In this document: positions 1-59,551 of the stretch, one piece after another
Position numbering within the stretch: position 1 is the first letter of the stretch
How the letters are laid out: every line of letters begins with the position of its first letter
The notes under the pieces: generated by a model
The model's database searches: none
Seen by the model: only the letters and a program-made list of their open reading frames with translations
Told to the model about the DNA's origin: nothing
Translations under genes and position numbers: made by a program
DNA from: Nitrospirota bacterium
GTDB lineage: Bacteria; Nitrospirota; Thermodesulfovibrionia; UBA6902
Length of the DNA: 59,551 nt
Assembly: GCA_016234115.1 (NCBI GenBank)
Contig: JACRHD010000045.1
Span: 1-59,551, forward strand
Direction: 5' to 3'

Positions 1-139
1 TCTCGACGTCTATCCGAGTCGCCCCCGCGTCAATCGAATTGTCGATAAGCTCTCTCACAACAGAAGCAGGGCGCTCTATCACTTCGCCGGCGGCTATTTT
101 ATTGATTAATATTTCGGGAAGAACGGATATCCTGGTCAT
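1..139 (-). CDS. mutL: DNA mismatch repair protein MutL, N-terminal fragment
   Basis: The first 46 residues of a gene that runs off the left edge. The translation holds the GHKL ATPase N-terminus of MutL: the [20 protein letters not shown] stretch followed by [12 protein letters not shown], with the ATP-site Glu and Asn of the E-x-x-x-N motif both kept. MutL links mismatch recognition by MutS to strand nicking. ATG at 139 is the first start in frame and matches the usual family N-terminus. Only the start of the protein is visible, so the endonuclease C-terminal domain cannot be judged. Confidence 0.93.
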
Positions 140-196
140 AATATATTTTGTTGATTTCAGATTACGAAAGCGACCGGGGTAGATTTTAAAAGGCTG

Positions 197-218
197 AAGG
201 CGGGGTCGCCCCCGCCTT
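197..218 (-). terminator. GC-rich hairpin after the cytochrome gene
   Basis: A perfect 9 bp stem AAGGCGGGG / CCCCGCCTT with a 4-base loop lies 12 bases beyond the stop codon of the cytochrome gene. On the minus strand it is followed by CAGCCTTTT, so it is a plausible but not ideal intrinsic terminator. Confidence 0.55.
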
Positions 219-230
219 TGACCTCTCAAC

Positions 231-1418
231 TTACTTCTTGTACAATTCAGGAGTTCCTGACGCGGTCGGCTTGGACGCCCTGCTCTGGCCTTTAAGGAAC
301 GTGTGTGTTCTTACGGTCAGGTTCTTGGCCGTGCCGCCCGTGCCGGGCATGATCTTCTCATAACTGTAAGTGTCGCCGTGACATGTCTTGCACATTTCTT
401 TCGCGACTCTCTGTTTGATGTTCTTGCCCGCGTGCGGCATGTGACAGTCCACGCAGCTTGCGATGTTCTCCTTGTAATGCTTGGACTGAATGAGACCCTG
501 ATATTCCTGGTGGTGTTTGCCTTCTTCATATACGCCATTGGCCTTTGAGATGTCGTCCACTATGAACATACCCTTAAGGTCACCTTTGTATTCAGCGTCG
601 ATTTTATCTTCAGGATGCACACCCGGAATAATGGCCTCTTCAGGATACCACTTCGTCCAGTCGTCCCAGGGCTTAAAGGTATCTCCGACCTTCGGGGCCG
701 GGAAGTCTTCACGGAAATTGCCCTGCGGAGTTTTGAATTTCTCATTTTCCAGCCTGATATGACAGTATCCGCACAGTCTTGACTGCTCCGCCTTTGAAAG
801 TGTCAAAGGGTTGAATATGTCTTTTTTGGATTTTGACTTGACATGTTTTGCCCCGGGACCGTGGCACGCCTCACACGCGACGTTCATTTCGCTGAAAGTG
901 GCTTTTGCGTCCTTCAGGTTTGCCGGGTCGTATGCGGTAAGACGGTATCCCGTTGTATGACACGTCGCGCACATAAACTCCCAGTCGTTCTTCTGTCCGT
1001 AAGGTTCCGACTCCCCGCTCATCCTGTTGAACTGCTTGTCAAGAAACTGATGGTTGCCCGTCGCCGGGTTTTTCACCAGGAACCTCTGTTTCCAGTAGCC
1101 CCCGGCCACTAAGTCAACGTCATCCAGCTTATACTCGGCGCCGGAGACATTGCCCTTTGTCGGACCGGGATTGGTCCCGTCAGTGGCCCATTTCTCTACA
1201 ACTGCCTTCAGGATGCCGTCATCCTTCTTCTGGACCATCTTGCTGTGAAGCGTTTTATTCCAGCTTTCAAATTCCGTCTTATGGCATTTCATGCATGCCT
1301 TGGACCCTGCGAACTCATCGCCCGCAGACTCTTTTTTCTCTGCTGCAAGGGCGCCGGCTGCCAGGATGGCCGCCGCGCATAAAAAAACGATCATAAACGT
1401 CAACATTCTTCGGTTCAT
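231..1418 (-). CDS. Secreted multihaem cytochrome c
   Basis: A 395-residue exported electron carrier. Residues 5-27 form a hydrophobic signal peptide ending in an ALAA-type cleavage site. Six CxxCH haem c motifs are visible: CMKCH near residue 42, CATCH near 150, CEACH near 182, CGYCH near 215, CVDCH near 322 and CKTCH near 343, so the mature protein should sit in the periplasm with about six haems. The spacing and the G-S-x-x-C-x-x-C-H start resemble the cytochrome c554 family. ATG at 1418 is preferred over the upstream TTG because GGGGG sits 7 bases before it. The redox partner is not identifiable from the neighbours. Confidence 0.88.
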
Positions 1419-1501
1419 CAATATTCCCCCTTCTTATAATTAAACAACTTCCTGCATCAAACGATAATCAGTTCGGGTTCTTTTGCACTGCCGGAGTAAT
1501 T

Positions 1502-1921
1502 TCAAATAGTCGGCGGAGGGGAGAGGCCGGAAGTTATATGCCCGCAAATATACGTTGAGGCTGATTGTCTGGAAGATACATTATCGCCGGAATATTCCGT
1601 CGCGTGGAATAAAAATGCATCGGGAATTGCGCCGAAGACATGGTCGGCTCCCGCCTTGAAATAATCTCTCTGTAACCGGTGTGATGGAAAAAAATAGAGC
1701 GAGGCATGAGGGCGAACGCGCTTATGAGAGGCCTCGATCTCAGACCGGCTGTGATAATCAAAGTAGGCATGTGGTTCCAATATTTTAAAGAAATGAAATG
1801 TCGTGCCGTTTTCAAAACCCTGATAAGAGGGCAAAAGGACGGCAACAGAGAGATAAAATAAAAGCGCCTCTCTGGTAAGCTTCCGCGATTTCACGGTATC
1901 CCCGATCTTTATCAATGCCAC
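1502..1921 (-). CDS. Hypothetical protein, 139 residues
   Basis: I do not recognise this protein. It is the only sizeable open frame between the cytochrome and the radical SAM gene. Residues 18-34 are hydrophobic (LTREALLFYLSVAVLLPS) and could be an uncleaved signal or membrane anchor. The rest is rich in His, Tyr and Phe, with a single Cys near the C-terminus. No convincing ribosome binding site precedes the ATG, and AT/GC use resembles intergenic DNA, so it may be a decayed or spurious frame. Confidence 0.4.
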   Translation of the reverse strand: MALIKIGDTVKSRKLTREALLFYLSVAVLLPSYQGFENGTTFHFFKILEPHAYFDYHSRSEIEASHKRVRPHASLYFFPSHRLQRDYFKAGADHVFGAIPDAFLFHATEYSGDNVSSRQSASTYICGHITSGLSPPPTI

Positions 1922-2047
1922 TACACGTTCCGTTTAATAACCTGGTCCCATATGGAAAACTATATCTTAGCCGCTACTTGATGTCAAGACATTGTACGGA
2001 TAAGATTATATTCGGAAATATTCTTCCAAAACTTGATTTGCGGGCGC

Positions 2048-3514
2048 TCAGCTCTTGATCATTTTTTCCAGAAAAATGAAAAAACGCCCGAGCCGTTTGT
2101 AGGAAAGGTAAAGATAAAGCTCGATGAAGAATCTGTAATTCCGGTTTCTCCATCTCCAGAGCGAGAGCGAGTGCAGCGGGCCGAATATGAGGCGGCTCCA
2201 GAAGTTTCTGAGAAACCTGTCGTAGCGGAAGGCAAGGAAGGTGTTTATATATATTGCGTTCAGGAGCTTCGGGTTTTTTATCCACGGATTTCTTATCTCG
2301 TCGTGACCGAAATTCTTCCAGCCCTCGAGGCTCGCCGGCGGCCTGAACCCGGCCTTCAGCGCCTCATCGTACAACAAGGTCCCCGGCAGGGGCACATACG
2401 GCTGGATAGGCACTTCCGAGCCGGGGTGCCTGCCGCGGATTTCGTCCGCGAAGTCCAAGGTCCTGGTAAGCTGTTCATCCGTCTGATTGGGCAGGCCGAT
2501 TATCAGTGAGTAGAGCGTCTTGATGTTGCCTTTGGAGACGGTGGCGATACCCTCGTCGATCATCCTTCTGTTCTGCCCTTTTCTGATGTACTTCAAGACC
2601 TCGTCGTCCGGCGACTCCACACCGAAGAACAGGTACACGCACCCGCTGTCTTCAAACTTCTTCAGCAGCTCAGGGGTGAAGGTGTTTATCCTGACGTTGG
2701 CGATCCATTTAAAATCAAGTTCCCGCAGGAGATCGAGGATGTTGAGCATCATGTCCTTCCTGCCCGCAAGGAAGGTGTCGTCATAGAAGGTCAATTTATG
2801 AACTCCTAAGGCCTTAAGTTTGAGAAGCTCGGTCCGTACCTTTTCAACGCTCTTGATGCGGCAGACATTTTTATGGAAAAATACGTTGTAGCAAAAGCCG
2901 CATTTGTGAGGGCAGCCCCTGGAGGATTCGTACCCGATATTTTCAAGGGTGTCTCCCGACCTCCTTATGTATTCCAGAAGTATTTCTTTGCCCCTGCCGT
3001 CGTAAGGAAACGGCAGGGTCTCTATATCGAGGAACTCTCTGTCTTTATTTAGGGTATTCTTCCCGTTGCCCTTCCAGCCGAGCCCGTCAATGCCGCTGAA
3101 ATCCTTGTCCCCCTTTATCAGCGCCCGCGCTAATTCAAGCAGAGTGAGTTCCCCTTCTCCCTTCACCACAAAGTCTACGAACCGGGATTCCAGCGTCTGC
3201 CCTGCCATCATGGACGGATGCGTGCCTCCCCATACGAGAGGTATGCCGGGATCGATTTTGCGGACGAGTTTTGCAAGCCTGAGGGTATTTTTTATCTGAT
3301 AACAGGTCATGGTCGAAAGACCTAAAAGCAGGGGCTTCCTGCGGACCAACTGTAAAAACCGCTCCTTCTTATGGATCCTTTCGTCAAAATACTCGACCTC
3401 GAAGCCGTGCCCCTCCAGATAGGCCCCGATGGAAAGGATCGCCAGCGGCGTCCAGGCGTGGTACGGGAAAGGACTCGCGTTTGCATATGTCAGTACGACT
3501 AAATTTTTATTCAT
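2048..3514 (-). CDS. B12-binding-domain radical SAM protein
   Basis: A 488-residue enzyme with an N-terminal cobalamin-binding Rossmann domain (about residues 5-135, with VWGGTHPSMM typical of the family) followed by a radical SAM domain. The radical SAM cluster motif is SSRGCPHKCGFCYN near residue 200, C-x3-C-x2-C. The C-terminal 90 residues are aromatic and basic and may bind membrane or lipid. Members act as class B methyltransferases or ring-forming enzymes on lipids, cofactors and antibiotics. The substrate here is unknown. The glycosyltransferase gene directly upstream on the same strand hints at lipid or envelope work, which is inference only. Confidence 0.88.
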   Translation of the reverse strand: MNKNLVVLTYANASPFPYHAWTPLAILSIGAYLEGHGFEVEYFDERIHKKERFLQLVRRKPLLLGLSTMTCYQIKNTLRLAKLVRKIDPGIPLVWGGTHPSMMAGQTLESRFVDFVVKGEGELTLLELARALIKGDKDFSGIDGLGWKGNGKNTLNKDREFLDIETLPFPYDGRGKEILLEYIRRSGDTLENIGYESSRGCPHKCGFCYNVFFHKNVCRIKSVEKVRTELLKLKALGVHKLTFYDDTFLAGRKDMMLNILDLLRELDFKWIANVRINTFTPELLKKFEDSGCVYLFFGVESPDDEVLKYIRKGQNRRMIDEGIATVSKGNIKTLYSLIIGLPNQTDEQLTRTLDFADEIRGRHPGSEVPIQPYVPLPGTLLYDEALKAGFRPPASLEGWKNFGHDEIRNPWIKNPKLLNAIYINTFLAFRYDRFLRNFWSRLIFGPLHSLSLWRWRNRNYRFFIELYLYLSYKRLGRFFIFLEKMIKS

Positions 3515-3528
3515 AATAAGAAACTAAC

Positions 3529-3601
3529 AGGGGTCAAGGGTCCGAGATAATAACGAAGCTTATCCACTTGACCCCTCGAACCCTTGACCCCTCGAACCCT
3601 T
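3529..3601. repeat. GGGTCAAGG-word inverted repeat overlapping a gene end
   Basis: Iterated words GGGTCAAGG / CCCTTGACC form an imperfect hairpin. The same word family makes the 7357-7445 repeat before gyrB. Here the right arm lies inside the last codons of the glycosyltransferase, which ends at 3560. Confidence 0.75.
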
Positions 3602-4558
3602 CTTAAAAGGATAACTCACCATGGCGTAAGTCGCGGCAATCATAATCTCTATGCCCAAAAAGTAATTCAGCAACAACGCCCTTGCTGCAAATATCAACCC
3701 TCTTTCCCTGCGCATGAAATTCCACCATCTCAGGTTCGAGATTGTATAAACAGTCAGCAGGAACAAAAACGGCAGCCTCGCAGAACCCGCAAGCGGCACA
3801 AGAAAAAGCAGAAGGAAACTGAAAAAGGCGCATATAGCGGCGATACCGTTGCCCGGGGAGGTAGGCCCGGCGTTGTCGAGCTTTTTCGCCCTGAAGAACA
3901 GGTGCACCCACATTACAGTGCGCCTGAAATAAATCCTCAGTGCCTGCCTGAAATTTGCGAACTGGTGCCTGACGACTATCTTGGGATCGAGAATGATGCT
4001 GTCTGTTTTATTAATCCTTCTCGCTAATTCAAAGTCCTCGACGTCGGCCCCCCTGTAATTTTCGTCATACCCGCCGATCTTCAGGAAGAAGTCCCGCTTT
4101 ATCGCGCCGCACCTCGGGGCAAAGACGCTCACCCCGGCATACTGCTGTCCGATAAGGTGTATGTATTCAAACATCGCCATATACGAAGGCACAAAGCCGC
4201 TGTTGAGCGGCTCGGTGGAGCACACGCCGATAACGCAGTTCGCCGAGGGGTTTTTGTCGAAATAGTCCTTTACTTCTTTTACAGCTCCGTCCAGCACTAT
4301 CACGTCCGAATCGAGGAAGAAAATGATGTCGCCCCTTGCAGCCTCCACCCCTATGTTGCGCGCCTTGGCCGGCCCCCCGTTTTTTTTCAGCTCAATGACC
4401 CTTACCGGCCAGGTTTTTGCCGCCGTCACCGTGTTGTCGTTTGAGCAGTCGTCGACAATTATTACTTCCATGTCTTCGATTTCATTCCTGAAAATGGATG
4501 CGAGGAGGGGCGTCATGAACCGTTCCGCGTTATATGTGGGTATAACGATTGAAACCAT
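3560..4558 (-). CDS. Family 2 glycosyltransferase with C-terminal membrane segments
   Basis: A 332-residue GT-A enzyme. MVSIVIPTYNAERF opens the nucleotide-sugar fold, VIIVDDCSNDNT is the usual second motif, LDSDVIVL carries the metal-binding DxD near residue 105, and ADVEDFELARR gives the acidic ED motif expected for the catalytic base. Residues from about 240 to 315 hold two to three membrane spans, so it likely works at the inner face of the membrane on a lipid-linked or surface glycan. The last dozen residues (GSRGQGFEGSSG) are encoded by an intergenic-type repeat, so the natural C-terminus was probably altered by it. No clear Shine-Dalgarno site precedes the ATG. Confidence 0.88.
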   Translation of the reverse strand: MVSIVIPTYNAERFMTPLLASIFRNEIEDMEVIIVDDCSNDNTVTAAKTWPVRVIELKKNGGPAKARNIGVEAARGDIIFFLDSDVIVLDGAVKEVKDYFDKNPSANCVIGVCSTEPLNSGFVPSYMAMFEYIHLIGQQYAGVSVFAPRCGAIKRDFFLKIGGYDENYRGADVEDFELARRINKTDSIILDPKIVVRHQFANFRQALRIYFRRTVMWVHLFFRAKKLDNAGPTSPGNGIAAICAFFSFLLLFLVPLAGSARLPFLFLLTVYTISNLRWWNFMRRERGLIFAARALLLNYFLGIEIMIAATYAMVSYPFKKGSRGQGFEGSSG

Positions 4559-4623
4559 ATTTAAAAAGTATAAAGTTTATATCTCTATAAAATCAAATTA
4601 TCAATTTCAGAGTCAAAAAAAGC

Positions 4624-4653
4624 TTGCCTCCGGTAACGGAGTTGGGATATAAT
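4624..4653 (+). promoter_or_regulatory. Sigma-70 type promoter of dnaA
   Basis: TTGCCT at 4624-4629 and a perfect TATAAT at 4648-4653 are separated by 18 bases, about 100 bases before dnaA. The spacer holds a 5 bp inverted repeat CTCCG-GTAA-CGGAG (4628-4641) that could serve as an operator. Confidence 0.6.
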
Positions 4654-4755
4654 AGCTCACTCTTCTGCCAGGAAAAGATATCAACAATTTATAAACAGGT
4701 GTTAGTAACTATAATAGTCTTTTCAACTGTCTTGCAATCCGGATAGAGGGCCGCA

Positions 4756-6093
4756 ATGAATATGGAAGAAGCCTGGACAAAAACGATCGAAGCAATAGGC
4801 GCCAAAGTAGGCAGCCAGACCTTTGATTTGTGGTTCAGGCCCCTGAAATTCATTGAATTTCAGGACCAGCAGATAACCGTTGAAGTCCCAAACAGGTTTT
4901 TCAAGGAATGGATTGAAGATCACTATCCCGCTCTCATTTCCGAAACCGCCGAAAAATTTTTAAAAAAGGAAGTGTCCATCAAGTTCAGGGTCTTTGAGAA
5001 AAAGGAAGACCCTGCCATGAGGAAGATCGAGACGAAGCAGGAGAACAGGAGGGCAAAATTAGCGAACCGGGGGATATTCCTCAATCCGAAATTCACCTTT
5101 GAGGCCTTTGTCGTAGGGGCAAGCAACCAGTTTGCCCATGCGGCCGCGAGGGCGGTCGCCGACGCGCCCGGCAAGGCCTACAATCCGCTGTTTATCTATG
5201 GAGGGGTCGGGCTCGGCAAGACCCATCTCATGAACGCCATCGGCAACAGGATCGTCGACAAGCAGCAGGGGGTAAAGATGATGTATGCCCCGGCGGAGCA
5301 GTTTACCAATGAGTTCGTCTATTCCATGAGAAACGACAAGATGGATGAATTCAAGGCGAAATACAGGGGTCTCGACGTACTTCTCATAGACGATATCCAG
5401 TTTATCGCCGGAAAGAGCGGCACGCAGGAGGAAATGTTTCACACGTTCAACGCCCTGTACGACTCGCATAAACAGATCGTTTTTTCAAGCGACAGGCCCC
5501 CGAAGGACATTGCCCCGATCACCGAGCGTCTGAGGTCGCGGTTCGGCATGGGACTCATAGCGGACATCCAGATCCCCGATGTGGAAACCAAGATGGCCAT
5601 TCTGGGGAAAAAATCCGAAATGGAAGGCATCCAGTTGCCCGAGGACGTCAGTTTCTATCTTGCAAGCCGGATAAAGTCGAACATCAGGGACCTCGAGGCG
5701 TGCATGATACGGCTTGGGGCCCATTCTTCCCTTACGGGCAAGACCATATCCGTAGAAATGACAAAGGAAGTGCTCAGAGACCTCGTCCACGAGGAAGAAA
5801 AGGCCTTAACGGTAGAATACGTCCTGAAGAATGTTTGTGAATATTACGGACTGAAGAGTCAGGACATAAAGGCGAGGAAGAGGACCAGGGACATCGCCTT
5901 TCCAAGGCAGATCGCCATGTATCTGAGTAAAATTCTTACTGATTCCTCCCTGAGCGAAATAGGGAAAAGTTTCGGGGGCAAAGACCATTCCACCGTCATC
6001 CACGCCTGCAAGCTGATAGATGAGCGCAGGAAACAGGACGAAGAATTCGACAAAAAGATCGATTACCTTATAAAGAAAATCAGCGGTTCCTGA
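4756..6093 (+). CDS. dnaA: Chromosomal replication initiator DnaA
   Basis: A 445-residue AAA+ initiator that binds DnaA boxes and melts oriC. Domain I occupies about residues 1-80 and a short charged linker follows. The AAA+ core carries Walker A GGVGLGKT near 149-156 and Walker B LLIDDIQF near 209-216. Domain IV ends with the DNA-binding signature GGKDHSTVIHAC near 406-417. Length is normal for the family. GAGGG lies 6 bases before the ATG. dnaN and gyrB follow in the classic order. I found no cluster of TTATCCACA-like boxes on either side, so the origin itself is not located. Confidence 0.98.
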   Translation: MNMEEAWTKTIEAIGAKVGSQTFDLWFRPLKFIEFQDQQITVEVPNRFFKEWIEDHYPALISETAEKFLKKEVSIKFRVFEKKEDPAMRKIETKQENRRAKLANRGIFLNPKFTFEAFVVGASNQFAHAAARAVADAPGKAYNPLFIYGGVGLGKTHLMNAIGNRIVDKQQGVKMMYAPAEQFTNEFVYSMRNDKMDEFKAKYRGLDVLLIDDIQFIAGKSGTQEEMFHTFNALYDSHKQIVFSSDRPPKDIAPITERLRSRFGMGLIADIQIPDVETKMAILGKKSEMEGIQLPEDVSFYLASRIKSNIRDLEACMIRLGAHSSLTGKTISVEMTKEVLRDLVHEEEKALTVEYVLKNVCEYYGLKSQDIKARKRTRDIAFPRQIAMYLSKILTDSSLSEIGKSFGGKDHSTVIHACKLIDERRKQDEEFDKKIDYLIKKISGS

Positions 6094-6166
6094 TAATCAT
6101 CGGTAACTGTCCGATTGCCTTGAAATCCGAATGACCGACATTATCACAGAGGACAACATAAAAATT

Positions 6167-6217
6167 GTAGGGCGGCCCTTCAGGGCTGCGGACAGCGGGG
6201 CTGAGGCCCTGCCCTAC
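6167..6217. repeat. GTAGGGC hairpin repeat between dnaA and dnaN
   Basis: GTAGGGC at 6167-6173 pairs with GCCCTAC at 6211-6217, and the interior also folds (GGCCCT with AGGGCT and AGGCCCT). It lacks a T-run, so it is more likely a dispersed hairpin repeat than an intrinsic terminator. Confidence 0.5.
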
Positions 6218-6246
6218 GTGTTTTTCAATAACGCCGGGAGGACAAA

Positions 6247-7353
6247 ATGAAGCTGAAGATACAGAAGGAAGAGATACAGAACGTTCTGCAAAACATCCAG
6301 GGGATAGTGGACAAAAAAACGACCATGCCGATCCTCAGCCATTTCCTGCTGAAGGTCGACAAGACCGCTTCCCTTATGGCTACCGATCTTGATATTGCTC
6401 TCAGAGGCCCTCTGGAGGCCGAGATCATCGATAAAGGCAGCCTGTGTATCCCGGCAAGGAAGCTGTTTGAGATAGCGAAAGAAGTAGAAGGCGATATCCT
6501 GCTGGAGGCCCAGGAGAACAACTGGATAAGGGTCACTTCCGGAAAAAGCACGTTCAAGCTCATGGGGCTCCCGGAATCGGACTTTCCGGCACTGCCCGAG
6601 GTCAACAAATCCGAGGAGCTTATCATATCCGCGGAAAAACTCGGGGGCATGATCGAGAAGACCGTATATGCTACAGGCGAAAGCGACACGAGATATACCC
6701 TGAACGGCCTCCTCCTCCACTTCACGCCCAGGAAGAAGAATGTGGAATTCAGGATGGTAGGCACCGACGGCCACAGGCTTTCACTGATTACAATAACAGT
6801 GGAAGGCAAATTGTCCGAGGAGAAGAAGATAATCCTCCCCAAGAAGGCCGCCCTTGAGCTGAAGAAACTGATCGAGGGGAGCGCGGAAGACATAACCATT
6901 TACATCGACAAGAACCATGTTTTTTTCAGTATCGGCGGGGTCGTACTGACCTCAAGGCTTATTGAAGGAACATATCCGAACTATGATCAGGTCATCCCCA
7001 AAAATAATGAGAAGAAGGTGGTCATCAACAAGACCGAGTTTCTCAGGGCACTTAGAAGGACCTCTATCATGAGCAGGGAAAGGACGCACGCGGTGAGGTT
7101 CGACCTGGAGCCCGGCAAGATCACACTGATCTCCATGAACCCCGACATAGGCGAGGCAAGGGAAGAAATCGCCGCCCAGTACAAGGGGGAACAGATGACG
7201 GTGGGGTATAACGCCCGTTACCTAATGGACATACTCCAGGCAATGGGGAGCGAATCGGTCCTTATGGAGCTCCAGGAGCCGCTCAGCCCTACCCTTGTGC
7301 TCGAGGAGAACAACAAGGACTATTTGTGCGTTATAATGCCTATGAGAACTTAA
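6247..7353 (+). CDS. dnaN: DNA polymerase III beta sliding clamp
   Basis: A 368-residue ring-forming clamp that tethers the replicative polymerase to DNA. The N-terminal MKLKIQKEEIQNVLQNIQG, the central YTLNGLLLHF and RMVGTDGHRLSL motifs, and the C-terminal end YLCVIMPMRT are all diagnostic and in the expected places. GGGAGGAC sits just before the ATG. Three repeated clamp domains of about 120 residues fit the length. It lies 153 bases after dnaA and before gyrB. No irregularity is seen. Confidence 0.98.
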   Translation: MKLKIQKEEIQNVLQNIQGIVDKKTTMPILSHFLLKVDKTASLMATDLDIALRGPLEAEIIDKGSLCIPARKLFEIAKEVEGDILLEAQENNWIRVTSGKSTFKLMGLPESDFPALPEVNKSEELIISAEKLGGMIEKTVYATGESDTRYTLNGLLLHFTPRKKNVEFRMVGTDGHRLSLITITVEGKLSEEKKIILPKKAALELKKLIEGSAEDITIYIDKNHVFFSIGGVVLTSRLIEGTYPNYDQVIPKNNEKKVVINKTEFLRALRRTSIMSRERTHAVRFDLEPGKITLISMNPDIGEAREEIAAQYKGEQMTVGYNARYLMDILQAMGSESVLMELQEPLSPTLVLEENNKDYLCVIMPMRT

Positions 7354-7356
7354 GAA

Positions 7357-9849
<2,493 letters not shown>

Positions 9850-9883
9850 TGAGCCGCATGGCTTGCGCATAAGACGATAATTT

Positions 9884-9914
9884 AAAGGGTGGGATTTCCC
9901 ACCCTTTTTGTTTT
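9884..9914 (+). terminator. Intrinsic terminator after gyrB
   Basis: A 10 bp stem AAAGGGTGGG / CCCACCCTTT with loop ATTT is followed by TTGTTTT, 34 bases after the gyrB stop codon. Confidence 0.85.
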
Positions 9915-9932
9915 CAAGGCAACAAATATTTC

Positions 9933-9955
9933 TGAGGTCACAATTTGTGACCTCA
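9933..9955. promoter_or_regulatory. Perfect 23 bp palindrome upstream of the ORF6N remnant
   Basis: TGAGGTCACAA and its exact inverse TTGTGACCTCA meet around one central T. With the related 9995-10021 palindrome it brackets a TATAAT at 9975-9980, the layout of a paired repressor operator over a promoter. Confidence 0.7.
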
Positions 9956-9994
9956 AAGGGAATATCTTTGGGTATATAATCAACATCTTACAAA

Positions 9995-10021
9995 CTTGAA
10001 ATCACAAATTGTGACTTCAAG
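9995..10021. promoter_or_regulatory. Second palindrome, 27 bp, same TCACAA core
   Basis: CTTGAAATCACAA and TTGTGACTTCAAG are inverse with one mismatched pair around a central A. It shares TCACAA...TTGTGA with the 9933 site and ends 13 bases before the ORF6N remnant's ATG. Confidence 0.7.
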
Positions 10022-10033
10022 ATGGAGGGGACA

Positions 10034-10174
10034 ATGGAAATTTTAGTTAGGCAGGAGGCAATTGAAAAGATAATACAGATGAATATCGCTGTAATGCGGT
10101 CATTCGTCAAAATCCCTGAGATGCTCTCGGCGCATAAAGACCTTGCGCGGAAGCTTGTCTGCCTTCATTTTTAG
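10034..10174 (+). pseudogene. ORF6N-domain gene reduced to 46 codons by internal deletion
   Basis: The frame starts normally behind GGAGGGGAC and encodes MEILVRQEAI followed by KIIQMNIAVMRSFVKIPEML and SAHKDLARKL. That second part matches the C-terminal end of the ORF6N domain of phage-type DNA-binding proteins, where an S-E-R-A-I-Q-V-N-I-A-I-M-R-F-like helix precedes H-K-x-L-A-x-K-L. The roughly 80 residues of the N-terminal ORF6N core that should lie between are absent, so the gene is an internal-deletion relic. Its operators survive upstream. It sits next to another damaged accessory module (HigB/HigA). Confidence 0.7.
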
Positions 10175-10285
10175 TCTTCTTACAATTAAATGCATGTATG
10201 CAAGCCCCCTCTCTCCGCTCTTTCCATTTTCCCCCAAAAATCTGCTTGCATCAATATATAAAAACTTATATAATTTAAATTGTCG

Positions 10286-10601
10286 ATGAAACCGCTTAAT
10301 TTTACAGGTTCGAGTCTGGACGATCTTCGGAACTTTCCTGAAGAAGCACGTAAAGCAGCAGGCTTTGAACTGCATGCCGTTCAGCGCGGACTTGAACCGA
10401 GCGAATGGAAGCCGATGCCCCGGTATAGGTCGTGGAGTTAAGGAAATTCGTATTCACGTACCTGGAGAATGGCGCCTTATCTACGTTGCTAAATTCAAAG
10501 ATGCCGTCTATGTTCTCCATTCATTTCAAAAGAAGACTAAAAAAACAAATCAACATGATATTGAAATTGCACGAAAGCGATACAAACAAATTATAGGGTA
10601 G
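10286..10601 (+). pseudogene. HigB/RelE-type toxin (Gp49-like) broken by a frameshift
   Basis: The ATG frame at 10286 reads as a Gp49-like toxin through residue 46 (SLDDLRNFPEEARKAAGFEL, then EPSEWKPMP) and hits a stop at about 10441. The rest of the family, IGRGVKEIRIHVPGEWRLIY, AKFKDAVYVLHSFQKKTKKT and the C-terminal ARKRYKQIIG, continues in the next frame to 10601. Removing one C from the CCCC at 10418-10421 would rejoin the halves as WKPMPGIGRGVKEI. This is a one-base insertion or a sequencing error. The intact protein would be a ribosome-dependent mRNA interferase of about 104 residues, partnered with the antitoxin gene 73 bases downstream. Confidence 0.72.
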
Positions 10602-10674
10602 TTTAATAAAACCGACATCCGGCGGACGGAGCACATTGATATCTCCGGACGGGCGGAATGGAGGTGGTGAGAAG

Positions 10675-10968
10675 ATGAAAGCGCAAACAAAACCTATTAT
10701 TAAATCTTCAGGCAACATATTTATTGATCTCGGCTTTCCTCCCGAGGAAGCGGCGATTCTTCAAATGCGTTCTGAGATCATGACCGACCTGAGGAAATTC
10801 ATCAAAAGAAAAAAGCTTACACAAGCTAAAGCTGCCGAGATTCTCGGTGTGAGTCAATCACGGGTCTCTGATCTCATAAGAGGAAAATGGGAAAAATTCA
10901 GTCTGGAAATGCTTATATCCCTTGCAACGAAGGCCGGGATGCGTATCAGCCTTAAGCGCGCAGCATAA
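10675..10968 (+). CDS. HigA-type antitoxin, XRE/HTH_37 family
   Basis: A 97-residue helix-turn-helix protein. Residues 42-80 form the HTH: KKLTQAKAAEILGVSQSRVS is the DNA-recognition unit, followed by DLIRGKWEKFSLEMLISLA. This is the arrangement of phage-derived antitoxins encoded after a Gp49-like toxin, as here. It should bind the toxin and repress their shared promoter. The ATG at 10675 has GGAGGTG seven bases upstream; the earlier in-frame ATG has none. The antitoxin remains intact although the toxin frame is broken, which is the viable way for such a pair to decay. Confidence 0.85.
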   Translation: MKAQTKPIIKSSGNIFIDLGFPPEEAAILQMRSEIMTDLRKFIKRKKLTQAKAAEILGVSQSRVSDLIRGKWEKFSLEMLISLATKAGMRISLKRAA

Positions 10969-10982
10969 TGAAATTTACCCCC

Positions 10983-11004
10983 CTCTTCGTTAGCAAAAGA
11001 CGCA
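10983..11004 (-). repeat. 22-base element shared with 55245-55266
   Basis: Read on the minus strand this matches 55245-55266 in 21 of 22 positions (core TTTGCTAACGAAGAG). Both copies follow a broken accessory gene. Between here and cysM, to 11150, I see nothing else. Confidence 0.5.
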
Positions 11005-11150
11005 CAGGAGAAACACTACTACAAACGTATCTCTTAGTACGTTTTGCTATTGGGAATAAATGTCTTGCCGTAATACAGTGCCTGCAATAAATATGCGACG
11101 ATTAAAGACCCTGAAACCTTGTTAAAAAAAAACATAAGCAGAAAAATGTC

Positions 11151-12059
11151 TTAGGGCGGACACTGCGCGCAGATTGAGGCGAAGAGGGAGGTGCTGAGGT
11201 ACCGGTCACCCCGGTCAGGAAGGACCACCACGATTGTTCCTTCTGTCAGCTCCGAGGCCTTCCTGAGGGCGACCCACATGGCGGCCCCGCTGCTCATGCC
11301 CACGAAAAGGCCTTCTTCGAGGGCCAGTCTCCTTGCGGTATTGAATGCGTCTTCGTCGGCCACGGAGCATTTTTCGTCAAGCCTTGAAGGGTCGTAGATG
11401 CCGGGGACAATCGCCTCATTCATGTTCTTCAGCCCCTGTATCTTGTGGCCGATATTCGGCTCGACCCCGATGATCCTGATTCCCCGGTCGTACTCCTTAA
11501 GACGCATGCCCGCGCCCATCAGGGTCCCGGTAGTTCCCATGCCGGCTATGAAATGGGTGATCTCGCCCCCCGTCTGCTCGTAAGCCTCCCTGCCGGTCGT
11601 CTCGTAGTGCGCCCTGATGTTTGAACGGTTATTGAACTGATCGGGCATGAAATACCTTTCAGGGGACTCGTCGTAGATCCGGCGCGCAAGCCTGATGGCG
11701 CCGTCCGTGCCTTCGCAGCCTGCGCTGAGCACCAGCTCGGCGCCGAAGGCCTCGAGGGTCTTTCGCCGTTCGAGACTGACACACTCGGGCATCACCAGTT
11801 TCACCCGGTATCCCTTCGAGACCCCTACCATAGCAAGACCGATCCCGGTGTTACCGCTTGTAGGTTCGAGAATAGTCAGGTCAGGGGTAAACCGGCCGTC
11901 CTCCTCTGCATCCTTGATCATGTAATATGCAATCCGGTCCTTCACTGATCCTCCGGGATTAGCGCCCTCCAGTTTCGCGTAGAGCTTTACCCGGGGGTTC
12001 GGATTGATCCTGTCGAGCCTGACGATCGGCGTGCTGCCGATGGAATCATGTACACTCAC
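11151..12059 (-). CDS. cysM: Cysteine synthase, CysM-like
   Basis: A 302-residue PLP enzyme that makes L-cysteine from O-acetylserine and sulfide or thiosulfate. The Schiff-base lysine is K40 in PGGSVKDR. The phosphate and substrate loop TSGNTG lies at residues 66-71, and GMGTTGTLMGAG is the PLP phosphate-binding loop. The end DRGDRYLST and the 302-residue length fit CysM better than CysK, but substrate preference cannot be read reliably. GTG at 12059 is chosen because AAAGGAG lies 8 bases before it; upstream in-frame starts have no such site. It appears to stand alone. Confidence 0.9.
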   Translation of the reverse strand: MSVHDSIGSTPIVRLDRINPNPRVKLYAKLEGANPGGSVKDRIAYYMIKDAEEDGRFTPDLTILEPTSGNTGIGLAMVGVSKGYRVKLVMPECVSLERRKTLEAFGAELVLSAGCEGTDGAIRLARRIYDESPERYFMPDQFNNRSNIRAHYETTGREAYEQTGGEITHFIAGMGTTGTLMGAGMRLKEYDRGIRIIGVEPNIGHKIQGLKNMNEAIVPGIYDPSRLDEKCSVADEDAFNTARRLALEEGLFVGMSSGAAMWVALRKASELTEGTIVVVLPDRGDRYLSTSLFASICAQCPP

Positions 12060-12235
12060 AAACAACGCTCCTTTCGTACCTTCAAAATGATCTCTCAATA
12101 ATAGCAAAAGCGGGGCGGGATTGGAATATGGCATCCCCGTCTTTTTATCACATTACAATAAAACGGTGACAGGTCTTTAATTTTTTGGCGTCTTAGAAAT
12201 AAACGTCGGGTCAAATATTTTGAAGTAATAAGTAT

Positions 12236-12353
12236 CGGTGAAATTAGAGGTAGCTCGGTTATTTCACCGCATATAATGAAAAAATCAGGTATTTCTGTAA
12301 CTCTTTAAATGCATAACATCCGGATTGTTAATGATTTCCGCTGAAGATTTATA
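12236..12353 (+). promoter_or_regulatory. Inverted repeat and weak promoter in the cysM-12400 gap
   Basis: CGGTGAAAT (12236-12244) and ATTTCACCG (12261-12269) form a 9 bp inverted repeat. Farther down, TTGTTA (12325-12330) and TTTATA (12348-12353) are 17 bases apart, a weak sigma-70 candidate for the next gene. Nothing else is evident in the 340-base gap. Confidence 0.35.
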
Positions 12354-12399
12354 GGGGTATATTTTTTGCTTATTTAAATAGATAGCAGGAGGTTTGGAA

Positions 12400-12840
12400 G
12401 TGAGAAATAATTACAGAGATGATTACAAGACGTACACCCTTCGCTTTGGCGAGGTTGCAGTTGAGAAGAAGTTTATAACCTCTTGTCAGATGGAAGAAGC
12501 GTTTTCAGAACAGGTATCCAGTTATCCTTCGACTTTGCTGAGACCGCATAAAATCGTCGGGGAAATACTTATCGAGAAAGGATGGATGACATTTGAGCAG
12601 GTGCTCGCCGTGCTTGAAGAACTTACTCTGCGTCAAAGATCTCTTAGTATGGCAAATACTGCCGATGAAACCTGTTCAGTAATTTCATATTCGCTGCCGG
12701 ATTATCGATACAAAGCCCGGCGACCTTGCATGAGCAAAGCGATCACAACCCCGTTATCAACTTATACAGCTCCGGATAGTCATCCTTTACCGTTCGGATA
12801 TCCTCTTTCAGCAGCCTCAACCCCTCGGGCACATATTTGA
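12400..12840 (+). CDS. Small conserved-type protein with two GEILIEKGWMT-like units
   Basis: I do not know the function. Residues 13-75 contain two similar units, FGEVAVEKKFITSCQMEEAF and VGEILIEKGWMTFEQVLAVL, of the form GEIL-x-x-K-G-x-(I/M)-T-x-x-Q, a pattern also seen in the N-terminal part of GspE/PilB ATPases and in small stand-alone proteins. GTG at 12400 is preferred over TTG at 12394 because AGGAGG is 7 bases before it. The last third is low-complexity and overlaps the 3' end of the convergent kinase gene by 98 bases, so it may read past the ancestral stop. Confidence 0.6.
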   Translation: MRNNYRDDYKTYTLRFGEVAVEKKFITSCQMEEAFSEQVSSYPSTLLRPHKIVGEILIEKGWMTFEQVLAVLEELTLRQRSLSMANTADETCSVISYSLPDYRYKARRPCMSKAITTPLSTYTAPDSHPLPFGYPLSAASTPRAHI

Positions 12841-14722
12841 GAAAATATTTTTTGCCTTTCACTGCTGAGAGAAAACCGTACGCGCCGAGCGCCTGCATGT
12901 GCCTCTGGAGCCTGCATATGATCAGTGTCTCGCGGAAATAATCCGCGTCGAACTTGTCCTCTATTTTAGAGATGTAGTAATTTACGAACCGTTCTCTCAT
13001 ATCGTCCTCAAGGCGATGATACGGGTCCCATAATAATGAGGCCACGTCATAGGCGGAAGGGCCCATCCTCGCGCCCTGATAATCGATTATCTTCAGGCCG
13101 GCGGCTGTTACCATGATATTCTGCGACTGGAAGTCCCTGTGGATTATGGTCCGGGGAAACGAGTCCGCCTTATACGCAAGCCTGTCCAGTTCATCAACAA
13201 CAACCGGGGAGTTCTCTATCTCTATATTTCTTGTTCCTTCGACAAACCTTTCGACAAAATAATCCGTCTCCCACCGGAAATACTCGTAATCGAATATCCT
13301 CTTTTTAAGAAGCGGGCATTCCGCCACGTAATCGGTCGCCGAGGTGTGAAGAACGGTTAGTATATCGATAATCTTCCTGTACATCTCTTCCACCTCCGGC
13401 GTCCCGCGCGGACATTTCAGCCAGTTATAAAGGGATGTGTCCCCGGCGTCTTCAAAGACGGCATGCTTCTCATCGGCGTCCACTTCCATCAAGGCGGGGA
13501 CAGGGATAAAAAATCTGAGAAAATATTTTGTGTACTCTACCTGCCGGGTAAAATCAGGGTCGTCCCTTCTGCACTGCATCAGGACCGCCGATCCTTTCCC
13601 TCTCCTGACCCTGAAGTATTTCCTGTCCGACCCCCCGGCGCCGATCAACCGTTTGTCTTCTTCGACGGTCCCCGGCAAAGCAGTCGTCTCAATGAAGTCC
13701 ATTTTGACGTCAGGGCCGATTATGCAATTTTCCAAAGGCAATTTATGAACGGCCCCTGCCCTGCTGCCAGGAAGCAGAATACAATTTCTGAGTACGGGTA
13801 ATTCACGAATTACGCCCGAGCCTTCAATTACACATCCTTCCTCAATAGCTATGTATCCCTGCATTTCAACATATCCGCAGCCCGCGACGGACGGATGAAT
13901 GTATACTGTCTCCCCGTCGGATTTCAGAGCGTCAAAGACCGCCGAGGCATATGCTTCAGGGGTCCCGATATCATTCCAGTAAGGGCGGCCTTCGGACCCG
14001 CCCCAGCTCTGATCAAATGTCCCGAGCCTGTGCCCCGCCCCGACCGCCTTCAGCCACGCATCCACTACGCCGGAGGCCCCGTCGGGAAGGAATTCAAGAA
14101 ACCCCGGCTCATAAACCGCAATGCCGGTGAAGGCAAGTTTCCTGTCGCCTGAGAGGGCGGGTTTGAGACCCTCCCCTACATCTTTTAATAAACCGTTTTC
14201 GTCAATAATGACATTATTGAACTTAGGATGATCATGGACGGCAAGGGTCACGAGGTTACCCGACGAAAAATGCTGCTGAAGGAGCCCCTCAAGATTTATA
14301 CCGGAAAGTATGTCGGAATTATGCACGAGAAAGGCCCCTTCCTTTAAAAAGCCTTCCGCATTTTTCAGTGCCCCTCCGGTGCCGAGGATTGTTTCCTCAT
14401 GGAAAAAGATTATCTTATTTTCTGAAAATCCCTCTGTATCCCCCTTTTCCAAAGTGGGACTTCCTGAATCCCCCACTTTAGCAAAGGGGGGTAAGGGGGG
14501 ATTTTTAAAATATTGTTTTATCCAGCCCTCGATATCCTCTTTCCTGTAATGCAAATTTATTCCGATCCTGTTTACAGGCAACTGTAAGACCCTCTCAAGA
14601 ACGTACTGCAGAACGGGTTTTCCCAAAACCGGAAGCAGTGGTTTAGGGATATAATTCGTAACAGGCCGCAGCCTCTCGCCGAAACCGGCGGCGGGTATGA
14701 ATACGTTAATCAATTTTTTCAT
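12743..14722 (-). CDS. MurU-like nucleotidyltransferase fused to AmgK-like sugar kinase
   Basis: A 659-residue fusion. Residues 5-270 are a sugar-1-phosphate nucleotidyltransferase: PAAGFGERLRPVTNYIPKPL is the G-x-G-x-R-x-x-P nucleotide loop and ILGTGGAL and VHNSDIL follow. Residues 275-350 look like a left-handed beta-helix (IHPSVAG, GCVIEG, GSRAG). Residues 365-650 are an aminoglycoside-phosphotransferase-like kinase with IIHRDFQSQNIM as the catalytic loop and LKIIDYQGARMGPSAYD as the metal-binding segment. In pseudomonads separate AmgK and MurU turn MurNAc into UDP-MurNAc. The NamZ-type gene directly upstream supports the same salvage role here. A palindromic repeat is inserted in frame at residues 73-103. 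Confidence 0.75.
   Translation of the reverse strand: MKKLINVFIPAAGFGERLRPVTNYIPKPLLPVLGKPVLQYVLERVLQLPVNRIGINLHYRKEDIEGWIKQYFKNPPLPPFAKVGDSGSPTLEKGDTEGFSENKIIFFHEETILGTGGALKNAEGFLKEGAFLVHNSDILSGINLEGLLQQHFSSGNLVTLAVHDHPKFNNVIIDENGLLKDVGEGLKPALSGDRKLAFTGIAVYEPGFLEFLPDGASGVVDAWLKAVGAGHRLGTFDQSWGGSEGRPYWNDIGTPEAYASAVFDALKSDGETVYIHPSVAGCGYVEMQGYIAIEEGCVIEGSGVIRELPVLRNCILLPGSRAGAVHKLPLENCIIGPDVKMDFIETTALPGTVEEDKRLIGAGGSDRKYFRVRRGKGSAVLMQCRRDDPDFTRQVEYTKYFLRFFIPVPALMEVDADEKHAVFEDAGDTSLYNWLKCPRGTPEVEEMYRKIIDILTVLHTSATDYVAECPLLKKRIFDYEYFRWETDYFVERFVEGTRNIEIENSPVVVDELDRLAYKADSFPRTIIHRDFQSQNIMVTAAGLKIIDYQGARMGPSAYDVASLLWDPYHRLEDDMRERFVNYYISKIEDKFDADYFRETLIICRLQRHMQALGAYGFLSAVKGKKYFLKYVPEGLRLLKEDIRTVKDDYPELYKLITGL
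14414..14506. repeat. Palindromic repeat inserted in frame in the nucleotidyltransferase
   Basis: A hairpin-rich insert of the AATCCCCC / GGGGGATT type encodes residues 73-103 (NPPLPPFAKVG..., SPTLEKGD) between two expected secondary-structure elements of the Rossmann-like fold. The same word set occurs in hemW at 17544-17590 and in intergenic DNA near 35960-36000. Confidence 0.8.
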
Positions 14723-14768
14723 ACTATAATTCGTGGTCTTAAAATCATCCAGAATTTTTTGCCATCCG

Positions 14769-14842
14769 TCATGCCCGAATTTTTTTATCGGGCATCCAGT
14801 GCTTTCAATCTGGATTCCCGCTTAAGAACTGCGGGAATGACA
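14769..14842. repeat. Double-hairpin dispersed repeat (GTCATGCCCGA / GCGGGAATGAC)
   Basis: Hairpin one is TGCCCGA / TCGGGCA and hairpin two is ATTCCCGC / GCGGGAAT. The pair recurs at 18173-18252 and, diverged, at 25706-25795 and 29811-29985. It lies between the NamZ-type gene and the fusion gene. Confidence 0.8.
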
Positions 14843-14872
14843 GCAAAACAACCGTTGGAACGTAGTTCGTGG

Positions 14873-16048
14873 TCAATAAATCAAATATCTTCTCCGTACC
14901 TTTCTGTCGAATTCGCCGCACTGCCCGCTCCACCACTTTTCCATGTACTCAAGGGACCTGCCGTCTTCGATGTCCTTTCTGAGCCTGTCCGTGCCCGCGA
15001 GGATATCTATCGGCATCTTCTCTGTTTCATATTCATACGGAGGCTGTTTCCATGTGAAATGGGCCGGATACAGCTCATGAACGGCCTTCATAATCGCGAC
15101 CCCTGTCTTGAACGGTCTGAATATATTCCTGTCGGTGACGTGTATCTGCGCGCCTCCGCAAAGACTTCCAGCGTGTTTCTGGAAGGTCGGCTGAAAATAC
15201 ATCGGCCTGAAAATAACTCCGGGAAGCCTGAATTTGCCGAGCGCTCTTGCAAGCGTATCGGCGTCTATAAACGGCGCTCCGAAGATCTCAAACGGACGGG
15301 TAGTGCCGCGCCCTTCGCTTAAATTGGTGGCTTCCAGAAGACACATCCCCGGATACACGACGGCCGTGTCCGGAGTCGGCATATTGGGCGAAGGCGGTAC
15401 CCAATGCAGCCCTGTCTCATCAAACCACATCTTTCGCTTCCAGCCTTTCATGGAGATTATATGAAAATTCAGCGACGGATAAAACTCGCCTTTTAAATAA
15501 TTGCCGATTTCGCCGATCGTCATACCATGCCGTACCGTCAAAGGCCTCTGCCCGACAAAGGACGAGTAGGAAGTATCAAGCACGGGCCCTTCCGTGATCG
15601 TCCCCCCGAGGGGGTTCGGTCTGTCCAGGACGACGACGGCTTTGCCCGTCTCAGCGCACGCCTGCATGCACAATTCCATGGTCCAGATAAAAGTATAATA
15701 ACGGGCGCCGATGTCCTGCATATCTATGACAAGCGCGTCTATGTCATTTAACATCGCCGGCTCCGGTTTGCGGGTACGACTGTAGAGACTGTAAGCCGGA
15801 AGACCTGTTCTTTTGTCCAGGAACCCTTTCCATTCGATCATGTTGTCCTGGGTCTCTCCCCTGATCCCGTGCTGCGGACCGAACAGGGCCTTCAGCTCAA
15901 ATTTGCCGCCCTTCCGGAAGCAATCCACGGCGTGCTCCAGCCTTCTGTTCACAGAGGCAGGATGCACCACGAGCCCCAGACGCGCGCCCTTTAATATCGC
16001 GGGCCGGCCCTTACCCAATATGTCCAGGCCGGTATATAATTTAATCAC
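14873..16048 (-). CDS. NamZ/DUF1343 family exo-beta-N-acetylmuramidase
   Basis: A 391-residue protein of the former DUF1343 family. Diagnostic stretches are TGLDIL near the start, LVVHPASVN, LFGPQHGIRGETQDN near residue 75, DALVIDMQDIGARYYTFIWT near 107-126, VVLDRPNPLGG and SEGRGTTRPFEIFGAPFID. The characterised Bacillus NamZ removes MurNAc from the end of peptidoglycan fragments. No signal peptide is visible, so a cytoplasmic role on imported fragments is likely, unlike the secreted Bacillus enzyme. The next gene on this strand encodes the AmgK/MurU-like fusion, which would phosphorylate and activate the MurNAc released. Confidence 0.85.
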   Translation of the reverse strand: MIKLYTGLDILGKGRPAILKGARLGLVVHPASVNRRLEHAVDCFRKGGKFELKALFGPQHGIRGETQDNMIEWKGFLDKRTGLPAYSLYSRTRKPEPAMLNDIDALVIDMQDIGARYYTFIWTMELCMQACAETGKAVVVLDRPNPLGGTITEGPVLDTSYSSFVGQRPLTVRHGMTIGEIGNYLKGEFYPSLNFHIISMKGWKRKMWFDETGLHWVPPSPNMPTPDTAVVYPGMCLLEATNLSEGRGTTRPFEIFGAPFIDADTLARALGKFRLPGVIFRPMYFQPTFQKHAGSLCGGAQIHVTDRNIFRPFKTGVAIMKAVHELYPAHFTWKQPPYEYETEKMPIDILAGTDRLRKDIEDGRSLEYMEKWWSGQCGEFDRKVRRRYLIY

Positions 16049-16080
16049 GTTTAACTATATCCGAAATCAATGTCCGTTAC

Positions 16081-16183
16081 AAGTAGGGAATAGCAAGTAG
16101 TTGGTAGCAGGTAGTAAGTAGTTAAGGGACGACTTTGAGAAATTTCCCCCTTAGCTACTTACTACTAACTACTTGCTACTTAG
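16081..16183. repeat. GTAGTTAGTAG-word inverted repeat
   Basis: The left arm iterates AAGTAG, GTAGTAAGTAGTTAAGGG; the right arm is its inverse (CCCTTAGCTACTTACTAC, TAACTACTTGCTACTT). Copies of the same family flank the 19625 gene and follow dnaG. Confidence 0.85.
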
Positions 16184-16188
16184 AGTAA

Positions 16189-16779
16189 TTATCGATTAAA
16201 CGCCTTGAAGGTAGTATCTGTTAAAAAACCCGAGGACTCCTGCAGAGGCCCGAGCGGATTCCTGGCTTCCCTGTTTTGATCTATCAAGGGGGTCCCTCCC
16301 CAGAGCTTATGCACCACTTTGCCGTTGACCATGACTATCAGGGCCTGGAACTCCCATCCCGTTTCATTCGTCCTTCTTCTGAAATTGAAGAGATCGAGAA
16401 ATACATTCCCGTGCCGCTTCCTTGATATGGTCCTCAGATTGAGCTCATATGCACAGCAATCGGTCTTGGCATCGACGCATGCCTGAATGCCCTGATCGAG
16501 ATCTTCCTTTTTGATGGAAGGGTTAAGCATAAACCTCTGGATGATATCCAGATGAGTCAGTATCTTCAGATTGGACGTAGCGTTTGCGTCAAACCCCAGT
16601 TTCTGCAGTTCCTCGCCCGTAGTACTGTAAGGGACGATCTGCTCGAAGGCCGCTTTAGCTTCCTCGAAGGACCCCCACGATTGAGTCCTTGTTGTCTCCC
16701 TCGAACTTGGAAGCAACGACGCGCAGCCGCTGAAAATAAAAACGACGGCGGTAATTATTAACGCCAACAATCTATTCAT
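16189..16779 (-). CDS. Lipoprotein of unknown function
   Basis: A 196-residue exported protein. The N-terminus MNRLLALIITAVVFIFSGCA has a lipobox with the acylated Cys at residue 19 of a signal-peptidase II site, so the mature protein is membrane-anchored. I do not recognise the rest. A Y-S-T-T-G-E-E-L-Q-K-L-G-F motif near residue 52 resembles small lipoproteins with a SmpA/BamE-like helix start. Two neighbouring Cys (DCCAYEL) lie near residue 110. It is flanked by repeats on both sides and is probably transcribed alone. Confidence 0.7.
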   Translation of the reverse strand: MNRLLALIITAVVFIFSGCASLLPSSRETTRTQSWGSFEEAKAAFEQIVPYSTTGEELQKLGFDANATSNLKILTHLDIIQRFMLNPSIKKEDLDQGIQACVDAKTDCCAYELNLRTISRKRHGNVFLDLFNFRRRTNETGWEFQALIVMVNGKVVHKLWGGTPLIDQNREARNPLGPLQESSGFLTDTTFKAFNR

Positions 16780-16802
16780 TAATAAAATTATATCACACTA
16801 TA

Positions 16803-16886
16803 AATCAGCTATCAGCTATCAGCGATCAGCTATCAGCAGTCAGTCTGTTTTTTAGCTGACCGCTGAAAGCTGATAGCTGATCGCTT
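16803..16886. repeat. CAGCTATCAGC-word inverted repeat
   Basis: ATCAGCTATCAGCTATCAGC units on the left pair with GCTGATAGCTGATCGC on the right around TCTGTTTTTT. It is a separate word family with the same architecture as the GTAGTTAG hairpins. Confidence 0.8.
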
Positions 16887-16921
16887 ATTTATGATCTCCC
16901 CGGTTAGTGTTAATATTATTC

Positions 16922-18124
16922 ATGTCCGTTTCGCTTTACGTCCATATCCCGTTCTGCCTGAAAAGGTGTATTTACTGCGATTTCGTTTCCGGTATTTATG
17001 ATTCCGGGAAAGCGAACGCTTATATCGCAGCCCTGAAAAAAGAGATTGATGCCGTTGCGGCCAAGGCAGCGATATCGACTCTCTACATCGGGGGAGGTAC
17101 GCCTACCGCGCTTTCGACCGATGCATTGTCGGATTTAATCAGGCACATTTTCACACATATCAGTCTGACGCCTTCCGACGACATAGAGGGGAAAGAAGGT
17201 AATGAAGCCACCATCGAGGCGAATCCCGGCACTGTAGACAGGGTAAAACTGCAGGCAGTCCGGTCCCTGGGAATAAACAGGACCAGTATCGGCGTTCAAT
17301 CCTTTGACAACAGTGAACTCGATTTACTGGGAAGGATCCATTCCTCCGAAGAGGCTGAACAGGCCGTGTATTTTGCAAGGGAGGCGGGGTTTGATAATAT
17401 CAGTATCGACCTCATATACGGCATCCCCGGACAGACCCCGGCAAGCTGGGAGAAGACGCTTGAGAAGGCGGTGAGTCTTGGTCCCGAACATATTTCAACA
17501 TACGAGCTGACGGTAGAGGAAGGGACGGCATTACATGAATTATTAAAAAATCCCCCTTCATCCCTCTTTATCAAAGGGGGAATAAACCCGCCTGCGGAAG
17601 AGACAACTATTGAAATGTACGAACACACTATCGCTTACCTTGCATCCCACGGCTATGTCCACTATGAGATATCCAATTTTGCTCGACCGGGTCATTTCTG
17701 CAGGCACAATCTCAATTACTGGGACCGGGGAGAATATTACGGCGCGGGCCTCGGCGCCCATTCTCATGTAGAAGGAAAACGGTATTATAATACGGACCGT
17801 CTCGATGAATACATTCAGGCGTTATCGGCAGATAAGAGTCCAGTCAAAGAAACCGAATATATAACCGGAGACAAGGCGCTTTCCGAGGCCGTTTTCCTGG
17901 GGCTGAGGAGAATTGACGGGCTTAATATCGAACACTTTTCAAAACGCTATAAGGTCGATCTGTTGACCCGTTTTGAAAAAGAGATAAGGGAGTTTCAGGA
18001 GGCGGGGCTGGTTGAAATTGTTGATATAAACGGTTTGAACAGTTTGAGCGGTTTGAACCGTTCTTTGAGACTCACCAGAAAAGGGCTCTTGCTGTCCAAT
18101 GAGGTATTTGCGGGATTTCTGTAA
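16922..18124 (+). CDS. hemW: HemW-type radical SAM haem chaperone
   Basis: A 400-residue protein related to coproporphyrinogen dehydrogenase HemN but of the HemW group, which binds and hands over haem. The cluster motif YVHIPFCLKRCIYCDF gives C-x3-C-x2-C, lacking the fourth Cys typical of HemN. GGGTPTAL and YEISNFARPGHFCRHNLNYW are family hallmarks. The ATG at 16922 starts at the expected SVSLYVHIP; no strong ribosome binding site is seen. Two repeat-derived insertions lie inside: NPPSSLFIKGG near residues 207-222, and a GLNSLSGLN run near residue 371. An AhbD-like gene and hemE follow on the same strand. Confidence 0.9.
   Translation: MSVSLYVHIPFCLKRCIYCDFVSGIYDSGKANAYIAALKKEIDAVAAKAAISTLYIGGGTPTALSTDALSDLIRHIFTHISLTPSDDIEGKEGNEATIEANPGTVDRVKLQAVRSLGINRTSIGVQSFDNSELDLLGRIHSSEEAEQAVYFAREAGFDNISIDLIYGIPGQTPASWEKTLEKAVSLGPEHISTYELTVEEGTALHELLKNPPSSLFIKGGINPPAEETTIEMYEHTIAYLASHGYVHYEISNFARPGHFCRHNLNYWDRGEYYGAGLGAHSHVEGKRYYNTDRLDEYIQALSADKSPVKETEYITGDKALSEAVFLGLRRIDGLNIEHFSKRYKVDLLTRFEKEIREFQEAGLVEIVDINGLNSLSGLNRSLRLTRKGLLLSNEVFAGFL
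17544..17590. repeat. Palindromic repeat inserted in frame in hemW
   Basis: AAAAAATCCCCCTT and AAGGGGGAATAAA bracket a short loop and encode KNPPSSLFIKGGINPP. HemW homologues normally pass directly from the HELL helix to the EM-YE helix here, so this is an insertion that kept the frame. Confidence 0.8.
18032..18058 (+). repeat. Three 9-base units inside the hemW 3' end
   Basis: GGTTTGAAC, AGTTTGAGC, GGTTTGAAC in tandem encode GLNSLSGLN. On the opposite strand the unit resembles the GGTTCAAGC array at 52063-52107. Confidence 0.65.
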
Positions 18125-18142
18125 CCGGGAGATTTAAGTAGT

Positions 18143-18280
18143 GTCTGTCCATAAACTATAGAATTTCAATTTCGTCATGCCCGAAGTCCTTAATCGGGCA
18201 TCCAGAACTTATTAAGAAAATGGATTCCCGCTCAACAAACTGCGGGAATGACAGTTCAATGTTCGAGTTTATGGATAGAC
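18143..18280. mobile_element. 138 bp MITE-like element with 15 bp terminal inverted repeats
   Basis: GTCTGTCCATAAACT at 18143-18157 is the inverse of AGTTTATGGATAGAC at 18266-18280 in 14 of 15 positions. Inside lies a complete double-hairpin repeat (18173-18252). No reading frame is present, as expected for a non-autonomous element. Confidence 0.55.
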
Positions 18281-18384
18281 TCCAAGTAGCAGCTTCCCTG
18301 TATTTCGGGAATCCTTCCCGAAATCAATCCGCTTCTGATTGCGCACGGTAGAACCGGTTTCGGGAGGGACTCCCGAAACACAAG

Positions 18385-18426
18385 CCCTTGCCCTATGCTC
18401 TTTGCTCTATGCCTTTTGCTTGCCCC
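18385..18426. repeat. CCCTATGCTCTTTGC-word repeat
   Basis: Iterated GCCCTTGCCCTATGC and TTTGCTCTATGCC words of the family that forms the full hairpin at 30790-30880. The rest of the 18125-18493 gap holds the MITE-like element and one hairpin (TTCGGGAG / CTCCCGAA near 18358-18377). Confidence 0.7.
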
Positions 18427-18493
18427 TACAATAATTATGTTGAAAAAGGTAAAATAATACTGCCTTTTTTTAAAATTAATCGAGGGAATAAAC

Positions 18494-19573
18494 ATGATCG
18501 ACAAGTTTGAGCCTAAATGGATTGCATGGGAGATTACAAGGAGATGTAATCTCAAGTGCGTGCACTGCCGCTCTTCTTCGCAGATGGTGGTTTCAGAGCA
18601 CCCTGACTTCCCGACTGAAGAGGCCTACAGGGTAATCGATGACATCGCGGGTTACGCGAAACCGGTTATAGTCCTCTCCGGGGGCGAACCGCTGTTAAGG
18701 AAAGACGTCTTCGAGATCGCGAAATACGGCACGGAAAAAGGACTCAGGATGTGCCTTGCGACAAACGGGACGCTCGTGACTGAAGAGATGGCCGTAAAAA
18801 TAAAGGCGGCCGAGATCAGGATGGTGTCTCTGAGTCTCGACGGCTCTACGGCTGAAGTCCATGATGATTTCAGGTCGCAGAAAGGCGCCTTTGACGGCGT
18901 TGTAAACGCGGCGAGGTTATTTAATAAACACGGGATAAAATTCCTTATAAACTCCTCGTTCACGAAGCGCAACCAGGAGGAGATCCCGAAGGTCTACAAA
19001 CTCGCGAAAGAGTTAGGCGCCACCGCCTGGTACATGTTTATGATAGTGCCGACAGGCAGGGGCGAAGATATTATGAATGAGTTGATTTCAAAAGAAGACT
19101 ACGAAGAAATCCTGGACTGGCATTACCGGATGGAGAAGGACGAGAAAGACCTCCTCGTCAGGCCGACCTGCGCCCCTCATTATTACAGGATCGTGCTCCA
19201 GAAACAGAAGGAGGAAGGGGAGAAAGTCGAGCGCAGAACGCTTTCCTTCTCCACCGGGGGCTCAAAGGGATGCATCGCGGGACAGGTAATATGCCTTATC
19301 GATGTAGACGGAAACGTGCTGCCGTGCAGTTATTTCCCGAAGTCCGCGGGCAACGTCAGGGAGCAGTCTTTTAAAGACATATGGGAAAATTCGGAGCTCT
19401 TCAAAGACATGAGGGACTTCAAGAGATACAAGGACAAATGCGGCTCCTGCGAGTATATCGGCGTGTGCGGAGGATGCAGGGCCAGGGCCTACGCCGTAAG
19501 CGGAGACTATTTAGGAGAGGAGCCCTTCTGCACTTATGTCCCATGGAGAATCAGGAAGAAAGATAATAAGTAG
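18494..19573 (+). CDS. Radical SAM/SPASM haem-synthesis protein (AhbD/NirJ-like)
   Basis: A 359-residue radical SAM enzyme. CNLKCVHC at residues 18-25 binds the SAM cluster. The C-terminal SPASM region has [20 protein letters not shown] and [18 protein letters not shown] for auxiliary Fe-S clusters. The overall plan and the CGGCRARAY ending match AhbC/AhbD/NirJ proteins, which decarboxylate siroheme or Fe-coproporphyrin side chains. Neighbours hemW and hemE support a haem role. AhbD, converting Fe-coproporphyrin to haem b, is the best guess in a hemE-containing strain, but AhbC or a peptide-modifying SPASM protein cannot be excluded. GAGGGAATAAAC precedes the ATG. Confidence 0.75.
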
Positions 19574-19606
19574 TTAGTAGCAAGTAGTTAGTAGTTAGTA
19601 GTTAAG
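19568..19606. repeat. GTAGTTAGTAG-word array upstream of the four-helix gene
   Basis: A run of AAGTAGTTAGTAG words ending in GTTAAGGGG starts at the stop codon of the radical SAM gene. Only one arm of the hairpin is present here. Confidence 0.75.
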
Positions 19607-19624
19607 GGGTTGGCGGGGAGAGCA

Positions 19625-19975
19625 ATGGGGAATTTAAAATCGTTTCGGGATTTGATTGTCTGGCAGAAAGCGCATGAGTTAGTAATGGGTATATATACAG
19701 AAACAAAATTGTTCCCCGCTGAAGAGAAATTCGGGCTGATATCTCAAATGCGTCAAGCGGCAATATCCGTTCCTGCAAATATAGCCGAGGGGTTTGTAAA
19801 AAGGGGTATTAAAGATAAAAGTAATTTTTATAATATAGCTCAGGGCTCACTGGAAGAAGTAAAATATTATTTAATATTATCGAAAGATCTCGGTTATTCA
19901 AAAGATATAATCCTGTCATCAAAAGCAGATGAAGTCGGCAGACTGCTCAACAGGCTCTTATCTTCTTTACCTTAA
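19625..19975 (+). CDS. Four-helix bundle protein (S23/Avd-like family)
   Basis: A 116-residue helical protein of the family named after the 23S rRNA intervening-sequence protein. Landmarks are FRDLIVWQKAHELVMGIY near the start, FGLISQMRQAAISVPANIAE in the middle and QGSLEEVKYYLILSKDLGY near the end. Members form pentameric barrels and some serve as accessory (Avd) factors for diversity-generating reverse transcriptases, but no reverse transcriptase or variable repeat is visible here. Start ATG 19625 follows GGGGAG by 5 bases. The gene is flanked on both sides by the same GTAGTTAG repeat family, so it may have moved as a unit between the haem genes. Confidence 0.85.
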   Translation: MGNLKSFRDLIVWQKAHELVMGIYTETKLFPAEEKFGLISQMRQAAISVPANIAEGFVKRGIKDKSNFYNIAQGSLEEVKYYLILSKDLGYSKDIILSSKADEVGRLLNRLLSSLP

Positions 19976-19988
19976 CTACTTTTAGAAA

Positions 19989-20076
19989 ATAGCAGCAAGT
20001 AGTTAGTAGTAAGCAGTTAAGGGAAATGAACCGGGCTGGTTCCCTTAACTACTAACTACTGACTACTAACTACAAG
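19989..20076. repeat. GTAGTTAGTAG-word inverted repeat before hemE
   Basis: AGCAAGTAGTTAGTAGTAAG on the left and CCCTTAACTACTAACTACTG on the right form a hairpin ending 12 bases before the hemE ribosome binding site. Confidence 0.85.
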
Positions 20077-20092
20077 TTATCAGGAGGGATTA

Positions 20093-21148
20093 ATGAACGA
20101 TACGTTCTTAAAAGCATGCCGTGGAGAAAAAACGGATTACACGCCGATCTGGATAATGCGTCAGGCCGGGAGATATCTGGACCAGTATCAGGCCGTGAGA
20201 AAGAAGGTCGATTTCCTTACACTCTGCAAGACCCCCGAGCTTGCCGCGGAAGTGACCATTCAGCCCATTGATATTCTGAAGGTGGACGCGGCCATCCTGT
20301 TTTCGGACATCCTCATTCCCGTCGAGGCCATGGGAATGAATCTCGAATTTCATGAAAAGAGGGGCCCTGTCATGACCCCGGCCGTTCGTGATGAAGACGG
20401 AGTCAAAAAACTCTCTGTCCCCGACCCTGAAGACAAGATGAAGTTTGTCATGGACACGATACGGCTTTTACGGAAAGAGCTCTCAGGCAGGGTCCCGCTG
20501 ATCGGTTTTTCAGGCGCGCCTTTTACGACCGCTACGTATATGATTGAAGGGGGCACTTCAAAGACCTTTCTCAATACAAAAAGGATGATCTTTCAGGCCC
20601 CTGAATTATACGCTTCCCTGATGGACAAGATAACCGCAACCATCACCGAATACCTGAAGGCGCAGATTAAGGCCGGGGCGCAGGCCGCGCAGTTGTTCGA
20701 TACGTGGGGCGGGATTTTTTCACCGGGTGACTTTAAAGAATATGCGCTGCAGTATGTTAAAAAAATTATTGCAGATTTGAAGAAGTGGATGAAGGATGAA
20801 AAAATCGCTCCCGTCCCGATTATCTATTTTGTCGGCGAGACCGCGGGATTGCTGGAAGAAATCAGGACCTCCGGGGCCGATGTCTACGGCGTCGACTGGA
20901 GGATCAATATCGATGACGCAATCAGAAGGCTCGGCAGCGACGCCGTAGTGCAGGGCAACCTGGACCCCATCGCCATGTTCCTTCCGAAAGATAAAATCGA
21001 GCTCCGCGTAAAAGACATTTTAGGCAGGGCTTCATCTGCGCGAGGGCACATCTTCAACCTCGGCCACGGCGTGCTTCCCGAGACCTCGCCCGACAATGTC
21101 ATAGCGCTGGTCGAGATGGTGCACAGGCTGAGCAGGAAGGACCGTTAA
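20093..21148 (+). CDS. hemE: Uroporphyrinogen decarboxylase
   Basis: A 351-residue cytoplasmic enzyme that decarboxylates uroporphyrinogen III to coproporphyrinogen III. The N-terminal PIWIMRQAGRYLDQYQ is the family signature carrying the catalytic Arg pair, FSDILIPVEAMGM contains the substrate Asp, and GFSGAPFTTATYMIEGG is the second signature. The C-terminal HIFNLGHGVLPETSPDN is also conserved. AGGAGGG lies 6 bases before the ATG. It closes the haem run hemW, AhbD-like, hemE on the plus strand. A GC-rich hairpin follows. Confidence 0.97.
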   Translation: MNDTFLKACRGEKTDYTPIWIMRQAGRYLDQYQAVRKKVDFLTLCKTPELAAEVTIQPIDILKVDAAILFSDILIPVEAMGMNLEFHEKRGPVMTPAVRDEDGVKKLSVPDPEDKMKFVMDTIRLLRKELSGRVPLIGFSGAPFTTATYMIEGGTSKTFLNTKRMIFQAPELYASLMDKITATITEYLKAQIKAGAQAAQLFDTWGGIFSPGDFKEYALQYVKKIIADLKKWMKDEKIAPVPIIYFVGETAGLLEEIRTSGADVYGVDWRINIDDAIRRLGSDAVVQGNLDPIAMFLPKDKIELRVKDILGRASSARGHIFNLGHGVLPETSPDNVIALVEMVHRLSRKDR

Positions 21149-21154
21149 TCGAAC

Positions 21155-21175
21155 GGGCGGGTTTCAAACCCGCCC
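21155..21175 (+). terminator. Hairpin after hemE
   Basis: GGGCGGGTTT and AAACCCGCCC are exact inverses 6 bases after the stop codon. A weak TGCTTGACT tail follows, so termination strength is uncertain. Confidence 0.55.
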
Positions 21176-21204
21176 TGCTTGACTCTTGACTCTTAACTCT
21201 TGAC

Positions 21205-21482
21205 TCATTGGCACCCACACCCGCCTGCCTGGCCGAACTGCTGCCTGACCTTGAGCTTGTCCATCAAATTAACCACACCGTCTCCGTTTACGTCTCCAGC
21301 CGGCTTGATATGTACGTCCACAATCTCAGAAGATGACAATCCGGAAACATCGGACGTTACTGTCAATTGTACCTGATACGGACACGGATGACTTCATACT
21401 CCAGTCTCCTTTTCCCGTTCTCGGGAGTAATTATTGTGCAGTCGCCCGGACACGGTCAACGGTCACGGATACCGTTTCTTTC
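21205..21482 (-). pseudogene. Decayed tail of a secreted protein with dockerin-like end
   Basis: After the metalloprotease stop codon the minus strand still reads as protein, but in three frames: ETVSVTVDRV, then DCTIITPENGKR, then YQVQLTVTSDVSGLSSSEIV followed by GDVNGDGVVNLMDKLKVRQQ and FGQAGGCGCQ before TGA. The last part has the calcium-loop pattern GDVNGDGVV of a dockerin-type repeat. Stops and shifts between the pieces show it is not translated as one protein. It is not the continuation of the protease, whose last domain is complete. A second copy of the same ending lies at 23705-23948. Confidence 0.6.
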
Positions 21483-23180
21483 CTACAGCACCACATCAAA
21501 CGCATCAATGTCTATGGTCTGTCCCGTGGATGCCGCGTTCTTCGTCCCTGTCACATCTATCACTATCGTGTGAGACCCCGAGGCAAGCCCTGTCTTCTGA
21601 AATACAACCTGCTTGACCCGGTTCGTTGCGCTGTAAAGGTCCACTGTTGTCTGCAATACGCCATCCACATATACCTTTGCGATGCCGAGCTGCCTTGTCT
21701 TTGCCGCCATCCACTTGATACCTGTTCCGCTGAATGTGAATGTCGCCTTTGCCCCTGTCCGGGACGATATCTTAAGCTTGCCGCCGCTGCAGGGTACGCA
21801 GTTGTAGTCGCTCCATCTCCCTGTATATCCCACAGACTCATTCTCCTCATAGTGGGTCTTCTGAACAACTATGTCCTGAGGACCAAAGATGTTATTGCTC
21901 TCATTGGACTCCACAACGTATTGATCGGGGTCCACGAAGGCCCACATCCGGTAAGCGCCTCCTGACGCATAGCTGATCGTGCCGGTGCAATCAGTTGTCG
22001 CGCCCGCGGCAAGGCCTGTCCTGCTGCACCGGAAATCTCCATTTTGCCCCGGCCCCGGCGCAGACGCAAGATTTTTGAAAAAGTCAATATTGAACCCCTC
22101 TGCCGCGGTGTCACCCTGATTTTTCACCGTCACGGTCACATTCACCGTCTGTCCGGGCGCGGGGGTTGCAGGGTTGGCGGCAATTCCGGATACTGTCAGG
22201 TCCGCGCCGGAAATGGGTACGCAGGAAATCAGGGACGGCTTATAGAGCGCGACAGAGGAATCAATGCGTTCCCCCTGGTCCGTTGTAAAGTGGTCCATGC
22301 ATGCGTCATCCGTATAATCCATAAAATTATAAATTGGGTCCGGGCCAGCGGACGAGCATGTGTCCCTGACTGCCGGACATCCGAATGCGGCGGATGCCTC
22401 ATACGGGGTGTCGTTAATGTAGTCTCCCGGGGCCGCGCAGCCGCCCTCGAAGGTATGATAAAGGCCCAGATAATGCCCGGCTTCATGCGTAACTGTGTCT
22501 CCCTCGTTGTAGGGAGATGCGCTGCCTCCCGGAAAAGAAGAGTAAAGCGCCACAACACCGTGCATATAGTTGCCTTCAGGAAAGCTGTTTGGCAGATATG
22601 ACCACCCGAGATTTCCCTGACAATCTGTGCATGTGTAGATATTCAGGGTAACGGCAGGGCTTATCGCAAGGGCCTGCTTGGCGGCTGATTCCGACGCGGA
22701 TGTTCTCATTTGCGACCATACTGTGTTGTTGACCCGTTCTATGCTGTCAAGCACAAAGCGAAAATTAGTCGATGCATACGCATTGTTCAGAACATCGAGC
22801 TGATCATTAACCTGCTGATCCGTCACATCCCCTGTGGTTCCGTCATTATATCTGAGAATATGGAAGACGACAGGGATATCCACTATGCACGGCAGCGTCT
22901 GGATAGTCTGTCTCTTCATAAATTCGCCGATCGCTTTTTGGACCTCCTCTGCCTCTTGCAGCGTTGGAGGCAAGGTGCCGCATCTGTATCCGGCCCCCAT
23001 CTGTCCGTCCTCACGCATGAAACTCGTCATGTTTTCATCCGCGGCAACAAGCGGTCTGCTGTATTCGGAAAGAGGGGAATTCCTCTCGACGGCGTCAATA
23101 TCCGCTGATGATACGGAAGGGCCGGAAAGCAATACTGCTGCAATCAACATAAAAAACGCCACCAACTTTTCCCTGTTCAT
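21483..23180 (-). CDS. Secreted M43 (pappalysin-type) metalloprotease with CARDB domain
   Basis: A 565-residue exported zinc protease. Residues 1-26 form a signal peptide. The metzincin zinc site THEAGHYLGLYHTF near residue 233 supplies HExxHxxGxxH, and YNFMDYTDDACM gives the Met-turn. Several Cys nearby (CSSAGPD, CAAPGD, CVPIS) suggest disulfides. Residues 322-440 form a CARDB-like adhesion domain (LTVSGIAANPATPAPGQTVN). The C-terminal 120 residues (YTGRWSDYNC to DIDAFDVVL) resemble a carbohydrate-binding or jelly-roll module. It should act outside the cell on host or community proteins. GGAGGAAG precedes the ATG. Confidence 0.85.
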   Translation of the reverse strand: MNREKLVAFFMLIAAVLLSGPSVSSADIDAVERNSPLSEYSRPLVAADENMTSFMREDGQMGAGYRCGTLPPTLQEAEEVQKAIGEFMKRQTIQTLPCIVDIPVVFHILRYNDGTTGDVTDQQVNDQLDVLNNAYASTNFRFVLDSIERVNNTVWSQMRTSASESAAKQALAISPAVTLNIYTCTDCQGNLGWSYLPNSFPEGNYMHGVVALYSSFPGGSASPYNEGDTVTHEAGHYLGLYHTFEGGCAAPGDYINDTPYEASAAFGCPAVRDTCSSAGPDPIYNFMDYTDDACMDHFTTDQGERIDSSVALYKPSLISCVPISGADLTVSGIAANPATPAPGQTVNVTVTVKNQGDTAAEGFNIDFFKNLASAPGPGQNGDFRCSRTGLAAGATTDCTGTISYASGGAYRMWAFVDPDQYVVESNESNNIFGPQDIVVQKTHYEENESVGYTGRWSDYNCVPCSGGKLKISSRTGAKATFTFSGTGIKWMAAKTRQLGIAKVYVDGVLQTTVDLYSATNRVKQVVFQKTGLASGSHTIVIDVTGTKNAASTGQTIDIDAFDVVL

Positions 23181-23704
23181 TTTATCTTCCTCCTTTTCGT
23201 TATTTCCGTATTGTCAAATTAACCACAGAGAACACATAGAAAATTATTTTAAGCAGGTTAAATCTCTCTTTATTATTCTCTCCGCTCTGTGCCCTCTGTA
23301 GTTTCAATCTTCCCATCTTTTTCATAACGCTTTTGATATTACCATAATTTCCGGAATCGTCTGCCCATTCAGACGATACACGGAAATAGTATCCGTTATT
23401 GATCGCCCGATGTTAAGGTAAAATTCACATCATCCTGCCCCGAAGCAAAGAAAACCCGGTTATCGGGAATTACAACCTCAAAATACCCTTTCAACCTGCT
23501 GAACAGATACAGCAAGTATACGCCATATGAGATTATGGCAATTTCAAGACCATATCGAAACTGCTTAATTTCATGAAATTCTAAAGAGGAGGCTCTTCTG
23601 AAAACTGTAAAGTTATTAGATAAGAGTAAAACTTTCCGACATCTTCGGTCAGCCCTTATATTGCCATACGCCCCTACTTAACTCTTAACTCATGACTCTG
23701 CCCT
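23181..23704. other. Gene-poor 524-base gap with a repeat and a long stop-free frame
   Basis: A hairpin repeat of ACCACAGAGAACACA / TCTGTGCCCTCTGT words occupies about 23219-23316. On the minus strand the frame ending at 23396 stays open for 94 codons back to about 23677 and ends in GYFEVVIPDNRVFFASGQDD, which looks protein-like. It has no good start or ribosome site and is AT-rich upstream. It may be the 3' remnant of another exported protein or chance. Confidence 0.3.
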
Positions 23705-23948
23705 TTATTGACAGCCGCACCCGCCCGTCTGGCCGAACTGCTGCCTGACCTTGAGCTTGTCCATCAGGTTCACAACGCCGTCACACGTAACGTCGGCCCT
23801 ATTGTCAATGCCGTCGCATATTTCGGCAGCATCAGGGTTAATTGTAGCGTCACCGTCATTTCAATCGAGGTTGTTCTCCACATATCCGGGAAGCGCCGTG
23901 CATTGCTTAATTGTGTTGTCCGGGTTCCATAAGCGTCGGTGTCGGCTC
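23705..23948 (-). pseudogene. MopE-like/dockerin-ended secreted protein, 3' fragment
   Basis: Beginning right after the recJ stop codon the minus strand reads as the end of a repeat protein with the metal-binding motif of MopE-type proteins: DTDAYG, then in another frame PDNTIKQCTALPGYVENNLD, a TGA where Cys is expected, and NDGDATINPDAAEICDGIDN. It finishes with GVVNLMDKLKVRQQFGQ and GGCGCQ. One frameshift, one nonsense codon and the missing 5' part mark it as dead. The last 22 residues are nearly identical to the tail at 21205. Confidence 0.65.
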
Positions 23949-25643
23949 TCACCCGCCCGGCCGCATCGCCTTTAGGCTCAACTGGAGGTTTCTGCTGCCG
24001 TTCCATTCATTGACGGAAGGACTGAAGGCGATATCCACCCTAGAGGCGCTCCCCAGCTTTGCGATATGCCCGGCCATGTTGAATCCGATCGTGTCCATAT
24101 TGATAAGGTCCTGCCTGAGCTGCATCTTGAGATGGTTGCTGCCGACGATCCGGTGGTTCATGATCTCTATATTTCTCGCCCCGAACACGGGTTCCCTGTT
24201 TGAATCGCCGAAGGGCTCGAGGAGGCCCAGCTCTTTCACGAGATTGAAGCTGATATCCGAGAAATTGACTGCCGCGTCTATTTCGAGCACCGGGGTCGTG
24301 TCCTCTTTGGCGAGGCCCCTTTCAACGACGCGGTTCATCTTCTCTTTAAATGCCGGGAGGTTGTCGGCGGTCATTTTCAGTCCCGCCGCCTGTTTATGGC
24401 CCCCGAAGCCGATGAGGAGATCAGAGCACTCGGCGATCGCGTTGTACAGGTGAAACGGCGGAACACCCCTTGCCGATCCCTTTGCGACGGAATCCTTTAC
24501 TGAAAACAGGAACACAGGCCTGAAGAATTTTTCCACAAGCCGCGACGCCACAATCCCTATAACGCCGGGATGCCAGTCGCGCGAGGAAAGCACGATGGCA
24601 TTTTCCGCGTGATGAGGCCCGATCATATCGAGGGCGGACCTGAAGACCTCCCCTTCGATTTTCTGTCTGTTTCTGTTCTGCTCTTCAAGCAGTCCGGCTA
24701 TCCTGACCGCCACCGCGTCATCCTCCGTGAGAAAAAGCTCCACGACCTCTCCGGCGTCATCGAGCCTGCCGGCGGCGTCGATCCTCGGCACCAGAGTGAA
24801 AGAAAGCTGCACCGAGCTCAGGGGCTTTTCAATCGACGCGGCCTTCTTCAGGGCCTTTATTCCCCTCCTGCATGAAACACTGTTGATCTGTTTAAGTCCA
24901 TATGCCGCAAGGACCCTGTTTTCGTCAATGAGTGGAACGGAGTCAGCCACCGTTCCTAACGCGACCAGGTCGAGATACTCATTCAAGTCTGTGTTCTGTG
25001 TCCCGGATCCTGTGTTCCGGAAAAAAGCCTGTACCAATTTAAAGGCAACGCCCACGCCGGCCAGATATTTAAACGGATACGCGGAATCCTTTCTGTGAGG
25101 GTCTACAACCGCGATTGCTTCAGGAAGCCTGTCGGGCGGCTCATGATGGTCCGTAATAATTACGTCCATGCCGAGGGAGCGGGCGTGTGCGACCTCGCTC
25201 CCGGAGCTGATTCCGCAGTCGGCGGTGATGATGAGGTGTGCCCCGCATTCCTTTGCCTTCTGAATGCCCTTATCACTTATGCCGTAGCCTTCCGTAATCC
25301 TGTTGGGGATATGGTAGCGCACCTGCAGATTTAATTTCTTCAGCGCCGCAATCAAAAGGGCCGTTGCCGTTATTCCGTCGGCGTCATAATCGCCGTATAT
25401 GAATACCGTTTCTTTCCTCCGGACCGCTTCCTTCAGCCTTGACACGGCCCTGTCCATATCCGGCATAAGAAACGGGTCATGGAAATTCGCGAGGGAAGGA
25501 GAAAGAAAATTCTTTATCGCATCGGCGTCCCGCAGGCCGCGGTTTACAAGTATCTGCGTCAGCAGCGGAGATATGGACGCCTTATCGGAAAGATATCTCA
25601 GAAATTCGGGATTGGTCCTGTTTACCAGCCAGTTTCGGTGCAT
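23949..25643 (-). CDS. recJ: Single-stranded-DNA exonuclease RecJ
   Basis: A 564-residue 5'-3' ssDNA exonuclease used in recombination and mismatch repair. The DHH phosphoesterase motifs are all present: YGDYDADGITATALL near residue 102, ITADCGIS near 160, VIITDHHEPPD near 180 and VVDPHRKD near 197. The DHHA1 part has GFGGHKQAAGLKM near 415. Length and C-terminal OB-like domain are typical. It lies 155 bases after secF on the same strand, but repeats between them make co-transcription uncertain. Confidence 0.96.
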   Translation of the reverse strand: MHRNWLVNRTNPEFLRYLSDKASISPLLTQILVNRGLRDADAIKNFLSPSLANFHDPFLMPDMDRAVSRLKEAVRRKETVFIYGDYDADGITATALLIAALKKLNLQVRYHIPNRITEGYGISDKGIQKAKECGAHLIITADCGISSGSEVAHARSLGMDVIITDHHEPPDRLPEAIAVVDPHRKDSAYPFKYLAGVGVAFKLVQAFFRNTGSGTQNTDLNEYLDLVALGTVADSVPLIDENRVLAAYGLKQINSVSCRRGIKALKKAASIEKPLSSVQLSFTLVPRIDAAGRLDDAGEVVELFLTEDDAVAVRIAGLLEEQNRNRQKIEGEVFRSALDMIGPHHAENAIVLSSRDWHPGVIGIVASRLVEKFFRPVFLFSVKDSVAKGSARGVPPFHLYNAIAECSDLLIGFGGHKQAAGLKMTADNLPAFKEKMNRVVERGLAKEDTTPVLEIDAAVNFSDISFNLVKELGLLEPFGDSNREPVFGARNIEIMNHRIVGSNHLKMQLRQDLINMDTIGFNMAGHIAKLGSASRVDIAFSPSVNEWNGSRNLQLSLKAMRPGG

Positions 25644-25651
25644 CGGAAGAA

Positions 25652-25795
25652 AGAGTCAAGAGTTTAGAGTTAAGAGTTTAGAAACACTTACTGCTTATAC
25701 CCTTAAGTGGTCATTCCGGCAGTCTTTAAGCCGGAATCCAGTTCTTCATGAAAGCCCTGGATTCCTCCCGATACCCCGGGACGGGAATGATGCCG
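25652..25795. repeat. Two repeats in the secF-recJ gap
   Basis: AGAGTCAAGAGTTTAGAG words (25652-25682; related words at 21180-21207 and 23680-23702) are followed by a diverged double-hairpin element with TTCCGGC / GCCGGAA and a second, weaker stem (25706-25795). Confidence 0.7.
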
Positions 25796-25798
25796 CCT

Positions 25799-26710
25799 TT
25801 ACTTCTTAGAAACCGGTTTGTCTTTACCAAGCATCAGCACAATAGGGCTCGCCACGAATATTGAAGAATACGTGCCGATGATTATGCCTATCATAATCGC
25901 GAGGGCGAAATCGTGAAGCACCTCGCCGCCGAAGGCGAAAATCGCCGCCGCAGTGAGAAACACGGTAAGCGATGTGATAATGGTCCGTGAAAGCACTTCA
26001 TTTATGCTGTCGTTGACTATTTCAAACGCGGGTTTTTTAAATTTGGTCTTCATGTCTTCCCTGATCCTGTCGAAAACAACCACCGTATCCGTAAGAGAAT
26101 ACCCGGCGATCATCAGCAGCGCGCTTATGAGCAGGAGATTTATCTCCTTGCCTATGAGATAGAAGATGCCGAGGACGGCAAGGACGTCGTGTAAAGTGGC
26201 CACAGTGGCCCCGACGCCGAACCTCACCTGGAATCTGAATGCGACGTAGATCAGTATGCCTATCATTGACGCAATGACGGCCCACATCGCGTCTTCTCTG
26301 AGTTTCGATCCTACCTTGGGCCCGATCTCCGTAGTAGAGTCAACCACCATATTGCCTTCAGAGAATTTCTGCGACAGGAGGGATATGATTTTCTTTGACA
26401 GGTCCCCGAGGGCGCCTTTGCTTTTCTTGACGCTTATAAGGACCTTGCCTTCGGTCGGAAGCTCCTGGAGTTCGAATCCCGATATTCCACCCTCTTCCAG
26501 GGTCGTTCTGACGGCGTGAAGCGAAACCGGCGTCTTGAATTTGATCTGGACCGCCGTTCCCCCGGCGAAATCAATGCCGAGATTGGCGGTCCCTCTTGCG
26601 ACCTGTACTACGGCCAGAAGTCCGATAAGCATCAATATCGCCGTAAAGGAGAGGGCGTAATACCTCACGCCCATGAAGTCGATCTTTGTATTCTTGACAA
26701 TCTCTCTCAT
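25799..26710 (-). CDS. secF: Protein translocase subunit SecF
   Basis: A 303-residue membrane protein with six predicted spans that partners SecD to drive late steps of Sec export using the proton gradient. NLGIDFAGGTAVQIKF near residue 45 is the D1 motif, and DTVVVFDRIRED near 208 is the D4 signature in the membrane core. SecD overlaps its start by 4 bases, so both are translated together. The ATG follows a weak AAAGAG site inside secD. Confidence 0.96.
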   Translation of the reverse strand: MREIVKNTKIDFMGVRYYALSFTAILMLIGLLAVVQVARGTANLGIDFAGGTAVQIKFKTPVSLHAVRTTLEEGGISGFELQELPTEGKVLISVKKSKGALGDLSKKIISLLSQKFSEGNMVVDSTTEIGPKVGSKLREDAMWAVIASMIGILIYVAFRFQVRFGVGATVATLHDVLAVLGIFYLIGKEINLLLISALLMIAGYSLTDTVVVFDRIREDMKTKFKKPAFEIVNDSINEVLSRTIITSLTVFLTAAAIFAFGGEVLHDFALAIMIGIIIGTYSSIFVASPIVLMLGKDKPVSKK

Positions 26711-28326
26711 ATGCTGAGCCTCTTTATTTCTCGTTTGGAAGTAATCAGGTCAAATACGGTCTTTGTGCCGATAAGGGCGGTAAACAGATTAATGAGAACG
26801 CCCCACCCGAGAGTCACGGCAAATCCCTTTACCGGCCCCGTCCCGAACTGAAAGAGCACTACGGCGGTAATCAGGGTCGTTACATGGGAGTCAAAAATAG
26901 TCCAGAACGCTTTGTCGTATCCGGAATCAATGGCCGCGCGGGGCGTCTTGCCGAGCCTGAGTTCATCACGCATCCTCTCAAACATCAGGACGTTGCTGTC
27001 AACGGCCATGCCGATGGCCAATATTATACCCGCAATCCCGGGTAACGTAAGAGTGGCCCTGAATGCAGATAAGGCGCCGACAAGGCAAAGTATGTTCAAT
27101 ACGAGGGCAAAATCCGCGATCAGCCCGGACATTTTGTAATAGAATATCATAAATCCTATAACAAGCAGCGCCCCGATTATCCCCGCCTTTATTCCCGCGT
27201 CTATGGAATCCTTGCCTAACGAAGGTCCGACTGTGACGTTTTGCAGCATCTTCAGCGGCGCGGGAAGCGACCCCGACCGCAGCACGATCGCCAGGTCCTT
27301 TGCTTCATCCATCGTAAAGGAGCCGGTGATCGAGGCGTCTCCGCCGGTGATCTTTTCCTGTATCACGGGCGCTGAATAGATATTTTGATCAAGGATTATG
27401 GCGAGACGTTTCTTTACGTTATTTGCGGTGACCTGCTCGAACAGCTTCGCGCCGGTAGCGTCAAAGGATATCCCGACATAAGGTTCATTGTATCTCTGGT
27501 CGATATTCACCCTCGCCTCGGTCAGAAAATCTCCGGTAATAAGGGTCTGTTTCTTTACCAGATATACGGCTTTCATATCAGTCTCTACTTTTGTCTCGGG
27601 GTTGCGTATCCTGCCGAAGAGGATTTCATCCTCCGGGGGGATTTGAGAGGCAAATTGCTGCAATATGCTTTCTTCCTTTCCCGCTGAAACGGACCCCGGA
27701 AGCTGCGCCGCAAGGGGCGCTTCATCGTCGAGAATTTTAAATTCAAGGAGCGCTGTTTTCCCGACGAGGTCAATAGCTCGTCTTGTGTCTTTGACCCCGG
27801 GCAACTGGATCACTATCTCGTTGGCGGCCTGTCTGTGAATGACCGGTTCCGCAACGCCGAACTGGTCCACCCTGTTTCTGATGGTCTCCAGCGCCTGGTC
27901 TACGGCAAAATTCTTTATCCTGCCGACCTCGCTGCTGTTGATCCTGTAAAAAGCCCTGCCTTCGGACCGGCTCTCAAGCGTCAACGTGGGAAACAGCTCC
28001 GCCACGATCTTCTTAGACTGCTCGCTGTCAGGAGAGATAACGACGTCAGATCCCTGTTTTTCCGCTTTTGCCTCAAGCTTCTTTTCAGCAAACGTATTGT
28101 TCAGGCCGGCGGCCATTCTCTCGACGGTTATTTCAATTGTTTTGTCGGTGTCGACTTCATAGACAAGATGCACCCCGCCCTGCAGGTCCAGCCCCAGCGT
28201 CAGGCCGTACTTTCTCAGCCACTCAGGCAATGACGAGGAAACCTGCGTGGAAGGAAGAAAGAAAATTATCGACAATACCGCTGCGCTTACGACCGAGGCT
28301 ATTCTCCAGAGAAACTTTTTCTTCAT
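26707..28326 (-). CDS. secD: Protein translocase subunit SecD
   Basis: A 539-residue subunit of the SecDF pump. The first membrane span (WRIASVVSAAVLSIIFFLPS) is followed by GLDLQGGVHLVYEVD, the large periplasmic region with NRVDQFGVAEPVIHRQ, and five more spans holding AIGMAVDSNVLMFERMRDEL. Its length is typical. yajC lies 6 bases upstream and secF overlaps downstream, giving the standard yajC-secD-secF operon. Confidence 0.97.
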   Translation of the reverse strand: MKKKFLWRIASVVSAAVLSIIFFLPSTQVSSSLPEWLRKYGLTLGLDLQGGVHLVYEVDTDKTIEITVERMAAGLNNTFAEKKLEAKAEKQGSDVVISPDSEQSKKIVAELFPTLTLESRSEGRAFYRINSSEVGRIKNFAVDQALETIRNRVDQFGVAEPVIHRQAANEIVIQLPGVKDTRRAIDLVGKTALLEFKILDDEAPLAAQLPGSVSAGKEESILQQFASQIPPEDEILFGRIRNPETKVETDMKAVYLVKKQTLITGDFLTEARVNIDQRYNEPYVGISFDATGAKLFEQVTANNVKKRLAIILDQNIYSAPVIQEKITGGDASITGSFTMDEAKDLAIVLRSGSLPAPLKMLQNVTVGPSLGKDSIDAGIKAGIIGALLVIGFMIFYYKMSGLIADFALVLNILCLVGALSAFRATLTLPGIAGIILAIGMAVDSNVLMFERMRDELRLGKTPRAAIDSGYDKAFWTIFDSHVTTLITAVVLFQFGTGPVKGFAVTLGWGVLINLFTALIGTKTVFDLITSKREIKRLSI

Positions 28327-28332
28327 GAAAGC

Positions 28333-28677
28333 CTATTCTCCTCCTGTCCTTTTCCCGGCGATGGAATTCCTGTCAACCTTTATTCTCACATCGACCCCTT
28401 TTACTCCGATCTGAAGGGTCATGGACTTTTCGTCGAGGTCTTCGATTACTCCGAATATCCCGCCGGTCGTCACTACCTTGTCGCCTTTTTTGAGGTTATC
28501 AAGCATCTGCCTGTGCTCCTTGGCCTTCTTGGACTGCGGCCTGATGAGGAGAAAGTAAAATATCACGAAAATCAATATCAGGGGTAAAAAGGAAGTAAGG
28601 ACCCCTCCTGCTCCCTGGGGCTGCGCGCCTGCGCCGCCGGGAGCGCCTCCCATCGCGTAAACGATATCAGTAAACAT
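28333..28677 (-). CDS. yajC: Sec accessory subunit YajC
   Basis: A 114-residue single-span membrane protein that associates with SecDF. A Gly/Ala/Pro-rich start is followed by the span FLPLILIFVIFYFLLIRPQS at about residues 33-52 with the family-typical LIRPQ-KK turn, then HRQMLDNLKKGDKVVTTGGI. It heads the sec operon. A promoter lies about 45-70 bases upstream. Confidence 0.95.
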   Translation of the reverse strand: MFTDIVYAMGGAPGGAGAQPQGAGGVLTSFLPLILIFVIFYFLLIRPQSKKAKEHRQMLDNLKKGDKVVTTGGIFGVIEDLDEKSMTLQIGVKGVDVRIKVDRNSIAGKRTGGE

Positions 28678-28720
28678 GATGCCTCCAGTTGTATTAATTC
28701 GCCGTAAATAAAATCCTGTT

Positions 28721-28749
28721 ACTATAACCTTTCAACCATTTTTATGCAA
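28721..28749 (-). promoter_or_regulatory. Promoter of yajC-secD-secF
   Basis: On the minus strand TTGCAT (28749-28744) and TATAGT (28726-28721) are spaced by 17 bases, 44 bases before the yajC ATG. Confidence 0.5.
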
Positions 28750-28785
28750 GAGGTTTTCGCTGCTGTCTCCGCCTCGCGCAATCAA

Positions 28786-28815
28786 TTGACTTTTACGACA
28801 TACACAGGGTAGAAT
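28786..28815 (+). promoter_or_regulatory. Promoter of the LysR gene
   Basis: TTGACT (28786-28791) and TAGAAT (28810-28815) are spaced by 18 bases. The -10 ends 10 bases before the ATG, so the transcript would be almost leaderless. Confidence 0.5.
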
Positions 28816-28825
28816 TAATACCGGC

Positions 28826-29740
28826 ATGGATGATCATAAGTTAAAAGTATTCTGTATTGTCGCAGAGACAAAAAGTTTCTCAAGGGCTTCCGAGATAATC
28901 CGTCTCACACAACCCGCCGTCAGCCTCCAGATACAGGCCCTTGAAGAAATGTACGGGACAAAGCTTTTTAACCGCTCAGGCTGCGTCATCACGCTGACCA
29001 ACGCCGGGGAGCTGCTCTACAAGTACGCAAAGGAAATCAACCAGCTCTATGAAGCCGCGGAAAAAGAAATAGGGGGCATTACCGGTCTCGTAAAAGGCGT
29101 CATAACAGTCGGCGCCAGCTCTACGATAGGCAATTATGTCCTCCCTTTTGTGGTGTCCGATTTCAAGAGGAAATTCCCCAAGGTCGGGGTCCATATCCAT
29201 GTCGGCAATACAAAAATGGTAATAGACTTCCTCAATGCCGGCAGTGTCGATGTGGGGCTTGTCGAAGGGGAAGTAAACAAGCAGAAGCTCATCATGGAGA
29301 AACTTATCCCCGATGAAATGGTCCTCATCATGTCGCCCTACCATCACCTCGCAAAGAAGGCGCATGTATCCATCATGGAGATTTCAAAAGAGCCCGTGAT
29401 ATTCAGGGAAGAAGGCTCGGGCACGAGAGACGCGATCGAGAAATACCTCTCAAAGCACGGGATAACGCAGCAGAACCTGAAGATATCCCTTATTATGGGC
29501 AGCACGGAGTCCATTAAGAGCGCCGTGGAAGAAGGCATGGGTGTTTCAATCATGTCAAAATGGGCGGCGCGAAAAGAATGCCGGTACGGAAGCCTGAAGT
29601 CCGCAATTTTCAAAGAAGAGAAATTTGTAAGGGATTTCTCCCTCGTCTACCGGAAGTCGAAAGAACCCTCCCATACCGTTGAGCAGTTTACGGGATTTCT
29701 GAGAAGATATCCCTTCAACAAACTCCTGAACACCCAGTAA
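28826..29740 (+). CDS. LysR-family transcriptional regulator
   Basis: A 304-residue regulator. The winged HTH occupies residues 1-60 (FSRASEIIRLTQPAVSLQIQ) and the co-inducer domain follows (VKGVITVGASSTIGNYVLP, EEGSGTRDAIEKYL). The effector domain resembles those of CysB/CysL-like and selenium- or sulfur-related LysR proteins, but the ligand is not readable. It is divergent from yajC, which is unlikely to be its target. No metabolic gene is adjacent downstream. No clear Shine-Dalgarno site is present, in line with a near-leaderless mRNA. Confidence 0.9.
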   Translation: MDDHKLKVFCIVAETKSFSRASEIIRLTQPAVSLQIQALEEMYGTKLFNRSGCVITLTNAGELLYKYAKEINQLYEAAEKEIGGITGLVKGVITVGASSTIGNYVLPFVVSDFKRKFPKVGVHIHVGNTKMVIDFLNAGSVDVGLVEGEVNKQKLIMEKLIPDEMVLIMSPYHHLAKKAHVSIMEISKEPVIFREEGSGTRDAIEKYLSKHGITQQNLKISLIMGSTESIKSAVEEGMGVSIMSKWAARKECRYGSLKSAIFKEEKFVRDFSLVYRKSKEPSHTVEQFTGFLRRYPFNKLLNTQ

Positions 29741-29761
29741 GCTTTAATCCGTTTACTCTCC

Positions 29762-30035
29762 AAAATTATTATGGCTCATCGTGGAAGAGTATGGATTTCA
29801 ATTAACAAAAGCGTCATTCCCGCAGTCAGTTGAGCGGGAATCCGAATATAAATAATTTCTTTTTAAGAGAGTAGATGATAATAAAGCTTGTTCAAGAAGA
29901 TGGGGGCTTTAAAGAGTGGAAAGCCGAAAGCAATTGCTTCTTAGGGCGATGGATTCCCGATTAAAAACTTCGGGAATGACGTTGCTTGCAAGCTGTTTTA
30001 ACCCACACTCTTACGCGATGAGCCATTATTATTAA
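29762..30035. mobile_element. 274 bp MITE-like element
   Basis: The left end at 29762-29794 and right end at 30003-30035 are inverted copies, about 26 of 32 bases, with an exact ATGGCTCATCG core. Inside are two halves of the ATTCCCG / CGGGAAT hairpin family (29811-29846 and 29943-29981). No frame is present. It fills most of the 353-base gap between the LysR gene and mgtC. Confidence 0.5.
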
Positions 30036-30093
30036 GGTGCTTTAGGCACGGGAATGACAATTTATGAGAGCTTAATTATAGACCCCTTATTTA

Positions 30094-30768
30094 TTACCCG
30101 CTGATCCGAAGCGTATTGATGAAATCCATTGAACTCAGTTTGAGGAATAATTTCTTTATCGCGCTCCTGTCCCGCGAGGAAACAGATATATCGTACGTGA
30201 TTTCGCCTTTTGCCCTGTTTCTGCTGTAATTGATCGAGTGGATGTGAAATCCGTGTTCCATAAGTGTCTCTGTTATCTCATCTTCCCTGTTTTCATTCAT
30301 TGGGGTGGATATACTGATAATTTTATAACGCCATATTTTGATGTTTCTCTCAACCTTCCGCAGCGCCACAAGCGTTATAATGGTGATTACGGCAGTGAAG
30401 GTCCCTTCAAAATATAGTCCTCCTCCGACGGCCAGGCCGATGGCTGAGACAATCCATATGGAAGCAGCGGTTGTCAGGCCGCGTATCGCGAAACCGCTTT
30501 TTATAATTACTCCCGCGCCCAGAAATCCTATGCCTATCAATGCCCCCGCGGAAATCCTCGCGGGGTCGATCCTCAGGGTGGGATCAAGCTCGCGTATATG
30601 ATAATAGTAATTCTCGGAAACAATCATTATCAGTACCGAGGCGACGCAGACGATCAGTTGCGTCCTGAACCCCGCCGCCCTTCCGTGCACTTCCCGCTCA
30701 AAACCGACAATGCCACCTATGACCGCCCCGAGCAGCAGGCGTATGATTATTTCATGCACGGGTATCAT
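30094..30768 (-). CDS. MgtC/SapB family membrane protein
   Basis: A 224-residue protein with four or five N-terminal membrane spans (LLLGAVIGGIVGFEREVHGR near the start, then LIGIGFLGAGVIIK and the ASIWIVSAIGLAVGGG span) and a cytosolic C-terminal ACT-like domain from about residue 145. The R-x-x-G-F-R-T and G-A-G-V-I-x-x-G motifs are MgtC hallmarks. Relatives modulate magnesium adaptation and virulence. Start ATG 30768 places residue 1 at MIPVHEII; the longer frame begins inside a repeat. The gene stands alone. Confidence 0.88.
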   Translation of the reverse strand: MIPVHEIIIRLLLGAVIGGIVGFEREVHGRAAGFRTQLIVCVASVLIMIVSENYYYHIRELDPTLRIDPARISAGALIGIGFLGAGVIIKSGFAIRGLTTAASIWIVSAIGLAVGGGLYFEGTFTAVITIITLVALRKVERNIKIWRYKIISISTPMNENREDEITETLMEHGFHIHSINYSRNRAKGEITYDISVSSRDRSAIKKLFLKLSSMDFINTLRISG

Positions 30769-30789
30769 AATGCTTTCATTATAAATAAT

Positions 30790-30880
30790 GCATAGGGCAA
30801 AGGGCAAAGAGCATAGAGCAAAGGGCGAAGAGTCCGATGCCTTTTGCCCTATGCGCTATGCCCTATGCCCTTTGCGCTTC
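30790..30880. repeat. GGGCAAAGGGCATAG-word inverted repeat
   Basis: Left arm iterates ATAGGGCAAAGGGCAAAGAG; right arm is TTTTGCCCTATGCGCTATGC and CCCTATGCCCTTTG. It is a full hairpin of the family seen at 18385-18426. Confidence 0.85.
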
Positions 30881-30971
30881 GTGATTATCATCACTTAGAT
30901 ATTTATTCTGGCGCGGTAAAATAAGAATTATGAAAGAAGTATGTTTTCGATATTTCCCGGAAGGAGGAAAG

Positions 30972-31097
30972 ATGATGGAAGAGTTGAAAAACATTTACCT
31001 GAAGTTTGTGGCGTCTATCAGAGAAAAAAGGCTGAAAAGACAGAAAGCCCTGATTCAGATGATGATGATGTCGGGCTGTGTAAGAAGAGTAAAATAA
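30972..31097 (+). CDS. Small basic protein, 41 residues
   Basis: A short frame behind an excellent AAGGAGGAAAG site directly before ATG-ATG. It encodes an amphipathic, strongly basic peptide (ELKNIYLKFVASIREKRLKR, then four Met and a Cys). The function is unknown. It ends 4 bases before the end of the convergent glgC. The strong ribosome site and codon order favour a real gene, but the length is small and no homologue is known to me. Confidence 0.5.
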   Translation: MMEELKNIYLKFVASIREKRLKRQKALIQMMMMSGCVRRVK

Positions 31098-31101
31098 ACG
31101 C

Positions 31102-32322
31102 TCAGAGCCTCGAGGTCTGCTTCTCGGTCGCTATCACGGTAATCCCGGAAGGGTCCGTATGAGCGCGCCAGTAAGGTTCCTTGACGTCATATCCTATATG
31201 AACGTTTTCTTCGACTACATTATAGGCGTCGACAATCGCTTTATTTAAAGTGCACCCCCTTTTCAGGGTCACGTAATCCATTATGATCGAATCCCTGATC
31301 TCCACGCCCTCCTCGATAATGACCCCTTTGCGGACCACCGAATTTATTATCTTTGCTTTATTGATCAGCGTCCCTTCGGCAATGATGCTGTTGGTAATCT
31401 CTCCGCCCAATATCTTCGTGGCATGAAGTTCATTCCTTGACGGGCGAACCGGCCATAATTCATTGCTGATTTCAAAGGGCGGCTTTTCCCCTAACATATC
31501 CTGATGCGCGTCCCAGAACGATTTTATCGTGCCGACGTCCCTCCAGTACCCTTGTTCTTCAAACGGCCTGGTGCCGGGGATCTTATTTGCGGCGAAGTCA
31601 TACGCGAAAAGCCTTTCGCCGGAGTTCAGGAGATTCGGTATCACGTGTTTACCAAAATCATATTCCTTTTTCCGTTCCGCCTGTATGAGGGCCTTTATCA
31701 GGACATCGGTGTTGAAAATATAATTCCCCATTGAGCAATAGGCCCTGGTGGTGTCATCCGGCATCGGCGGCGGGTTCTCCGGCTTCTCTATAAACCCTTT
31801 TATCCTGCCGTCGCTTTCCGCGTCCACGATCCCGAAGGAGCTGGCTTCTCCGATAGATACGGGCCTTGCAGCCACAGTCACATCGGCCCCGCGCTCAACG
31901 TGGAAATCTATCATCTGCCGTATATCCATCCTGTAGATATGATCAGCGCCGAAGACGATCACCAGTTCAGGTTTATGCTGACGGAGAAGGTTCAGGTTTT
32001 GAAATACGGCGTTGGCAGTGCCCTGGAACCAGTCAGGCCCATACCTCATCTGCGGCGGTACGACCGTGACAAAATGATCGCTCATCACCGAGGAGAGCCC
32101 CCAGTTTTCCCTGACGTATTCAATGAGGGACTGGGACTTATATTGCACGAGAAGGTAAATTGAAAATATCTGTGAATTGATCAGGTTGCTGAGGACAAAA
32201 TCAACAATGCGGTAGCGTCCGCCGAAAGGCACGGCGGGTTTTGAACGCTCAAAGGTCAGGGGGAAAAGCCTCTCCCCCCTGCCGCCGGCCATAATCATAG
32301 CAAGAGTTTTCGGATGAGCCAT
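31102..32322 (-). CDS. glgC: Glucose-1-phosphate adenylyltransferase
   Basis: A 406-residue enzyme that makes ADP-glucose, the committed step of glycogen synthesis. MAGGRGERLFPLTFERSKPA is the nucleotide loop, PFGGRYRIVDFVLSN follows, and YWRDVGTIKSFWDAH is the glucose-1-phosphate region. The C-terminal left-handed beta-helix (RKGVIIEEGVEIRDSIIMD) mediates allosteric control and tetramer formation. Length is slightly short of the enterobacterial enzyme, as in many anaerobes. No other glg gene is near. Confidence 0.95.
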   Translation of the reverse strand: MAHPKTLAMIMAGGRGERLFPLTFERSKPAVPFGGRYRIVDFVLSNLINSQIFSIYLLVQYKSQSLIEYVRENWGLSSVMSDHFVTVVPPQMRYGPDWFQGTANAVFQNLNLLRQHKPELVIVFGADHIYRMDIRQMIDFHVERGADVTVAARPVSIGEASSFGIVDAESDGRIKGFIEKPENPPPMPDDTTRAYCSMGNYIFNTDVLIKALIQAERKKEYDFGKHVIPNLLNSGERLFAYDFAANKIPGTRPFEEQGYWRDVGTIKSFWDAHQDMLGEKPPFEISNELWPVRPSRNELHATKILGGEITNSIIAEGTLINKAKIINSVVRKGVIIEEGVEIRDSIIMDYVTLKRGCTLNKAIVDAYNVVEENVHIGYDVKEPYWRAHTDPSGITVIATEKQTSRL

Positions 32323-32521
32323 TATTTATAAAAAAGTTAATTTAGTCGGTTATTTCGTTAAATAAAAAGTAATTTACAGGTATTAATATACATTGTCAAG
32401 TTCCGGTATCCGGACATGCAAAGCTGAGTGATCCTGAGACGGCGACCGGTTCAGAGTTTGTCGCCCCTTTCGTCCCTTTTTCCCGGCGAAGTAATCAATA
32501 GCGGTTCTCCTGGGGTCAAGT

Positions 32522-32556
32522 TTAAAAAAGGCATCCCGACGGATCGGGACGCCTTT
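32522..32556 (-). terminator. Terminator behind the TSP3-type remnant
   Basis: On the minus strand AAAGGCGTCCCGA and TCGGGATGCCTTT pair around a short loop and run into TTTTTTAAA. It lies 20 bases past the remnant's stop codon. Confidence 0.75.
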
Positions 32557-32575
32557 GTATAACCTGCTTTGAAGG

Positions 32576-33028
32576 TTATGGAGTTACTGCGCTGAAGCTA
32601 TTGCCGGAACTGCTCGGTCCGACTGTTTTCGCAGCTACCTGATGCTGAACGCCGACTCCTGAACCGAAGTCGTACAGGTACTTCTTCAGGTGTACCGTGT
32701 ATGTCCCAGGTTTCAGGCTCCCGGCTGTGAACGTTCCATCAGCCTTGGTGTATACCGTCTTCTTCACGGACGTGCCCCCTACCGTTATATTTGCAAAAGT
32801 TAATGTTACGTCGGGAGAAGGTGCTTCGCTTATATTGCTTCCCGGACATACGTCGGTATCAGGCGCTCCGCAGCCGCAGACGCCCTGGGCAATCTTAAGC
32901 GGGTCAGCCGGACAACCGTCATTGCAATCGGCCGTGCCGTCACTGTCTGAGTCTGTATCGGCTGCCCCGCACCCGCATACGCCCGGGGCGATTTTAGTCG
33001 GGTCGCCGCGCCTCGCCCCTGTATAAAT
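32576..33028 (-). pseudogene. 3' fragment of a secreted TSP3-repeat protein
   Basis: A 150-codon open frame without a start lies directly behind the acs stop codon. It carries two thrombospondin-type-3-like units, PGVCGCGAADTDSDSDGTAD followed by CNDGCPADPLKIAQGVCGCG, then a Ser/Pro linker and a beta-rich end (ITVGGTSVKKTVYTKADGTF, LKPGTYTVHLKKYLYDFGSG) resembling a carboxypeptidase-regulatory or SdrD-type fold. The reading frame begins after a stop next to acs, so the 5' part has been lost. Its own terminator survives. It resembles the two other tail fragments behind recJ and the protease. Confidence 0.6.
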
Positions 33029-33031
33029 TTA

Positions 33032-35005
33032 CTACAGCCTTTCCTTGACCAGATTATCTACCACCGAGGGATCGGCAAGCGTCGAAGTATCGCCCAAATC
33101 TTCGATGTCCCCCTTTGCGATCTTGCGGAGGATCCTTCTCATGATCTTGCCGCTCCTGGTCTTCGGGAGTCCCGGAGCGAACTGGAGCTTGTCGGGTGTC
33201 GCTATGGGACCGATGACGGTCCTTACGTGGCCGGTGAGGATCTTCTTGAGTTCATCAGACGGATTCTGGCCGTCCTTCAATGTGACATAGACATAAATGC
33301 CTTCGCCTTTTATTTCGTGCGGGAAGCCGACCACGGCGGCTTCCGCGACCGCTTCGTGGCTGACAAGCGCTGATTCCACTTCAGCGGTCCCGAGCCTGTG
33401 TCCGGAGATATTGATGACATCGTCGATTCTTCCCATGAGCCAGTAGTCACCGTCTTTGTCCATTCTCGCTCCGTCGCCTGTAAGATACTTGCCGGCGAAT
33501 CTCGAGAAGTAGACCTCCTTTACCCGCTTTTGTTCCGGGTCGCCGTAAGTCCCGCGGATCATGCCGGGCCACGGTTTTTCAATCACGAGGTAGCCGCCTT
33601 CATCGGCAGCCGCTTCGGAGCCGTCTTCTTTGAGGATCTTCGGCACGATACCGGGAAACGGCCTGTTTGCGGAACCGGGCTTCAATGTCATCGCCCCCGG
33701 CAAAGGCGTTATCAGTATGCCGCCGGTCTCTGTCTGCCACCATGTGTCTACAATGGGCAGTTTTTCTTTCCCCACATGGATGTGGTACCACATCCACGCC
33801 TCGGGATTTATCGGTTCTCCGACCGTGCCTAAAACCCTGAGGGATGAAAGGTCATGCTTATGCGCGTAGCTTTCACCTTCCCTCATGAGCGCGCGGATCG
33901 CCGTGGGTGCCGTATAGAAAATACTGACTTTGTGCTTGTCGCAGATGTCCCAGAACCTTCCGGCGTCCGGATATGTGGGGATGCCCTCGAACATGAGGCT
34001 CGTGGCGCCGTTTGACAGAGGGCCGTAGACAATGTAACTGTGTCCCGTCACCCAGCCGATGTCCGCCGTGCAGAAATGGATGTCCTCGTCATGATAGTCG
34101 AAGATCCATCTGAACGTGAGGTTTGTGTAGAGGAGATACCCGGCTGTCGTATGCAGCACGCCCTTCGGTTTTCCGGTTGAGCCGGAAGTGTAGAGAATGA
34201 AGAGCGGGTCTTCCGCGTCCATTTTTTCCGGCTCGCAGTAATTCGAGATGTCCGGCGCGTTCATCTCGTCATGCCACCATGAATCCCTGCCGGGCTCGAG
34301 GTCGATGCCGTCCGTCCTCATTACTACTATCATTTTCTCGACGGTGGGACACATCTGTAATGCCACATCGGCGTTTGCCTTAAGCGCGACCTGTCTCCCT
34401 CCCCTGATTCCGCGATCCGAGGTGATTACAAGTTTGGCCTGGCAGTCCTGTATCCTGTCCCTGAGCGCCTGGGCGCTGAAACCGCCGAAGACTATGCTGT
34501 GGATCGCGCCTATGCGCGCGCAGGCCAGCATGGAGATTACAAGCTCCGGTATCATCGGCAGGTAGATAGTCACCCTGTCTCCTTTTTTTATGCCGTGTTT
34601 CTTCAGCACATTGGCAAACCTGTTCACCTCGTAATAAAGCTGCTGATACGTAAAAGTCCTGTAACTGCCGTCATCGGCCTCCCATATTATCGCCGCCTTG
34701 TTTCTTGTCGCGGTTGCTATGTGGCGGTCCAGGCAATTGTAGGAAGCGTTCAGCTTCCCTCCCTGGAACCACTTTATCTCGGGCTTGTCGAAATTGTATT
34801 CGAGCACGCGGTCCCACTTCCTGTACCAGGTGAGATTCTCTTCAGCCATTTCAGCCCAGAAGCCTTCCATGTCTTCGACGGACCTTTTATATATCCTTTC
34901 GTATTCCTCCATGCTGCCTATGTGCGCCCTGCTGCTGAATTCCCTTGAAGGGGGGAAGGTCCTTTCTTCAGTCATCAGGACTTCAATCTTCTTCGCGTCC
35001 GACAT
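33032..35005 (-). CDS. acs: Acetyl-CoA synthetase
   Basis: A 657-residue adenylate-forming enzyme converting acetate, ATP and CoA to acetyl-CoA. The AMP/ATP loop [12 protein letters not shown] lies near residue 270, [10 protein letters not shown] near 417, and [18 protein letters not shown] near 500. The end has [16 protein letters not shown], whose Lys is the acetylation-controlled catalytic residue in this family. AAGGAGG precedes the ATG. The Na+/acetate-type symporter and a symporter-fused sensor kinase farther along suggest acetate scavenging. Between it and the next gene no sigma-54 site was convincing. Confidence 0.97.
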
Positions 35006-35105
35006 GATGCCTCCTTATTTGCATTATTAATTTATTATCAACCAGAAATATTATCATGGCCAGGAGAAGACCCATTATCATAAGACTTACGGTAAATTAT
35101 CGTCA

Positions 35106-35675
35106 TTATAACTTCATTCCTTGATCCCGGCATCTCTTTTTTATGTCTGAAAACGTCTTCATGGATTCATACGCATGCGAAATAATCCAGAAAGATGTCT
35201 GTTCCGCGGGGACCTCCGCGCCTTCTCCGAAAATAAATTCCGTTGCCTTCAGGCCAAACCCGTCCTGATGGCCCGTGATATCATTCCACGACTCGTGATA
35301 AATTTTATATTTATTCCGAAGCGTATCTGCGGCAGCAGGAAGCCCGGCGGGTCCTCCATAGGCCAAACTGTATAAATTATGCATCTCGTCAATTAAATAT
35401 TTCTCTTTCTTGCAGAATTTTTTATCGACAAGCCAGAAGTTGACTGCCAGAATTTCATGAAACAGTTTGTGCTTGTCCGGCTTTCTGAAATGAGAGCCTT
35501 CCTTCCGGAACTCATCTGTAACAAAAGAGACGGCATTTTCTACGCATATATCAAACAGGACCCTGCCGAGCGTCTTTTGAGCTTTTTCAGCAGGCAGGTC
35601 TCTTATTCCTTCGAGCTTTCCTGCCCTGGTCTTATCTCCGGTGTTAAAGATTTTGCTGATTAATGCGTTAATCAT
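35106..35675 (-). CDS. Hypothetical protein, 189 residues
   Basis: I do not recognise this protein. It is mostly helical and charged, with an aromatic middle (KLFHEILAVNFWLVDKKFCK) and no signal peptide or membrane span. GGTGAGGAG lies 5 bases before ATG 35675, and the upstream yggT gene ends 7 bases earlier, so the two are likely co-transcribed. It stands 100 bases ahead of acs. Confidence 0.7.
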   Translation of the reverse strand: MINALISKIFNTGDKTRAGKLEGIRDLPAEKAQKTLGRVLFDICVENAVSFVTDEFRKEGSHFRKPDKHKLFHEILAVNFWLVDKKFCKKEKYLIDEMHNLYSLAYGGPAGLPAAADTLRNKYKIYHESWNDITGHQDGFGLKATEFIFGEGAEVPAEQTSFWIISHAYESMKTFSDIKKRCRDQGMKL

Positions 35676-35682
35676 ATTCTCC

Positions 35683-35952
35683 TCACCTCCACGAAGCGGG
35701 TTTGAAAATAATAACGATTGCAAGCCGGACCAGAATAATCAACAGAATCGAAATGGCCGGTATCCATCCTCCTTTTGCGGAAGGGAATATTCTGCTGGTG
35801 AGACCGTAGACAGGGGCCGTGGCCTTTTCGAAGGCAACCGTCATTATATTCTGCCTGCTGCCGACTATAAAATTCAGAAGTATCCTTCCAAGGATCATCC
35901 ACATGAAAAAAGACAATGTGTAATTGATTATCTGAAAAATAATAATTTTCAT
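35683..35952 (-). CDS. YggT family membrane protein
   Basis: An 89-residue protein with two membrane spans, IINYTLSFFMWMILGRILL near residues 8-27 and AISILLIILVRLAIVII near 66-83. The plan of span, P-V-Y-G-like loop (here APVYGLTSRIFPSAKGG) and second span is that of YggT/YlmG proteins, linked to cell division or membrane homeostasis. It is unusual in that it lies beside acetate genes and not beside proC or ftsZ. Confidence 0.8.
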   Translation of the reverse strand: MKIIIFQIINYTLSFFMWMILGRILLNFIVGSRQNIMTVAFEKATAPVYGLTSRIFPSAKGGWIPAISILLIILVRLAIVIIFKPASWR

Positions 35953-36014
35953 AGGTCACATAATTTACCCCTCTGTGTCCCCACTTGGCAAGGGGGAGGA
36001 ACAAAAGAGGTTTT

Positions 36015-36042
36015 GCATGGGCGCCGCATGCGGCGCCCATGC
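36015..36042. terminator. 28 bp perfect palindrome behind the symporter gene
   Basis: GCATGGGCGCCGCA and its exact inverse lie 10 bases after the symporter stop codon, flanked by TTTT on one side and AAAA on the other, so it could terminate in both directions. A CCCCAC...AAGGGGGAGG repeat follows at 35960-36000. Confidence 0.6.
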
Positions 36043-36051
36043 GTTAAAACA

Positions 36052-38058
36052 TTACTCTTCGTGGGCCGCCGCAGAGCCCTTTGGAATTCTCACGCTTTCA
36101 ACGAAATCCTGCAGCTCCGGTGAAGGGGGAGCAGTCATTCTTGAAACTACATAAATCATGATGAACCCGAGAGGGATGCCGAACAGACCTGATGAAATGG
36201 TCTTTACGCCGAACCAGTTCAGTCCGTAGAACCTGCTGCCTATCATATAGAACAGACATATGAGGAAGCCTGCCCACATTCCCGCAAGGGCGCCGGCCTT
36301 ATTGGCGCGCTTGTCCCATATGCCCATGACCAGGGCGGGGAAGAAAGACGCTGCAGCAATCGAGAACGCCCATGCAACGAGTTCAACAATGATCGTCAGC
36401 TTGTATGTTGCAACCCATGCCGAGATGATTGCAACGATAACGAGCAGAACTCTCGATATAGTGAGCCTCTTGAGAATGGACGCCTTCGGGTTGATCATTT
36501 TGTAGTAAAGGTCATGCGAGAGCGAGTTGGAGATGGTCAACAGCAGACCGTCCGCTGTTGAAAGCGCTGCCGCAAGACCGCCCGCCGCCACAAGTCCTGA
36601 TATGACGTACGGAAGTCCCGCGATTTCAGGGGTCGCCAGAACGATAGCGTCAGCGCCGATCGTGAGCTCGTAGAACTGCAGTATCCCGTCTGCGTTCATG
36701 TCCTTGAATGAGACAAGCCCGACCTTGGCCCAGTTGGCCATCCATGCGGGAAGCTGGGCTATCGGCAGACCGACAACGTTACTTAGCACCTCGTTTCTTG
36801 CGAATGCGGCGTAAGCAGGAGCGGTGAAGTAGAGCAGGAAGATGAAGAAGAGAGACCATCCCACCGAAATACGCGCCTGTTTGACCGACGGGACCGTATA
36901 GTATCTCATCAGTATGTGAGGAAGTCCCGCTGTCCCTACCATCAGGCAGAAGGTCAATGCGAGCATATTCAGCATATCGAGCCTTGCAAACGGCTCCAGA
37001 TAAGGCTTGATAGGCTTTGATTTCTCAGTCGCGCTCTTCTTCGCGGCTTCCCATTTTTCCTTCGCTTCCACAGGGTTTTTGGGGAGTCCCGCGATTGCCT
37101 TCTGTATTTTCTCCTTCTCGGCCGCAGCAGCGTCGGCAGGAAGTGCCGCAAGGCTGTCATTCAGCGCCTGCCTTTTTGCATCGAGGCTCGCCGGCAGGTT
37201 TTTCAAATCAGCGTCGATTTTTTCAACCTCCTTTTTCCAGAGAGCCATGACCTCGATTTCTTTCGGGTCAGCGTTTATCACCTTCTCCTTAGCGTCTATC
37301 TTCTGGAGCACCTGCCCGTACATGACCTCTGATACCGGAATCCCGGTAACGTTGTACGACATAACGGTGACAGGCACAAGATAAGCAAGGATCAGGATTA
37401 TATACTGCGCGACCTGGGTCCACGTTACGGCCTTCATGCCGCCTAACATGGAGCAGACCAGTATGCCTGCAAGACCGACAAAGACGCCGATCTGGAAATC
37501 AATGCCGAGGAAGCGGCTCATGATAATGCCTACACCGGTGACCTGCGCGATCAGGTAAGTGAAGGACGCCACTATGGCCGCGATGATGCCGATTGTGCGG
37601 GCGGCGCTGCCGCCGTACCGGGCGCCCAGAAAGTCCGGTATCGTGTACTGTCCGAATTTTCTCAGGTACGGTCCCAGAAACACGGCCAGCAGAACGTACC
37701 CGCCTGTCCAGCCCATGATGTATGCGAGACCGTCATACCCGAAGCCGAAGATAGTCCCGGCCATCCCGATAAAGGACGCCGCCGACATCCAGTCGGAGCC
37801 CGTGGCCATACCGTTAAAGAGCGCGGGGACCGACCGGCCCGCGACATAATATTCAGAGACCTTCGCGGTCCTGGATGAGATGCCTATGACCGCGTACAGT
37901 CCGATTGTAGCGAACATGTACGTATAACCGATTGAGGCATTCGACATGCCCATCTTCTCTCCGAAAGCCAGGCCGATAACGAAGAGAATAAAACCCCCGG
38001 TATACATAGCGTATATCTTGCCGAGGTTGTCCAGAAACGGTGATTTTCCCTTTGCCAT
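36052..38058 (-). CDS. Sodium/solute symporter, ActP-like (acetate permease)
   Basis: A 668-residue SSS-family transporter with about 13-14 spans. MATGSDWMSAASFIGMAGTI and GGYVLLAVFLGPYLRKFGQY with DFLGARYGG are core SSS motifs, and LSTADGLLLTISNSLSHDLY is the sodium-site segment. A charged, Ala/Lys-rich insert of roughly 100 residues (about 249-352, with LNDSLAALPADAAAAEKEKI) replaces the short loop seen in E. coli ActP and should form a coiled coil. Its start overlaps the DUF4212 stop as TAATG. acs nearby makes acetate or a short organic acid the likely substrate. Confidence 0.88.
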   Translation of the reverse strand: MAKGKSPFLDNLGKIYAMYTGGFILFVIGLAFGEKMGMSNASIGYTYMFATIGLYAVIGISSRTAKVSEYYVAGRSVPALFNGMATGSDWMSAASFIGMAGTIFGFGYDGLAYIMGWTGGYVLLAVFLGPYLRKFGQYTIPDFLGARYGGSAARTIGIIAAIVASFTYLIAQVTGVGIIMSRFLGIDFQIGVFVGLAGILVCSMLGGMKAVTWTQVAQYIILILAYLVPVTVMSYNVTGIPVSEVMYGQVLQKIDAKEKVINADPKEIEVMALWKKEVEKIDADLKNLPASLDAKRQALNDSLAALPADAAAAEKEKIQKAIAGLPKNPVEAKEKWEAAKKSATEKSKPIKPYLEPFARLDMLNMLALTFCLMVGTAGLPHILMRYYTVPSVKQARISVGWSLFFIFLLYFTAPAYAAFARNEVLSNVVGLPIAQLPAWMANWAKVGLVSFKDMNADGILQFYELTIGADAIVLATPEIAGLPYVISGLVAAGGLAAALSTADGLLLTISNSLSHDLYYKMINPKASILKRLTISRVLLVIVAIISAWVATYKLTIIVELVAWAFSIAAASFFPALVMGIWDKRANKAGALAGMWAGFLICLFYMIGSRFYGLNWFGVKTISSGLFGIPLGFIMIYVVSRMTAPPSPELQDFVESVRIPKGSAAAHEE

Positions 38059-38336
38059 TATTCCTCCTCCTCTTCCACCCCGTATTTCTTGTCATTTGCG
38101 TTCATCTTGAACGCGTAGTTGAAAATCAGCCACACGAACACGATGAGTGAGCCCTGTGCGCCCATGTAGTAGCCGAAGGGGAACCCGAAGATCACGATGG
38201 TGTTAAGCTCTCTCACGAAGAAGGCGCATACGTATGTGACCACAAACCAGACAATAAGGGTAAATGTGGTGAGTCGTACATTCGCCTTCCAGTACGCCTG
38301 AAGCGTCTCTTTGGAAATTCCTTTAAGCTCCTTCAT
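38058..38336 (-). CDS. DUF4212 small subunit of the symporter
   Basis: A 92-residue two-span membrane protein. ETLQAYWKANVRLTTFTLIV and FGFPFGYYMGAQGSLIVFVW are the family's two helices, and the tail is acidic. This family always sits before an SSS symporter and is thought to support it, like YjcH beside ActP. GAAAGGAGGTC precedes the ATG. The coupling to the symporter is a one-base stop-start overlap. Confidence 0.9.
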   Translation of the reverse strand: MKELKGISKETLQAYWKANVRLTTFTLIVWFVVTYVCAFFVRELNTIVIFGFPFGYYMGAQGSLIVFVWLIFNYAFKMNANDKKYGVEEEEE

Positions 38337-38422
38337 ATCTTTTAGACCTCCTTTCAGAATCCTGAATTTTTAAAATCCTGACTTTTTCCCGACACCTCCT
38401 TTTTTCCGGATTTAAACAGCCT

Positions 38423-39070
38423 TCACGCCTTTCCTATTCTCAACAGGTCCTGTACAGTCTTCACACCCGACCCGGGAAGCCGACTCAGAAACTTCTGAAA
38501 GAGCTGGGCCGTAATAAACGCGTCACCCAATGCGTTGTGCCCCTCGGCGAATGGGACGTCATACTCTCTCGCGAGCGAAAACAGGTCGAGATCGTCACGT
38601 CTGCCCGAGTAATGCCTGCTGAATGATCCCTCATTGGATTTCAACCATTCGTATATCCTGCATGTGTCCACCAGATGGTTCTTAAGTGGCGTCCTGCCGA
38701 TGCGCTTTAATTCCCTGTTGATGAATTTCAAGTCAAGAGATATGAAATGGCCTATGATCAGGTTATTTCCGCAATAGCCGGCCAATTCAGGCAGGACGGC
38801 ATCTATCAGAGGTTCTTCCGCAACATCAGACGGGGTAATTCCATGAATGACGATACTGCTGTGGTTGATTCCGCGGGAGGGATTTATGAGCCGGTAAATC
38901 GATGAGCCGATATCTATTCTCCCGCCTTTCATCTTTACCGCGCCGAAGGACACGATAGAGTCTTTTTGAGGGTCGATGCCGGTGGTCTCCGTATCGAGCA
39001 CGGTGTATTCCGCGTCTTCTATGGCCTGAAGAAGCGACTTGTCTTTTCTCTGAAAAAAAAGCATCGGCAT
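38423..39070 (-). CDS. DEDD 3'-5' exonuclease (DnaQ-like)
   Basis: A 215-residue exonuclease domain protein. TVLDTETTG near residue 27 supplies the first acidic pair, IGHFISLDLKFINRE the second and HNALGDA near 179 the final His-Asp, all three Exo motifs. It is not the polymerase III epsilon subunit proper, since no clamp-binding or alpha-binding tail is evident. Its gene starts one base after the DUF294 stop codon. An exonuclease between DUF294 and an ActP-type symporter recurs in acetate loci of proteobacteria, but its role is unknown. Confidence 0.85.
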   Translation of the reverse strand: MPMLFFQRKDKSLLQAIEDAEYTVLDTETTGIDPQKDSIVSFGAVKMKGGRIDIGSSIYRLINPSRGINHSSIVIHGITPSDVAEEPLIDAVLPELAGYCGNNLIIGHFISLDLKFINRELKRIGRTPLKNHLVDTCRIYEWLKSNEGSFSRHYSGRRDDLDLFSLAREYDVPFAEGHNALGDAFITAQLFQKFLSRLPGSGVKTVQDLLRIGKA

Positions 39071-39071
39071 C

Positions 39072-40979
39072 CTATTGAGTCACCATCCCCGGCCGGTATA
39101 ATTCCAGGATCGCATCCTGTACCCGCAAGACGAGCTGAAATGATTCCTTCAGGGACTTTCTTTCGAGATTGCTGAGATTGCCCGGGTTTATGAAATTATC
39201 GGGCTCTAACGACTGTTCTATCCGCTTTATCTGATGGTGTATCCTGAGGAGACTGATAAACTCAAACGTCTGCTCCATCTCCTCGCCGAGCTCGGTGATT
39301 ATAGGGTGTTTGTCCCTGAGCGCCCGCAGCCTCTCAAAGGTAGAGGTTTCCGCAAGACCCAGTTCGAGGGCGAACAGCCTCGCGATATCAACCACCGGGG
39401 AGGCGCCCCGGAATTTGAGATTGAGCTCGTCTTTATGCTCCCCGCTTTTTTCAACGATAAAGGACTTGAAGAAACCAAGCGGAGGACGGTTGTTGACGAC
39501 AACAGCCGCCATACGGGCAAAGAACACGTTCTGGTTTTTCAGTATCCGCTTAAGATACGACCTCAGCCCCTCCGCAAGTCCCGTGTCTCCGTGTACGGGG
39601 CGGAAATCGAAAAATATGAGCGAAAATAAAATTGAATCAGGTGTCGGCGTATTTATCCATTTTAAAAAATAGTCTTTCCAGACCGTAAGAGGCTGGCGCC
39701 ATTGCGGCGTGCTCGCCATATAGCCGGCCGGGCAGACGGGAAAGCCGCAGGCGACAAGGGAGTCCCTTACAAAGGCGGAAAAACCCCTGAAATATTCCGC
39801 CGCCTTCTTCCCGTCCGCGGCTGATTTAGGGTCTTCATAAATAATCGCATTGTCCTGGTCGGTCTTGAACGTCTGCTCTTTTCTTCCCTCGCTGCCGAAT
39901 ACAATAAAGCAGTAATTCACCGGCGGCCTGCCGAGCTTTCTCTCGGCCATCTCAAGGACCCTCCTGAGCAGCCGGTCGTTGACCTCGGATATTATCCTTG
40001 TGATATTGCCTGCCTTCGCGCCCTCCTTAAGCAGGAGATTTACTATCCTGTTCACCTTTCTGGAGACAGGCGCCAGCTCCTCCACGCTCTGCCGGGTTTC
40101 TATGTCCCTGACCACCGAGATGGGAGAAGCGCCCTGCAGCATCATCAGGTCATGGTTCGTTATTATGCCTTTCAGCTTTCCCCCGTCAACCACAAGCAGG
40201 TGATGGATGTTATAGCGGATCATTTTAAGCAGGGCCTCGAAACAGTATTCCTTTGCCTCCGCCTTCATGAGGGGGACGCTCATGATGCTGCTTACGGGGT
40301 CGGCAGTGTTCCTGCCCTTTGAAACCACCTTGTCCCTCAGGTCTCTGTCAGTAACGATGCCGGCAGGCAGGTTGTCCTGGTCGACGAGAACAAGAGAGCT
40401 TATCTTCCTTTTTGACATGACCTCGGCGGAGTCCTTTATGGACACCTCCTGCGGCACGGTCACCACGTTTCCGGACGAGAGTTCTTCCACGGTAGTAGTG
40501 AAAAGGAGCTTGTCTCCACCCCCGTATAAAAGGCTTTTGTTGTGCATCTCACTGAAGGTCCTGTCGATGTATTTATTCAGGAAAGATTTAAGGAAATACT
40601 CTGAAAACGCCGCATGGCTGTCCAGGAGCCTCTTAACGGCCTCTTTACTGATCAGGTAACAGATTGTGTCTTCCACAGTGGCGACATTGGCGCGGGATTT
40701 ATCTCCGCGGATGATGGACAGCATCCCGAATGAATCGCCTTCGGTCCTGTAATCCAGCACGATTTCTTCGTTAATGTCAGGCGATATAAAAATCTTTACT
40801 CCGCCCTTTTTAATGACCCTGAGAAAGTCACTCGGGGGGCCGTCCTGTTGCAAAATCAGGGTGTTTTTCGGATAAAATTCAACAATGACCCCGCCAGCAA
40901 TATTGTCAAGCGCGTCATCGTCCAGTTCCAGAAACGGCTGAATGTTGCCGAGAAATTCTTTAACGTCTTTTACGGTCAT
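39072..40979 (-). CDS. DUF294 nucleotidyltransferase with cNMP and CBS domains (copy 1)
   Basis: A 635-residue signalling-type protein. Residues 12-130 form a cyclic-nucleotide-binding-like domain (LILQQDGPPSDFLRVIKKGG). Residues 165-290 hold two CBS repeats (VSIKDSAEVMSKRKISSLVL and YNIHHLLVVDGGKLKGIITN). The GlnD-like nucleotidyltransferase has FGSEGRKEQTFKTDQDNAII near residue 360, followed by a helical substrate-binding domain. It may sense nucleotides and modify a partner. It heads the exonuclease-DUF4212-symporter operon and lies behind the sigma-54 promoter. A paralogue lies at 42691. Confidence 0.9.
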   Translation of the reverse strand: MTVKDVKEFLGNIQPFLELDDDALDNIAGGVIVEFYPKNTLILQQDGPPSDFLRVIKKGGVKIFISPDINEEIVLDYRTEGDSFGMLSIIRGDKSRANVATVEDTICYLISKEAVKRLLDSHAAFSEYFLKSFLNKYIDRTFSEMHNKSLLYGGGDKLLFTTTVEELSSGNVVTVPQEVSIKDSAEVMSKRKISSLVLVDQDNLPAGIVTDRDLRDKVVSKGRNTADPVSSIMSVPLMKAEAKEYCFEALLKMIRYNIHHLLVVDGGKLKGIITNHDLMMLQGASPISVVRDIETRQSVEELAPVSRKVNRIVNLLLKEGAKAGNITRIISEVNDRLLRRVLEMAERKLGRPPVNYCFIVFGSEGRKEQTFKTDQDNAIIYEDPKSAADGKKAAEYFRGFSAFVRDSLVACGFPVCPAGYMASTPQWRQPLTVWKDYFLKWINTPTPDSILFSLIFFDFRPVHGDTGLAEGLRSYLKRILKNQNVFFARMAAVVVNNRPPLGFFKSFIVEKSGEHKDELNLKFRGASPVVDIARLFALELGLAETSTFERLRALRDKHPIITELGEEMEQTFEFISLLRIHHQIKRIEQSLEPDNFINPGNLSNLERKSLKESFQLVLRVQDAILELYRPGMVTQ

Positions 40980-41005
40980 AGGGATGCCTTTAGATTTCAG
41001 TTAAA

Positions 41006-41023
41006 ATGCAAGGCGTGTGCCCG
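41006..41023 (-). promoter_or_regulatory. Sigma-54 promoter of the DUF294-symporter operon
   Basis: On the minus strand GGGCACACGCCTTGCAT has the -24 GG (41021-41020) and -12 GC (41009-41008) exactly 10 bases apart, close to the consensus TGGCAC-N5-TTGCA. The expected start lies about 17 bases before the DUF294 ATG. Confidence 0.72.
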
Positions 41024-41120
41024 AAGCAGCATCGTTGAGATAACTCGCTGAAATTAATATGTAAATCCGGCAGGATGATATCGTGATTTATGGAATTGCC
41101 GGCAGATTACCCGGGGGGCG

Positions 41121-41234
41121 CGTTACCTTAGGTAACGTCAAAAGAAATAAATCAGAAAAACCATGAAATATCAGGTAGTTTTCAGATGTTACTTTTTGTA
41201 ATTACAGGTGCGGCGGGATGTAAAAAAAAGTAAC
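41121..41234. promoter_or_regulatory. Candidate upstream activating sites with GTTAC half-sites
   Basis: CGTTACC-TTA-GGTAACG (41121-41137) is a perfect palindrome about 100 bases upstream of the sigma-54 promoter. GTTACTTTTT (41188-41197) and AAAAAGTAAC (41225-41234) form a second 10 bp inverted pair. Spacing and symmetry suit an NtrC-type activator, whose gene starts immediately beyond. Confidence 0.55.
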
Positions 41235-41238
41235 GTCA

Positions 41239-42585
41239 TCAGCCTCTGGCGATTCCCCACCTTTTCCTCTTCTCCCATAACGATTTTCGCGTTATTCCGA
41301 GCATGGCCGCCAGTTCATTCTCGCCGTATTTTGACTGATACCTCAAAATGAATTCCTTTGTGTATGTCCCGATTGAAAACGCCTTTTCAAGCGCTTCGCA
41401 CGGAAAACTGTCATCAGCATGAAGCGTTTCCGGAAGGTGCTCCGGCATTATTGTGTTGCCGTCCGTTACAAGGACCGCCCTCTCGATTATGTTTTGAAGT
41501 TCACGGACATTCCCGTGCCACGGGTAATTCATCAACAAAGTCTGTGCCGAATCATCAATTGAGGCGACATGCTTGCCGATCTCGTTAGAATATTTGTTGA
41601 GGAAATGTCTCGCAAGGACCATAATGTCTTCCCTGCGTTCGCGCAGCGGGGGGAGCTTCAGGGTCACGACATTTATCCTGTAATACAGGTCTTCCCTGAA
41701 GGCCCCGTCCCTGACAATCCTGACAATGTCCTTGTTTGTAGCGGTAATGAACCGCACGTCGATCTTTCTGCTCTGCACGCCGCCGAGGGGCCTTATTTCA
41801 AGATCGTCGATAACACGAAGCAGCTTGGCCTGCAAAGACAGGTTCATGTCCGCGATTTCGTCGAGGAATACCGTCCCGCCGTCGGCCTCTTCAAACAGTC
41901 CCCTCTTTGACGCTACAGCCCCGGTGAAGGCGCCTTTCGCGTATCCGAACAATTCAGACTCAAGGAGGTTGTCGGGGATCGCGCTGCAATTTATCGGGAT
42001 GAACGGTTTTTCCCTTCGATAGCTGTTGTAATGTATCGCCCTCGCAAACAGCTCTTTACCCGTGCCCGTCTCTCCGAGGAGAAGGACGTTGCTTTTTGAG
42101 GCAGCGATCTTTTTTATTTCTTCTATTAAAGAAGTGATGACCCTGCTCTGCCCTATGATTTTTCCAAAATCGTATATGCCTTCGATCTGTTTTTTCAGGA
42201 TCAGATTTTCAGAACGAAGCGCCCTTTCATTAAGGGTGTTCCTGATGGTCCTTTTCAGCTCTTCATGAATTATCGGTTTCACCACATAATCGTACGCGCC
42301 GGCCCTCAGGGCGCCTACCGCCGTCTCCAGGGAAGCATAAGCTGTTATTACAATGACCGACTGGTCCGGGACCCTGGCCCTTACATTGCGCACAAGATCG
42401 ATCCCGTCCATCCCGGGCAGAATGATATCGGTAATGATAAGGTCATAACTGCCCTCCTCGACGCTCTTCAGCGCCGCTTCGGAGCTGTTTACGGCATCAA
42501 CCGAATACCCTTCCAGGACGAGCACCCTTTTGAGCGACTCCCGCAGGGTCTCTTCATCGTCAACAATAAGCAGTCGCTTCGCCAT
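41239..42585 (-). CDS. NtrC-type sigma-54-dependent response regulator
   Basis: A 448-residue activator. The receiver (residues 1-118) has LIVDDEETLRESL, the phospho-Asp in DLIITDIILPGMDG and the switch Lys in DYVVKP. The AAA+ domain shows GETGTGKELFARAIH, YAKGAFTGAVASKRG (the sigma-54 contact loop) and GGTVFLDEIADM. A Fis-type HTH closes it (NELAAMLGITRKSLWEKRKR). MAKRLLIVDD is taken as the start at 42585 since AAGGAC precedes it. Among known systems it most resembles CrbR-type partners of symporter-fused kinases that control acs. The kinase gene lies 2.6 kb away on the same strand. Confidence 0.93.
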   Translation of the reverse strand: MAKRLLIVDDEETLRESLKRVLVLEGYSVDAVNSSEAALKSVEEGSYDLIITDIILPGMDGIDLVRNVRARVPDQSVIVITAYASLETAVGALRAGAYDYVVKPIIHEELKRTIRNTLNERALRSENLILKKQIEGIYDFGKIIGQSRVITSLIEEIKKIAASKSNVLLLGETGTGKELFARAIHYNSYRREKPFIPINCSAIPDNLLESELFGYAKGAFTGAVASKRGLFEEADGGTVFLDEIADMNLSLQAKLLRVIDDLEIRPLGGVQSRKIDVRFITATNKDIVRIVRDGAFREDLYYRINVVTLKLPPLRERREDIMVLARHFLNKYSNEIGKHVASIDDSAQTLLMNYPWHGNVRELQNIIERAVLVTDGNTIMPEHLPETLHADDSFPCEALEKAFSIGTYTKEFILRYQSKYGENELAAMLGITRKSLWEKRKRWGIARG

Positions 42586-42690
42586 CTTGTCCTTACGCTC
42601 CTTTACCAGGGCATGGATATAAATTCGTAATCCGTAACACGCTGCGAGTTGCAACTTCCCGGTTACCCATTACTCATTACGGTCTGACCA

Positions 42691-44583
42691 TCATACAATC
42701 AAAGGCTTGTACATCTCAACAACCATCCCCTGCAGTTTTGATATCAGATGAAAAGCCTCCCGGACCGATTTCTTTTCGAGGTTGCTGAGTCTGTCCGGAT
42801 TTATGAAATTTCCGGGCGAACGGCCTTCCTTTATCTGCTCATACTGACAGTGCATCCTGAGCATCATTATAAGCTCGAAGACATGGACTATCTCATCGTG
42901 GTATTCCCTGACCACCGGATGCCGGGCTTTCAGCGCGCTTATCCTGTCAAGAGTGGTCGTCAATTTGACGCCGCTCTCGAGCGCGAAGAGCCTGACAATG
43001 TCGTTAAGCGGCATGACGCCCCTGAGCTTCAGATCAAATTCATTTTTATGCTCACCGCTTTTTTCCACGACAAATGATTTGAAAAAACCTATAGGCGGAG
43101 AGTTCCTTACAATCATGTTCGCCATGTGCCCGAGGAATATTTTATTTTTCGCAAGAAGCTGGAAATAAAAACTGCGAAGCTCATCGCACAGGCTGAATTT
43201 GCCGTACACCGGCCTCATGTCGAAAAATATAAGAGACTTTAAGACAGCGTCGGGCATAGGACGTGTTATCCATTTCTCAAAATAGTCTTTCCAACTCCCA
43301 AGGGGCTGACACCACTTCGGGTTGTTCGCCATGAAGTCAGCAGGGCATGAGGGAAAACCTGTTTGCGCAAGACTGTCATTTATGAAAACTGTGAGCGCGC
43401 CAAAATATCTTTTCGCCTCTTCCTTCGCCACGGCTGATGAAGTGTCCGCGTATATGACGGCGTTGTCCTGGTCGGTCTTGAACGTCTGCTCCTTGCGCCC
43501 TTCGCTTCCGAACACAATAAAACAGTACGGCACGGGCGGATGTCCGAATTCTTCCTCGGCGATCTCGATGACTTTCTTCAGAAGCCTGTCGTTTATCTCG
43601 GTGATGATCCCGGTAACACTGCCCGCCTTTGCCCCTTCCTGAATGAGCAGTCCTATAATGTTGTTCATCTTCGCGCAGACGGGCGCGAGGCCTTCAACGG
43701 TCTTCTGTTTCTCTATGTCCGTCACAAACGACAGGGGCGACGTTCCCTGAAGGAGCAGCAGGTCATGATTGGTAATTATGCCCTTCAGTTCCCCGTCTTT
43801 TATAACAAGCATATGATGGATGTTGTACCTGATCATCTTCATGATCGCTTCAAAACAGGAATCCCCCGCGTCGACCCTGATGAGGGAAATGCTCATAATA
43901 TATTTTACGGGCTCTGTCAGGCTGCGGGCGTTCGCGACCACTTTCCGCAAGTCCCTGTCGGTAACGATGCCGGCAGGGACATTGCTCCCGTTCAGGATTA
44001 TCAGGGAGCTGATGCTGTGCGCCGTCATTACCCTGGCCGCTTCCTGTATTGTCGTATCTTCTGAAACCGTTATGACCTCTTTCGCGATATCTCCGGCGGG
44101 AGTTGTAAAAAGCAGGCGGTCCGTACCGCTGTAGGACAGTCTCCTGCCCCTCATTTCCTCGAAGGTCCTGTCGACGAACCTTGTCAGGTGGGACATGAAG
44201 AATTCCGCGACAGCCGGGTTTGCCTCGATAAGCCTCAACGCCCTGTCCCTGCCGAGGATATAACAGACGGAGTCATCGGCGGCAATAACCGTGGTCTTCT
44301 GTCTGTCTCCCGCAACGAGGGAGACAAAACCGAAGCTGTCGCCTTCTCCCCTGAAATCGATGACGGAATCCATCTCTCCTTCCGTCCTCATCAGTATCTT
44401 CACGCTGCCTTTTTTTATAATCCTGACTGCTTCGCTCGGGGGCCCGTCCTGTTTCAGGATAACGCTGCCCCTGGGATAAAATTCCATTGATAAACTGCGC
44501 GCAACGTCTTTCAGAACCGGTTCTTCAAGGAGATGAAAAGGAGGGTTATTCTTCAGAAAGTTTATGGCCTCTTCAAGAATCAT
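42691..44583 (-). CDS. DUF294 nucleotidyltransferase with cNMP and CBS domains (copy 2)
   Basis: A 630-residue paralogue of the 39072 product with the same order: cNMP-like domain (VILKQDGPPSEAVRIIKKGS), CBS pair (MTAHSISSLIILNGSNVPAG, NIHHMLVIKDGELKGIITNH), nucleotidyltransferase (FGSEGRKEQTFKTDQDNAVI) and helical end. ATG 44583 aligns with the start of copy 1. The frame is open to 44643 but that would overlap the receiver gene by 38 bases. The two copies bracket the NtrC-type gene, pointing to a local duplication of a DUF294-regulator unit. Confidence 0.88.
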   Translation of the reverse strand: MILEEAINFLKNNPPFHLLEEPVLKDVARSLSMEFYPRGSVILKQDGPPSEAVRIIKKGSVKILMRTEGEMDSVIDFRGEGDSFGFVSLVAGDRQKTTVIAADDSVCYILGRDRALRLIEANPAVAEFFMSHLTRFVDRTFEEMRGRRLSYSGTDRLLFTTPAGDIAKEVITVSEDTTIQEAARVMTAHSISSLIILNGSNVPAGIVTDRDLRKVVANARSLTEPVKYIMSISLIRVDAGDSCFEAIMKMIRYNIHHMLVIKDGELKGIITNHDLLLLQGTSPLSFVTDIEKQKTVEGLAPVCAKMNNIIGLLIQEGAKAGSVTGIITEINDRLLKKVIEIAEEEFGHPPVPYCFIVFGSEGRKEQTFKTDQDNAVIYADTSSAVAKEEAKRYFGALTVFINDSLAQTGFPSCPADFMANNPKWCQPLGSWKDYFEKWITRPMPDAVLKSLIFFDMRPVYGKFSLCDELRSFYFQLLAKNKIFLGHMANMIVRNSPPIGFFKSFVVEKSGEHKNEFDLKLRGVMPLNDIVRLFALESGVKLTTTLDRISALKARHPVVREYHDEIVHVFELIMMLRMHCQYEQIKEGRSPGNFINPDRLSNLEKKSVREAFHLISKLQGMVVEMYKPLIV

Positions 44584-44605
44584 GATACGGGCCGGGTCCC
44601 CCTGC

Positions 44606-44989
44606 TCAATCTTCTTTCCGGGGGGATTTATGGTCAAGGGCATTTCTGACGACCTGCCTTATTTCCTCATGCATTACCGGTTTCACGATGTAATCGTAAG
44701 CTCCGGCCCTGAGCGCCTCAACGGCCGTCTCCAGTGACGCGTAAGCCGTCATGACCACGAAAAGCAGTTCCGGCTTTTTTCCCCTGAACCTTTTTATGAG
44801 CTCTATCCCGGTGATGCCGGGCAGGATAATGTCGGTAAGCGCAAGGTCGTAATTTTTCTTTTCCAGGGCGTCAAAAGCCTCTTCCGCGTTGCTTACGGAA
44901 TCTACGGAGTAGCCTTCCCTTGAAAGCACCCTCTTCAGGGACTCGCAAAGGGTCTCTTCGTCTTCCACTATAAGAAGCTTCTCGTTCAT
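44606..44989 (-). CDS. Receiver-only response regulator
   Basis: A 127-residue receiver domain: LLIVEDEETLCESL at the start, phospho-Asp in DLALTDIILPG near residue 53 and switch Lys in YDYIVKPVMHEE. It is closely similar to the receiver of the NtrC-type protein at 41239 (both have DIILPG, TAYASLETAV-ALRAGAYDY) and ends just where the AAA+ linker should start, with KSPRKED. It is thus probably the stump of a duplicated NtrC-type gene, now working as a phospho-sink or relay for the kinase. ATG 44989 has AAGGAG 8 bases upstream. Confidence 0.85.
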   Translation of the reverse strand: MNEKLLIVEDEETLCESLKRVLSREGYSVDSVSNAEEAFDALEKKNYDLALTDIILPGITGIELIKRFRGKKPELLFVVMTAYASLETAVEALRAGAYDYIVKPVMHEEIRQVVRNALDHKSPRKED

Positions 44990-45171
44990 GGCTGACTCCT
45001 TCCCCATCGGGGGCAGAGGGCGTAAAGCTCTTCGGTTTTTTCGCTCTGCGCTCTGCTCTTTGCGCTGTGCGATTCGGCATAAGGCTGAAGGTTTAAAACC
45101 CGTCCGGGGCTTAGCTCTCTGCGATTACACATATAAAACATTTTTTTCGATCTCCGCCGATATGCAACATT

Positions 45172-48126
45172 TTATTTTTCAGAAGACACGGGCAATTTTA
45201 TTACAAATGTTGTGCCCTCGCCCTTCCTGCTTTTAACATTTATAATGCCGTTGTGGTCTCTGATTATACCATAGCAGATACTTAAACCGAGCCCTGTCCC
45301 CTTGCCTGGGGTCTTGGTTGTATAAAAGGGGTCGAATATCCTTTCCAGATCCGCGTCATCGATGCCTGCGCCGGTGTCTTTGAAAACAATCTCTATGAAA
45401 TCGCCGGCCGGCTTGATGGAAACTGAAAGGGAGCCCCCGTCCGGCATTGCGTCGAGGGCGTTCAGTGTGAGATTGAAAAATACCTGCTGGATCTGGTCCT
45501 GGTTCACTTTCAGAGGTGGCAGGGCGTCAATATCGCGAATGAGCCGGATGTTCCTGAACCTTTTATCGTAGCTTGCCAGACCGATCGTCCTGTTCAGTAT
45601 TTCCCCCACGTCGACCGGCTTTTTCTCGGAAGAAGATACCCTGGCGAAATCTCCGAGGCTCCTGACTATGTTCACAATCCTCTCTATATGCCCGTTGATC
45701 GTTTTGAGCGCCTCCCCCGCGAAATTCACGTTCTCCTCCGAATTCAGCTCCAGCGACCTCAGCTCCTGCACAAGCGACGAAATAGATGCAAGGGGGTTGC
45801 CTATTTCATGGGATATGCCGGCAGTCAGCCTTCCTATGCTCGCCAGCTTTGAGGAATGCAGCAGTTGTTCTTCCATGCTTTTCTTTTCGGTTATGTCTTC
45901 AATGATTACGACAAAACCTCCGGCGGGGTCTTTCAGGGAGTTGATGTTTACCTTGAACGACTGCATGGAAGGCGCCTGAACGACCGTCTCGCCCTGCATG
46001 CCTTGCGTAAACATCTCCTTCCCGACCCACGGCAGCAGGTTGAAAATCGATGCGTTGACGGCGCCGGACTGCTTTATGCGCGTAATGCCCTCCATTTCCC
46101 TGTTCCAGTATTTGATATTGAACGAAGGACCTACGGTCACGATGCCGACGGGGGCGCTCTCTATAATGTTTTCACTGAACTCTTTGAGATAAGCAAGGTT
46201 CCTGTTTGCCTCGGCAAGCTCCTCCCTTGAGAGCCTGAGCGTGTCGGTAATTTGCCTGATCGAACTGGACAGTTCACCCCTTTCGGTTTCCGTAAGCGTC
46301 ATTTTGTCTTCAAAGATGATCGCAGCAATGGGCGAGCCCAATACGCCCGACAATACCTTCTCAGCCTCATTTCTCATATCGAGAAGATCGTTTTGGGATA
46401 TATGGTCCCTCGGAATATTATGCCGGGCCAGAAAGTTTTCCATAAATTCTCCGGCCTCCCTGAGTCCCATGTATTGTCCGAGCATTTCCTCTATCTGCTC
46501 GATGCTGTAAATGCCCCTGGCCGGCAGCATTCTTGAGGAATAAGATTCGACAAATTTAAACGCCTGTCTTTCCTCCTCCGCGTCCTGCGAGGTAAATATT
46601 GAAATACCGACGTAAAACATGACGTTGAACAGGAGTCCCCAGAACAGGGAATGGCTCCAGCGGTCCAGCCCTTCCAGGCCGAAAAGGGCCGTAGGGTTCA
46701 GCATCCTTGAATGGAAGACGTCGGCCCAGAAACCCTCTTTCCCTATTATCCCGGCGCGCATAAGCGCGGGTATCATGAGCGTGTACATCCAGACGCCGAA
46801 TCCCGCGATGATTCCGGATATTGCTCCTTTTTTATTGCCGCCCTTCCAGTAGAGACCGAAAAGCAGCGGAGGAGCGAATATTGTTACCGCTTCAAAAGAT
46901 TTCAGTCCGATGTCGACGAGGCTGTAAAAATCCCCGATATAAACGGCAAAGAGATAGCCGAGAAAGATCAGGCCTAAAATGATGACCCTTCTCGTATTGA
47001 GTATCATAATGTAAAAACCCTTCATCACATTCATCCGCAAGAGGGCCGGCATCACAAAGCTGTTCATCACCATTGTGCTCAGGGCCAGGGATTCGACAAT
47101 TACCATGGCGGACGCGGCGGAGAACCCCCCGAGGAACGCCAGCAGCGCAAGCAGGGGGATGCCGTGTTTAAACGGCAGGGTGAGCACAAAATAGTCGGCA
47201 TTTTTCTGCGGCTCATCGAGGAGAAGACCTCCATAGGCTATAGGCAGCACGAATATGTTCATGAGAAGCAGGTAAAGGGGGAAAAGCCACATCGCCTTTT
47301 TGATGTGCTCGTATGAGGAATTTTCCACGACGGACACATGGAACTGTCTGGGCAGAAACATGATCGCCATCATCGAAAGAAACGTCAGGGAGGACCATTC
47401 CAGGAAACTTACATTTGAGTCCCTCCCGATCGTCATAAGGTTTGCAAATTGCGAGTCCCTGATCATCTCAAAAATCCCCCCCATGCCGTTAAACAGCCCG
47501 TATGTCACAAAGATACCGACCGATATGAAGGCGACAAGCTTGATAGCGGATTCAAAGGCAATGGCAAAGATAAGCCCGCCGTGCCGTTCCGAAACATCGA
47601 CTTTTCTTGCCCCGAAAAATATTGCAAACACCCCGATCATGAGCGTAATCAACCAACCCGCAAAACCGCTTCCCTCGGACTGTCCGGCAACGATAGAAAA
47701 GGTCGTCATTATCGCCTTGAGCTGAAGTCCGAGATAGGGAGTTATTCCAATAACCGCCACGAGCGTTACAAGGGCCGAGAGAAAGAGTGAATTTCCGTAG
47801 CGTGACGCGATGAAGTCCGAAATAGTGGTGATCCTGTTTTCCTTGCATATATATACTATTTTTCTCAATACGATCCACCACAGGGCCGCCATCAGCGTCG
47901 GTCCGATATATATAGTGAGGAAACTCAGGCCGGCGTTTGCGGCCTTGCCCACGCTCCCGTAAAAAGTCCAGGAGGTGCAGTAGACGGCAAGCGAGAGTGA
48001 ATATACATATGGATTTGAAACAAGGTTGCTCCCCTTTTGCTCCTTCTTCTCCGCGTAGTAAGCAACGAGAAAGAGCAGCATCAGGTAAGCGAATATGATA
48101 AGAAACAAAACGCTCGTGGAAAACAT
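45172..48126 (-). CDS. Histidine kinase fused to a sodium/solute symporter domain
   Basis: A 984-residue sensor. Residues 1-490 are an SSS transporter domain with about 13 spans (AVYCTSWTFYGSVGKAANAG, ISDFIASRYGNSLF). A linker is followed by a PAS domain near 650-760 (ESAPVGIVTVGPSFNIKYWN). The kinase core has the H-box SIGRLTAGISHEIGNPLASI near 770, the N-box FFNLTLNALDAMPDGG and G-boxes DTGAGI and GKGTGLGLSICYG. CbrA and CrbS have this plan and control amino acid or acetate use. The partner regulators lie downstream. Start overlaps the small gene before it as TAATG. Confidence 0.93.
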   Translation of the reverse strand: MFSTSVLFLIIFAYLMLLFLVAYYAEKKEQKGSNLVSNPYVYSLSLAVYCTSWTFYGSVGKAANAGLSFLTIYIGPTLMAALWWIVLRKIVYICKENRITTISDFIASRYGNSLFLSALVTLVAVIGITPYLGLQLKAIMTTFSIVAGQSEGSGFAGWLITLMIGVFAIFFGARKVDVSERHGGLIFAIAFESAIKLVAFISVGIFVTYGLFNGMGGIFEMIRDSQFANLMTIGRDSNVSFLEWSSLTFLSMMAIMFLPRQFHVSVVENSSYEHIKKAMWLFPLYLLLMNIFVLPIAYGGLLLDEPQKNADYFVLTLPFKHGIPLLALLAFLGGFSAASAMVIVESLALSTMVMNSFVMPALLRMNVMKGFYIMILNTRRVIILGLIFLGYLFAVYIGDFYSLVDIGLKSFEAVTIFAPPLLFGLYWKGGNKKGAISGIIAGFGVWMYTLMIPALMRAGIIGKEGFWADVFHSRMLNPTALFGLEGLDRWSHSLFWGLLFNVMFYVGISIFTSQDAEEERQAFKFVESYSSRMLPARGIYSIEQIEEMLGQYMGLREAGEFMENFLARHNIPRDHISQNDLLDMRNEAEKVLSGVLGSPIAAIIFEDKMTLTETERGELSSSIRQITDTLRLSREELAEANRNLAYLKEFSENIIESAPVGIVTVGPSFNIKYWNREMEGITRIKQSGAVNASIFNLLPWVGKEMFTQGMQGETVVQAPSMQSFKVNINSLKDPAGGFVVIIEDITEKKSMEEQLLHSSKLASIGRLTAGISHEIGNPLASISSLVQELRSLELNSEENVNFAGEALKTINGHIERIVNIVRSLGDFARVSSSEKKPVDVGEILNRTIGLASYDKRFRNIRLIRDIDALPPLKVNQDQIQQVFFNLTLNALDAMPDGGSLSVSIKPAGDFIEIVFKDTGAGIDDADLERIFDPFYTTKTPGKGTGLGLSICYGIIRDHNGIINVKSRKGEGTTFVIKLPVSSEK

Positions 48127-48302
48127 TATTCCCCTTTGTTACCTTTTCCTGAATACCTGGTCACAGAGAAAATAAGGACAATAAATATGATCCAGACAAG
48201 GAAGAGATATTTAGACAGGTCATATTTGAATATGCTTATGACCGGCCAGTTGAAAAGGACAAAGCCGACGATGAAAAGGAATATCCAGATATCTCTCTTC
48301 AT
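48126..48302 (-). CDS. Small two-span membrane protein before the kinase
   Basis: A 58-residue protein with two hydrophobic segments, IWIFLFIVGFVLFNWPVISI and YLFLVWIIFIVLIFSV, and a basic tail. Small proteins of this plan precede symporter-type kinases in several phyla. ATG 48302 begins MKRDIW; the longer frame starts inside a mobile-like repeat. Its stop codon overlaps the kinase ATG by one base. Confidence 0.75.
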   Translation of the reverse strand: MKRDIWIFLFIVGFVLFNWPVISIFKYDLSKYLFLVWIIFIVLIFSVTRYSGKGNKGE

Positions 48303-48334
48303 AGGTAAGATATTATATACCAAGGCGGTAGCGC

Positions 48335-48504
48335 GCACAAAGGGAGGGCCGGCTCCGAATTTCTATAATCGACAGACACCATTTTTACATTTTTGCTTCT
48401 GCGCAACTCATAATCTCAGTCCTTTTCTGAAATCTTATCTCCTATCTCCTGACTCTTTATTAAAGGTGTCGTATAGAAATCCTCCGCCAGCCCTCCCTTT
48501 GTGC
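48335..48504. mobile_element. 170 bp MITE-like element with 40-46 bp inverted ends
   Basis: The left arm 48335-48380 and right arm 48465-48504 are inverted copies: GCACAAAGGGAGGGC starts both arms, TTTCTATA and ACACC match farther in, with small gaps. The AT-rich middle has no frame. It separates the kinase operon from rpsU and fills most of that 300-base gap. Confidence 0.6.
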
Positions 48505-48539
48505 TTTCCGGTCTGCAAGCCCGTGCCTCTGCCCTGCTC

Positions 48540-48569
48540 TTGCTTAAAACAGGTGATAAAATGTATATT
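48540..48569 (+). promoter_or_regulatory. Promoter of rpsU
   Basis: TTGCTT (48540-48545) and TATATT (48564-48569) are 18 bases apart, 33 bases before the rpsU ATG. Confidence 0.5.
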
Positions 48570-48602
48570 ATTCGTATTCTTATCAAGAGGGAGGTGAACT
48601 GA

Positions 48603-48800
48603 ATGCCTTATGTAAGGATTGGTGAAAACGAATCTTTTGAAAACGCACTTCGCAAATTCAAGAAGCAGTGCGAAAGGGAAGGGATCCTCTCTGAGATAAA
48701 GAAAAGAGAACACTACGACAAACCGAGTGTAAAGAGAAAGAAGAAGGCCATAGCCGCTCGCAAAAAAGCCGTTAAGAGATTCAAGTCTCCGTCGAGGTAA
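48603..48800 (+). CDS. rpsU: 30S ribosomal protein S21
   Basis: A 65-residue basic ribosomal protein. The family pattern [20 protein letters not shown] and the Lys/Arg-rich end ([18 protein letters not shown]) are clear. GGGAGGTGAAC precedes the ATG. It begins a short run with the YqeY gene, the first part of the classic macromolecular-synthesis order rpsU-yqeY-dnaG-rpoD. Confidence 0.97.
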
Positions 48801-48802
48801 GA

Positions 48803-49255
48803 GTGCCCATATCTGAGATATTAGCGGGTGATTTCACGGCTGCTCTCAAGTCTGGGGACAGGGACAAGGTTTCCATCCTGAGGATGGTCAAGGCGTCCAT
48901 AAAAAACAGGGAGATCGACAAAGGCTCCCCCCTGGACGATGAAGAGATTTACGCGATCCTCAGGTCGTTTGTCAAAAGGGCCAATGAATCGATAGAGCAG
49001 TTTTCAAAGGCCGGCAGGACCGAGCTTGCGGAAAAAGAAAAAACCGAGCTCTCTATAATCCAGAGTTACCTGCCCAAACAGATCGGCGAGGACGAATTAA
49101 GAAGAATTATCAATGACAGCTCAGTCGAAGTCGGCGCGACCGGGCCTAAGGACATGGGCAGGGTCATGAAGGCTGTTATGGCTAAAACAAAAGGGCTTGC
49201 AGACGGAAAGCTTGTCAGCAGTCTTGTGCAGGAGATACTGGGAAGCAAGGCTTGA
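48803..49255 (+). CDS. GatB/YqeY domain protein
   Basis: A 150-residue protein of the YqeY family, related to the tRNA-binding tail of GatB. EILAGDFTAALKSGDRDKVS, LRMVKASIKNREIDKG and LSIIQSYLPKQIGEDEL are typical. It starts with GTG 2 bases after the rpsU stop, with GAGG 5 bases before it. A role in tRNA-dependent amidation is suggested by the family but not proven. A repeat follows before the NIF3 gene. Confidence 0.9.
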   Translation: MPISEILAGDFTAALKSGDRDKVSILRMVKASIKNREIDKGSPLDDEEIYAILRSFVKRANESIEQFSKAGRTELAEKEKTELSIIQSYLPKQIGEDELRRIINDSSVEVGATGPKDMGRVMKAVMAKTKGLADGKLVSSLVQEILGSKA

Positions 49256-49268
49256 AATCTAAAACATT

Positions 49269-49354
49269 GAACCGCGAAGGCGCCAAGGACGCGAAGCGCT
49301 TTTTTGATTTAAATAAAATGCAGTTTTTCTTTGCGCTCTTCGCGCCTTTGCGGT
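49269..49354. repeat. ACCGCGAAGGCGCC-word inverted repeat
   Basis: AACCGCGAAGGCGCCAAGG and CTTCGCGCCTTTGCGGT are inverse arms around an AT-rich loop. It is another word family of the intergenic hairpins. Confidence 0.8.
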
Positions 49355-49391
49355 AATTTTTTCTACAGAATCTATCTATTACAGGGACTAA

Positions 49392-50348
49392 ATGAAACTG
49401 AAAGACATCTATAAAACAGCAGTGGCCACCGGCATGGACGCCGACCCCCGCGGCAGGAAAGCGGTCCTGAAGGCCCTCGAAAAACAGAAAAATGCGTACA
49501 AAGACATGAAGGAAGAGGACAGGGAGTTTTTTGACGCCGAGACCCTTTCAAATCCGTATGCCGATACTCGGATACTGCACGGCACAGGCGAGGAAGAAAT
49601 CAAAACGGCCCTCGTCGGCGTTGATATGGAAGTGGGCGAAGTACTCCTTGCGGACAGGCTCTCGTCAAGAGGAGACAAAATCGACCTGATCATCTCCCAC
49701 CATCCGCAAGGGAAGGCCTATGCGAATTTCTACGAAGTTATGTATATGCAGGCCGGCATATTAAACAAGTTCGGCGTGCCGATACATATCGCGGAAGGCC
49801 TCCTCGAAGGCAGAGTCAAAGAAGTAGGCAGACGGCTTTCGGCTGCCAACCACACCCGGACTATCGATGCGGCCAAACTGCTGGACGTTCCCTTCATGTG
49901 CGTTCATACCCCCGCGGACAATATGGTAGTAAACTACCTGCAGACACTATTTGACAGGAAAAACCCCGACACCATAGATGACGTTATCAAGCTGCTGAAG
50001 GAAATCCCGGAGTATCGCGAGGCCGCAAAAAACAACTCAGGGCCCCATATCCTTTTAGGTTCCGGGGCGCGGAGCGCCGGAAAGATATTCGTGGACATGA
50101 CAGGCGGCACGGAGGGGGCCAAAGACATATTCGAGAGTCTTTCCCATTCAGGGGTAAATACCATAGTCGGCATGCACCTGAGCGAAGACCACAGGAAAGA
50201 AGCTGAAAAGCGCCACATGAACGTCGTGATCGCCGGTCATATCTCAAGCGACAATCTCGGGATAAACCTCATCCTCGACTCCGTGCTGAAGAAAGGGAAA
50301 CTGAAGATCGTCCCGTGCTCGGGCTTCAGGAGATTCAGCCGGGCTTAG
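49392..50348 (+). CDS. NIF3-family metal-binding protein
   Basis: A 318-residue protein of the NIF3/YbgI group. The metal-site motifs are DLIISHHPQGK near residue 95, FMCVHTPADNMVV near 160-172 and VVIAGHISSDNLG near 280. Members are dinuclear metal proteins of uncertain role, some tied to GTP cyclohydrolase or radical-damage repair. An N-terminal helix of about 70 residues (DADPRGRKAVLKALEK) precedes the core, longer than in YbgI. No Shine-Dalgarno site is evident. Confidence 0.85.
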   Translation: MKLKDIYKTAVATGMDADPRGRKAVLKALEKQKNAYKDMKEEDREFFDAETLSNPYADTRILHGTGEEEIKTALVGVDMEVGEVLLADRLSSRGDKIDLIISHHPQGKAYANFYEVMYMQAGILNKFGVPIHIAEGLLEGRVKEVGRRLSAANHTRTIDAAKLLDVPFMCVHTPADNMVVNYLQTLFDRKNPDTIDDVIKLLKEIPEYREAAKNNSGPHILLGSGARSAGKIFVDMTGGTEGAKDIFESLSHSGVNTIVGMHLSEDHRKEAEKRHMNVVIAGHISSDNLGINLILDSVLKKGKLKIVPCSGFRRFSRA

Positions 50349-50376
50349 AGAGGCGGGAAAATAATCACCGACCCCA

Positions 50377-50991
50377 TTGATCAAAGCGATAATATTCGAT
50401 TACGGCAACATAATAAGTTCTGTTGACAACAGCCGGTTCTTTAAAGAGCTCTCAAGGGCCTCGGGAAAGTCAGGGGCCGGGCCGGACCAATTGACCGGCA
50501 ATAGCCCGGATGAACTGAGGAAATATGAAACAGGGCTTATTACCTCCGACCGGTTCTTCGAGCGGCTTGTCGGGCAGGGAGGGTTGGACCTGGGTAAAGA
50601 GGCATTTATTGCCCTCTTCACCGGCAGGTTCACTCCCATTGCAGAGACCCGCAAGCTGATACGAAAGCTGAAGACCGGATATAAACTGGGACTCCTGTCA
50701 AATACGAACGAATGGGATTATGAATACGAGATTAAACAGTGTGACGTATTCGGCCTTTTTGATGCCGTGACGGTGTCTTTCAAGGTCGGGGCGATGAAGC
50801 CTGACAGAAGGATCTACCTTGACGCGCTGAATAAACTGGGAACAAGGGCCGATGAAGCCGTGTATATCGACGATATCAGTGAATATGCGGAAGCTGCCTG
50901 CGCCCTCGGGATCAGGGGTTTTCACTATACGTCGCACGAAGGCCTGGTCCGATATTTACGGAGCTTGAACTGCCTTCCCGACCAACTCTAA
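50377..50991 (+). CDS. HAD-superfamily hydrolase
   Basis: A 204-residue phosphatase-type protein. Motif I is IIFDYGNI with the nucleophile Asp at residue 8, but Gly replaces the second Asp, as in YihX-like and FDLGNV-type members. Motif II lies in LGLLSNTNEWD, the Lys of motif III in KVGAMKPDRRIY and motif IV in AVYIDDISEYAEAA. The start TTG at 50377 is the only one that keeps motif I, and no clear ribosome site precedes it. Substrate unknown; it follows the NIF3 gene by 28 bases. Confidence 0.88.
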   Translation: MIKAIIFDYGNIISSVDNSRFFKELSRASGKSGAGPDQLTGNSPDELRKYETGLITSDRFFERLVGQGGLDLGKEAFIALFTGRFTPIAETRKLIRKLKTGYKLGLLSNTNEWDYEYEIKQCDVFGLFDAVTVSFKVGAMKPDRRIYLDALNKLGTRADEAVYIDDISEYAEAACALGIRGFHYTSHEGLVRYLRSLNCLPDQL

Positions 50992-51009
50992 TATCGCGGA
51001 CTGCGCTCG

Positions 51010-52029
51010 TCAGGAATTCTTATACTCATCCACGCGGGCCGACATTTCAGCCTTTTCTCCTTCATTGAGAAAGGAAGCCTCAAATGAATTCTTCGCAAGC
51101 TTATATACATCCTCTGCGGTCAGATTCAGCGCCCTGGTTATTGCCGAATAGTTTTCATTGATATAACCGCCGAAATAAGCCGGGTCGTCGGAATTTACAG
51201 TAACCAGAAGCCCCCGTTCCAGCATCCTTCGTAAGGGGTGGTCTTCCAATCTGTTTACTACTTTCAGCCTCAGGTTTGAAAGAGGGCAAACCGTCAGAGG
51301 TATCCTGCGGCGCACAAGTTCTTCTGTCAGCTCGTCGTCCTCGATGCAGCGGTTGCCGTGGTCTATGCGGGACACCTTCAGCAATTGCAGGGCCTCCCGG
51401 ACGTACTGGGCCGGACCCTCTTCGCCTGCGTGCGCCACTGCGAGGAACCCCGCTTCACGCGCCCGGGCAAAGACTTCCCGGAATTTTGAGGGAGGATTGC
51501 CGACCTCCGCCGAGTCCAATCCTACGGCTGTAATCCGGTCCCTGTAAGGGAGAGCTTCTTCAAGCGTCTTCATCGCAGAGGATTCACCGAGGTCACGGAG
51601 GAAGCACATAATCAGCCTGGTCGATATCCCGAATTTTCCCCCGGCGTCCGTAACGGCCCCGTGTATACCGTCAATCACTGTTGAAAACCCGATCCCGCGT
51701 CCTGTATGGGTTTGAGGGTCAAAGAATATTTCACTGTGAAGGACATTCTGCGAAGCGGCCTTCTCAAGATATGCCGTCGTCAGCTCATAAAAATCCTCTT
51801 CCCCGGTCAATATGCCGGCCCCTTCATAATAGATATCGAGGAAGTCCTGGAGATTGCAGAACTTGTAGGCCTCCCGGACCTCTTCCACGGATTTAAACCT
51901 GGTCCGTGCCTTGTTCCTTTCGGCAATCTTAAACATCAGTTCAGGCTCGAAAGAGCCCTCGATGTGAATATGTAATTCAGCTTTTGGGATGCCTTTTATA
52001 AAATCGTCGACAGTCAGCTCCTTTTTCAT
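51010..52029 (-). CDS. Adenine deaminase (adenosine-deaminase fold)
   Basis: A 339-residue zinc deaminase. KAELHIHIEGSFEPELMF gives the first His pair; the Glu-Gly-Ser-x-E-P-E start marks the adenine-deaminase branch and not true adenosine deaminases. HAGEEGP near 205, SRIDHGNRC near 228 and TVNSDDPAYFGGY near 280 complete the zinc and catalytic sites, and IFFDPQTHT is also characteristic. It would turn adenine into hypoxanthine for salvage. It is convergent with the HAD gene and divergent from dnaG. Confidence 0.9.
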   Translation of the reverse strand: MKKELTVDDFIKGIPKAELHIHIEGSFEPELMFKIAERNKARTRFKSVEEVREAYKFCNLQDFLDIYYEGAGILTGEEDFYELTTAYLEKAASQNVLHSEIFFDPQTHTGRGIGFSTVIDGIHGAVTDAGGKFGISTRLIMCFLRDLGESSAMKTLEEALPYRDRITAVGLDSAEVGNPPSKFREVFARAREAGFLAVAHAGEEGPAQYVREALQLLKVSRIDHGNRCIEDDELTEELVRRRIPLTVCPLSNLRLKVVNRLEDHPLRRMLERGLLVTVNSDDPAYFGGYINENYSAITRALNLTAEDVYKLAKNSFEASFLNEGEKAEMSARVDEYKNS

Positions 52030-52062
52030 AAGTAGATTTTAACCCAAAATGCAAAAAAGAAC

Positions 52063-52107
52063 CGTTCAAGCGGTTCAAGCGGCTCAAGCGGTTCAAGCGG
52101 TTCAAGC
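52063..52107. repeat. Five 9-base units GGTTCAAGC
   Basis: Tandem units CGTTCAAGC, GGTTCAAGC, GGCTCAAGC, GGTTCAAGC, GGTTCAAGC lie upstream of the adenine deaminase start. A related three-unit array is inside hemW. Confidence 0.9.
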
Positions 52108-52236
52108 GAAGTAATGATTGACAGCTCATGCCAAAGGATTGCCCTGTCCTGATCGGAAAGACCTGCTGACCCGGTCTGACGGCAAGACCATGCGCCGGGT
52201 CTTGTATCCCGTGTCCAGCATCCTGTATCATTCAGT

Positions 52237-53928
52237 ATGCCTTCCGACAGCGTCCTTGAAGAGATAAAAAGCAGGATCGATATCGTCGATCTCGTATCCG
52301 AATATGTCGGTCTGAAGCACGCGGGGCAGAACTGGAAGGGCCTCTGTCCGTTCCATACGGAGAAGACGCCCTCTTTTACCGTGAGCCCGTCAAAACAGAT
52401 ATACCACTGCTTCGGCTGCAACAGCGGGGGTGATATCTTTTCCTTCCTTGTGAGATACGAGAACATTTCATTCCCGGAGGCCGTCAGCATCCTTGCCAAA
52501 AAAGCGGGCGTCACATTAAAGGCCGATCAAAAGGACAGGGTCCGGGCCGGGGAAAAGGAAATCCTGCTCAACATTCACAAGGACGCCGTCACATTTTTTC
52601 AGCAGCAGTTTGCAAAGAGCGATAAGGCAAAACAATATCTCGATAAACGGGGTATAGACGTCAGGGCGCAGAAACTCTTTTCATTAGGGTATGCGCCGAA
52701 AACCTGGAATGCCCTGCTCAATTATCTCACGGCCAAAGGCTACAAGGCCGACGCCGTTAAAAAAGCCGGTCTGGTCACGCAGGGGACCAAAGGTATTTAC
52801 GACACGTTCAGGGACCGCGTCATGTTCCCCATCTTTGACCCTAAGGGAGACGTGATAGCGTTCGGCGGAAGGTCCATAAACGGGGACGAGCCGAAGTACC
52901 TGAATTCACCCGAGACGATCATCTTCAACAAACGCGCGGTCCTTTACGGTCTTGACAGGGCGAAAGACAGTATCAAGGAAACAGGATACGTCCTGTTCAT
53001 GGAGGGATATCTCGATGTCATCACCGCCCATATCCACGGGTTTTCCAATTCCGTAGCGCCGCTTGGGACCGCGTTTACACAGGAGCACGGAAAATTGATA
53101 AAGAGGTTTGCCGCAGACGTGGTCCTTGTCTTCGACAGCGACGACGCGGGCAGAAAAGCCGCCAAAAACGCGGCCAACATACTCTTTCAAAGCGGTCTGA
53201 ACGTGAAGATACTCACCTTCCCCGAGAAAGAAGACCCCGACAGCTTCCTGAGGAAAAACGGCAAAGAAGCATTTCAGAAGCTGCTTCAGGAACCTTTGAC
53301 GATCATCGATTTTTACATGCTCCTCAAAGGAGACAGGCGTCTGATAGCCCATGAAGCGATTGAAACCATATCGAGGATCTCCGACAGGGTCTTGCAGGGG
53401 TCCTATGTAAAGATGCTTTCGGAGAGGCTCAGGATCAACGAGTTCTTCGTGATCGAGGAGTTGAAGAAACTGAAAAAAACCGGACCCGGCGAGGCCCCCA
53501 AGGCAACACCCAGGACTGCCGCGAAGGCCAGACCGGTCAATGAGATATATATAATCAAGCTGCTGCTGCAGTTGCCTGAACGGGCGGAAGAAATTACGGG
53601 CCTGATCTCAGCGGAGGACTTCAGGGACCCTGTGACAAGGGCGGTCTTCGTGAAAATGAAGGCGGGCATAACGGACATAAATGAGCTGCTCTCGATGTGT
53701 GAAGGGGAAGAAAAAGATTTTCTCACCGGCGTGTCGTTCAGGGAAGATTTTGATAACCCCGGAAAGGCCCTTGACGATTGCATCAACCGGCTGACCGGGA
53801 ACAAGAGAAAAGTGTTATTGCAGGACTTGCAGAACAGGATAAAGGAAGCGGAAGCAAAGAAAGATCTTACGTTATTGAATTCCCTTCTGGCTGAACATCA
53901 GAAGCTTCGGAGGGACGGCAAACCTTAA
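52237..53928 (+). CDS. dnaG: DNA primase
   Basis: A 563-residue RNA primase for replication. The N-terminal zinc ribbon has CPFHTEKTPSF and YHCFGCNSGGDIFSF (Cys-His-Cys-Cys) at residues 40-70. The TOPRIM core shows FMEGYLDVITAHIHGF near 250 and VFDSDDAGRKAAKNAA near 300. The C-terminal 130 residues form the helicase-binding domain. The ATG lacks a strong Shine-Dalgarno site. In many bacteria rpoD follows directly; here a repeat, a small gene and a tRNA-anchored island follow instead. Confidence 0.96.
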   Translation: MPSDSVLEEIKSRIDIVDLVSEYVGLKHAGQNWKGLCPFHTEKTPSFTVSPSKQIYHCFGCNSGGDIFSFLVRYENISFPEAVSILAKKAGVTLKADQKDRVRAGEKEILLNIHKDAVTFFQQQFAKSDKAKQYLDKRGIDVRAQKLFSLGYAPKTWNALLNYLTAKGYKADAVKKAGLVTQGTKGIYDTFRDRVMFPIFDPKGDVIAFGGRSINGDEPKYLNSPETIIFNKRAVLYGLDRAKDSIKETGYVLFMEGYLDVITAHIHGFSNSVAPLGTAFTQEHGKLIKRFAADVVLVFDSDDAGRKAAKNAANILFQSGLNVKILTFPEKEDPDSFLRKNGKEAFQKLLQEPLTIIDFYMLLKGDRRLIAHEAIETISRISDRVLQGSYVKMLSERLRINEFFVIEELKKLKKTGPGEAPKATPRTAAKARPVNEIYIIKLLLQLPERAEEITGLISAEDFRDPVTRAVFVKMKAGITDINELLSMCEGEEKDFLTGVSFREDFDNPGKALDDCINRLTGNKRKVLLQDLQNRIKEAEAKKDLTLLNSLLAEHQKLRRDGKP

Positions 53929-53932
53929 AAAA

Positions 53933-54050
53933 CAGCAGTAGATAGTAGTTAGTAGTAAGTAGTTAAGGGATAACTTTCAAGAGGCTTTTCTCCCCCTAAC
54001 TACTAACTACTTGCTACTAACTACTTATTGCCTGCTGCTTGCTACTAACT
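53933..54050. repeat. GTAGTTAGTAG-word inverted repeat after dnaG
   Basis: AGTAGATAGTAGTTAGTAGT on the left and CTAACTACTAACTACTTGC on the right form a long hairpin of the family at 16081 and 19989. Confidence 0.85.
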
Positions 54051-54067
54051 GCCGATAAGAATAAAAT

Positions 54068-54280
54068 ATGAGTATGAAGGACCCCTTCATGAAAAAGCAG
54101 TATGCCCTGGAGACGGGCAAGCTGCACATCCCGTGTCCATATCGTGAACAGACCGGGATAAATATTCATGTAGTGGTCAAAGACGGTTACTGCTACCGCT
54201 CCGAGGATTGCATGGTCATCTGGTGCAAATTCAACCGCATCCAGACCGATATCGACTCATTGATCTCCCTTATATGGTAA
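54068..54280 (+). CDS. Hypothetical protein with four cysteines, 70 residues
   Basis: An unrecognised small protein. CPYREQTGINIHVVVKDGYC and EDCMVIWC supply four Cys that could bind zinc. It ends 16 bases before tRNA-Pro on the same strand. No clear Shine-Dalgarno site precedes either ATG (residues 1 and 3). It is on the chromosome side of the island boundary. Confidence 0.6.
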   Translation: MSMKDPFMKKQYALETGKLHIPCPYREQTGINIHVVVKDGYCYRSEDCMVIWCKFNRIQTDIDSLISLIW

Positions 54281-54296
54281 TATATCTCAGAAACTT

Positions 54297-54373
<77 letters not shown>

Positions 54374-54443
54374 ATTTCCTCTCGTAAAATCAATCTATTA
54401 TCTCCTGCCGACGGAAAAACCGTCAAGCCCGGGTTGCACCGGA

Positions 54444-54465
54444 TGTCGGGACTTTGTCGGGACTT
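54444..54465 (+). repeat. 11-base tandem repeat next to the tRNA
   Basis: TGTCGGGACTT occurs twice in direct tandem, 70 bases after the tRNA and 55 before the integrase start. It could be an arm-type integrase site. Confidence 0.45.
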
Positions 54466-54519
54466 TTGGTTTTTTGGGTAATACATAAGCAGAGATTACT
54501 CAAAAATCGGAGGTAAAAA

Positions 54520-55141
54520 TTGGCTGTTTATAAAAGAGGAAACAGTTGGTATATCGATTTCATTTTCAATGGAGCCAGGGTCAACCGGAAGGCCGGAAAT
54601 ACAAAAACCGAGGCAAAAAGGATTGAGGAAGAGTTAAGAACGAAACTGAGACTGAAGATGCTCCATGTGTCGGACCTGACCGATACCGGAGACCGGTTAT
54701 ATTTTCATGTTGTCGCTGAAGAGTATCTGGACCATCTGGAAAGGTGATTGGAAACCCAAGACAAATGAAGAGAGGACCATTCCTTTGTGCGATGAGGCGC
54801 TGGATATTTTAAAAGGCCTTTTCAATAACAGAAAAAGCAAATGGGTATTTTCAAATACGGAGATTCCCGTGAGGTCCATTCAAAAGTCCCTCAAGACCGC
54901 TTCAGAAAAAGCGGGATTGACTAAACATGTAACCCCAAACATGATACGCCACACATTCGCAACTCATGCCCTTTGGGCCGGCGCCGACATAAAATCAGTC
55001 ATGGATATCATGGGGCATAAGAATATCGAAACAACAAACCGTTATTTGCATTCAATTCCAGAAACTCTGAAACGGACGGTCCAGCTCGTGCAGAATTTGA
55101 AGTCTGTTAAACCGCTGGAGACAGGGGGAAGCGAGAAATAG
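54520..55141 (+). pseudogene. Tyrosine recombinase/integrase with internal deletion
   Basis: The first frame (TTG 54520, GGAGG upstream, stop 54747) encodes the N-terminal arm-binding domain KRGNSWYIDFIFNGARVNRK and EAKRIEEEL. The second frame continues to 55141 with the catalytic C-terminus, EERTIPLCDEALDILKGLF, IRHTFATHALWAGADIKSVM and MGHKNIETTNRYLH with the nucleophile Tyr. The core-binding domain and the first half of the catalytic domain, including the first Arg, are deleted between them. The H of the usual HxxR box is Asn. It is therefore inactive. Its place behind tRNA-Pro marks an integrated element. Confidence 0.85.
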
Positions 55142-55244
55142 ATTTCGGGCATGCCACAAAGAAATAAGTGCAGCATCGTGGTAAAACATTTATTTTCTGC
55201 GGAAAGATGTGCTGAGGGGTAAGCTTGTAATATTATTACTTCGT

Positions 55245-55266
55245 TGCGTCGTTTGCTAACGAAGAG
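55245..55266 (+). repeat. 22-base element shared with 10983-11004
   Basis: Core TTTGCTAACGAAGAG, 21 of 22 identical and inverted relative to the left copy. It lies 104 bases after the integrase remnant. The rest of the 55142-55298 gap shows nothing else. Confidence 0.5.
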
Positions 55267-55298
55267 AGCGTGTAAGGATGCCGACAGGTCAGCTTAAT

Positions 55299-55784
55299 TC
55301 AGGCAGATGTCAACAAACCGGATTTTATATTCTTTATACTGTCCATAATAACAACATAGTCATTTGAAGCTATGCGATATACGTTGCCGTATTCCGGAAT
55401 TTGAAGGCGTCCGGTGTCGCCAAATAGCAAACACGGCACTCTAATGTCTCCATTGTTGCAGAATTCGATATACATGGTCCATACAGCTTCATCTATAATA
55501 CTTCCGTCAACAATAGCAATAAAATAATGTTCCAAAATCAACTCAATACTATTGGGCCAATCAAAAAGTATTTCACAATTGATTTCTTCAGCGAAGGTCT
55601 TCAATGCAGCTTCCAGTTCCGGATTATCCACAACGCAGTAAATTGCCCGATTCTGTTTTTGACTTGCGTTTTCAGGCATGCTCATCAATGCACCTGCTTC
55701 GGCAAGGAAAGTTTGAAGATCGGCAATGCTCCAAACAACACTTCCATAAAGAAGTTTTTTAATTAAATCTCGTCTCTCAATCAT
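55299..55784 (-). CDS. Receiver-like protein of unknown function
   Basis: A 161-residue protein I cannot assign. The first 45 residues start with ERRDLIKKLLYGSVVWSIAD, a basic-hydrophobic segment that resembles a weak twin-arginine or membrane-associating helix. Residues 48-150 alternate strands and helices like a receiver domain (RAIYCVVDNPELEAALKTFA, HYFIAIVDGSIID, VPCLLFGDT), but the acidic pocket is not the standard one. It follows the ATPase gene by 65 bases on the same strand, so the two may act together. Confidence 0.6.
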   Translation of the reverse strand: MIERRDLIKKLLYGSVVWSIADLQTFLAEAGALMSMPENASQKQNRAIYCVVDNPELEAALKTFAEEINCEILFDWPNSIELILEHYFIAIVDGSIIDEAVWTMYIEFCNNGDIRVPCLLFGDTGRLQIPEYGNVYRIASNDYVVIMDSIKNIKSGLLTSA

Positions 55785-55849
55785 CTGTCACCTCTGACCA
55801 AGTCCTGTTTTATTTTTTCGGTCTAATTACTGATAGCATTCAATAAGAG

Positions 55850-56596
55850 TTAGTGGGTATCCCTTATTCGTGAACAACCTCCTGTATATTCCAATATATA
55901 ATGCAGGCTCTCATCTTCTTCAAACTCGGATTCGATGCCAAGAAGTATCTGCTGGCAAGATTGCTCTTTCAGGAATGCTCTAACCCCTTGTCTCAACCCT
56001 GAGTCGAGCAATCCGTATGGCGAGTCAAACACAGCCGGAAGGTCAAGGTCCAGCACTTTCCTGATCGCAAACGCAAAGGCATAAAAAAGGCAGACCCGTT
56101 CACCGGCGGACATTATCGAGTGGTTCATATCCTTATGCTCATTTTTCCAGGGTGTTAGAATCAGCATACGTTGAAAGATTGTCCGCGCTTCAGCCCGGAC
56201 TGCTTCCCGGTTTTGACGATCAAGGATATCTGCAAATATAATTTCCGGGTCGCGCATAAACGCATCCGCTGACCTGCAACCAAGAAAAATAAGATTGCCG
56301 TGCTTCTTAATAAGGTCCCGATTGCCTCTTGTCACTACCTCAACTGATATATCAGGATTTGCTGAGTTAACATGTGCTCTAATGCCTCTTGCCGGCCCTA
56401 ATCCCGCAAGGGCATTAACAATAGTTGTCTTACCAGTGGCTGCGGCTCCAACAATGAGGGTTCTATTGCGATCAAGACTGAGTTCATTCGGACCCGAGAA
56501 AATGCCGTAGTCCCGAAGGAGTATTTTTTCAAAACGAACGGAGTTGGTTTGCGTTTTACTCATTTGAGAGATAATTTTATCAGACGATTGTGACAA
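55850..56596 (-). CDS. Compact DndD/Rad50-like ABC ATPase
   Basis: A 248-residue ATPase. The start FEKILLRDYGIFSGPNELSL is typical of SMC/RecF-type proteins, with Walker A IVGAAATGKTTIVNAL near residue 50. The ABC signature is MSAGERVCLFYAFAFAIRK near 165 and Walker B LPAVFDSPYGLLD near 192, where Ser stands in place of the usual catalytic acidic residue, as in DndD-type DTPLG. The long coiled-coil arms of Rad50 are missing. Such small ATPases occur in phage-defence islands with a partner effector; the receiver-like gene downstream is the candidate here. The assignment to defence is inference. Confidence 0.8.
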   Translation of the reverse strand: MSQSSDKIISQMSKTQTNSVRFEKILLRDYGIFSGPNELSLDRNRTLIVGAAATGKTTIVNALAGLGPARGIRAHVNSANPDISVEVVTRGNRDLIKKHGNLIFLGCRSADAFMRDPEIIFADILDRQNREAVRAEARTIFQRMLILTPWKNEHKDMNHSIMSAGERVCLFYAFAFAIRKVLDLDLPAVFDSPYGLLDSGLRQGVRAFLKEQSCQQILLGIESEFEEDESLHYILEYTGGCSRIRDTH

Positions 56597-56711
56597 CAGG
56601 TTGTCAGCGAGGGTAATAGTTAAGGCGGCAAGTCAATATAAGATTATTTCTGCAAAGGCGTCATTTCCTGAATCATCCCGCAACTTGTCTGCCTGTGACA
56701 TGTTGTTATTT

Positions 56712-57044
56712 TTAACCTCTAATTATTTCAACTGTCTTGTCGATGACCTCTGAGAGCTTTCCGCTCTTCAGATTGCCGATGCGATATAGAATGATATGGC
56801 TATCGGCAGTAAAGATGCGATTCGGCCTTATATTGCTCGACTGTTTAAGACCGCCTGTTTCAAAGTCATTGTCATCAAGGGGAAGGGAATAAACGTCCCG
56901 GACTGTCTTGCTGGTTATCTGGCAAAGTATGACATCATCACCCTCAAGAGATGCTATTACTAAAGCAGGGCGGCGTTTGGCGTTGGTTAGGTCGGAGAAA
57001 GGAAATGGAACAACAACGACATCCCCGCCTACAAACCTTGCCAC
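56712..57044 (-). CDS. MazF/PemK-family toxin
   Basis: A 110-residue endoribonuclease toxin. FVGGDVVVVPFPFSDLTNAK and RRPALVIAS form the fold's first strands with the conserved Arg, CQITSK follows, and SNIRPNRIFT holds the catalytic region. It should cut mRNA at short motifs when freed from its antitoxin. Its start overlaps the antitoxin end by 16 bases. No damage is visible. Confidence 0.88.
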   Translation of the reverse strand: MARFVGGDVVVVPFPFSDLTNAKRRPALVIASLEGDDVILCQITSKTVRDVYSLPLDDNDFETGGLKQSSNIRPNRIFTADSHIILYRIGNLKSGKLSEVIDKTVEIIRG

Positions 57045-57223
57045 GCGTCGTCCTCTTCGGGCAGGAGCCAGTCTTTACGGAGAGATGACTCGCCGGCAAT
57101 TGCGGTGTCCATTTTTTCCCTGATGATCCTGGTCTTCAGAAAGTGGACAAAATCCAAGACCTCATCAAGATATGATTCCGGGACTTGCTCGATTTCATTG
57201 ATCAAAATTTCTTTTTTACTCAT
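57029..57223 (-). CDS. Antitoxin of the MazF pair (DUF2281-type)
   Basis: A 64-residue protein with IEQVPESYLDEVLDFVHFLK, the helix typical of DUF2281 antitoxins, and an acidic toxin-binding end (DWLLPEEDDAWQGL). ATG 57223 has GAGGTC just upstream, while the longer frame does not. It is encoded before and overlapping the toxin, the usual order, and would repress the pair by binding its promoter. Confidence 0.85.
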   Translation of the reverse strand: MSKKEILINEIEQVPESYLDEVLDFVHFLKTRIIREKMDTAIAGESSLRKDWLLPEEDDAWQGL

Positions 57224-57295
57224 GCTGACCTCGCCTGTATGATATTCTATCAAATTTTCTATCTTCTTGAACACAAAGGAAAGTGGTCGCCAATT

Positions 57296-57616
57296 TCAAA
57301 TAAGCACCCCCTCATCCTTAACTGCCTGAGCAAGAAGGGAATAACGTTCAGGGCTGTCCTCCCATTCCTCCCGCGTGAAGACAACCGGGACTACTACAAT
57401 CCCATGTTCAAAACCGGCTTCCCATGCGCACTCGCTGACATACTCATAATCCTGCCCGCCGGAGACCTTATCCAGAACGACCAACACATCCATATCGGAA
57501 TATTGCGCCGCGTCACCCCTTGCCCTTGAGCCGAAGAGGATCATCTTATAAAGTAAAAGGCGTTTTAATAGCAATGCCTTGAAGGTGTCGAGGATGTTCT
57601 TTTCGAGAGTAGTCAT
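57296..57616 (-). CDS. MNT-type minimal nucleotidyltransferase
   Basis: A 106-residue nucleotidyltransferase. FGSRARGDAAQYSDMDVLVV carries the G-S and D-x-D catalytic motif near residues 28-47. In typical MntA-HepT modules this protein adds AMP groups to a HEPN toxin to silence it, but no HEPN gene is adjacent on either side. It may be orphaned, or guard one of the neighbours. Starts with ATG 57616; no clear ribosome site. Confidence 0.85.
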   Translation of the reverse strand: MTTLEKNILDTFKALLLKRLLLYKMILFGSRARGDAAQYSDMDVLVVLDKVSGGQDYEYVSECAWEAGFEHGIVVVPVVFTREEWEDSPERYSLLAQAVKDEGVLI

Positions 57617-57676
57617 AATTCAGTGCCTTATACTGTACTATTTTATTCAAATAACATAATATGTGCTACTGTTTTT

Positions 57677-58398
57677 TTAATTGAAATTCGCCAAAGATAT
57701 TTGCCCATTACTTGTCTGATCACGTAGTTGATTGAATATCAAAGTCGCTATTTGCATCCCATTTAAGCTCACAAAATGGTTTTTTTTGATTTCGTCCTTT
57801 GCCGAAGGACTAAAGTCAGATGTTGTGCAAAATATAAATAGTTGCGCAGGATATTGATTGTCTTTTTTTGTCCATTGGCGACTCCTGTAAAATTTTGAAC
57901 ATCAGGTCTATCAACATTTCCTGAATATCTCTTAGCTTGACCGTATAATTCAATAAAAGTAAACGGTGCAGTTGCGTATTCTGATTTAAAGGGAATCTTG
58001 CCCATGAAATCAACTCCCCCGTCTCCGGAACGTTTCGTAATTGAGATACTTTCAGCTTTAAAGCACTTCCGCATTAAAACGCCACAGAGGTCTTCAAAAT
58101 CTTGCCATTTCAAATTCTGTAATTGGTTTCTAAGATCTAACACAATAAAATAATTTCGATTTACAATAGTAATCGATTGAGTTGCCTCTTTAAAAAGACT
58201 CATTTCATTGTTGTTATGGCTTTCAGTAATTATGCGTTGAATATCCTCCACAAAATTACGAATGTTGTTTTCAGCCTTTTCTGCCGCTTGAAAAATGTTA
58301 AACCCCTTAAGTTTAAACTGCTCAGTTAGGAGATCACGGGTCTCAAATTTATCAGCTTTTTGTTGCTTGATGAGATCAACAATTATATCAAGATTCAT
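57677..58398 (-). CDS. Mrr-like restriction endonuclease with a -1 frame break at A AAA AAG
   Basis: The zero frame (58398 to 57769) gives 209 residues: a helical N-terminal part of about 95 residues, then an Mrr nuclease domain with KWQDFEDLCGVLMRK, GDGGVDFMG and ELYGQAKRY (D and QxK of the PD-(D/E)xK site). After FTGVANGQKK at residue 179 the zero frame degenerates. The -1 frame continues with the expected Mrr end, LFIFCTTSDFSPSAKDEIKK and HFVSLNGMQIATLIF, to a stop at 57677, total about 240 residues. The break lies at 57868-57862, A AAA AAG. AGGAG lies about 12 bases upstream of it. Either a lesion in an A7 tract or recoding could explain this. It overlaps the ParB-like gene by 11 bases. 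Confidence 0.72.
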
Positions 58399-59395
58399 TT
58401 TCTTTCAATATCCTAATACGGTTAACTTGCTTCTTCATATCGTCAATCTTTTTTTCGATTTCGTCTAAATCGTCCTTTGTCATATCGACTTCAAGGCTTT
58501 CACCTATAATGTTTTTGAAGGCATCAATTGCCCCTGTGATTTTACTGATACACTCTGGCAAGGTAGTTTTAGAGACATTAAGATTTTTCTGTTCATAATA
58601 TGTCATTGCTTTCTGAAAATTACGATCGTCTATGTAATTCAACGCTACTTCATCTCCCAGCAATGCGGCTATTTGCCTAATGTCACGATGGTCGGTAATT
58701 GCAGCAACACCATCCTCATTTGGTATTATCCAATCGTAAAAACGACATAGTTCATCAGTTTTTGTAAATTGAAACTTTTCTTCATCCCAGCCAAGATATT
58801 TGCGGAGTAAGGGACGTTTTAACACTTCGTCAAAATAACTGAAATAGGAATGTTTCCATTTACTACCGTATTCTTCGTCTTTCCGAAATCGGGTCATAGC
58901 ACTATAGGTTTTATAATATCTGTTGATGTCCTTGACTTGCATACCAATCATTTTAGAAATTATGCTGGGCGTCTTTCCTTTTGTTATCATCTCATTAACA
59001 AATTGAGCTTTTTGATAAGCATCCCATTCCTTTACTCCTGAGACATTTCTAATCCCCTGTATAATTTTACCGATACTTTCAATGTCATCCTCTGAATTAT
59101 CAACCATTAGTATATCCACATTTGAAAGTTGCTTGATACTGTGTTCAGAGAGAAGAGATTGTCCCAATTTGAATTGATTTACAATGTACTTAAGTGCGGT
59201 TGTACGTCGGTTGCCTTCAATGACAACATGGTTGACGTTGTCTAAGTTTTTTGCCACGATGCTGTCAACTTGAAGAAATCCAACGGCTTCTATCGAGTTG
59301 GCTAAACTAAGCACATCAAAACGAGGGTTCATCATTTTGTTATAAGCATGCTTCTGGATTTCATAATCAGTAAATCGATCCGGCGGGATATTCAA
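58388..59395 (-). CDS. ParB/sulfiredoxin-like DNA-binding protein
   Basis: A 335-residue protein. IPPDRFTDYEIQKHAYN and SLANSIEAVGFLQVDSIVAK form the ParB fold start, and VVIEGNRRTTALKYIV near residue 57 carries the G-x-R-R nucleotide motif. A helical region follows with KAQFVNEMITKGKTPSIISK, an HTH-like segment as in KorB/ParB, and a coiled C-terminus. The TTG start at 59395 is weak. The frame stays open to 59467 without any canonical start, and the codons just upstream (RIDRIWHISDET) look protein-like, so the true start may be a rare codon upstream. No ParA lies nearby, so plasmid partition is unlikely. It is probably a partner of the nuclease. Confidence 0.72.
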   Translation of the reverse strand: MNIPPDRFTDYEIQKHAYNKMMNPRFDVLSLANSIEAVGFLQVDSIVAKNLDNVNHVVIEGNRRTTALKYIVNQFKLGQSLLSEHSIKQLSNVDILMVDNSEDDIESIGKIIQGIRNVSGVKEWDAYQKAQFVNEMITKGKTPSIISKMIGMQVKDINRYYKTYSAMTRFRKDEEYGSKWKHSYFSYFDEVLKRPLLRKYLGWDEEKFQFTKTDELCRFYDWIIPNEDGVAAITDHRDIRQIAALLGDEVALNYIDDRNFQKAMTYYEQKNLNVSKTTLPECISKITGAIDAFKNIIGESLEVDMTKDDLDEIEKKIDDMKKQVNRIRILKENES

Positions 59396-59416
59396 TGTTT
59401 CGTCAGAAATATGCCA

Positions 59417-59461
59417 AATCCGGTCTATTCGAACAGTTAATCCGGTTTTGTCCGAACGGTT
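59417..59461. promoter_or_regulatory. Two tandem 22-23 base direct repeats upstream of the ParB-like gene
   Basis: Units 59417-59438 and 59439-59461 both start AATCCGGT and end in CGAACAGTT or CGAACGGTT. They lie between the promoter and the annotated start, the place for an autoregulatory operator. Confidence 0.6.
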
Positions 59462-59489
59462 TCTTTTTTAATAATCTCCTGACTGTTTG

Positions 59490-59518
59490 AGTTTAAATTA
59501 GTGTTCGAGTTGTGTCAA
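59490..59518 (-). promoter_or_regulatory. Strong promoter of the ParB-Mrr operon
   Basis: On the minus strand a consensus TTGACA (59518-59513) and TAAACT (59495-59490) are 17 bases apart. AGGAG follows at 59480-59476. Confidence 0.65.
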
Positions 59519-59551
59519 TTATTATTTGTCTCAAGGCTGTTTTTAGCAGCA

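Follow-up and report, generated by a model that had tools for sequence, protein, structure and literature searches.

The near-identical ends of two gene fragments in a 59,551-nucleotide contig of a Nitrospirota bacterium (the window, meaning here this whole stretch of DNA) represent the final portion of a module resembling type I dockerins, and this module is probably the species' own docking tag on exported proteins. The two copies in the window are interpreted as defunct remains of a system that tags proteins with non-cellulosomal dockerins, and no tagged protein is made from them.

Dockerin relics in the window

Both copies lie on the minus strand. Copy 1 occupies an open frame of 62 codons (21208-21393) with the end AGDVNGDGVVNLMDKLKVRQQFGQAGGCGCQ; it begins with the remnant end of a PKD-like domain (21301-21393), a domain that precedes the dockerin in intact copies, and continues into a relic tail (21208-21300) in which repeat 1 is fused to the end of repeat 2, with the terminus GGCGCQ and the stop codon at 21205-21207. 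Copy 2 occupies an open frame of 51 codons (23708-23860) with the end RADVTCDGVVNLMDKLKVRQQFGQTGGCGCQ; here a MopE motif (23810-23860; PF11617, 30.9 bits), preceded by an in-frame stop, is joined directly to the second dockerin repeat (23708-23809), the only one present, again with the terminus GGCGCQ and with its stop at 23705-23707. The near-identical stretch shared by the fragments is about 30 residues long (90% over 29 residues, E 3.1e-13 with copy 1 as query against the whole genome), and this E value excludes chance as the source of the likeness. An earlier reading of the window from its sequence only had described matching C-terminal ends behind differing upstream parts, a description that holds in both respects.

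DNA alignment indicates that both relics are missing part of the double repeat, and each copy has one calcium loop. Positions 21220-21396 align with residues 55-113 of the 150-aa module at an 80% match with one TGA inside; copy 1 would have arisen when the stretch separating the two repeats was lost, and copy 2 when everything between the MopE motif and repeat 2 was lost. Copy 1 scores 23.1 bits with PF00404 as an isolated 31-aa segment and 20.9 bits in its 62-aa frame (cut-off 22.9), and copy 2 taken in frame has no dockerin match in Pfam. The sequence-only reading had taken the region for two decayed secreted proteins, which does not hold for the 565-aa ORF upstream of copy 1 (21483-23180, minus strand); this ORF is intact and has its own stop before the relic, so that the tail is now unfused, and it encodes a hydrophobic N-terminus, an M43 (pappalysin-type) metallopeptidase and CARDB. 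The neighbouring genes are, judged by their sequence, hemE-like (20093-21148), recJ-like (23949-25643), and secF- and secD-like.

The dockerin-like calcium loop suggested for the fragments belongs to a real dockerin repeat. The double repeat (64 aa) matches PF00404 (Dockerin_1) at 39.2 bits against the cut-off of 22.9, and three full host proteins score 31.3-35 bits, also above it. The two loops of the intact tail, DVNGDGVVNLMD and DATCDGVVNLMD, both fit D-x-x-x-D-G-x-[VI]-N-x-x-D and are of the DxxxDGVVNLMD type, with Thr and not Asn or Asp at position 3 of loop 2. The best solved structure for the double repeat is a cellulosomal dockerin chain, 2y3n_B (E 3e-12), and the list of 26 structure matches (E up to 1) consists mostly of named cellulosomal or dockerin proteins.

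Intact copies, selection and lineage-specific tails

A genome-wide search for the tail returned 14 matching rows, corresponding to seven distinct copies: four in long intact ORFs, one frame-shifted and the two relics in the window. The case of only two copies derived from one duplicated gene therefore does not hold, and the intact genes anticipated elsewhere in the genome were found on different exported proteins. Intact copies end a 1206-aa frame on contig C60, a 1136-aa frame on C65, a 263-aa frame on C40, and a gene that the assembly cuts in two, with one part at the end of C56 (L019) and the other at the start of C60 (L015); an exact 141-base overlap inside the tail copy joins these two contigs. 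The tail repeats break the assembly, and the breaks fall within copies. The frame-shifted copy lies on C6, where the upstream ORF is out of frame.

In the four intact copies the module runs from a PKD-like domain through the two loops to GGC[GA]CQ at the very end; the PKD match lies below the Pfam cut-off of 23.5, at 18.5 and 17.1 bits in two proteins, and is unlisted in a third. The hosts differ; one of them, an HExxH protein, combines MopE, CARDB and C-type lectin domains. The four intact proteins and the M43 protein all have a hydrophobic N-terminal segment, with a maximum 15-residue hydropathy of 2.07-2.89, and from their hydropathy these segments are read as signal peptides. As the dockerin repeat is real and the intact tails are found on different exported proteins, an attachment tag is the best reading of the shared end, and this half of the earlier suggestion of a sorting or attachment tag is retained.

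Substitution patterns indicate that the tail peptide is under purifying selection despite its differing hosts. The Nei-Gojobori method was applied to 149 codons of the whole module in the four intact copies, and, with the C6 copy included, to the 64 codons of the dockerin. Over the whole module dS is 0.27-0.78, dN 0.015-0.097 and w 0.05-0.17 (6 pairs), and for the dockerin alone dS is 0.28-0.99 and dN 0.014-0.063 (10 pairs); the tail peptides are 88-97% identical within the genome. Purifying selection follows from the peptide having been kept while synonymous sites diverged, and the dS and dN values also mean that the copies are not fresh duplicates.

Close relatives of the tail are scarce. 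In a panel of 61 genomes, consisting of this one and 60 relatives, the double repeat has matches in 5 (E up to 0.01), and the CxCQ end occurs elsewhere only in the same-genus genome G007 (TCDGVVNVLDKLKVRQQLGRTDSCVCQ, at a contig edge), where a search for further parts of the module found none. A set of 395 genomes from the phylum contains 8 with a match (E up to 1e-4), and outside this genome the top one is 42% identical; G007 has no row among these matches and presumably lies outside that draw. The named genomes searched gave two weak relatives at 33% identity (Ca. Bathycorpusculum and a Bacteroidales MAG) and no close kin. An origin of the tail from a mobile element or virus was rejected, as the plasmids searched held no tail relative and none of 10 pattern matches in viral contigs was confirmed as one.

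Dockerin_1 matches of any kind are present in 15 of the 61 genomes (E up to 0.01; over the cut-off in 8), and dockerin-like ends of other kinds, ..PGPGVGD and ..TSAPWE among them, are found in other genomes. Tails were compared in a set of 23 from 14 genomes, which omits partial, internal and doubtful tails of G020, G024, G025, G031 and G049 and one G003 protein. The tails of this genome are 88-97% identical to each other (10 pairs), versus 18-26% to those of four same-genus genomes (30 pairs, mean 22.8). All within-genome pairs average 82.6% (17 pairs, with a minimum of 14 in G023), and between-genome pairs average 34.3% (236 pairs, with a maximum of 92 between G003 and G006). A one-to-one match of tail class and genome does not hold strictly: G003 and G006 share a class, and the two tails of G023 fall in different ones.

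A further comparison comes from the joined C56/C60 locus and its counterpart in G003. An 880-aa MopE protein at this locus is 77% identical to a 915-aa G003 protein. The tagged protein encoded next and the protein that comes after the 915-aa one in G003 share 72% identity over residues 2-103 of the tagged protein, beyond which their tails are unrelated. The tail of the G003 orthologue is common to the next two G003 genes; with the Pfam dockerin model, two of these three G003 proteins have tails at 14.8 and 15.4 bits, under the cut-off, and the third has no match. This stretch of G003 (L084 2332-13320) encodes a PEP-CTERM protein, a MopE-rich protein and then three tandem proteins sharing the ..PGPGVGD dockerin-like end. 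A G024 homologue has a third tail class, open at the contig end, and a G045 homologue of the tagged N-terminal domain has no dockerin end. The syntenic orthologue thus shares the N-terminus but has a dockerin-like end unrelated to the tail of this genome, which makes this tail look like a docking tag particular to the lineage, private to the species or its nearest kin. The same tail across hosts, together with an unrelated tail on a syntenic orthologue, offers a clean handle on the function of non-cellulosomal dockerins.

The search for a receptor

In the proposed mechanism, a tagged protein would be exported by its signal-peptide-like N-terminus, followed by the PKD-like spacer, the two EF-hand-like calcium loops and the short Cys-x-Cys-Gln end. 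After export the two loops would bind calcium and take up the dockerin fold, which the terminal cysteines may brace through a disulphide to the Cys of loop 2 or to each other. The tag could then plug into an extracellular receptor of the cohesin type, thereby gathering unrelated exported proteins on one receptor, presumably at the cell surface. Spread and loss of the module would have occurred by recombination between near-identical copies and within its own repeat, leaving the window copies as relics.

A dockerin would be expected to pair with a cohesin rather than with a protease. The membrane processing partner suggested by the sequence-only reading is not borne out: the tail has neither a hydrophobic helix nor a basic end, and the two exosortases over the cut-off in this genome go with separate PEP-CTERM proteins (17 matches, 9 of them over the cut-off). 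The best cohesin match in the genome, which is 97% complete, reaches 18.9 bits against a cut-off of 24.1 and falls on a PEP-CTERM protein of C6 (53.7-54.3 kb, minus strand). A profile of 8 cohesin or cohesin-like domains from relatives found nothing when the genome was searched; in a direct scan of 19 proteins the same C6 protein was the best with this profile, a weak match of 15.1 bits.

Across the panel, cohesins over the cut-off are present in 6 of 61 genomes, and a dockerin match is found in 5 of these 6 versus 10 of the 55 others (Fisher one-sided p 0.0026, not corrected for kinship). G038 and G023 have neighbouring dockerin and cohesin genes, and G024 has both in a single ORF. Such pairs, directly next to each other or fused and including dockerin-like and cohesin-like members, are located at L101 8423-11479 (G038), L099 7449-11312 (G023), L094 3-1865 (G024) and L090 7429-9218 (G026); the cohesin-like protein of G026 also bears thrombospondin type 1 repeats.

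PEP-CTERM genes lie near tagged genes in G000, G003, G025 and G030, a proximity that may be fortuitous. The 206-aa PEP-CTERM gene behind the intact pair on C60 was considered as a cohesin and rejected: it has no Pfam cohesin match, and together with its G003 counterpart it gives 1.9% in hhalign. A mixed set of 5 PEP-CTERM proteins aligns with the cohesin set (hhalign 89.6%, E 1.9e-6), and in the PDB, searched to E 10, a cohesin is the single match (E 0.24); this alignment is unusable for the C60 gene, since it is probably driven by the members that have a cohesin score (C6, G025 and G030). Large, exported-looking repeat proteins are also encoded beside tagged genes (L018 1350-3140, L092 14685-16736 and L015 4669-8001), two of which start with INYQGYLTD or IDYQGYLTD, and the third, cut at a contig end, has SVSGG-type repeats; these are possibly partners or co-expressed surface proteins.

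As the tags differ between the two species, the receptor should have been exchanged along with them, and the search is narrowed to binders of the CxCQ tail that are not the same in both species. A more specific but doubtful proposal is a surface display system of two steps, in which the C6 PEP-CTERM protein has a far-diverged cohesin-like domain, is placed in the envelope by an exosortase and receives the species-specific, disulphide-braced tags of unrelated exported proteins; whole sets of tags would be exchanged between related species, and receptor and tags would form a private code. A literature search joining dockerin, cohesin and PEP-CTERM found no paper among the titles and abstract openings covered.

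Alternative readings and known dockerins

The tail could be a processed C-terminal sorting signal of the MYXO-CTERM, GlyGly-CTERM or PEP-CTERM type, cut at GGCGC by a membrane protease, although this is highly improbable. Such sorting tags end in a hydrophobic helix and, after it, basic residues. GGCGC does resemble the MYXO-CTERM Cys motif, and two exosortases are available in the genome. For MYXO-CTERM, a short motif with an invariant Cys is described in PMC11980579. However, the last 30 residues of the tails reach a maximum 15-residue hydropathy of 0.25-0.47 versus 1.90-2.48 in two PEP-CTERM ends of the same genome, the last 10 residues hold 0-1 K/R versus 4-5 in those ends, the protein stops directly after CQ, and the NCBIfam matches for the tail include no C-terminal sorting model. 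With no membrane helix and no basic end, the tail is not a sortase, exosortase or MYXO-CTERM signal; the sorting-signal reading was thus rejected, and with it the other half of the earlier suggestion.

It is also unlikely that the tail has no tagging role and is one gene's 3' end spreading as repetitive DNA through recombination, helped by heptamer arrays. Arrays of AGAGT(C/T)A stand directly 3' of the stop in 5 of the 7 copies, namely those of C60, C40, the split gene and both relics (21178-21205 behind copy 1, and a short array at 23677-23690 behind copy 2, both minus strand), which favors spreading, as do the breaks of the assembly within copies and the large share of relics and the frame-shifted copy (3 of 7). 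The C65 and C6 copies are without an array, however, and arrays occur away from tails, even within ORFs, so they do not define a spreading unit; they seem to be a repeat that is expanding in this genome. Further arrays are seen in the window at 25651-25664 and on L017 at 9494, 10794 and 11862, and those inside C65 ORFs translate as RVKSQELRVK. The low w of the intact copies at dS up to 0.78, or up to 0.99 for the dockerin with C6, likewise speaks against spreading DNA. A partnerless role for the double repeat, as a calcium-dependent structural cap or EF-hand clasp that stabilizes exported proteins, is quite unlikely; calcium loops and terminal cysteines would suit such a clasp, and it agrees with the absence of a cohesin above the cut-off in the genome search, but a mere cap needs neither the 88-97% identity across hosts nor the complete difference between same-genus syntenic orthologues, and in relatives dockerins co-occur with and adjoin cohesins. 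The docking tag remains the preferred reading.

Dockerins outside cellulosomes are already known, Peer et al. 2009 reportedly being the main survey, and the variant described here is a CxCQ-ended, genome-specific tail. A cellulosome would combine a scaffoldin of several cohesins with cellulases that bear dockerins; the tail does not present as part of one, as no cohesin over the cut-off was found in the genome and no glycoside hydrolase domain in the three hosts scanned. The Flexitail family (NCBIfam NF041520) shows a partial likeness over model positions 38-105, where the tail scores 25.5 bits, below the curated 40-bit cut-off. The nearest known class is that of non-cellulosomal type I dockerins (PF00404), which, like the tail, have two EF-hand-like calcium loops at the C-terminus of different exported proteins; the tail differs from known type I dockerins in its CxCQ end, the Cys in loop 2, the fixed PKD-like spacer of intact copies, the absence of glycoside hydrolase domains from the two long hosts that were scanned, and the lack of a cohesin above the cut-off. 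The function of dockerins outside cellulosomes is not known according to PMC5244752, which is, together with PMC9012536 (ANME archaea), PMC8542988 (Ca. Stygibacter) and PMC2930009 (Ruminococcus), among the reports of dockerins on exported non-cellulases. The cellulosome-like complexes of Ca. Stygibacter peptidases (PMC8542988) and of ANME archaea (PMC9012536) hold cohesin proteins, some of them multi-cohesin, whereas a single weak PEP-CTERM candidate was found here; in both complexes, as in the present genome, the proteins with C-terminal dockerins are exported non-cellulases.

Follow-up and report, generated by a model that had tools for sequence, protein, structure and literature searches.

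A_AAA_AAG is among the most efficient slippery heptamers in E. coli when stimulators are present (Sharma et al. 2014, PMC4066793), and its slipperiness in this bacterium has been ascribed to a sole tRNA-Lys that pairs weakly with AAG (Atkins et al. 2016, PMC5009743). Thermus, which has two lysine tRNAs, relies on RNA polymerase slippage instead, and bacterial RNA polymerase slips efficiently on tracts of nine A (PMC5009743). For frameshifted genes that fall into no cluster of similar cases, Antonov et al. 2013 (PMC3711429) regard an indel mutation or an error as the likely cause. The gene described here invites comparison with both situations. It resembles the -1 frameshift cassettes of E. coli dnaX and of IS3/IS911 by an in-phase A_AAA_AAG and a similarly spaced Shine-Dalgarno (SD)-like motif, but differs from them in that an effective downstream structure is lacking, the split is not conserved and the host has a tRNA-Lys(CUU). 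With the singletons of Antonov et al. 2013 it shares a single occurrence, a break in poly-A, a Pfam domain restored by joining the frames and intact homologues, and nothing sets it apart from such indel pseudogenes or errors.

The gene encodes a protein with the catalytic domain of type IV-like restriction nucleases (Mrr_cat, PF04471), from which it differs by the division of this domain over two frames, by an N-terminal domain of no recognised family and by a ParB-like partner. Among the candidate defence proteins of PADLOC, the closest are PDC-M38A (ParB-like), matched by the upstream gene with 134 bits, and PDC-S02 (Mrr-like), matched weakly by the nuclease. The window referred to below is the whole stretch of 59,551 bases that was analysed, and the module is the pair formed by the ParB-like and nuclease genes. 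Coordinates are collected in Table 1.

Table 1. Features of the module and its surroundings (positions in the window unless another locus is named)
Feature	Position	Strand	Description	Match
tRNA-Pro(TGG)	54297..54373	+	Probably where the island attached; in a congener this tRNA-Pro stands next to an intact integrase	
Tyrosine integrase, broken, two frames	54517..55141	+	About 565 bp missing relative to the intact congener copy	
Nuclease, -1 frame	57677..57862	-	61 codons (57862-57680) and TAA (57679-57677); last strand and helix of Mrr_cat (LFIFCTTSDFSPSAKDEI...)	PF04471, profile 76-114
Nuclease, zero-frame ORF	57769..58398	-	209 aa; ATG at 58398, 209 codons, TGA 57771-57769; N-terminal domain and most of Mrr_cat, including DGGVDF and GQAK	PF04471, 46.7 bits, profile 1-79 of 115
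Weak stem-loop	57824..57848	-	Begins 13 nt after the heptamer; -3.0 kcal/mol	
A_AAA_AAG heptamer, in phase	57862..57868	-	Meeting point of the frames; seven A (57869-57863), then G at 57862	
SD-like AGGAG	57882..57886	-	12 nt upstream of the heptamer, a permitted spacing	
ParB-like gene	58388..59395	-	Open from 59467; no ATG/GTG/TTG before TTG 59395	PADLOC PDC-M38A, 134 bits
Sigma-70-like promoter TTGACA-17-TAAACT	59490..59518	-	Upstream of the ParB-like gene; followed by AGGAG and no in-frame start	
A9 tract of the intact orthologous nuclease	L009 1772-1780 (G283:C36)		Codons matching the A7 of the window	

An Mrr-type nuclease divided between two frames

The first-pass annotation had described the zero frame as a partial nuclease whose missing C-terminus, of about 61 codons, lies in the -1 frame. 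The profile matches bear this out. The zero frame alone covers the first 79 positions of Mrr_cat, the -1 tail alone matches positions 76-114 with 17.9 bits, and the joined frames reach 65.9 bits over positions 1-114 of 115, so that the full domain needs both frames. The two parts are complementary pieces of one Mrr_cat domain that meet within about 5 residues of the A tract. The frame split is thus real in the sequence, and the break coincides with the A7 run or is no more than a few codons away from it. The heptamer at which the frames were said to switch is indeed in phase there, the zero frame reading CAA AAA AAG. Aligned with the homologues, the catalytic motif region (D...Q-x-K, here DGGVDF and GQAK) is found in the zero frame, while the last conserved strand (LFIFCTTSDF) and the helix of the domain are in the -1 frame. 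The zero frame continues for 30 codons past the heptamer before its stop, a stretch on which the first-pass annotation was silent. A sequence comparison of the joined protein with solved structures returned no match.

Most homologue matches read through the break point

The joined protein has matches in 61 of 396 genomes of the phylum, and of the 29 Mrr homologue matches examined, 26 keep a single frame across the break point. No second frame-split copy of the nuclease was found among the homologues, and the junction is not conserved in the diverged ones. The module is absent from nine congeners (0/9). When 230 genomes of the class and 270 genomes from a second class were searched for the pair of ParB-like and Mrr genes, a single pair was found, in genome G283, with 33% identity for the ParB-like protein and 29% for the nuclease; this nuclease is encoded by one continuous, uninterrupted frame. 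No close relatives of either protein were found in viral contigs, reference genome contigs, plasmids or phages; the ParB-like matches in plasmids and phages are remote, and none of the inspected ones has an Mrr nuclease behind it.

Programmed recoding and loss of one base from the tract had been offered as the two readings, between which close homologues with an uninterrupted frame were to decide. The G283 pair and other Mrr homologues read straight through, which supports the loss of a base and not recoding. However, the G283 orthologue is too distant (29% identical) to be a close homologue in that sense. At the codons matching the A7 run (E/Q-K-K), the G283 nuclease carries nine A (GAA AAA AAA AGC) with its frame intact. 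Both gene pairs have a GC content of 35-37% and contain several A runs of at least six, and given this composition the A9 of G283, in a comparison of two sequences only, may reflect chance together with conserved lysines.

The heptamer and its surroundings

The frame shift is confined to about 75 nt by the last stop of the -1 frame upstream of the site and by the first residues conserved in that frame. In this interval no homopolymer other than the A7 run exceeds four, and the A7 run is by far the longest there; it is therefore the expected site of a slippage mutation, an indel or a base-count error. Moreover, the phase of A_AAA_AAG is not independent evidence, since this phase arises automatically when an A tract ending in frame ahead of a G loses one base. 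Six further ORFs of 150 aa or more in the window also carry the heptamer in phase, the neighbouring ParB-like gene among them.

Both of the stimulators that had been proposed are there. The SD-like AGGAG stands at the spacing claimed, about 12 bases upstream; motifs of this kind at such a spacing precede 13% of the codons of the module and 21% of those in long ORFs of the window. The downstream stem, already called weak, consists of 6 pairs and one mismatch and is very weak. The RNA just downstream of the heptamer folds with -3.0 to -3.8 kcal/mol, and 77% of module positions fold equally well or better. Folding into simple hairpins gave no strong stem starting 4-10 nt after the heptamer. A 6-bp hairpin is present about 50 nt downstream, which is too distant to count if the rules given by Sharma et al. 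2014 (PMC4066793) are applied.

The genome carries a tRNA-Lys with anticodon CTT, i.e. tRNA-Lys(CUU). The pattern used on the genome gave no match for a tRNA-Lys(UUU) gene, which must exist to read AAA. Since tRNA-Lys(CUU) is present, AAG should be less slippery than in E. coli, which makes the analogy with dnaX weak here. The dnaX gene of this genome is itself a single ORF of 549 aa in which no in-phase A_AAA_AAG cassette was seen, and no IS3-type transposase (HTH_Tnp_1) that could serve as an internal control for the use of this heptamer is found in the genome.

The partner gene and the surrounding island

The stop of the ParB-like gene overlaps the start of the nuclease by 11 nt. This gene has no in-frame start codon between an RBS-like AGGAG and its conserved region, where its G283 counterpart has an ATG. 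A promoter candidate lies upstream (Table 1), and promoter-like sites are no more numerous in the region than in shuffled sequences.

The GC content of the module is to be compared with about 50% in the window; along the contig, GC drops from 50% to 38% as the end is approached. The region starts at tRNA-Pro(TGG), with the broken integrase beside it. The reference for this integrase is an intact 405-aa congeneric copy at the same tRNA-Pro, with flanks 90% and 84% identical. Between the integrase and the module, a short ATPase gene (55850-56596) encodes a P-loop at the N-terminus and a DndD/PbeC-like stretch at the C-terminus, the middle being missing; it may be a mini-ATPase or a remnant. A PemK/MazF-type toxin gene with a DUF2281-like partner, together with an MNT-like nucleotidyltransferase, occupies 56712-57274 and 57296-57616, adjoining the broken nuclease. 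The region is probably an old, decaying, horizontally acquired phage-defence island.

Related ParB-like genes elsewhere, in other genomes of the phylum and in phage Wphi (gp98), differ from the one described here in being followed by a different protein, with a DGG(V/L)DI-AW signature, and often by a C5 methyltransferase. This pair of ParB-like and DGG(V/L)DI-AW proteins is widespread, often beside a C5 DNA methyltransferase gene (loci L034, L035, L036, L070-L075 and L087), and includes gp98/gp96/Mth of the P2-like phage Wphi. It looks like a defence module.

Discussion

We consider it probable that the nuclease gene was broken by an indel in a decaying, horizontally acquired defence island. 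The frame split, the complementarity of the two domain parts, the intact orthologue, the partner without a start codon and the broken integrase are all seen in the sequences. The continuous frame in G283 and in most of the Mrr homologue matches speaks for this reading, and so do the A7 run as the expected indel site, the low GC content of the module and its absence from nine congeners. As the island is decaying, judging by the ParB-like gene without a start and the integrase deletion, gene breakage is the simplest account. In the scheme of Antonov et al. 2013 the nuclease counts as a singleton, for which an indel mutation or an error is the most likely cause. In the proposed course of events, a two-gene defence-type module, with a ParB-like protein and an Mrr-type PD-(D/E)XK nuclease translationally coupled through the overlap, would have been acquired horizontally as part of an island at tRNA-Pro, and a slippage mutation of a single base in the A tract would then have shifted the frame. 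Normal translation would now yield the 209-aa protein, with the catalytic-motif region kept, a wrong C-terminus and the last conserved strand and helix lost; this product is probably unfolded or inactive, and accidental slippage may still make traces of the full-length protein. Some observations fit breakage less easily. The -1 frame runs without a stop for 61 codons and keeps its conserved residues, so that either decay set in recently or the frame remains in use; with the frame still open and conserved, we infer a recent mutation. In E. coli, an A_AAA_AAG in phase and preceded by AGGAG at a working distance does form a slippery site, and the nine A of G283 may mean that the A tract was retained for a reason.

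An error of sequencing or assembly in the A run, with the true gene intact, ranks second, and we regard it as unlikely. Base-count errors are frequent in homopolymer runs, the gene is situated 1.2-1.9 kb from the end of the contig, the -1 frame looks constrained and the partner gene is also faulty near the contig end. However, elsewhere in the window, at 50% GC, long ORFs are intact, and ten A runs of at least seven occur inside long ORFs, which indicates that base calling is generally good, and the lesion of the integrase is a 565-bp deletion, not a base-calling error. A mutation in a decaying island is favoured over a sequence error, and the base change would be a real one.

Programmed -1 ribosomal frameshifting, which would produce a short form of the nuclease of 209 aa and a long form of 240 aa, appears improbable to us. 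A heptamer that is efficient in E. coli with stimulators (PMC4066793), AGGAG at a permitted spacing and a conserved, open -1 frame are what such recoding would use. But no homologue shares the split, the interval 4-10 nt downstream holds no strong stem and most of the module folds more strongly than the nearest structure, a tRNA-Lys(CUU) is present in the genome, unlike in E. coli with its sole tRNA-Lys (PMC5009743), six further ORFs of the window carry the heptamer in phase, and the upstream gene, expected to feed coupled translation, has no start codon.

Equally little can be said for an A tract whose length varies among cells or transcripts, by on/off phase variation or RNA polymerase slippage, for which we see a small chance. 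The G283 orthologue has nine A at the same codons in an intact frame, a length at which the polymerase slips efficiently (PMC5009743), and DNA-modification genes are known targets of phase variation (PMC3711429). Against this, the comparison comprises two sequences only, both genes are of 35-37% GC and rich in A runs, Q/E-K-K in A-rich codons gives such runs by chance, and seven A are short for either process. Finally, it is very improbable that the 209-aa protein is a functional form with a new C-terminus: it keeps the region of the DGGVDF and GQAK motifs, but it loses the conserved TTS/TTG strand and the following helix, which are present in the homologues examined, and its 30 new residues match nothing in Pfam.

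Taken as a broken gene, the nuclease is of little import except for annotation, in which both frames should be entered together as a single disrupted Mrr-type nuclease instead of a short functional protein. There is a slim chance that the A tract is instead a slippage switch retained in this nuclease lineage (A7 followed by G here, A9 in G283), which would set the amount of full-length active nuclease through ribosomal or RNA polymerase slippage or through variation in tract length, and so limit the damage that the defence system does to its own cell. A true switch of this kind would control the dosage of a defence nuclease and would be relevant to work on both recoding and phage defence. The module of ParB-like protein and nuclease is a widespread candidate defence pair, and intact copies, such as the one in G283, may merit study.
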